Below are positions 1-32,031 of a stretch of DNA of 32,031 nucleotides, in pieces. Position 1 is the stretch's first letter; each line of letters opens with the position of its first letter. This DNA is from Coriobacteriaceae bacterium. GTDB lineage: Bacteria; Actinomycetota; Coriobacteriia; Anaerosomatales; SLCP01. The notes beneath the pieces are model-generated. The model was not told the DNA's origin. It saw only the letters and a program-made list of their open reading frames with translations, and did no database searches. Made by a program: the position numbers and the translations under genes. Where the stretch lies: NCBI GenBank assembly GCA_003563465.1, contig PWVH01000070.1, positions 1 to 32,031 of the forward strand, in the 5' to 3' direction.

Positions 1-216
1 GAGGCGAGTTGGTACAACTCGCACACGAACAGACTCATCTCGTCAACGAGCGTCACACGGGTGATGGCACCCAACTGGTGCTCCGCGTACCCAAGAGCCT
101 CGTCGGCCGCTTCGAGCCGTTCGCTATCGAGAAAGGACTCCCGAACGAAGATGATTGACGGCTTCAGGCAGTGGTTACGACCGCGCGCCCACGGCCTGTC
201 GAGTGCGAAACGGTGC

Positions 217-840
217 TCAGAGCGTTCTGAACAAGGCTACCACCTTGCCAAGAATCGTCACATCCTGAACGTAGATGGGCTCTTGTGAGGGGTTCTCCGG
301 TTGCAGGCGTACCCGATCGCTTTCTCTGAAGAACCGTTTCACCGTGGCCTCGTCCTCTAAGAGGGCCACCACGATATCACCGTCTTCGGCTGTGTTCTGT
401 TGACGAACGACCACGTGGTCTCCCTCCAGGATGCCTGCCTCGATCATCGAATTACCGCGTATTCGCAGTATGAAGGTCGACTCACCGGCCATCTCCGCCG
501 GAAGCGGTATCGTAGCTTCGATGTTCTCAGAGGCCAGAATAGGGGAGCCAGCAGCTACCTGCCCGACAAGCGGCACCGCACGCACCTGCCCGTAATCCAC
601 TCCTCGATCTGTGTCACGGTAGTCCAACACCTCCACGGCACGCGGCTTGGATGGATCCCTCCGTATGAAGCCCTTCTCCTCCAGCGATGCCAGGTGCGCA
701 TGCACCGTTGAGGACGAGGACAATCCGACAGCCTCGCCGATCTCACGCACCGATGGTGGAAAACCCCTGCGGTGGATCTCCGCACGTATGAAATCCAGAA
801 TCTGCTTCTGCCGATCGGTTATCTGCCGTCTGTAGGACAT
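217..840 (-). CDS. lexA: LexA repressor (SOS regulator)
   Basis: N-terminal wHTH ([57 protein letters not shown]), Ala-Gly cleavage site in VAAGSPI, catalytic Ser in [10 protein letters not shown] and Lys in EATVKRF. Start set at MSYRR (840) rather than the longer ORF start at 903. Confidence 0.97.
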
Positions 841-857
841 GTCGTCCCCCTCGTGAC

Positions 858-871
858 CGAAAACATGTTCG
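858..871. promoter_or_regulatory. Degenerate LexA box CGAAAACATGTTCG (1 mismatch to CGAACNNNNGTTCG)
   Basis: Direct sequence match, 17 bp upstream of the lexA start codon. Confidence 0.5.
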
Positions 872-904
872 CTGCAAAGTGTAGCCGATGGCATGGATAC
901 CATG

Positions 905-918
905 CAAACACTCGTTCG
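905..918. promoter_or_regulatory. Degenerate LexA box CAAACACTCGTTCG (1 mismatch)
   Basis: Direct sequence match in the lexA divergent intergenic region. Confidence 0.4.
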
Positions 919-927
919 ATTCAGAGC

Positions 928-955
928 TTGACAACGAACAGGTGTTCGCTACAAT
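928..955 (+). promoter_or_regulatory. Sigma70-type promoter TTGACA-N16-TACAAT for the LysM protein
   Basis: TTGACA at 928-933, TACAAT at 950-955; a perfect LexA box occupies the spacer. Confidence 0.8.
935..948. promoter_or_regulatory. LexA/SOS box CGAACAGGTGTTCG
   Basis: Matches the Gram-positive SOS box CGAACRNRYGTTYG; lies in the -35/-10 spacer. Confidence 0.92.
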
Positions 956-960
956 TGTAT

Positions 961-974
961 CGAACACCTGTTCG
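961..974. promoter_or_regulatory. LexA/SOS box CGAACACCTGTTCG
   Basis: Matches CGAACNNNNGTTCG; covers the predicted +1 region of the plus-strand promoter. Confidence 0.9.
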
Positions 975-1045
975 TATTCGGCATGTCAGACCTGAGGAAT
1001 AGGGTCTGAGGTAGGCGGCTAACCGAAGACACTGGAGGATGTAGG

Positions 1046-1426
1046 GTGGGAGTGCGCGGCGGACATGCAGGGCATCGGGCGGTGAAACAAACTCCCCGAA
1101 CTCACGAAAAGAGCAATCGTCTTTGCGGCAGGCTTGTAGGTGAATGGGTGGCGGTCGTCATAGTCGCCTTAACTCTGACTCTTGCTTGTCTTGCCGCGAT
1201 TCAGGTGACCGATGCGGACGAAATCGACACTTCTCAGGTGATCGTCCAGCCCGGAGACAACCTATGGTCTCTCGCTGTCGAAAACCCCGTACCTGAACTT
1301 TCAGTTGCAGAGACCTGCAATCTTATCAAGCGCATCAACGGCATGGAGACCTCTTCTCTGAATGCTGGTGAAGTCATAGATGTGCCCATTGCACAAGAGA
1401 GCGGCTGGACCGTCGTGTCTCGCTGA
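1046..1426 (+). CDS. Membrane-anchored LysM protein, candidate SOS cell-division suppressor (YneA/DivS-like)
   Basis: One TM helix (VAVVIVALTLTLACLAAI) then LysM-like region (IVQPGDNLWSLAVENPVPELSVAETCNLIKRINGMETSSLNAGEVIDVP). Divergent from lexA and upstream of nrdR. GTG start preceded by GGAGG. Confidence 0.8.
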   Translation: MGVRGGHAGHRAVKQTPRTHEKSNRLCGRLVGEWVAVVIVALTLTLACLAAIQVTDADEIDTSQVIVQPGDNLWSLAVENPVPELSVAETCNLIKRINGMETSSLNAGEVIDVPIAQESGWTVVSR

Positions 1427-1492
1427 GCACTTCAGCTGTGTCTTTGCCCCATTCAGCTCGTCAGTTCTGACCCGGGTGAATTCACCGTTGAA

Positions 1493-1508
1493 ACCCTATA
1501 TGTTGTGT
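1493..1508. promoter_or_regulatory. NrdR box 1 (ACCCTATATGTTGTGT)
   Basis: 14/16 match to NrdR box acaCwAtATaTwGtgt. Confidence 0.8.
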
Positions 1509-1523
1509 GTTAGTCTCACTGAC

Positions 1524-1539
1524 AACCAATATATAGGGG
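1524..1539. promoter_or_regulatory. NrdR box 2 (core CAATATATAG at 1527-1536)
   Basis: Core matches CWATATATWG perfectly; 31 bp core-to-core from box 1. Confidence 0.8.
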
Positions 1540-1546
1540 TGGAAGC

Positions 1547-1996
1547 ATGCGGTGCCCGTTCTGTGGTCATGGGGAGACGAAAGTGGTCGACTCCCGTGTC
1601 TCCGAATCTCAAGATGCGATTCGTCGCCGCCGCGAGTGCCTCTCGTGCACCAAGCGATTCACGACTTATGAGCGCCGTGAGGAGATGCCGCTCATGGTGC
1701 TCAAGAGAGACGGCTCCACGGAGCCTTTCGATCGAGGCAAGTTGCTTCGCGGGCTTGTGGTGGCCACTGCGAAACGAGGCGTGGGAACCGAGCGGCTCGA
1801 GGAGCTCATCGATGACGTCGAGGTCGAGCTGTACAACGAGTTCCGCTACGAGATCGACTCCAAGGTACTTGGAGACATGGTGCTCGAAAGACTCAAGGAC
1901 CTCGACCGGGTGGCGTACATACGCTTTGCCTCGGTCTACAAGTCATTCGAGAACGTGGACGAGTTCACGTCGGAACTCCGTGACCTGAAGGACTGA
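1547..1996 (+). CDS. nrdR: Transcriptional repressor NrdR (Zn ribbon + ATP-cone)
   Basis: [43 protein letters not shown] signature. Confidence 0.98.
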
Positions 1997-2068
1997 CCGC
2001 TCAACTGACGGATGGTGGCCGCAACTGAGTGCTCCTCGGCGCTCAGTATGGACAGATGGGGGATTGCG

Positions 2069-4186
2069 ATGGTCATGGAGCGCGTGGTCAACGTCATCAG
2101 GCACAAAGCTGACAACAAGGGTGCCGACTCCACCGACATCGCCCTGTTGGTCTCTACTACCTCAGGCCAGGAAATCGACGCCTGGGACCGCTCGCGCATA
2201 ACCGATTCCCTTATGAAGGAGGCCGGCCTTGCACGACAGGTCGCAGAAGAGATAGCCCTGGCCGTCGAAGACCGTATAGACGGCACGAACCTCATGACGG
2301 TGACCACCGCGATAATCCGTGAGATGGTCGACCTCGAGTTCTTGCAGCGTGGGATGACTCTAGCTCACAAGAAGCATAGCCACCTGGGTCTTCCGATGTG
2401 GGATGTCGAGCAGATAATCACCAACGCCAACAAGGAGAACAGCAATACGACTCATAACCCCGAGTCGATAAACCTAACCATCGCGGAGACGATACTGAAA
2501 GAGTTCGCACTGCGCAGGGTGTTCAGCGAAGACGTCGCCGAAGCGCATTATGTCGGCGATGTTCATCTTCACGACCTGGGATTCATAATCAGGCCCTATT
2601 GCGGCGGACACAGCCTCGATTACATCAAGAAGTTCGGATTGAATCTGCCCAACATCACCAGCGTCTCGAAACCCGCCAAACACGCCGAGGTTCTGATCGG
2701 CCACATGGTCAAGATGGCCTCGGCGCTTCAGGCTCACTACGCTGGAGCAGTTGGCTGGGAAGCGATCAACATCTTCTTCGCACCCTATCTTGTGGACAAG
2801 AGCGAAGATGAGATCGACCAGCTCGCCCAGATGCTGATCTTCGAGTTCAATCAACTCGCAGGCGCACGCGGTAGCCAGGTCGTGTTCACAGACTTCAACC
2901 TGTACTTCAACGTCCCCAGCCACTTCACCGACACGCCTGCGATAGGACCCGGTGGTGAACTCACCGGCAAGACCTACGGAGAGTACGAGCCGGAGGCGCA
3001 GCGCTTTCTCCGAGCGATGATGCGCGTCTATCTCAAAGGTGACGCCACCGGAAAGACCTTCGTGTTCCCAAAGCCTCTCCTCCACATAAGCGAGGACTTC
3101 TTCCGAACCCCGGGTCATGAGGAATTCCTAGAACTAGCATGCGCGGTTGCAAGCAAACAGGGCATCACCTATTTCGTATTCGACCGTGGTGATGAGGTCA
3201 CCGTATCTCAGTGCTGCAGGCTAAAGCTGAAGCTCAGCCAGGATCAACTCCGTGAAACGTCGACCCCCGAAGTCATGCGCTTCTCCGCACTGCAGAACGT
3301 CACCATCAACCTTCCTAGAATCGCCTACAAGGCCCGTGGCAACGACCAGGCACTGTTCATGGAAGTCAACAAAGCACTCGAACTCGTCGCCAAAGCCCAC
3401 GTCCAGAAGCGGGCCTTCATCAAGGAGCTGTTGGATCTTGGTCATCAAGGTCCCCTCGGCTTACTCACCCAGAACCTCGACGGCCAACCCTACTTGAAGG
3501 AGGACCGTCTTACCTACCTCGCGGGATTGATTGGCCTGAACGAACTGGTGCAGGTACACACCGGTAATCAGCTGCACGAATCCGACGAGACGCTACGATT
3601 CGGACTGAAAGTGGTTTCCGCGATGAGCCTCAAATGTCGTGAGCTCTCCGAGCGTCACGGCATCAACATGATTCTAGAGGAAAGTCCGGCGGAGTCTGCG
3701 GGTTATCGGCTTGCAAAGCTCGACATGAAGTACTGGCCCGAGCAGGCGGCTGCCGTCGTGAAGGGCGATCTGGCCAGCAGCAACTACTACTACACCAACT
3801 CCGTGCACATCGCCGTGGATGCAGAGATCGACTACATAGAACGCGTGGAGAAGCAGTCGCGTTTCCATCCGCTCATCGAGGCGGGTGCGATCGTGCACGT
3901 ATGGCTCGGCGAGCACGAGCCCGATCCTCGATCGATCAAGTCTTTCGTGGAGAGGGCCTTCCGCAATACCCAGTGTGCGCAAATTGCTTTCAGTCCGGAG
4001 TTCACCGTATGCGAGTCTTGTCAGCGCACGACTCGCGGACTGAAGACCCAGTGTCCGCTCTGCGGCTCCATGGACGTCTATGGCGTCACCCGTATAGTCG
4101 GTTACTTCAGCAAGATCCAAACCTGGAACCGCAGCAAGATCGGTGAGCTTTACGACAGGGTCCGGACCGACCTCGAGAGACTATAG
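2069..4186 (+). CDS. nrdD: Anaerobic (class III) ribonucleoside-triphosphate reductase
   Basis: N-terminal ATP-cone-like region; RPYCGGHSLDY; C-terminal zinc ribbon CESCQRTTRGLKTQCPLCG followed by the glycyl-radical region TRIVGYFSKIQTWN. ORF opens at 2012; start at MVMERVV (2069) is likely. Confidence 0.95.
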   Translation: MVMERVVNVIRHKADNKGADSTDIALLVSTTSGQEIDAWDRSRITDSLMKEAGLARQVAEEIALAVEDRIDGTNLMTVTTAIIREMVDLEFLQRGMTLAHKKHSHLGLPMWDVEQIITNANKENSNTTHNPESINLTIAETILKEFALRRVFSEDVAEAHYVGDVHLHDLGFIIRPYCGGHSLDYIKKFGLNLPNITSVSKPAKHAEVLIGHMVKMASALQAHYAGAVGWEAINIFFAPYLVDKSEDEIDQLAQMLIFEFNQLAGARGSQVVFTDFNLYFNVPSHFTDTPAIGPGGELTGKTYGEYEPEAQRFLRAMMRVYLKGDATGKTFVFPKPLLHISEDFFRTPGHEEFLELACAVASKQGITYFVFDRGDEVTVSQCCRLKLKLSQDQLRETSTPEVMRFSALQNVTINLPRIAYKARGNDQALFMEVNKALELVAKAHVQKRAFIKELLDLGHQGPLGLLTQNLDGQPYLKEDRLTYLAGLIGLNELVQVHTGNQLHESDETLRFGLKVVSAMSLKCRELSERHGINMILEESPAESAGYRLAKLDMKYWPEQAAAVVKGDLASSNYYYTNSVHIAVDAEIDYIERVEKQSRFHPLIEAGAIVHVWLGEHEPDPRSIKSFVERAFRNTQCAQIAFSPEFTVCESCQRTTRGLKTQCPLCGSMDVYGVTRIVGYFSKIQTWNRSKIGELYDRVRTDLERL

Positions 4187-4230
4187 ACCCACTGCAGCAC
4201 TCGAACGGGAAGACCGAGAAGGGGGAGAGC

Positions 4231-4476
4231 GTGAACGTGAAGCTGTTCGTCAAGGACGAGTGTCCGCGTTGCCCGGCAGCCAAACGTGCCTGTGAAGGGC
4301 TGGAGCGGGTCGAGATCTTCGATGTGGCAAGTGTCGAGGGGTTGGCCGAGGCGTCGTTCTACTCGGTGCTTTCCACACCAACGGTGCTCGTGGTCGACTC
4401 CATAGGCACAGAAGTGGCTTGTTGGCGAGGCGAAGCGCCTGACCGCTCGGCACTGACTTCGATACTGGCGTCATGA
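4231..4476 (+). CDS. Glutaredoxin/NrdH-like redoxin
   Basis: MNVKLFVKDECPRCPAAKRACEGL...STPTVLVVD; CPRC redox motif and cis-Pro TPT; between nrdD and nrdG. Confidence 0.88.
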   Translation: MNVKLFVKDECPRCPAAKRACEGLERVEIFDVASVEGLAEASFYSVLSTPTVLVVDSIGTEVACWRGEAPDRSALTSILAS

Positions 4477-5225
4477 GAACGGTCCGCGAGACACCTGTCG
4501 TCTCACAGAAGAGCGTGCTCCTTGCTCATGAGTGTCCCTCCCGGCGCCTCGCGGGTTTCATGTCGACAGGAATGCTCGACTGGCCCGGAAGAATCGCTGC
4601 CACCTTGTTCTTGAGCGGGTGTACCCTTCGCTGCCCGTACTGTCACAATCCCGAATTCGTCGATACCGCTTCCGCCCTGAATACGTGGGAAGAGGTGCTC
4701 TCCCACCTGTCGCTGCGCAGAGGTTGGATCGACGGCGTGGTCATCACAGGCGGCGAACCTACCGACGATCCGGACCTGCTCTCTCTCCTCGAAGCGGTAG
4801 CGACACGCGGTCTCAAAGCCAAGCTCGACACCAACGGTACACGGCCTGACGTGCTGCGCAGCGCAATCGCGCAAGGACTCGTAGACTACGTGGCTCTCGA
4901 CATCAAGACGCTTCCCGAGCAATACGGAAAGGTGGGAGATCATCGAGCTGGCGCTTCCGTGCCGGAAAGCATAGCCGTTCTACTAGAAGCCGGTATTTCG
5001 CACGAGTTCCGAACGACAGTCTACACGCCGGTCATCGCCCTGGACGAGCTGCCCAATCTTGCCTCCATGCTCGCCGGTGGCGAGCTCTACGCCCTTCAGC
5101 AGTTCCGCCCGACTCGCACTTTGGACCCCGATGCAGCCGATGTCCCGCCTGCTCCACCCGCAGCGGTCTACGCTGCAGCTGAGGCTTGTTCCCGGTACCT
5201 TCCCACCGTCACTAGAGGAGTGTGA
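4473..5225 (+). CDS. nrdG: Anaerobic ribonucleoside-triphosphate reductase activating protein (radical SAM)
   Basis: [13 protein letters not shown] (CxxxCxxC) and VVITGGEPT. Confidence 0.94.
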
Positions 5226-5665
5226 CTCGCGGGGTGCACCTCGAGATACTAAGAACCGACCATGATCTGCCCCTTCCAAGATACGCGCACCCGGGCGATG
5301 CCGGATTGGACCTCTACGCCGCTCAAGACGTCATTCTTGCTCCTTTTGAGCGCCACCTTATGCCTACGGGCATTGCAGTAGCCATTCCGGAGGGATACGC
5401 AGGTTTCGTGCAGCCACGAAGTGGGTTGGCAATCAAGCAGGGGTTGAGCCTCGTGAACAGCCCGGGCCTTATCGACAGCCACTACCGTGGCGAGATCCGG
5501 GTCATTCTCATCAACCTCGACCCCGATACGCCTGTAGACGTCAAACGCGGAGACAAGATCGCCCAGCTGGTGATTCAGCCGGTAGCCCGCGTGGAGCTTA
5601 GCGAGGTCGACGCTTTGAGCCAGACCACGAGAGGGGAGGGCGGGTTTGGCAGCACCGGAGTGTGA
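5222..5665 (+). CDS. dut: dUTP diphosphatase
   Basis: [61 protein letters not shown] dUTPase motifs. Confidence 0.97.
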
Positions 5666-6110
5666 TCCACTGCGTGTGCGTGTGGCGGCTCTCGCCGTCT
5701 TCGACGACAGGGTGGTTCTCGTAAGACATCGCAAAGGCGAGTCGGTCTATCACCTTCTGCCTGGGGGTGGGGTACGACGACGAGAGACCCTCGGCCAAGC
5801 GCTAGTGCGCGAGATGGCCGAGGAGACAGGCCTGCGAGTACTCATCGGTCGTCCACTCATCATCAACGACACTATAGATCCAACCGGAAAGAGGCACGTG
5901 GTCAACATCACCTTCGAGGTGAAGATCACCGGCGGACAACTCACCCGCACCTCCAGCGACCCTCGCGTTGAGGGAGTCGATCATGTAACCGTAGCAGAGC
6001 TCCTGACTCTCGACCTGCGCCCGCCGATAGCTCGAGAGCTTGCAGAAGCACTCACGCACCCTCAACTCTACCGTGCCGTCTATCTAGGCAGCCTTTTCGT
6101 TCCGGATTAG
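5646..6110 (+). CDS. NUDIX hydrolase
   Basis: Nudix box [24 protein letters not shown]; overlaps the dut 3' end by 20 bp. Confidence 0.93.
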
Positions 6111-6208
6111 TCGACCGGTGCCCACCAAAGAGGGGGTCCGCTCTCTTGTGATGACAGATGTGACCGGACCACGATAGACACTGCTCACGGCCGAGCATGC
6201 CTCGCCAG

Positions 6209-6250
6209 GCAGGCCCCGGGCTGCGACCCCTGCGCGGCACCGGGGCCTGC
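6209..6250. other. Strong hairpin: 11-bp perfect stem, 20-nt loop
   Basis: GCAGGCCCCGG (6209-6219) pairs with CCGGGGCCTGC (6240-6250); no following T-run. Confidence 0.6.
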
Positions 6251-6459
6251 GCGAAGCCGGTGACACGCATTCAGCAGCGCTCATGCACCCATACCCGTAT
6301 GTCGGATAATGTATCTTATGGGCAGTCCCGCTTAGAGCAATCCTCCCGGCATTCGAACAGCCCTCTAGAGAAAAGTCGTGCTCGAGTCGCAAACCAGCCC
6401 GAGACAGACCGACTCGCTCGTTCCTACGTGCTCCGGTTTTTGCTAGGTTTATATACATC

Positions 6460-6585
6460 GTGAACATCAAGCGACTGATATGCCTCTTACGCGGACATGT
6501 CTGGGGACCTGTCGTCAGAGAAGCCGCACACGATCAGCGCTGTCTGCGCTGTGGAAGATGGCGCAGCGGCTATGGCGGTCGATGA
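6460..6585 (+). CDS. Small zinc-ribbon-like protein (41 aa), below the ORF-track cutoff
   Basis: GTG start; MNIKRLICLLRGHVWGPVVREAAHDQRCLRCGRWRSGYGGR*. Cys-x4-Gly-His ... Cys-x2-Cys-Gly arrangement; AT-rich TTATATAC just upstream. Confidence 0.5.
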   Translation: MNIKRLICLLRGHVWGPVVREAAHDQRCLRCGRWRSGYGGR

Positions 6586-6606
6586 CGGCCAGAAGTGCGT
6601 CCTATC

Positions 6607-6912
6607 CTAGTGCCCGCAGAGATGTCTCTCTTCGAACTGAGACTTGGTCATCTCGCCGAGATCTAGTTTGGCCGAGTCCAGATAGGCCCAGGCCTCTTCG
6701 GCTGAACTGAAACTTGCGATGCGAGTCACGGTCTCTGCGTTGTCGAGAGTGACAGCCTCCACGACCCAGCTCTCGTTCTCTTCGACACGCTGTGTCGGCG
6801 GTGTGCGATAGAGGATGTCGTCTCGCCATTCGAGATCGGGCTCGCCACTCTCGTCGAGTCTCGCGATTCTCAGGCGATAGAAGTCGTCTGCCGGACCGAT
6901 GATCTTCCCCAT
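6607..6912 (-). CDS. Conserved-looking hypothetical protein (101 aa), putatively LexA-regulated
   Basis: ATG at 6912 preceded by GAGGTG RBS; LexA box at 6926-6939 in the 5' region. Confidence 0.8.
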   Translation of the reverse strand: MGKIIGPADDFYRLRIARLDESGEPDLEWRDDILYRTPPTQRVEENESWVVEAVTLDNAETVTRIASFSSAEEAWAYLDSAKLDLGEMTKSQFEERHLCGH

Positions 6913-6925
6913 GAGTCACCTCACG

Positions 6926-6939
6926 CGAACGCATGTTCG
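6926..6939. promoter_or_regulatory. LexA/SOS box CGAACGCATGTTCG
   Basis: Full match to CGAACRNRYGTTYG, 13 bp upstream of the 6912 start codon. Confidence 0.78.
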
Positions 6940-6975
6940 TATCTGCTTCAGAAGAATGCGGGCCTACTCCCGAGT

Positions 6976-7383
6976 CTACTCCTGCAGCTCGGTGTATTGC
7001 GGGCTCGCCGACACATAGCCCTCGACACCGTTCTCGTCACGCACGTGATGCCATCCGTCCTTGGTGCCTAGATGTGTCAGCCGATCGTTGCGGCCCAGGC
7101 CACGAATCAGTCCGCCATCTCGCGACGGCTCTTTGCGGAAGTTCAGGGCATCTATCAGTACCACCACAGTGCCTCCTGCGGTCTCATCGGTTTCCTCAGG
7201 CTGCCCTTCGGCTGCCGGTGTCTCTTCGGCCGAAGGCTCGGGTGTTGCGGTGATCTCTTCCGCGCTTTCACCGTCTTCGCGCACGCCCCTGTACTCCCCC
7301 CAGTAGCTGTTGACGAGCATGAAGAGAATCAGCAGCACGATTACACCGAAAACTGCTCTTATGGGACGTGCGCCATCGCTCAT
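6976..7383 (-). CDS. Single-TM protein with C-terminal bacterial SH3 domain
   Basis: N-terminal TM (AVFGVIVLLILFMLVNSYWG), acidic linker, SH3b-like LNFRKEPSRDGGLIRGLGRNDRLTHLGTKDGWHHVRDENGVEGYVSA. Confidence 0.82.
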   Translation of the reverse strand: MSDGARPIRAVFGVIVLLILFMLVNSYWGEYRGVREDGESAEEITATPEPSAEETPAAEGQPEETDETAGGTVVVLIDALNFRKEPSRDGGLIRGLGRNDRLTHLGTKDGWHHVRDENGVEGYVSASPQYTELQE

Positions 7384-7937
7384 ATGTACAAACCTCCACC
7401 GTAGACGGCAGCTTCATCGAGTTCGTATCGCTCGCACGCCTCTGCCACTTGTGAGTCAGCGATCTCGAACACGTCTGTAAGCCTCGCCAGGTCTATGGCT
7501 GCCAGTGCCTCGAACACCTCATCGGGCTCACTGTCCTCCCCCACCCTGCCAGCTTCCTCGCTCACCACATAGGCGGCATCGGCTAGCGCTTCTGCAGCTG
7601 GCCACAAGCTCCTCGGCAACGCCATCGTATCCAGTTCTTCGGCAACTATATCCGTTCTTCGCACTACCTCGGTAAGAGCCTTCCTGTCTACGCTTTCAGG
7701 GTGCTTGGCGAAGTGCTCGAACTCTTCGTCGTCAAGCTTCAAGAGGTGTACGACCACCTCTTCAAGCGCACGCCTGGCGGCAAGGACTTCTTCCCTCCTG
7801 CTTACGACTCGAACCAGACGTCGCTTCGTCTCTCGAATCCAAAGGGCTCGCACGAGGAAGAAGGCGGCCACGGCGACAAGAACCACTCCACCTGCAAGCA
7901 CCCAAACCCACACCGGTATAGTGCCAAGATCGGGCAC
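7380..7937 (-). CDS. Hypothetical membrane-anchored protein
   Basis: N-terminal TM (VWVWVLAGGVVLVAVAAFFLVRALW) and helical cytoplasmic region; ATGA overlap with downstream SH3 gene. Confidence 0.75.
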   Translation of the reverse strand: MPDLGTIPVWVWVLAGGVVLVAVAAFFLVRALWIRETKRRLVRVVSRREEVLAARRALEEVVVHLLKLDDEEFEHFAKHPESVDRKALTEVVRRTDIVAEELDTMALPRSLWPAAEALADAAYVVSEEAGRVGEDSEPDEVFEALAAIDLARLTDVFEIADSQVAEACERYELDEAAVYGGGLYI

Positions 7938-7970
7938 TGCGCCACTCCCTCCGTCGACAAGCGGGAGGGG

Positions 7971-9275
7971 TCAGCAGCCCTCGTCCCGCAGATCGAGCAC
8001 TCGTTTCGACTTGCCTGCCGTCCTTTCGATCGTCCCAGGTTCCACAAGAGTGACCTTGACGTTGAGGCCAAGCACACCATGCAACCGCTCGCTCACGTGC
8101 TTCGTGAACACCACCATGTCTGCCATGATATCCGAAAAGACCTCTTCGGCGACTTCGATACGCACCTCCATGTCGTCAAGACCATGCTTGCGTTCCACAA
8201 CTATGAGGTAGTGTGGCCGTACGTTCTCGATCTTGAAGAGTACGTCCTCCACTTGGCTGGGAAACACGTTGACTCCCCGGATTATCAGCATGTCGTCGGT
8301 TCGTTGCCGCACTTTTCGCATGCGCGCGAGCGTGCGGCCGCACTCGCAAGGAGTCCTGTCCAGCACTGTGAGGTCGTGGGTGCGGTAGCGCAGCACAGGG
8401 AAGGCCTCCTTGGTGAGTGGAGTTATCACGAGTTCCCCCTCCTCTCCATCGCCACGCGGTTCGCCACTGGCGGGGTCTACTATCTCGACCAGGAAGTGGT
8501 CCTCGTTGATGTGAAGTCCGCAGGAGCACTCGCACTCTCCAGAGACACCCGGACCCATCACCTCGGATAGGCCGTAGTTGTCCGTTGCGCTTATGGCTAG
8601 CTTCTCCTCTATCTCGCGATGTGCCGCTTCGCTGCAAGGTTCCGCACCGAAGAGGCCGAGGCGTAAAGGTAGTTCGCTGAAGTCGACGCCCGCCTTCTCG
8701 CCCACCTCCGCCAGATAGAGCGCGTAAGACGGTGTCGAGACGAGTACCGTCGTGCCGAAGTCCTTCATCATCATCAGATGACGCTCGGTGTTCCCTGCGC
8801 TCGCGGGGATGACAGTAGCCCCGATGCGCTCCAAGCCGTAGTGCATACCGAATCCACCGGTGAACATGCCGTAACCGAAGGCCATCTGCGCCAGGTCCGT
8901 ATGCACCACGCCAGCTGCCGACGCAACACGTGCTGTAAGCTCGGTCCAGGTGGCGATGTCGCCCTTCGTATACCCGACCACCGTAGGTTTCCCTGTCGTC
9001 CCGGCCGAGGAGTGTATTCGCACAACCTGATCGAGAGGTACGGCGAACAGGCCGAAGGGATAGGTGTTCCGCAATGCCTTCTTATCGGTGAGAGGCAGCA
9101 GCCGAACGTCATCAAGCGATCGAACGTCCCTGGGCTTCAAGTCGCGCTCGTCCATCGCCTGCCGATAATGCTCAACTCGCTCGTGGACCCACGCCACCGT
9201 GGACTGCAGCCGCCTGAGCTGAAGCTCTTCAAGCTCATCGCGATCCATCGCCTCGTATTCGGGATTCCAGATCAT
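7971..9275 (-). CDS. paaK: Phenylacetate-CoA ligase family protein (AMP-forming), copy 1
   Basis: HSSAGTTGKPTVVGYTKGDI AMP-binding motif; VLRYRTHDLT; C-terminal MRKVRQRTDDMLIIRGVNVFPSQVE. Confidence 0.94.
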   Translation of the reverse strand: MIWNPEYEAMDRDELEELQLRRLQSTVAWVHERVEHYRQAMDERDLKPRDVRSLDDVRLLPLTDKKALRNTYPFGLFAVPLDQVVRIHSSAGTTGKPTVVGYTKGDIATWTELTARVASAAGVVHTDLAQMAFGYGMFTGGFGMHYGLERIGATVIPASAGNTERHLMMMKDFGTTVLVSTPSYALYLAEVGEKAGVDFSELPLRLGLFGAEPCSEAAHREIEEKLAISATDNYGLSEVMGPGVSGECECSCGLHINEDHFLVEIVDPASGEPRGDGEEGELVITPLTKEAFPVLRYRTHDLTVLDRTPCECGRTLARMRKVRQRTDDMLIIRGVNVFPSQVEDVLFKIENVRPHYLIVVERKHGLDDMEVRIEVAEEVFSDIMADMVVFTKHVSERLHGVLGLNVKVTLVEPGTIERTAGKSKRVLDLRDEGC

Positions 9276-10018
9276 GTGGTCTCCTCTCCCCCATGCCAGG
9301 TTCCCAGATAGATGAGCCGAACATCGTCGTCGGCAAGCAGATCATCGGCACTTCCGGCCAGTGCGATCCCGCCAGTGCGCATCACATACCCGCGATCCGA
9401 ATGCCTGAGCGCCAGGCGCGCGTCCTGTTCGACTAGCAGAATCGTATGCCCCTCGCTCCGCAGGCGGTCCAAAGCTGCGAATATCTCCCCGATAAGCTTC
9501 GGGGCAAGCCCGAGGGACGGTTCGTCAAGCAGGAGCAATCTCGGACGCGCCATGAGCGCTCTGCCGACCGCAAGCATCTGCTGTTCCCCGCCGGAAAGCG
9601 TTGAGGCGCTCTGATCCTGACGGTCTGCGAGAACCGGAAACAGCTCGAACACCCGTTCGTAGTCCTCTGTAAGATCGGTCTTGCCCCTGCTATGGGCGCC
9701 GAGTTCCAAGTTCTCTCGAACCGTCATGGGCCCGAACAGCATGCGCCCTTCCGGCACCATGACCAGTCCGGCCTTCACCGCGCGTTCGGGCTGAATGCCC
9801 GTGATGTCTTCACCTAGGAAGCGCACCCTTCCCGCACTCGGCGGAATCAGTCCGATGACCGCCTTCAGCAGAGTAGACTTACCTGCTCCGTTGCCACCGA
9901 TGAGAGTCACTACCTCTCCCACGCCTACCCGCAGATCGATGCCGCGCAGAACTTCGACGCGACCGTATCCGGCATGCAGACCTTCAATGGCGAGCATAGT
10001 GTCCGTCTCAGAGCTCAT
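9272..10018 (-). CDS. livF: Branched-chain/hydrophobic amino-acid ABC transporter ATP-binding protein LivF
   Basis: Walker A GGNGAGKST, signature LSGGEQQ, LivF-like MVPEGRMLFGPMTVRENLELG. Confidence 0.94.
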   Translation of the reverse strand: MSSETDTMLAIEGLHAGYGRVEVLRGIDLRVGVGEVVTLIGGNGAGKSTLLKAVIGLIPPSAGRVRFLGEDITGIQPERAVKAGLVMVPEGRMLFGPMTVRENLELGAHSRGKTDLTEDYERVFELFPVLADRQDQSASTLSGGEQQMLAVGRALMARPRLLLLDEPSLGLAPKLIGEIFAALDRLRSEGHTILLVEQDARLALRHSDRGYVMRTGGIALAGSADDLLADDDVRLIYLGTWHGGEETT

Positions 10019-10781
10019 CGGCCTCCTCCTCTCCGAGGTAGGCCGCGATGACAGCGGGATCCTTCTGAATCAGGCGAGGCGGGCCCTCGGCGATCTTGCA
10101 GCCACGATCGAGGACCACGATCTCGTCTGAGACCTCCATCACCAGCCCCATATCGTGCTCGACGACCACGATGGTCGATCCACGGTCGCGAATCCGGTAC
10201 AACGCCTCGGCCAATGCCGAAGTCTCAGCGATGTTGAGTCCGGCTGCAGGCTCGTCAAGAAGGAGTAAGCGCGGCTTTGTCGCAAGGGCGCGGGCGATCT
10301 CCAGAAGACGGCGCAACCCGTGCGGCATGTCCGCGGCAGGCGCATCCGCCCATTCTCCAAGGCCAACGAGCCTGAGAAGCCTGCCGGACTCCTCGGCTAC
10401 CTCACGCTGCTCGCGTACCGTCCACGGTAGACGCAGCGCGGCCGCTAGGAATCCGCTTCGCGTGACCGCATGCGCACCTGCCATCACGTTCTCCAGCGCA
10501 CTCATCTCCTCGAAGAGCTCGGTGTTCTGGAACGTGCGTGCGATTCCTCGGCGAACGATATGGTGCGCTCGCCAAGAGGTGATGTCCACACCGTCATATC
10601 GCACGGTGCCCTCTTCGGGCCGGTCGAATGACGTAAGAACGTTGAAGAGCGTGGTCTTTCCAGCTCCGTTCGGCCCGATGATCGCTTTGATCATCCCTTC
10701 GTGAACGTCGAATGAAACTGCATCGACAGCAGTCAATCCTCCGAAACGCCGCGTGACATCGCGCACCTCAAGCAGGCTCAT
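10008..10781 (-). CDS. livG: Branched-chain/hydrophobic amino-acid ABC transporter ATP-binding protein LivG
   Basis: Walker A GPNGAGKTTLFN, ARTFQNTELFEEMSALENVMAGAH, MPHGLRRLLEIARALATKPRLLLLDEPAAGLN. Confidence 0.94.
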   Translation of the reverse strand: MSLLEVRDVTRRFGGLTAVDAVSFDVHEGMIKAIIGPNGAGKTTLFNVLTSFDRPEEGTVRYDGVDITSWRAHHIVRRGIARTFQNTELFEEMSALENVMAGAHAVTRSGFLAAALRLPWTVREQREVAEESGRLLRLVGLGEWADAPAADMPHGLRRLLEIARALATKPRLLLLDEPAAGLNIAETSALAEALYRIRDRGSTIVVVEHDMGLVMEVSDEIVVLDRGCKIAEGPPRLIQKDPAVIAAYLGEEEADEL

Positions 10782-11764
10782 CGGACGCTCCCCTTAGCGG
10801 CGATTCGACGCAGTGCGCCCGCGATCCCGCCCGGCACGAACAGCATCACGGCGATGATGGTCAAGCCGTAGACATCCTCCTGCCACTCCTGAATCGTTTC
10901 CACTGCAGAACGCGATAGCCCGGGGATGACCGCATCCGCAAAGGGAATCATGGTCAGAATCACGGCGGCCAGCACCGGACCTGCGAGTGAGCGCGTACCC
11001 CCCAACACCGCCATGGCCACCAGCAGAACCGACACGTGCAGGGAGAAAGTCGAAGGCGAGATGAATCCGACCACGTGAGCATAGAGCGATCCGGCAAGTC
11101 CAGCGAACGCCGCTGAGATAACGAAGACGCGTACCTTCAGCCCTGTGAGGTCCATACCGCAAGACATCGCGCCCGCCTCGGAGCCATGCAGGGCTAGCAT
11201 GGCACGTCCGGCTCGCGAGCGCACTAGATTACTGGCTATCAGGAGGACCGCGGCCGCCGCGCTCCACACGAGCCAGTAGTTGCCTCCCGCCGAGTCGACT
11301 TCGATTCCAAGAAAGGACGGGAACGGTATCCCCGACAGACCGTCAGGCCCCCCGGTAACCCCTTTCCCCTCCACGAAGGCGACTCTCATGATCTCCCCGA
11401 AAGCCAGGGTGGCCATCGCTAAGTAGTGACCCCTCAATCTCAGGCTCGGCAAAGCGAGAAGCAGTCCCCCTGCCGCTGTCAGCACGATCGCAATCGCTAC
11501 GCCGGCGACCCACGGCCAGCCGAAAACCGTAACCACGTGTGCCGATGCGTATGCCCCGATGCCGTAGAACGCCGCATGCCCTAAAGACACCTGTCCCGCA
11601 TAACCGAAGAGAAGGGCCATGCCCGCCACTATGATCACATTCACGCCCACGAATGTGAGCACTCTCAGCATATAGCGATCTGCTGTGAGCAGTGGCACAG
11701 AGAACACGCTTGCGCCTATCAGTCCCAGTAGGACCGCGACCTTGATATCGACGTTCCTGTGCAC
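10778..11764 (-). CDS. livM: Branched-chain amino-acid ABC transporter permease LivM
   Basis: Multi-TM; GYAGQVSLGHAAFYGIGAYA and LRGHYLAMATLAFGEIMR motifs. Confidence 0.94.
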   Translation of the reverse strand: MHRNVDIKVAVLLGLIGASVFSVPLLTADRYMLRVLTFVGVNVIIVAGMALLFGYAGQVSLGHAAFYGIGAYASAHVVTVFGWPWVAGVAIAIVLTAAGGLLLALPSLRLRGHYLAMATLAFGEIMRVAFVEGKGVTGGPDGLSGIPFPSFLGIEVDSAGGNYWLVWSAAAAVLLIASNLVRSRAGRAMLALHGSEAGAMSCGMDLTGLKVRVFVISAAFAGLAGSLYAHVVGFISPSTFSLHVSVLLVAMAVLGGTRSLAGPVLAAVILTMIPFADAVIPGLSRSAVETIQEWQEDVYGLTIIAVMLFVPGGIAGALRRIAAKGSVR

Positions 11765-11772
11765 CGTCCCGC

Positions 11773-12654
11773 CTACACCTTCTCCCGGCGCCAGCGACCA
11801 AGAATCCCCTGCGGCCGTAGGAAGAGAACGGACAACAGCACTATGAGCGCTATGGCGTCCTTATACGTCGAAGAGATGAAGGCTATCGACAGGCTCTCCA
11901 GCATGCCCAAGACCAGCCCGCCGACCACCGCGGCGATGGGATTGCCTAGACCGCCAAGGATCGCTGCGGCAAAGCCCTTGATTCCTACGGAAGGACCCAC
12001 ATCGAATACCGTTTGCGTCAGAGGGGTGACCGCCAGACCGGCAAGAGCACCGAGCGTTGCAGCCAGTACGAAACTGACTGTCACCATGAGTCGGGTGTCG
12101 ACCCCGACTATTCGGGCCGCATCACGGTTGACCGCGCAGGCACGCATAGCCCGGCCGAGACCGGTGCGATTGTACAGGTACCATAGCGCCGCCACTGCCA
12201 GCGCGGTCATGCCCAGAATCCATACGGACTGGACTTCGAGGGAGGCCCCGAACACCTTCACAGAGCCTCCACCCGAGAACGCTGGCAGTGGCCTTTCGGT
12301 CGGACCGAAAAGATGGCGAGCCATTGATGATAGCACCATGGAGCCGCCCACGGTGATGATGATTATCGCAAGCGGGTCGCCGTCCTTTCGTGGACGTATC
12401 GCTGCCAGCTCGAACACTCCGCCCAACACCGCTGTGGCGGCCACACCTGTCACAGCTGCAAGAGGTAGAGGCAAGCCGAGATCCGCGTACGCCCACACCG
12501 ACAGCATCCCGCCGAGCATGTAGAACTCACCCTGGGCGAAATTGATCGCACCCGTCGCAGCGTAGACAAGAGTGAACCCCAGCGCCACGAGCGCGTATAT
12601 CGATCCGTTCTTCAGGCCCGCGAGCCCGAACTGCAGCAGCTCCGTACCGCCCAC
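11773..12654 (-). CDS. livH: Branched-chain amino-acid ABC transporter permease LivH
   Basis: NGSIYALVALGFTLVYAATGAINFAQGEFYMLGG; GLGNPIAAVVGGLVLG. Confidence 0.94.
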   Translation of the reverse strand: MGGTELLQFGLAGLKNGSIYALVALGFTLVYAATGAINFAQGEFYMLGGMLSVWAYADLGLPLPLAAVTGVAATAVLGGVFELAAIRPRKDGDPLAIIIITVGGSMVLSSMARHLFGPTERPLPAFSGGGSVKVFGASLEVQSVWILGMTALAVAALWYLYNRTGLGRAMRACAVNRDAARIVGVDTRLMVTVSFVLAATLGALAGLAVTPLTQTVFDVGPSVGIKGFAAAILGGLGNPIAAVVGGLVLGMLESLSIAFISSTYKDAIALIVLLSVLFLRPQGILGRWRREKV

Positions 12655-12657
12655 GTG

Positions 12658-12774
12658 CTACCCGTTCTCCTCGGCCGAGACCGCCGGTAACCCTCCGACA
12701 ATGCGCACCTCGACAAGCTCGACCTTCGGACCTGTGGCCGCGAACTGCTCGGCTTCTCTCGCGCAGACATGCAT
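12658..12774 (-). CDS. Putative small ORF (38 aa) between livK and livH
   Basis: MHVCAREAEQFAATGPKVELVEVRIVGGLPAVSAEENG*, AGGGGA upstream as possible RBS; host-like codon usage by eye. Confidence 0.35.
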   Translation of the reverse strand: MHVCAREAEQFAATGPKVELVEVRIVGGLPAVSAEENG

Positions 12775-12831
12775 CGTGTCTATCCCCTGCCCGTTGCGAT
12801 TCTGCGGTTATGAGCATTCACTGTAGCGCCA

Positions 12832-12867
12832 CGCTCTCCGGGCTCCGCATACAGAACCCGGAGAGCG
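12832..12867. terminator. Hairpin 3' of livK (possible attenuator or mRNA-stability element)
   Basis: Perfect 11-bp inverted repeat CGCTCTCCGGG (12832-12842) / CCCGGAGAGCG (12857-12867), 14-nt loop; no U-tract, so Rho-independent termination is uncertain. Confidence 0.5.
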
Positions 12868-12892
12868 AAACGAACGCACCTCGATGGGCTTC

Positions 12893-14089
12893 CTACCGCT
12901 CCTCGAGCACCCAGCGGCCACCGCTCACTCGATACATCACCAAGTCGTCTTCGGTGAGTCCGTTGTGATCGGTCTCGCTGTAGTTGAAGGTGCCGCCGAT
13001 ACCCACGAAACCAGTCGTCTTCTCGATCTCATCGCGCAGATCCTCGGGAGAGAAACCTTCCGGCAGACGCTGCATGGCCTCCACGATGATGTATAGAGAG
13101 TCATAGGCATGGCCCGCGAAGGTATCCGGAGCCTCTCCGTAGCGCTCGGTGTAGCGCTCGATGAAGTCCGTAGCTACCGCGTACTCCTCGCTGTCCTCAC
13201 CGTAGGCCTCGGGAACGAGAATCTTGCCAGCAGCAAAGACGAAGTCCTCTGCAGCCTCACCGGCTCCTTCTATGAACTCGATACGGGCGTTGCCATGGCT
13301 GCCGACCAGCGGTATGCCGAAATCGAGTTGGGCCATGTTCTTGGCTACGGTGGCCGCCTCGCGTCCGGCGGACCAGAGAACGACCACATCGGCATCTGCC
13401 GCACGGATCAGTGTCAGCTGTGCGGTCATGTCGGTATCACCGGGGTTGAAGCTTTCCTCGGCCACGAGTTCGAAGTCGGTTCCCTCTATAGCCTCCTTGA
13501 TGACCTCGACACCATCCTTGCCGAAACCACCCGTGTCGGAGATGAGTCCGATCTTGTAAAATCCCTGCTCCTCCAGATAGCGCAGCGTGAACGGTACGAC
13601 CAGACTGTTCGACCAAGGAGTCTGGAACACAAGCGGATGGAAGTCTGCCGTTATCACCGTGCCACCGGCGACTGAGACCTGCGGAATGCCGGCACGGACT
13701 ATCTCTTGACGCATGGCCATCGTGCCACCGGTACCTGTCGCGCCGATGATCGCGACGATGTCGCCCCTTTCCAGAAGACGCGTGGTGACCGCAACAGCCG
13801 TTTCAGCGTCCGTGGCGTCGTCCTCGATAAGCACCTCAATGGGGCGGCCGTGCACGCCTCCGGCGTCGTTGATGCGCTCTACCTCCATATCGATCGTCTT
13901 CTTCTCCGGCTCACCCAGCCCCGCGAACGTGCCGGTGAGTGACAACACCGCCCCGATGCGGTAGGGCTCCGTCACGTCAACGCTGTCGTCTACCGGTTCG
14001 CTTTCTGCCGCACATCCCGAAAGCGAAACGATGACCATCGCGACTGCTACTGTCACGACCAGCGCGAGACGTGTTCTGCTCGCTGCCAT
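12893..14089 (-). CDS. livK: ABC transporter substrate-binding lipoprotein (LivK family)
   Basis: Signal peptide with lipobox LSGCAAES; YRIGAVLSLTGTFAGLGEPEKKTIDMEVERINDAGGVHGRPIEVLIEDD type-I periplasmic-binding-protein fold. Confidence 0.93.
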   Translation of the reverse strand: MAASRTRLALVVTVAVAMVIVSLSGCAAESEPVDDSVDVTEPYRIGAVLSLTGTFAGLGEPEKKTIDMEVERINDAGGVHGRPIEVLIEDDATDAETAVAVTTRLLERGDIVAIIGATGTGGTMAMRQEIVRAGIPQVSVAGGTVITADFHPLVFQTPWSNSLVVPFTLRYLEEQGFYKIGLISDTGGFGKDGVEVIKEAIEGTDFELVAEESFNPGDTDMTAQLTLIRAADADVVVLWSAGREAATVAKNMAQLDFGIPLVGSHGNARIEFIEGAGEAAEDFVFAAGKILVPEAYGEDSEEYAVATDFIERYTERYGEAPDTFAGHAYDSLYIIVEAMQRLPEGFSPEDLRDEIEKTTGFVGIGGTFNYSETDHNGLTEDDLVMYRVSGGRWVLEER

Positions 14090-14120
14090 GACCTACTCCC
14101 TCCCTTGCTCTCGCCGTGCG

Positions 14121-14537
14121 CTAGATGCTCGAGATCTCCTCTTGAGAAACGAGCCGCACGGGTTGATCCTTAAGTAGACCCAGTGCCAGGTCTGCGTCAC
14201 CTACATTGATTACCACATAAGTCGAAATCAGCGAGTATACGTACTCGATGTTGACCCCGGCTTCGGCGACCACCTTAAGCACAGATGCGAGACCGCCGGG
14301 GCGGTCGGGTAGATCGATACAGATAACATCGCTCTCCTTGACGGTGAAGCCGGCATCCCTCAACGCCGCCTGAGCCTCAGCGGGCTTGTCCACGACGAGT
14401 CTCAAGATGCCGTATTCAGCCGTGTCGGAGACTGAGAATCCTCGGATGTTCACGCCCGTATCGCCGAGGACTCTCGCCACCTCGGCCACGCGACCGGCCT
14501 TGTTCTCGATAAACACCGAGAGTTGATGCACCTTCAT
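14121..14537 (-). CDS. Tandem ACT-domain protein, copy 1
   Basis: MKVHQLSVFIENKAGRVAEVARVLGDTGVNIRGFSVSDTAEYGILRLVV... DRPGGLASVLKVVAEAGVNIEYVYSL; start at 14537 gives ATGA overlap with iorB and a well-spaced GGAGGGG. Confidence 0.92.
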   Translation of the reverse strand: MKVHQLSVFIENKAGRVAEVARVLGDTGVNIRGFSVSDTAEYGILRLVVDKPAEAQAALRDAGFTVKESDVICIDLPDRPGGLASVLKVVAEAGVNIEYVYSLISTYVVINVGDADLALGLLKDQPVRLVSQEEISSI

Positions 14538-15133
14538 GCCAGGCATTCCCCTCCCTCGCCACAAGCCTTGCGTCCCAGCTCGAACGCACGCAGATTGACC
14601 TCGACGGTAGACGCAGGTACGCGACCCGCAATCACCTCGGCCCATACCTCTCGGCCGAACGTCAGACCTGTCGAAAGCGCTCCGAGTAAGACGATGTTAG
14701 CTGATTTCGGACTGCCTGCCTCGCAAGCAAGAGCTTCTGCATCAAGGAATACCGCTCCTTCGGACACGAGCGATTCCTCGACTCCCTCTGTTCGTTCGAG
14801 ATCGCCTATCATTACCGGAAGCGGATCGATCAGCCGAGAGTTCACAAGCAGCCGACCATCGAGCTTCAGATAGGGCAACCGCCGGGCAGCCTCGGTCATC
14901 TCGAAAGCGACCAGATGGTCTGCGCCACCCGGATCGGTGAGCGGCGAATACACCCGCTCGCCGAAGCGCACCACTGTATCGACCGATCCGCCACGTTGAG
15001 CCATACCGTGGAACTCGGACAGTTTGACGTCGAATCCCGCAGCGAGCGCTGTTTTGGCAAGCACGTCGGCAGCAAGGATAGTCCCCTGTCCGCCCACGCC
15101 CGCGAGCATCACCGTGACGGTTCCTGGACTCAT
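14534..15133 (-). CDS. iorB: Indolepyruvate ferredoxin oxidoreductase, beta subunit
   Basis: VMLAGVGGQGTILAADVLAKTALAAGFDVKLSEFHGMAQRGGSV; start MSPGTV at 15133. Confidence 0.95.
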   Translation of the reverse strand: MSPGTVTVMLAGVGGQGTILAADVLAKTALAAGFDVKLSEFHGMAQRGGSVDTVVRFGERVYSPLTDPGGADHLVAFEMTEAARRLPYLKLDGRLLVNSRLIDPLPVMIGDLERTEGVEESLVSEGAVFLDAEALACEAGSPKSANIVLLGALSTGLTFGREVWAEVIAGRVPASTVEVNLRAFELGRKACGEGGECLA

Positions 15134-16887
15134 CACACTCCTCCGATGTCGCAGGCCGGTCCGGTCGGCTCTATCGCTTCGAAGCGACATACTTGCACAC
15201 AGTCGCCGCACCCCACGCAAAGGGTGACGTCTATCTCGGCCTTGCTGCCCTCACCGATGCTTATAGCAGGACACCCGAGCCGGATACATACGCCGCATGC
15301 CGTGCACAGTTCCTCGTCGACCGAATAGGGTTGCTCCTTCTCATCGATGAGGAGTGCGCAAGGTGCACGAAAGACCAGGACGCTGACTCCATCAGAAGCG
15401 ACTTCTTCACGCACGGCTGTCTGAGAAGCTTCGAGATCGTGAGGATCGACTGTCCGTACGCGACGGATGCCCATGGCGCGGCAGAGCGCTTCTATGTCCG
15501 TCGCAGCGCCTTGGCGTCCTTGCAACGTAACGCCGCTTACCGGGTTGGGTTGGTGACCCGTCATCGCAGTGACACGGTTGTCGAGGATGCAGACGGTAGC
15601 ATCACCGCAGTTGTAGGAAAGATCGAGCAGTCCAGTGATTCCGGAGTGAGCGAACGTCGAATCACCGATGACCGCTACCACAGGTCCATCATCGCCTTGC
15701 CCCGCAAGCCTCATACCGTGGGCCATCCCGATGCTCGCTCCCATGCAGACGCATGAATCCATAGAGGCAAGCGGCCGAAGAGTGCCGAGCGTATAGCAAC
15801 CTATGTCCCCCGTCACTATCGCCTTGACCTTCCGTAACGCGTAGAATGCGCCTCGATGCGGGCAGCCGGGACACATCAGCGGGGGCCTCGGCGGCAGACC
15901 CGATGGGGCGACACGCGTTGAAGGGGCTGCAAACCCGAGGGCACGAGCGATCAAACCCGGAGAAAGCTCTCCGCTCTTCGGCAGCTCTATAGCGTCTACG
16001 CTCACCTTCATCATTCTTAACCTCGACTCGAGGTAGATATCTGCTTCTTCCACCACTACCAGACGCTCAACTGAGCCTGCAAACCTTCTGATGGCCTCAG
16101 CGGGAAGCGGGAAGGATTGTCCGACTTTGAAGACCGAGGCGTCAGGACTCGCCTCTCGGACGTACTGATAGCAGATGCCGGAAGTCACGACACCGAGAGC
16201 CGAATCGCGCAGCTCTATCCGATTCAGCGGTGACTCCTCGGCAAGACGAGTCATCTCATCGACTCGTGCGTCAAGCGCCAGGCGTCGTCCGCGGGCCATC
16301 GCAGGCATCATCACCCATTTGGCGACATCTTTCTGGTAAGCCGTCTGATCGAGCTCTTTGCGCTCGCCCTCAAGTTGGACCACTCCTTTCGAATGCGAAA
16401 CGCGAGTAGTCGAGCGAACGATGACGGGGGTGTCGAACCTTTCGGACAGCTCGAAGGCCTCGCGCGTGAACTCGAGCGCTTCGGCGCTGTCGGAAGGCTC
16501 CAACACCGGCACGCGAGCAAACGGTCCCCAGTTCCTTGAGTCCTGCTCGTTCTGAGAGGAGTGCATCCCTGGATCGTCGGCGACGAACAGGACGAGACCT
16601 GCGCCGACGCCCGTATACACCAAAGTGAATAGCGGATCGGCGGCGACGTTCACGCCGACGTGCTTCATCGTGACGAACGACCGGGCTCCCCCCATCGAAG
16701 CTCCAGCAGCGACCTCCAGGGCAACCTTCTCGTTGGGAGCCCACTCAGCATATACGCCTTCCATGCGAGCAAAGCTCTCGAGAGTCTCAGTGGAAGGTGT
16801 CCCGGGATATCCCGCTCCCACTCGGGCCCCCGCCTCCCACGCTCCACGAGCGGCAGCCTCATTGCCGGAAAGCAGAGTACAGGGCAC
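15133..16887 (-). CDS. iorA: Indolepyruvate ferredoxin oxidoreductase, alpha subunit
   Basis: GNEAAARGAWEAGARVGAGYPGTPSTE, CPGCPHRGAFYALRKVKAIVTGDIGCYTLG, TPP motif GDSTFAHSGITGLLDLSYN, C-terminal 4Fe-4S cysteine clusters. Confidence 0.97.
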   Translation of the reverse strand: MPCTLLSGNEAAARGAWEAGARVGAGYPGTPSTETLESFARMEGVYAEWAPNEKVALEVAAGASMGGARSFVTMKHVGVNVAADPLFTLVYTGVGAGLVLFVADDPGMHSSQNEQDSRNWGPFARVPVLEPSDSAEALEFTREAFELSERFDTPVIVRSTTRVSHSKGVVQLEGERKELDQTAYQKDVAKWVMMPAMARGRRLALDARVDEMTRLAEESPLNRIELRDSALGVVTSGICYQYVREASPDASVFKVGQSFPLPAEAIRRFAGSVERLVVVEEADIYLESRLRMMKVSVDAIELPKSGELSPGLIARALGFAAPSTRVAPSGLPPRPPLMCPGCPHRGAFYALRKVKAIVTGDIGCYTLGTLRPLASMDSCVCMGASIGMAHGMRLAGQGDDGPVVAVIGDSTFAHSGITGLLDLSYNCGDATVCILDNRVTAMTGHQPNPVSGVTLQGRQGAATDIEALCRAMGIRRVRTVDPHDLEASQTAVREEVASDGVSVLVFRAPCALLIDEKEQPYSVDEELCTACGVCIRLGCPAISIGEGSKAEIDVTLCVGCGDCVQVCRFEAIEPTGPACDIGGV

Positions 16888-16977
16888 GGGACCCCTTTCT
16901 GTTTGAGCAGGAGCGACGTGTCTTCCAGAGATTGGACGGATGATACCACAGGGAATGCGGCGTACGCGCTAAGCCGG

Positions 16978-18159
16978 CTACGGTCGCGTGGCTCCCACGT
17001 AATCGCCGCGCCTCGCGATGCGGTCCGTAAGCGAGTTCACCTGGACCGGCTCACCGCGTCGCGGAGCGTGCAGGTAGTCGCTGCCGCCGACATAGATTCC
17101 CACGTGATGCACTTGGCTGGAATCACCACCGTACCCGAAGAACACAAGGTCCCCAGGCAAGAGCAGGTCCATGCGGTCGGGAGGTATGTAGCTGCCGACG
17201 GTGAACTGCATCCGGCTGGTGCGTGGAAGGGATATGCCGATCTCACGGTAGACGTATTGCACCAGACCCGAGCAGTCGAAGCCATCTGGCGTCGAACCTC
17301 CCCACACATAGGGCACGCCGATGTACCTCATGCCTACCGTGACCGCTTCGGGACGACCTTGTCCGAGACGGTCGTGATTTGAATCGAACGACCTGGGGCC
17401 CGGCGCTGCAAGACGCGATGAGGACGAAGTGTCAGCTGCGGCAGAGCGGGCCGCGGCCTCGGCGGCTCGTCTCGCGGCCTCCTCGGCGGCCCTTCGTGCT
17501 CGCTCCTCGGCCTCCCTGCGCAGTCGCTCCTCCTCCTCAGCTACCAGGCGGGCGACCTCGGCGTCGATACTCTCTACGTAGCGCTCCTGACGCAGAAGTG
17601 CTCTTTCGACCTCGGCCTTCTTCACCTTCGCTTCGTGGCGCAGAATCGACTGTTCCTGCTCGCGACGTTCAAGAGCTCTTTCTTTCTCTTCTACCTGCTG
17701 CTTGGCTTCACGCACGCTCATGACGAGTATGGCGTCGTTGCGATTAATCCGACGCAGCCATTCAATGCGAGTCAGAAAATCCTCAAAAGACGTGGTGCCC
17801 AGCAGCACCTCGATCATCTCGACGTTGCCATTGCGGTAGATGCCGCTCGCCCGCTCGGCGAGGGCCTCCTCCGCTGAGAGTAGATCCTGCGACGCGATCT
17901 CGAGGGCCTCGCGGGTCTCGGCGATCTCACGACGAGTCTGGCTCAATGCCTCCTCGAGCTGCATATACTCCTCGTGCCGAACTTCTGCCACCGCTGCGAG
18001 CTCCTCCATCTCGGCACGGGCTGCTTCCGCCTTGGCCCGAGTAGCCTCGATCTCTGGAGTGGACGGTGCCGCGGATACTGAGGGCGCTGCTGCAAGGAAT
18101 GCCGCTGCAACCGTCAGAAGAAGAATCCTTACGACCCATGTGCCGGATACGATACGCAC
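16978..18159 (-). CDS. Secreted coiled-coil NlpC/P60 peptidoglycan hydrolase
   Basis: Signal peptide, long coiled-coil, NlpC/P60 domain with catalytic Cys in PDGFDCSGLVQYVYREIGISLPRTSRMQF and His in VHHVGIYVGG. Confidence 0.94.
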   Translation of the reverse strand: MRIVSGTWVVRILLLTVAAAFLAAAPSVSAAPSTPEIEATRAKAEAARAEMEELAAVAEVRHEEYMQLEEALSQTRREIAETREALEIASQDLLSAEEALAERASGIYRNGNVEMIEVLLGTTSFEDFLTRIEWLRRINRNDAILVMSVREAKQQVEEKERALERREQEQSILRHEAKVKKAEVERALLRQERYVESIDAEVARLVAEEEERLRREAEERARRAAEEAARRAAEAAARSAAADTSSSSRLAAPGPRSFDSNHDRLGQGRPEAVTVGMRYIGVPYVWGGSTPDGFDCSGLVQYVYREIGISLPRTSRMQFTVGSYIPPDRMDLLLPGDLVFFGYGGDSSQVHHVGIYVGGSDYLHAPRRGEPVQVNSLTDRIARRGDYVGATRP

Positions 18160-18300
18160 TTGACCTCCTGCTGCATCTCTAGTCTACGTTCGAGGCCGCG
18201 CCGCGGTAGTGCCGAGGCTTTGACCGACACACGCTGATGTTATCATATTCCCGCAGCTTAGCCCCGTCTGACGGAAGTCTCGCTTCGAAAGGGCCGCGGC

Positions 18301-19356
18301 ATGGATAGAAACAGCCCGATCGTAGCAACGCTCCTTGCATGCTTCGTGGCCGCGACACTCGTCCCCTCCGGTGCCCTGGCCGAACCTGCAGCCTCGACCC
18401 AGGTCCAGACCGCTTTGGACGAGGCCACGAGGCGCGTTCTAGAACTCGAGCAGGCTATCGAAGACCATCGGGCAGAAGCTGTGGCTATCGAAGAACGCAT
18501 CGCCGTCACCAATCTGCGAATCATCGCGCAAAGGGACGCCCTTGCCGAAGCTCGACACTCTCTAGTATCGGCTCGTACGGCGTACCGGTTTAGGATGGTA
18601 GACATCTACAAGTCGAGCATGGCCGACCCCATGACCGTGCTTCTTTCCGCAGAGTCGATGTCTGATTTCTACTCCCGCCTGCTCATGCTTACCCGTATCG
18701 CAATGCGCGACCGCCGGATGTATGAGGAGGCGACGGTGGCTGCCGCTGCTGCGGAGTATCACGCAGCCTATCTTGAGGATCTTAAGGCCCAAGACGTCGC
18801 GTTGCGGCAGCTTCAACGACTGCGCGGCGATGAGCTAGAAAAGGCCCTCGCCGAACAGAGCACCCTTGTGGAGCGGTTGACCGAGGAAGCCAAGCGTCTG
18901 CTCGAAGCACGGCGCCGTGCGAACCTGTCGACTCGAAAGCAGTGGCGTGAGAGCTCGATCCCACTCGAGGACGCGATCGCGAAGGTACCGGGTGTGGTGG
19001 AGCCCTATACCGATCTCGTCTACCTGGTCTCCGAGTACCATCCTCGTCGATATCGCTCGCTGGGACGTGAGGAGTACGCTCTGTGTTCCTGGTACGGCAA
19101 CGAGTTTCACGGCAGGCCCACGGCCTCTGGACAGATATACAACCAGAACGACTTCACCTGCGCCTCGAGAACGCTGCCTTTCGGCACACGCCTGGCTTTG
19201 ACGCGCGGTGAACGTCGCATCGTGGTCGTCGTCACCGACCGGGGGCCGTTCATCGCCGGCCGTGACCTAGACCTCTCACGAGCTGCCGCTCAGGCTCTAG
19301 GATTCTCGGGTCTTGCTACCGTGCATGTGGAATACGTCGAGGCGATTCGAGAATGA
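18301..19356 (+). CDS. Secreted coiled-coil protein with C-terminal RlpA-like double-psi beta-barrel
   Basis: Signal peptide, coiled-coil, CSWYGNEFHGRPTASGQIYNQNDFTCASRTLPFGTRLALT...VVVTDRGPFIAGRDLDLSRAAAQALG. Confidence 0.93.
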   Translation: MDRNSPIVATLLACFVAATLVPSGALAEPAASTQVQTALDEATRRVLELEQAIEDHRAEAVAIEERIAVTNLRIIAQRDALAEARHSLVSARTAYRFRMVDIYKSSMADPMTVLLSAESMSDFYSRLLMLTRIAMRDRRMYEEATVAAAAAEYHAAYLEDLKAQDVALRQLQRLRGDELEKALAEQSTLVERLTEEAKRLLEARRRANLSTRKQWRESSIPLEDAIAKVPGVVEPYTDLVYLVSEYHPRRYRSLGREEYALCSWYGNEFHGRPTASGQIYNQNDFTCASRTLPFGTRLALTRGERRIVVVVTDRGPFIAGRDLDLSRAAAQALGFSGLATVHVEYVEAIRE

Positions 19357-19404
19357 GGCACGGTCTCGCTACTCTGCGCCGCAATGCGCTTGAATCTTGG
19401 CTCC

Positions 19405-19920
19405 TCAGCGGACGTGGATGAGAGATACTATCTTCGCGTCACCAAGCTTTCGGCGCCCCTGAAGGAAATCGAGCTCTATCAGGAACGCGAGTCCTACCAC
19501 CTCCGCCCCGGTGCTGGCAGCCAGCTGGGCTTTTGCAGCGGCAGTGCCGCCGGTGGCCAATACGTCGTCGACGATGAGGACGACGTCTTCGGGATCGATG
19601 GCGTCCAGATGCATCTCCAGCGAGTCGGTCCCGTACTCGAGCGCATACTCAGCCGCCGTGGTGTCCCACGGCAACTTCCCAGGTTTGCGAGCAGGAACGA
19701 AGCCCGCTCCCAGCTTGTATGCCAGCGCTCCGCCAAAGATGAATCCTCGTGCCTCGGCACCGAGAACCTTTGTGATACCGTCCTCGGCGAACTCTTCGGC
19801 AAGAGTGTTGATAGCCTCCCGAAAACCTTCTGGACTAGCAAGCAGCGGTGTTATGTCCTTGAATACGATTCCATCCTTAGGGAAATCAGGGATGTCGCGT
19901 ATGTACGATTCCAGGTTCAT
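19405..19920 (-). CDS. apt: Adenine phosphoribosyltransferase
   Basis: IRDIPDFPKDGIVFKDITPLL; PRPP motif VLIVDDVLATGGTAAA; start at MNLESY (19920). Confidence 0.96.
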   Translation of the reverse strand: MNLESYIRDIPDFPKDGIVFKDITPLLASPEGFREAINTLAEEFAEDGITKVLGAEARGFIFGGALAYKLGAGFVPARKPGKLPWDTTAAEYALEYGTDSLEMHLDAIDPEDVVLIVDDVLATGGTAAAKAQLAASTGAEVVGLAFLIELDFLQGRRKLGDAKIVSLIHVR

Positions 19921-20007
19921 CTCTCCTCCAGGATTCTGAGGTTCACGCAGCAAGGATACGCCTTACCGCGCAGGGTTTTCCAGCTCGCAAATGCATTCCG
20001 CGAGCCA

Positions 20008-20556
20008 TCAAGCGACTCTGTCATCGTGCACTGTAGCGATATAGGGAAGGTTACGAAGTCGCCCTTCTATGTCCAGACCGTAGCCTACCAAGAAGCGATC
20101 CGGCACGGAGAATCCTTTGTAGGCTATCGGAAGATCGACGATGCGACGCGCATCCTTGTCCAGCAGCGCACAAACCTCCAAGACCGCCGGCTCACGCTGG
20201 CGTAAAACCGAAAGTACGTAGTTCAGAGTCAGGCCCGTATCTATGATGTCCTCCACCACGATGACCGAGGCTCCTTCAATGGAATCGTCCAAGTCCTTCG
20301 TGATACGCACCGTCCCCTCGCTGCTACCGGCATAAGATGATATTGCGAGGAAATCAATCGAAAGCGGTGCATCGACCGCTCGACACAAGTCCGCGAGAAA
20401 GAACACTCCCCCGCGCAGCACGGTGACAAGCCGCAGGTCCCGACCCCCATGCTCTTCGGCGATCGCCCGTCCGAGTTCGGCGATACGCCTGTCTATCTGC
20501 TCCTGGGTCAGCAGGATTCGATCGACCAGCTCCTCACCGGCGTAGCGCCTCAACAC
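20008..20556 (-). CDS. hpt: Hypoxanthine (guanine) phosphoribosyltransferase
   Basis: PRPP motif VIVVEDIIDTGLTLNYV; LRGGVFFLADLCRAV; YKGFSVPDRFLVGYGLD. Confidence 0.96.
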   Translation of the reverse strand: MLRRYAGEELVDRILLTQEQIDRRIAELGRAIAEEHGGRDLRLVTVLRGGVFFLADLCRAVDAPLSIDFLAISSYAGSSEGTVRITKDLDDSIEGASVIVVEDIIDTGLTLNYVLSVLRQREPAVLEVCALLDKDARRIVDLPIAYKGFSVPDRFLVGYGLDIEGRLRNLPYIATVHDDRVA

Positions 20557-20990
20557 TACTCCTCGATGTCGTGTCCGCCAGCCGCCAGACCGCCGCCCTC
20601 TGAAGGCGGCTTCTCGGAGACGCCCAGACCGTATCTGGCAAGCAGGCGGCGGAAATCCTTCTGGTAGAAGATCTTGATCCGAACGTCCGGGTAGAGTTCT
20701 CTCAAACGTCTCACTTTACGGTTCTTCTTGGTCACGAGCTTCTGGCTCATGGTGGTTAATTCTATGTAGAGATCGAAGTCGGGCAGGTAGAAGTCGGGCG
20801 TGAAAGAGGCTATGACCCTTCCCTCTCCATCCCATTCGATTGGAAAGGTCATGGGTTCGTACTCCCATCGGATGCGGTAGAAGTCGAGTATCTCCGCCGC
20901 GACACGCTCGCTGGGATGAGCGAACTCGATCGGGTGTGTGTCCCGGCCTGACGGCATCGGTGCCCGGGTGTCTGATTGCTCCTCGGCCAT
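20556..20990 (-). CDS. Conserved hypothetical, PD-(D/E)XK-nuclease-fold-like
   Basis: FAHPSERVAAEILDFYRIRWEYEPMTFPIEWDGEGRVIASFTPDFYLPDFDLYIELTTMSQKLVTKKNRKVRRLRELYPDVRIKIFYQKDFRRLL. Confidence 0.7.
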   Translation of the reverse strand: MAEEQSDTRAPMPSGRDTHPIEFAHPSERVAAEILDFYRIRWEYEPMTFPIEWDGEGRVIASFTPDFYLPDFDLYIELTTMSQKLVTKKNRKVRRLRELYPDVRIKIFYQKDFRRLLARYGLGVSEKPPSEGGGLAAGGHDIEE

Positions 20991-20996
20991 GCTCCC

Positions 20997-21713
20997 CTAC
21001 ACGACGTCCTCGAACACCCGTCCGAGAGCACGCCTGAGTAGATGGTTCTTGAGATCGCCCGTTGTTCCGGTGAGTTCTCCGAGAGTCTCCACGAGCTTCT
21101 GCCTCGTTTCCGGTGTCCGATGACGGAACGCAGGCATCAGAGCCTGGCCGAAGAAAGCGGCTTCGCGCTCCGCGAAGGTCTCGTACATTCGCAGATGCCT
21201 GGGCTCTATGCCGAAGCGCCGCAGATCCCATGCGGCATGCGACACACGGACGTCGGCCGGTCCCATCTCGTCTCCATGCTCACCCTCGATTATCTCGACC
21301 AGTCCGAACTCCGCCAGTTCGCGCACGAAAGAAACAGGCAGGCCCAGAGCAGACTGTGCGTCATCGATACGTACGGTCTCAGCCTGCTCGAACGGAAGCA
21401 TCACCGGCTGGGCTGCCGCGGCTTCAGACCCCTTGAGCTCAGGCGGCACCTTGCCCTTGTCGTACTCGGCAAGCTTCTCGCGAATGACGGCCAGAGGCAG
21501 GAAGTGCTCCTTCTGTAGACGCAATATCATCTCGACCCTGGCAAGATCGGACTGCGCGAACTTCCGATAACCGCCAGGTGTACGTTGCGGAGCGATCAAC
21601 CCCTCTTCTTCCAGGAACCGGATCTTGGAGATGGAAAGGTCAGGATAAGCCGGCTGCAGAGTCTCGACGACCTCTCCGATCGTCATGTAATCGCGCGTCT
21701 TCAATTCACTCAC
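20997..21713 (-). CDS. MerR-family transcriptional regulator (FtsR/Rv1828-like)
   Basis: MTIGEVVETLQPAYPDLSISKIRFLEEEGLIAPQRTPGGYRKFAQSDLARVEMILRLQ; adjacent to GarA-like FHA gene as in mycobacteria. Confidence 0.9.
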   Translation of the reverse strand: MSELKTRDYMTIGEVVETLQPAYPDLSISKIRFLEEEGLIAPQRTPGGYRKFAQSDLARVEMILRLQKEHFLPLAVIREKLAEYDKGKVPPELKGSEAAAAQPVMLPFEQAETVRIDDAQSALGLPVSFVRELAEFGLVEIIEGEHGDEMGPADVRVSHAAWDLRRFGIEPRHLRMYETFAEREAAFFGQALMPAFRHRTPETRQKLVETLGELTGTTGDLKNHLLRRALGRVFEDVV

Positions 21714-22165
21714 GCTCCCGTGCCACCCTTGAATAGCATTTGGAACGTCCCCACCTGCACCACATCACCATCTGCTAGCGGAGCTTTGTCGATTCGCACG
21801 CCGTTCACGTAAGTACCGTTGAGAGATTCGGCGTCTTCAATGGAGACCACGTCGCCGACCATCTCGAGAGTCGCATGCTTCCGAGAGACGGTCACGTCGT
21901 TCAGGAAAATGTCGCTCTCTGGGTCGCGACCAATAGTCAGAACGGGACGGTCGATGAAGAACTTCTCACCCAACTCAGGTCCTTTGCGCACGACCAGCGC
22001 GGGGCCTTCCGTCACCTCTTCGACCAAGACATCGGCTTCACCATCGACAGGAGCGCCGACCGGTGAGAAGGACTCGGTAGGTCCTTCCAGCCGTATGTGA
22101 CACTCAGGACACTCAGCGGGAGGCGGATCGCCTAACGGGGTACTGCATACGGGGCATCTCATCAT
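21710..22165 (-). CDS. Zinc-ribbon + FHA domain protein (GarA-like)
   Basis: N-terminal CPVCSTPLGDPPPAECPEC; FHA: FFIDRPVLTIGRDPESDIFLNDVTVSRKHATLEMVGDVVSIEDAESLNGTYVNGVRI. Confidence 0.93.
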   Translation of the reverse strand: MMRCPVCSTPLGDPPPAECPECHIRLEGPTESFSPVGAPVDGEADVLVEEVTEGPALVVRKGPELGEKFFIDRPVLTIGRDPESDIFLNDVTVSRKHATLEMVGDVVSIEDAESLNGTYVNGVRIDKAPLADGDVVQVGTFQMLFKGGTGA

Positions 22166-22220
22166 GATGCGGTCCCTTTCGCCGAGACCGGGTGCCGGAC
22201 GCCGGTCTGGGCTGCGCTGG

Positions 22221-22532
22221 CTAATCGTTCTGCTCCTCGTCTCCGAGAGGCTCTGTCACGTCTATGCTGGACACGCCGCGAGATTCGTTCGACAAGATCT
22301 CGATCAGTCGTTCGATATCGCCTCCGGAGATAACGTCCTCCCCTGCTTCACGTTGATTCTCCAGACGCGATACGAGTTCGGCTCGCAATATGTCGATCTT
22401 TCCGTGCAGTACGCGGCGCCGATACGAGAGCTTCTGCTCTTCCTCGTAGAGCGCGTTCAGCACTTCCCGTAGCTCGTCGTTGCTCTTGTTCTCGAGATCT
22501 AAGAGGACCTCGTCGTACGTGCCATCGCTCAC
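22221..22532 (-). CDS. RsiG-like helical protein, candidate c-di-GMP-binding anti-sigma factor
   Basis: EQKLSYRRRVLHGKIDILRAEL fits E-x3-S-x2-R-x3-(Q/H)-x3-D; preceded by SNDELREVLNALYEEE. Confidence 0.65.
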   Translation of the reverse strand: MSDGTYDEVLLDLENKSNDELREVLNALYEEEQKLSYRRRVLHGKIDILRAELVSRLENQREAGEDVISGGDIERLIEILSNESRGVSSIDVTEPLGDEEQND

Positions 22533-22672
22533 GACCTAGCCCCTTTCGAAAGCCGCTCCGAGCGGCACCGTGCCGAATACTTCGATTGTATCAGACACGG
22601 ACCCTGCGGACAGTCTCTACCTTCACTCCACCTGAAGGCTGCGGCATACTTCAGCCTCTTCGCTCGACCTGC

Positions 22673-23467
22673 TCAACGACATTCTGGGACGACGACGGTG
22701 TCCACAAAGGATTCCGCCAGTGTCACTTCTTCGGCGGTCGACGCACCGGCGGCGAACTCGACTCCGAGACCTTCTCTGAATCCTGCGACTATCGCGTCGC
22801 AGATCTCCGCTTCAGAAGGTATCTCTCCGACGCAGTCCTGCAGCGTCGCTGTGGTCTGGGCGAGTTCCTCCTGCGCACGGCTGTCCAGCCCGAACACCGC
22901 GGCTTCACGAGGGATGTCGCGTGTCAAGGTGAACGATCCGTGCTGCAGAACGGTACCGTTCAGCCATGTCTGCGCGCTCCCCGAAAGCTTGAGTGCGCCG
23001 ACAGACAGGTCGGCTTCGGAGCGGCTCAGGTAGCACGCAGCGGACCTGGCACTCGCACGTGAACATTCGGCTAAGGCCGCGTCAACACCCATTCGGCGGT
23101 ATGCCTCCACCAGAGCGACACAGAAGTGCCGATACGAAGCGGCTACACCCCTAGGAACCCCGTCGGCGAGGGATGCGATGAGCGAGTATGTGATCTCATC
23201 ATCGTGCAGTACGCCCCTGCCGCCCGTGAAGCGGCGCACTGCTTCCACACCGAAACGCCTGCATGCGCCCCAGTCCAGGCATTCTGCGTCCTGGAACCGC
23301 CCGATCGTCACCGTTGAACGCCGCCATCTGTATATCCGAAGGGTAGGAGGAACCCTGTTTCTTGATCGCACGATTTGGATGGCACGATCGAGAGCCATGT
23401 TCCATGCCCCGTCGCCTGGCTCGGTCTCGACGATGAGGCGCCAGGTGGCAGCCGGCACCAGGCTCAC
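22673..23467 (-). CDS. lplA: Lipoate-protein ligase A family (BPL_LplA_LipB)
   Basis: [51 protein letters not shown]; downstream of gcv genes. Confidence 0.9.
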
Positions 23468-24966
23468 CCCTCGCGACGGAACCGCAGGTCGGGTTTGCGG
23501 GCAGCAGCCACTTCGTCGACACGACGCACGGGTGTCGTGAATGGAGCAGCCTTGAGCAGGGCCGGATCTGTCGAGACCTCCTCGGCGATAGCAAGCATGG
23601 CTTTGGCAAAACGGTCCAGCTCCTCCAAAGACTCCGTTTCGGTAGGCTCGATCATCAACGCCTCCTCGACTATCAACGGGAAATAAATCGTGGGAGGGTG
23701 GAATCCGTAGTCGAGCAGACGCTTCGCGATGTCGAGAGTGCGCACGCCTCCTTCGCGCTTTTGACGGACACCCGAGAGAACGAACTCGTGCATGCAGGTC
23801 CGATCGTATGGAAGCTCGTAGGCATCCCTCAGCCGTTCCTTTAGGTAGTTCGCAGAGAGCACGGCCTGCTCACTTACTTCGCGCAGACCTTCCCCTCCCA
23901 GGCCACGGATGTAGGCGTAAGCTCGCACCAGTACGCCGAAATTCCCGAAGAAAGATCGCACACGGCCGATCGATCGCGCCGGCTCGGCCAGCCCGAAGCT
24001 GCCATCATCGAGATGCACGGGTATCGGTCCCGGCAAGAAGGGCTTCAGGGCCTCGGTGACGCACACCGGGCCTGCGCCCGGTCCTCCCCCGCCGTGAGGC
24101 GTTCCAAACGTCTTGTGCAGGTTGATGTGTAGCGCGTCGAATCCGGTATCTCCAGGACGGGTGATGCCCATGATGGCATTGAGATTCGCGCCGTCGCAGT
24201 ATGAGAGCGCACCGACGGAGTGCACCGCTTCGTTGATCGCAAGGGTGTTTCGCTCGAACAGCCCTAAGGTGTTCGGATTGGTGAGCATGATTGCCGCAAC
24301 GTCGTCATCGAGTGCTTCATCAAGAGCCGCAAGGTCTACCCCGCCGTCCGCATCGCTCGGCAACGTGATCGCCTCAAAGCCGCACATCGCAACCGTCGCC
24401 GGGTTCGTGCCGTGTGCCGAATCGGGCACCAGCACTCTACGGCGTTCGATCCCCGACGCCAGATGATAGGCCCGAAAACACATCAGTGCAGTGAGTTCTC
24501 CGTGTGCTCCTGCAGCCGGCTGAAGCGTGACACCGGGAAGTCCCGAGATCTCACCAAGCGCCTCGGCGAGTCTGCACATGAGTTCCAAGGCACCCTGTAC
24601 GGTCTCGATCGGCTGATAGGGGTGCAGGCCGGCGAAGCCCTCGTAGCGCGCTGCGTCCTCACCGATTCTGGGGTTGTACTTCATCGTGCAAGAGCCCAGC
24701 GGGTAGCTTCCGGTGTCCACCCCGAAGTTCATCGATGCCAGATGGGAGTAGTGACGAGCGATCTCCACTTCGGTCACGTGGGGCAGCATGGGCATCTCGT
24801 GTCGAATCTTCGCACGACCCTGCAACCGAACCTTCAGGTCCAACTCCGGCACGTCCAGTGGAGGAGGCTCCACGCATCGCGACTCGGGGGCACCGGTCTC
24901 GAAGATGAGCCGTCTTGGTCCTCGCGCGGGTGCGCCGGACGGGATCTGCGCGGACCTCTCGGTCAC
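23464..24966 (-). CDS. gcvPB: Glycine dehydrogenase (decarboxylating) subunit 2
   Basis: [35 protein letters not shown]-lysine region [24 protein letters not shown] start 24966 overlaps the gcvPA stop. Confidence 0.96.
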
Positions 24967-26375
24967 AAGGATGCGACCTCCTCGGCGAACAGATCCATCT
25001 CCGCACGGGTACGCCGCTCCGTGACTGCGAGCAACACCAAGCTTTCGAGCATCTCCGCGCCGATACCCGCAAAGGACCCCCCCTCGACCTCGCCAGCGCA
25101 CACGCCGGCGAGAAAGCCGCGTTCGAGCATCGCCGATCGCATCTCGACGACATCGCCGTCGTAGATAAGGGCGAATTCGTAGCCGAAAGGCGTCTCCCAA
25201 GGCGCTCCGAAGCGTCCCGTCTCCAACAGCCGCTCGCGCAGGTAGTGTGCTTTAGCGATGCACGCGCGTGCTATCGCAGAAAGCCCCTCGCTGCCGACGG
25301 CTGCAAGGTAGACACCCGCCGCGAGCGAGCAAAGCGCTTGATTGCTGCAGATGTTGCTTGTCGCCTTCTCGCGCCGAATATGCTGCTCGCGCGTAGAGAG
25401 TGTGAGAACGAACGCCTCATTGCCGTCGACATCCCTACTGCGCCCTACCAGACGTCCGGGCATCTGTCGCAGGTGCTCCTTACGGCACGCGAAGAACCCC
25501 AACCCCGGCCCTCCGAACGACATCGGAATCCCAAGCGGCTGTCCGTCCCCGACCACGATGTCCGCTCCGTATGCAGACGGCGGCTCGAGCACACCCAGCA
25601 GCAGAGGATTGACTGCTACAACGAGCAATGCTCCGGCCTCGTGCGTCAGCTCAGCAATCAACGAAAGATCCTCGAAGTTGCCGAAGAAGTTCGGCTGGGC
25701 GACAAGTACTGCGGCAGCTCTTTCGTCAGATAGCACCGAAGCAAGCGAGGGATGGTCCTCTTTGCGAGACTCATCTTCTTGTCCCAAGACCTGCATCGTC
25801 CCTGTCGCTACATCGGTTGCAGGCGACCGGCTCACTTCCGCAGTGCCTGCTTCGGCATACGTCAGAAGGGTCCTTCTCCACTCGGGATGCACTGTAGGAG
25901 CACAAACGAGTGCATGGCGGCCCGTAATCCGGCATGCCATCTGGGCCGCCTCGGCAAGAGCAGTGGCTCCGTCGTACATCGAGGCGTTGGCGACATCCAT
26001 CCCTGTGAGCTCGCAGATCATGGTCTGAAACTCGTATGTCGCCTGGAGCGTTCCCTGAGAGACTTCGGGCTGATAGGGCGTGTAGGCCGTGAAGAACTCC
26101 GGCTTGCGCAGGACGTGGTCCACGATGGCCGGCACATAGTGGTCGTAGCACCCGGCACCGGCGAAGCTTACGAGTTCGGTGGCGGGAGCGTTCGCATCCG
26201 TGAGTCCGCGTAGATGGCCGACCAGCTCCATCTCGCTCAGGCCTGTGGGCAGATCGAGCGGACGATCTATTCTGGCCGCAGGCGGAACGTCGGCAAAGAG
26301 CTCTTCTGTAGCCGAAAGACCGAGCGCGCGAAGCATGGCTTCGCGCTGCTCGCACGTGACGGGTATCTGTCGCAT
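24963..26375 (-). CDS. gcvPA: Glycine dehydrogenase (decarboxylating) subunit 1
   Basis: [74 protein letters not shown]. Confidence 0.97.
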
Positions 26376-26382
26376 AGATTCC

Positions 26383-26766
26383 TTACTCTTCCTCGGTGAC
26401 GAACACCTCGTACTCCTCTGCGGAAAGCAGAACGTCCACCTCTGAAGGTTCCGACATCTCAATCTCGATCATCCAGCCTTCGCCGTACGGATCCTCGTTT
26501 ATGATCTCAGGCGAATCCGTCAGCGATTCGTTCACCTTGACGACCTCACCGTTGACGGGAGCGTAGAGTTCGGATACCGACTTGACCGACTCGACCTCTC
26601 CGAAAGGTTCGCCCAGCGTCACCGAGTCGCCCGGCGCAGGAAGGTCCACGTAGACGACCTCGCCAAGCTGGTCTTGGGCGAAATGCGAGATGCCGACTGT
26701 GGCGATGTCGCCGTTCACACGAACCCACTCATGCTCTTTGTCGTACTTCAGGTCGCTCGGATACAT
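26383..26766 (-). CDS. gcvH: Glycine cleavage system H protein
   Basis: MYPSDLKYDKEHEWVRVNGD; lipoyl-lysine motif GEVESVKSVSELYAPVNGEV. Confidence 0.97.
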   Translation of the reverse strand: MYPSDLKYDKEHEWVRVNGDIATVGISHFAQDQLGEVVYVDLPAPGDSVTLGEPFGEVESVKSVSELYAPVNGEVVKVNESLTDSPEIINEDPYGEGWMIEIEMSEPSEVDVLLSAEEYEVFVTEEE

Positions 26767-26792
26767 CGTGCATACGCTCCTTTCGGACCTCT

Positions 26793-27938
26793 TCACTGCA
26801 ACGAGGTGCTCTTGACGAACGGTGGCGGTTCGACCAGGGCCGCGACGGACCTTCGACGGATCGTCACCTCTAACATGGTTCCCGGCTCGGCGATTTCTAC
26901 CGGTAGGTATACGGTTGCGATTCCCTTGCCCAGCGTAGGCGAGAACGTGCCGCTTGCCACCTTACCCACCTCTACGCCGTCACGCAATACGGAGTAGCCC
27001 GGCCGAGGAATGCCCTCCTCGGTGACTAGGCCGGCGAGCCTGCGTTCCGGCTCCTGCACACGGATGCGCTCTATGGCATCGCAACCGATGAACCGCTCCT
27101 TCTTGCCGGAGACTACCCATCCGAGTCCCGCCGACACGGGATCCACACCTCGGTCCATGTCCACTCCGTGAAGACGGTAACCCATCTCAAGACGGAGAGT
27201 GTCACGTGCACCCAGGCCACAAGGCGTAACCTCGGCGAAACTGAGCAGTGTGCGCCACAGTAGTTCGGCGTGAGAGTAGTGGCAAACGATCTCGACACCA
27301 TCTTCGCCTGTGTAGCCGGTACGCGAGACCAGCACCGGAATCGTCTCAAGAACCGCCTCCGTAAGGTGAAAGCGTCTCGGTAACTCGAGTCCTGGTCCGG
27401 CAAGTTCGCCTAACACGTCAAGGGCCTTCGGCCCCTGCAACGCGATCAGGCCCGTGCGGTCTGATTCGTCAACGAGTTCCACGATGTGGCTTTCCGGCCT
27501 ATGCTCTCGATCGGTACCTTGGACAAGAGTCACGTCCTCGGGGCAGTGCGAACGCATCCACTCGAAGTCGGTGAGCCTGTTCGCCGCATTTCCGATGATC
27601 AGGTATTCCAGCTCCCCACTGTGGTAGACGATCAAGTCATCGATGATTCCGCCGTCTTCGTCGCACATGAGCGTGTAATGCGCGGCTCCAAGCTCGCCTA
27701 TTTCATCGAGATCGTTGGTGAGCAGCCCTTGTAGGTACTCACGTGCCCCGAAACCGAAGACTCGGAACTGGCTCATGTGGCATATGTCGAAGACGCCTGC
27801 CGAAGAACGAACCGCATTATGCTCTGCGACGATACCCGAATACTGCAGAGGCATTTCGAAGCCCGCGAACGATACCATTCGGGCGCCTAGAGCTAAGTGC
27901 TCATCGTAGAGCGGAGTCCGCAGTGGCTTCTCGGTCAT
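26793..27938 (-). CDS. gcvT: Aminomethyltransferase (glycine cleavage T protein)
   Basis: LRTPLYDEHLALGARMVSFAGFEMPLQYSGIVAEHNAVRSSAGVFDICHMSQF. Confidence 0.97.
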   Translation of the reverse strand: MTEKPLRTPLYDEHLALGARMVSFAGFEMPLQYSGIVAEHNAVRSSAGVFDICHMSQFRVFGFGAREYLQGLLTNDLDEIGELGAAHYTLMCDEDGGIIDDLIVYHSGELEYLIIGNAANRLTDFEWMRSHCPEDVTLVQGTDREHRPESHIVELVDESDRTGLIALQGPKALDVLGELAGPGLELPRRFHLTEAVLETIPVLVSRTGYTGEDGVEIVCHYSHAELLWRTLLSFAEVTPCGLGARDTLRLEMGYRLHGVDMDRGVDPVSAGLGWVVSGKKERFIGCDAIERIRVQEPERRLAGLVTEEGIPRPGYSVLRDGVEVGKVASGTFSPTLGKGIATVYLPVEIAEPGTMLEVTIRRRSVAALVEPPPFVKSTSLQ

Positions 27939-27989
27939 CGCTCATCTCCTTCATCTGTCAGTCTTGATCCGATCGTCTCCGGCAGACGT

Positions 27990-29264
27990 CTATCGCAACG
28001 CGAGCACGACCGCTGGCTCGCCGAACACCGCGCGCCAAGCTCTCACCAGTGCTATCCACCAACGTTCGGGGAGTGTCGGACGACGCACATCATTTGCTGC
28101 TACCACAGGCACCTGAGCGATGAGGTGCTCGCCTTGTACGAGAGAGAGGGTTCCGACGCGGTCGCCTGCCATCACTGGCGCATCCAACGTCTCTGGAAGA
28201 CTGACAGCACGCGTCACCTCTCCGGCGATATCGAAGACCGGCAAACGGGCCGGTTCGCCGACGATGGCATCGACACTCACATCCAGATAGTCCGAAACCG
28301 GCAGTGTTGCAAGAACCTCTCCAGCCTTTGCCAGGCTCTTCTCGCTGTAATGTACGAACCCCCATTCGAGTAGCAGAGCCGCCTGCCGGAAGCGCTCCAT
28401 CTCGTCCGATGCGCCCAGCACGACTGCAAACAGTTCTATGCCGTCTCGTTCTGCAGAAGCCAGCAGGCAGAAACCTGCCTTACTCGTCCAACCGGTCTTC
28501 AACCCGGTCGCACCTTCGAGGCTCCCGATCAACAGGTTCGAGTTCTCGAGTTCGACCGGTCCCGCAACACCGTCTATGATCACCTTGTCCAATACCACCA
28601 TGCGACGAATCTCCGGTTTGGCCATCGCATAGCGAGCAAGCGTCGCCAAGTCGGCGGCACTGCTATGGTGACCGTCGGCATCGAGGCCATGCGGGTTTCT
28701 GAAAGACGTCTGGTCGAGACCGAGTTCACCGGCCTTGGCGTTCATCATGTCGGCGAAACCCTCTACGCTCCCCCCGACATGCTCCGCCACGGCCACTGCC
28801 GCATCGTTGCCCGATCTCACGAGCATCGCTTCAAGCAATGTCTCTAGCGAGTAGGTCCCACCCGGCTGCAGTCTAGCTGAAGCCTGACCGGTAGCTGCCG
28901 CTCGCTCAGATACCCGAACCGGCTCGTCGAGATCGGCATTCTCGAGCGCTACGACAGCGCTCATAATCTTGGTCGCACTGGCCATCGCACGCGGCGCATC
29001 GGGATTCCGCGCCCAAAGAACCTGCCCGTCAGAAGTCACGAGAGTCCCCGCCGCTGCTCCGATGTCTGGAGCGAGCCGCGCCACGTCCTCGGGCAGAGCC
29101 GAGACAGAGAGGTGGCCCATCAGATCGGAGCCCAGCACCACGGCCTGTGCGGGCATGACTGTGGAGAGCAGCACCAATGCTACGAGCAGTACGACCGACA
29201 CCAAGCGTGTCGCCCTATCGGTGTCCCCGTCCTTTTCGAGCAGGCATCTGTGTAAGTGCCTCAC
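27990..29264 (-). CDS. dacA: D-alanyl-D-alanine carboxypeptidase (PBP5/DacA family)
   Basis: SxxK in MASATKIMSA, SxN in LVRSGNDAAVA, KTG in GLKTGWTSKAG. Confidence 0.94.
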   Translation of the reverse strand: MRHLHRCLLEKDGDTDRATRLVSVVLLVALVLLSTVMPAQAVVLGSDLMGHLSVSALPEDVARLAPDIGAAAGTLVTSDGQVLWARNPDAPRAMASATKIMSAVVALENADLDEPVRVSERAAATGQASARLQPGGTYSLETLLEAMLVRSGNDAAVAVAEHVGGSVEGFADMMNAKAGELGLDQTSFRNPHGLDADGHHSSAADLATLARYAMAKPEIRRMVVLDKVIIDGVAGPVELENSNLLIGSLEGATGLKTGWTSKAGFCLLASAERDGIELFAVVLGASDEMERFRQAALLLEWGFVHYSEKSLAKAGEVLATLPVSDYLDVSVDAIVGEPARLPVFDIAGEVTRAVSLPETLDAPVMAGDRVGTLSLVQGEHLIAQVPVVAANDVRRPTLPERWWIALVRAWRAVFGEPAVVLALR

Positions 29265-29332
29265 ACCGGCTCCTTGTGCGACAATGACGAGGTCAAGTGA
29301 ACCACACGCCCCTAAGTCACGCCAGGAGAATC

Positions 29333-30229
29333 ATGCGTGCCACTGACCCAAACGGCTCAGTCCCCCATGTCGGTGAGGACGAGGATTCTGAGCATCCGGG
29401 GCGCTCGCGTAAGAAGAAAGACATCGCCTACTCTTCGTTCGAAGGCCTCGTCCTGGCCATCGGTGTTGTGACCGTAATCGGGAGTCTCTTCTTCTACTAC
29501 CTGACCGCTCACATGATAGAAGAGATGGTAGCCCAGGTCCTGCTTCTCGCGGTATTGCTGGGAGCGGTGCGCTGGGGTCGAAGCGGCGGCTTCGTCGCCG
29601 CTGCTCTCGCCTCACTCGTCTACGTCGTGATGCGTGTACCCCTCATCGTCGAAAGCCAAGGACTGGACTTCGATGTCGCTTCGCTGATAGCCATCCGCGT
29701 CGCCGCATACGGGTTCGTCGGAATCGGCGTAGGTAAGCTATGCGAAAGAATCCGGTACGTCATCGATGGATTCGAGCGCACTAGCGGCCTCGACGAGTGG
29801 AGTCGCGTATACAATCAGCGCTTCGTGACACGTTCTCTGGATGCCGCAGCCGGACGATTCACACGCTACCGGACGCCACACTCCGTCGTGATACTTGAGA
29901 TTGCTCGAGGCATCACTGTCTCACTCCGTCCTTCGCGACATCGCATGCTCGTCCGTGGTGTGGCAGACAAGATCCGTGACGAAGTGAGAGCGGTCGACGA
30001 GATAGGGCGTCTCGATGACGGACGGTTCCTCGTGTTGCTGACCAACACAGAACGTGATGGAGCGTTCCTCGTGGCAAAGCGTCTGGCCGAAGGAGTCAGA
30101 GACATCCTGGGTGCGGGCAGGGAGTCGGTGTCGACCTTGGTCCTATCGACCCCTGATGACGTGGAACGTCTCGCGGAATTAGCCTCGCGTCTGAGAAAGG
30201 AAACCGATCACTCCTCGTCGGGCTCGTAG
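29333..30229 (+). CDS. Membrane protein with degenerate GGDEF domain
   Basis: Several TM helices then GGDEF-like fold (SRVYNQRFVTRSLDAAAGRFTRYRTPHSVVILEI...AVDEIGRLDDGRFLVLLTNTERDGAFLVAKRLAEGV); GGDEF motif is DDGRF. AGGAGA RBS before ATG 29333. Confidence 0.82.
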   Translation: MRATDPNGSVPHVGEDEDSEHPGRSRKKKDIAYSSFEGLVLAIGVVTVIGSLFFYYLTAHMIEEMVAQVLLLAVLLGAVRWGRSGGFVAAALASLVYVVMRVPLIVESQGLDFDVASLIAIRVAAYGFVGIGVGKLCERIRYVIDGFERTSGLDEWSRVYNQRFVTRSLDAAAGRFTRYRTPHSVVILEIARGITVSLRPSRHRMLVRGVADKIRDEVRAVDEIGRLDDGRFLVLLTNTERDGAFLVAKRLAEGVRDILGAGRESVSTLVLSTPDDVERLAELASRLRKETDHSSSGS

Positions 30230-30651
30230 AGATCGTCGGGGTGCAACACGCGATAGCCGGCGGCCTCCAGCACGGAGCGAGCATTCTCGTCGTCCACCTT
30301 GATCACGTCGACAGCCGCATCACCCGAAGGCTCCACGAAACAGTAAGCGTACTCCACGTTGATACCCGCGGAACCGAGGGCTTCGAGAACGTCGGCCAGC
30401 CCGCCGGGATGATTCGGAATCTCAACAGCGAAGACTCCGGCGACAGACACTCCGAATCCGGCTTCCTCCAACACAGCCTTTGCGAACCGAGGCCGGTCGC
30501 AGATGATACGCACCACTCCGAACTCCTCGGTGTCGGCCACCATCAGCGCGTGCATGTTCACACCGTGATCACCTAGCGTGCGACACAGTTCGGCAAGCCG
30601 TCCCGGTTGGTTCTCGAGAAACACCGACAGCTGCTCGACCATCGTCTTCAC
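30208..30651 (-). CDS. Tandem ACT-domain protein, copy 2
   Basis: VEQLSVFLENQPGRLAELCRTLGDHGVNMHALMVADTEEFGVVRII...IPNHPGGLADVLEALGSAGINVEYAYCF. Confidence 0.92.
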   Translation of the reverse strand: MKTMVEQLSVFLENQPGRLAELCRTLGDHGVNMHALMVADTEEFGVVRIICDRPRFAKAVLEEAGFGVSVAGVFAVEIPNHPGGLADVLEALGSAGINVEYAYCFVEPSGDAAVDVIKVDDENARSVLEAAGYRVLHPDDLYEPDEE

Positions 30652-31952
30652 ATCCCCTCTTGCTCCGCACGTAAGTCCAGGACCCGGCGCGCCTTACCCT
30701 CACTACGTTCTATCGAGCGTGGTTCGACGAGTTTGACACCTATCGACACTGCCAAGGCGGACTCGATCTCTTCTCTAACTCTGCGCTGTATCTCCTCGAG
30801 CTCTCGAACCTCGTCGAAGGCAAGTTCCGGCGCTACTTCGACGTGTACTTCAACCGTGTCCATAGAACCTCGTTTTCCTAAGACCAACTGATAGTGCGGC
30901 GCCACACCCGGTATTCCCGCCAGGGCCTGCTCTATCTGGCTCGGGAAGAGATTCACCCCCCTGACGATAATCATGTCATCGGTTCTGCCCGTGATGCGTT
31001 CCATGCGCCGGAAGGTCCTTCCGCATGCACACTGGCCCGGGATGATGCGGGATATGTCCCGAGTACGGTAGCGCACTACGGGTATCCCCTCTTTGGTCAG
31101 GGTAGTGAAGACAACCTCGCCCGTCTCTCCATCCTGCAAAGGCTCGAGGCTATCGGGATCTACGATCTCTATCAGAAAATGATCCTCGTTGACGTGCAAC
31201 CCGTGCTGTTCACCGCACTCACTTGCCACTCCTGGGCCTAGCACCTCGGAGAGTCCGTATATGTCGATAGCAGTGATGCCGAGATGCTTCTCGACCTGCG
31301 TGCGCATGTTCTCGCTCCAAGGTTCCGCGCCGAAGACGCCCAGGCGCAGTGGAAGCTTGCGCACGTCTATGCCCATCTCCGCGGCAGTTTCGGCGATCAG
31401 CAGCGAGTACGAAGGCGTGCAAGCCAGCACGGTGACACCGAAGTCGGCCATCACCTGCACCTGACGCCGTGTATTGCCACCCGAGATAGGTATGGTCACG
31501 CACCCGAGTCTCTCGGAGCCATAGTGCACCCCGAGTCCACCGGTGAACAGGCCATAACCGTATGCGACCTGAACAACATCATCAGGAGTGGCTCCCGCCG
31601 ATACCAGTGTGCGGGCCATGAGATCCGACCAGCTGCTGATGTCTCCACGCGTATAGCCGACCACAGTCATCTGACCGGTAGTACCCGAAGACGAATGCAC
31701 GCGCACGATGTCGCGCTTTGGAGCTGCGAACATGCTGTAAGGGTACTGCGAACGCATGTCGTCTTTGACCGTGAACGGGATGTTCGCCAAATCGTCGAGA
31801 CTGTCCGCCCGAGGCGAGACCCCGGCTTCATCGAACTTCTTCCTGTAGAGCGAGACGTTGTCGTAGGTCCGTCTCAACACCGTGTTCAACCGCTCGAGCT
31901 GCAGCGTTTCGAGGCGATCTCGCGTCATCGACTCCCACTCCGGCTGGAACAT
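30648..31952 (-). CDS. paaK: Phenylacetate-CoA ligase family protein (AMP-forming), copy 2
   Basis: HSSSGTTGQMTVVGYTRGDI; VVRYRTRDIS; MERITGRTDDMIIVRGVNLFPSQIEQ. Confidence 0.95.
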   Translation of the reverse strand: MFQPEWESMTRDRLETLQLERLNTVLRRTYDNVSLYRKKFDEAGVSPRADSLDDLANIPFTVKDDMRSQYPYSMFAAPKRDIVRVHSSSGTTGQMTVVGYTRGDISSWSDLMARTLVSAGATPDDVVQVAYGYGLFTGGLGVHYGSERLGCVTIPISGGNTRRQVQVMADFGVTVLACTPSYSLLIAETAAEMGIDVRKLPLRLGVFGAEPWSENMRTQVEKHLGITAIDIYGLSEVLGPGVASECGEQHGLHVNEDHFLIEIVDPDSLEPLQDGETGEVVFTTLTKEGIPVVRYRTRDISRIIPGQCACGRTFRRMERITGRTDDMIIVRGVNLFPSQIEQALAGIPGVAPHYQLVLGKRGSMDTVEVHVEVAPELAFDEVRELEEIQRRVREEIESALAVSIGVKLVEPRSIERSEGKARRVLDLRAEQEGM

Positions 31953-32031
31953 CCCCCACCTCCCGCTCTCATGGTCACGGCCCGCGGCCGCATCCCCTTC
32001 AAGGGTCAGGGCGTCACCGTCTCGGTAGCGA

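What the first reader, a model, noticed from the sequence alone, without database searches (positions are those of the whole stretch)
22221..22532. RsiG-like single-motif protein: possible c-di-GMP-dependent anti-sigma factor
Residues E32-QKL-S36-YR-R39-RVL-H43-GKI-D47 (about 22392-22439) fit the RsiG c-di-GMP motif E(X)3S(X)2R(X)3Q(X)3D, with His in the Gln position. Only one copy is present, so a homodimer as reported for Rubrobacter RsiG is plausible. No WhiG-type sigma lies in the window. It would imply c-di-GMP control outside sporulating actinobacteria.
Basis: partly seen in the sequence, partly recalled or inferred. Interest (0 to 1): 0.62.

Follow-up and report, generated by a model that had tools for sequence, protein, structure and literature searches.

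The report
Single-motif c-di-GMP anti-sigma factor RsiG
A small gene in an uncultured Coriobacteriia bacterium encodes a real member of the known RsiG family of anti-sigma factors that sense the messenger c-di-GMP; its sigma-factor partner is elsewhere in the genome, and relatives carry that sigma factor's promoter in front of their type IV pilin gene, so it most likely switches pili on and off.

Summary
Minus-strand ORF 22221-22532 (103 aa) carries one E-X3-S-X2-R-X3-H-X3-D motif and scores 65.8 bits against Pfam RsiG (PF22802, cut-off 27); Rubrobacter and Streptomyces RsiG are its closest solved relatives. The host is a 1.8 Mb Coriobacteriia (Anaerosomatales) genome with one WhiG orthologue on another contig, its c-di-GMP-contacting K/G/R residues intact, and nine GGDEF proteins. 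In the order, 58 of 61 genomes keep RsiG and 59 keep WhiG; 20 of 20 sister-lineage genomes lacking RsiG also lack WhiG. In 47 of 49 relatives a WhiG-type promoter lies between pilC and the type IV pilin gene (1.8% of shuffles). Best reading: a homodimeric, c-di-GMP-armed anti-WhiG controlling type IV pili, as in Rubrobacter. His at the Gln position is ordinary: Conexibacter RsiG has it and binds c-di-GMP. New member of a known kind; what appears new is its presence in at least three further classes, a fixed rsiG-FHA-MerR block and the conserved pilin promoter. Binding, dimerisation and anti-sigma action are untested, and this genome's own pilC-pilA region is not assembled.

The parts
22221..22532 (-). 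rsiG-like gene, 103 aa, GTG start, single c-di-GMP motif
   Evidence: PF22802 65.8 bits; 7lq2 E=5.6e-8, 6pfj E=9.3e-8; translation
22392..22439 (-). c-di-GMP binding motif E32-X3-S36-X2-R39-X3-H43-X3-D47
   Evidence: sequence; S, R, H, D invariant and E at 90% or more in 39 homologues
22353..22481 (-). predicted long helix, residues 18-60, carrying the motif (would be the coiled-coil helix of the homodimer)
   Evidence: AlphaFold2 monomer with 39-row alignment, block-mean pLDDT about 85-94 over this helix
21710..22165 (-). FHA-domain protein (GarA/OdhI-like, N-terminal Cys cluster), next gene on the same strand, conserved neighbour
   Evidence: PF00498 72.7 bits; best NCBIfam OdhI 108.7 bits but below that model's cut-off of 200; follows rsiG in 64 of 65 loci
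20997..21713 (-). MerR-family regulator (FtsR-like by position and recall), conserved neighbour
   Evidence: ORF; follows the FHA gene in 64 of 65 loci
22673..23467 (-). lipoate-protein ligase-like gene preceding rsiG; gcvPB and gcvH further upstream
   Evidence: ORFs; same order in most close relatives; function named from sequence recall, not searched

Best explanation
The gene encodes a single-motif RsiG. [quoted passage not shown] this assembly clamps the genome's WhiG sigma factor and keeps it off RNA polymerase when c-di-GMP is high. When c-di-GMP falls WhiG is released and transcribes from TAAAG-N14/15-GCCGATA promoters, chiefly the type IV pilin operon. Shown here: family membership, intact motif, presence and co-retention of WhiG with its c-di-GMP-contacting residues, presence of GGDEF enzymes, and the conserved promoter before the pilin gene in relatives. 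Inferred from the Rubrobacter and Streptomyces structures: dimerisation, c-di-GMP binding and sequestration. Inferred by relatedness: that this particular genome has the pilin promoter, because its pilC-pilA region is not assembled.
For: PF22802 65.8 bits; PDB relatives 7lq2, 7lq4, 6pfj. One WhiG, TIGR02479 290.6 bits against cut-off 189.6, best PDB match Streptomyces WhiG 6pfj E=4.9e-93; K52/G56/R57 align without gaps to K57/G61/R62 of that chain, the residues that contact c-di-GMP, invariant in 29/29 relatives. xerC beside whiG in 29/29 and rpsB in 27/29 relatives. Nine GGDEF loci. RsiG 58/61 and WhiG 59/61 above cut-off in the order; WhiG above cut-off in 0/20 RsiG-less sister-lineage genomes. 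Exact promoter 11 hits in 61 genomes, 0 in the reversed-pattern control, most of them next to pilC/pilin/pilD genes. pilC-pilA gaps: 47/49 with at most 2 of 12 mismatches, shuffles 1.8%, opposite strand 0/49, reversed letters 0/49. Literature: Rubrobacter RsiG-WhiG and type IV pilus promoters.
Against: No binding or expression data. The window genome itself has no pilC match; its contig C91 stops 26 bp after pilB, so the pilin promoter could not be read there. In this genome alone a 2-mismatch scan for the promoter is hardly above its control (44 against 34). The monomer model says nothing about the dimer, and Foldseek found no meaningful match. The relatives are not independent, so 47/49 overstates the statistics.
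Confidence: 0.85

Rival explanations
1. RsiG-family protein that binds c-di-GMP and WhiG, but whose main regulon is not type IV pili in this species (for example sensory or surface genes), the pilus cluster having been lost here.
For: No PilC match in the window genome; a few exact promoters in relatives precede other genes: a 5TMR histidine kinase (L206) and a cytochrome-like gene (L205).
Against: PilB (444 bits, MshEN domain) and PilT-like ATPases are present and the contig ends right after pilB; 7 of 8 family members have pilC with the promoter before the pilin gene.
Confidence: 0.1
2. Degenerate or repurposed RsiG: an alpha-helical protein of this family that no longer binds c-di-GMP and acts on another partner, such as the neighbouring FHA or MerR proteins.
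For: The gene is not next to whiG but in a fixed rsiG-FHA-MerR block in 64/65 loci.
Against: All c-di-GMP motif positions are conserved; RsiG and WhiG are kept and lost together; WhiG keeps its c-di-GMP contacts.
Confidence: 0.04
3. Chance motif in an unrelated coiled-coil protein.
For: The motif alone is short; long helical proteins are rich in E, R, S, Q and D.
Against: Expected 0.085 per window and, decisively, profile and pairwise homology to RsiG.
Confidence: 0.01

Closest known systems
Rubrobacter radiotolerans RsiG (PDB 7lq2, 7lq3, 7lq4; PMC8325347)
   Same: Single motif, short protein, about 45 aligned residues around the motif; WhiG partner present; WhiG-type promoters in the type IV pilus genes
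   Different: His instead of Gln at the fourth motif position; different class (Coriobacteriia rather than Rubrobacteria)
Conexibacter woesei RsiG (PMC8325347)
   Same: Single motif with His at the Gln position; shown there to bind a c-di-GMP probe (Kd 25 uM) and its WhiG
   Different: Class Thermoleophilia; full sequences not compared here
Streptomyces venezuelae RsiG (PDB 6pfj, 6pfv)
   Same: Same family and motif; the partner sigma is the closest solved relative of this genome's WhiG
   Different: Twin-motif monomer that controls sporulation

Membership tests
RsiG (single-motif form) | Profile match to RsiG family PF22802 | tested here: met
   65.8 bits, cut-off 27
RsiG (single-motif form) | E(X)3S(X)2R(X)3[Q/H](X)3D motif | tested here: met
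   residues 32-47; conserved in homologues; His accepted by the published consensus
RsiG (single-motif form) | Only one motif; no second helix equivalent to alpha5 of Streptomyces RsiG | tested here: met
   one profile stretch in 103 aa; one match per genome in all 58 positive genomes of the order
RsiG (single-motif form) | Motif lies on a long helix | tested here: met
   predicted helix 18-60
RsiG (single-motif form) | Homodimeric antiparallel coiled coil | not testable with these tools
   the structure tool folds single chains only
RsiG (single-motif form) | Cognate WhiG sigma factor with conserved K-X3-G-R contacts | tested here: met
RsiG (single-motif form) | Binds c-di-GMP and WhiG | not testable with these tools
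   needs biochemistry
RsiG-WhiG control of type IV pili | WhiG-type promoters in the pilus cluster | tested here: inconclusive
   met in 47/49 relatives; the window genome's own region is not assembled

The most novel reading that the evidence does not exclude
Type IV pilus control by a single-motif RsiG-WhiG switch is the ancestral condition of deep-branching Actinomycetota, and the fixed rsiG-FHA(GarA/OdhI-like)-MerR block ties c-di-GMP signalling functionally to Ser/Thr-kinase signalling and to division or metabolism.
Probability: 0.2. Interest if true: 0.55.

Novelty: new member of a known kind. Interest (0 to 1): 0.36.

Why it matters
PMC8325347 found single-motif RsiG only in five genomes of Rubrobacteria and Thermoleophilia and inferred pilus control in Rubrobacter alone. 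Here the same form is nearly universal in an order of Coriobacteriia and present in Ca. Aquicultoria and Ca. Geothermincolia, and the pilin promoter is conserved in 47 of 49 testable genomes of the order. This supports the proposal that the single-motif dimer is ancestral, and it suggests that pilus control is an old job of the switch rather than a Rubrobacter peculiarity. It is an extension of a known system, not a new one.

Tried and rejected
Promoter scan in the window genome alone: hardly above control, so no own-genome regulon is claimed; the one exact hit with 14-16 spacing (C3:12542) has no obvious gene behind it and no Rfam match. Foldseek with the monomer model: no match at E <= 0.001, uninformative for a lone helix. 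NCBIfam has no match for this protein. Scan of own GGDEF loci for WhiG-type promoters at 2 mismatches gave only scattered weak hits. The sigma-4 contacts of Rubrobacter WhiG could not be mapped with certainty because that alignment was not printed, so they are not used as evidence. Chance-motif and non-RsiG readings were rejected on homology.

Full report
What is there. The interval 22221-22532 holds, on the minus strand, a 103-residue ORF starting with GTG behind an AAAGGGG run. In six frames of the window this motif (with Q or H allowed) occurs once; 0.085 are expected from residue shuffles.

Family. Pfam RsiG (PF22802) matches residues 11-79 with 65.8 bits against a cut-off of 27. phmmer against the PDB puts the R. 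radiotolerans RsiG chains (7lq2, 7lq3, 7lq4; E about 6e-8) and S. venezuelae RsiG (6pfj, annotated AmfC; E = 9e-8) on top. In an alignment of 39 homologues S36, R39, H43 and D47 are invariant and E32 is at least 90% conserved. A monomer model has one long helix, residues 18-60, carrying the motif, with block-mean pLDDT about 85-94, and a short second helix 70-85; Foldseek with it was uninformative.

His for Gln. PMC8325347 reports that His often replaces Gln in the first motif of twin-motif RsiGs, that it can make the same stacking contact, and that the single-motif C. woesei RsiG with His binds a c-di-GMP probe with Kd 25 uM, against 12 uM for the Gln-bearing R. radiotolerans protein. In the loci examined here His is the rule.

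Organism. The nearest named relatives are Coriobacteriia and Anaerosomatales metagenome-assembled genomes (taxonomy). A member of the same family, G006, has its rsiG on a contig of the same length (129744) as Anaerosomatales isolate C14-13. The window's genome has 1.80 Mb in 167 contigs, 90.65% complete.

Partner sigma. The genome has exactly one sigma factor above the FliA/WhiG cut-off, 290.6 bits, at G000:C93:17799-18473. Its best solved match is S. venezuelae WhiG (E = 4.9e-93), and K52, G56, R57 align without gaps to K57, G61, R62, the sigma-2 residues that touch c-di-GMP. They are invariant in 29 relatives. The genome's SigF-like paralogue has K..SR instead of K..GR, and a FliA of known structure has neither the G nor the R. 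whiG sits between xerC and rpsB-tsf-pyrH-frr, an arrangement kept in relatives (xerC 29/29, rpsB 27/29). From memory, Streptomyces whiG also lies near rpsB; this was not checked here. Nine GGDEF loci show that c-di-GMP is likely made.

Co-retention. In 61 genomes of the order, 58 have RsiG, each with one match, and 59 have WhiG above the cut-off; one of the two others, G033, has a strong match cut at a contig end. In a phylum sample 246 of 397 genomes have an RsiG match. The 20 listed same-class genomes of other families (f17-f19) lack it, and none of these 20 has WhiG above the cut-off.

Target. The exact flagellar/WhiG promoter TAAA-N15-GCCGATAA occurs 11 times in the 61 genomes and never in the reversed-letter control; all 11 continue as TAAAG. 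Most lie between a pilC gene and a pilin gene upstream of the prepilin peptidase. Of the 49 genomes with a full pilC, 47 have TAAAG-N14/15-GCCGATA with at most two of twelve mismatches between pilC and the pilin start, 42 with at most one. Shuffled intergenic regions reach this in 1.8%, the opposite strand and the reversed motif in 0 of 49. The G after TAAA was learned from the 11 exact hits, and the genomes are related, so the numbers are descriptive. In two family members a further such site precedes the minor pilin genes. The window genome lacks pilC in its assembly; a contig ends 26 bp after its pilB, which itself has an MshEN domain. So the pilus link for this species rests on its relatives.

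Mechanism. By analogy with the (RsiG)2-(c-di-GMP)2-WhiG structure, high c-di-GMP arms an RsiG dimer to hold WhiG; low c-di-GMP frees WhiG to transcribe pilin genes. Dimerisation, binding and sequestration are inferred, not shown.

What is new. The 2021 study found single-motif RsiG only in Rubrobacteria and Thermoleophilia. The loci here add Coriobacteriia (order Anaerosomatales), Ca. Aquicultoria and Ca. Geothermincolia. No held paper mentions RsiG together with Coriobacteriia. rsiG is followed by an FHA gene and a MerR gene in 64 of 65 loci across these classes and Thermoleophilia (the exception, L059, runs out of contig). This is a new member of a known kind with a useful extension of range and target.

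Noticed in passing
window 20997-22532 (minus) and loci L047-L111: rsiG, an FHA protein (GarA/OdhI-like) and a MerR regulator form a fixed three-gene block in 64 of 65 loci over four classes of Actinomycetota; the functional link is unexplained.
   Followed up: partly
L272:2783-4558 (G000:C91): The genome's PilB-like ATPase carries an MshEN domain, a known c-di-GMP-binding domain type, so pili may be under c-di-GMP control at two levels; the contig ends 26 bp after this gene.
   Followed up: no
L114:1501-1528 (G000:C3:12542): The only exact WhiG-type promoter match with 14-16 spacing in the window genome has no obvious ORF close downstream but a terminator-like hairpin about 100 bases on; no Rfam match.
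   Followed up: partly
L274:3772-3798 (minus): A one-mismatch WhiG-type promoter lies just before the likely start of a Crp/Fnr-type regulator in the window genome.
   Followed up: no
L206:32-1527 (minus): In one relative an exact WhiG-type promoter lies 33 bases before a 5TMR-LYT histidine kinase gene.
   Followed up: no
L059:4752-5060: One close RsiG homologue has Gly instead of the motif's first Glu (AEGQRLSYRRRVLHGKID), the only motif-residue departure among the loci read.
   Followed up: no
genomes G072-G291 (families f17-f19, same class): RsiG and WhiG are both missing from all 20 examined genomes of the sister lineages, suggesting joint loss.
   Followed up: partly
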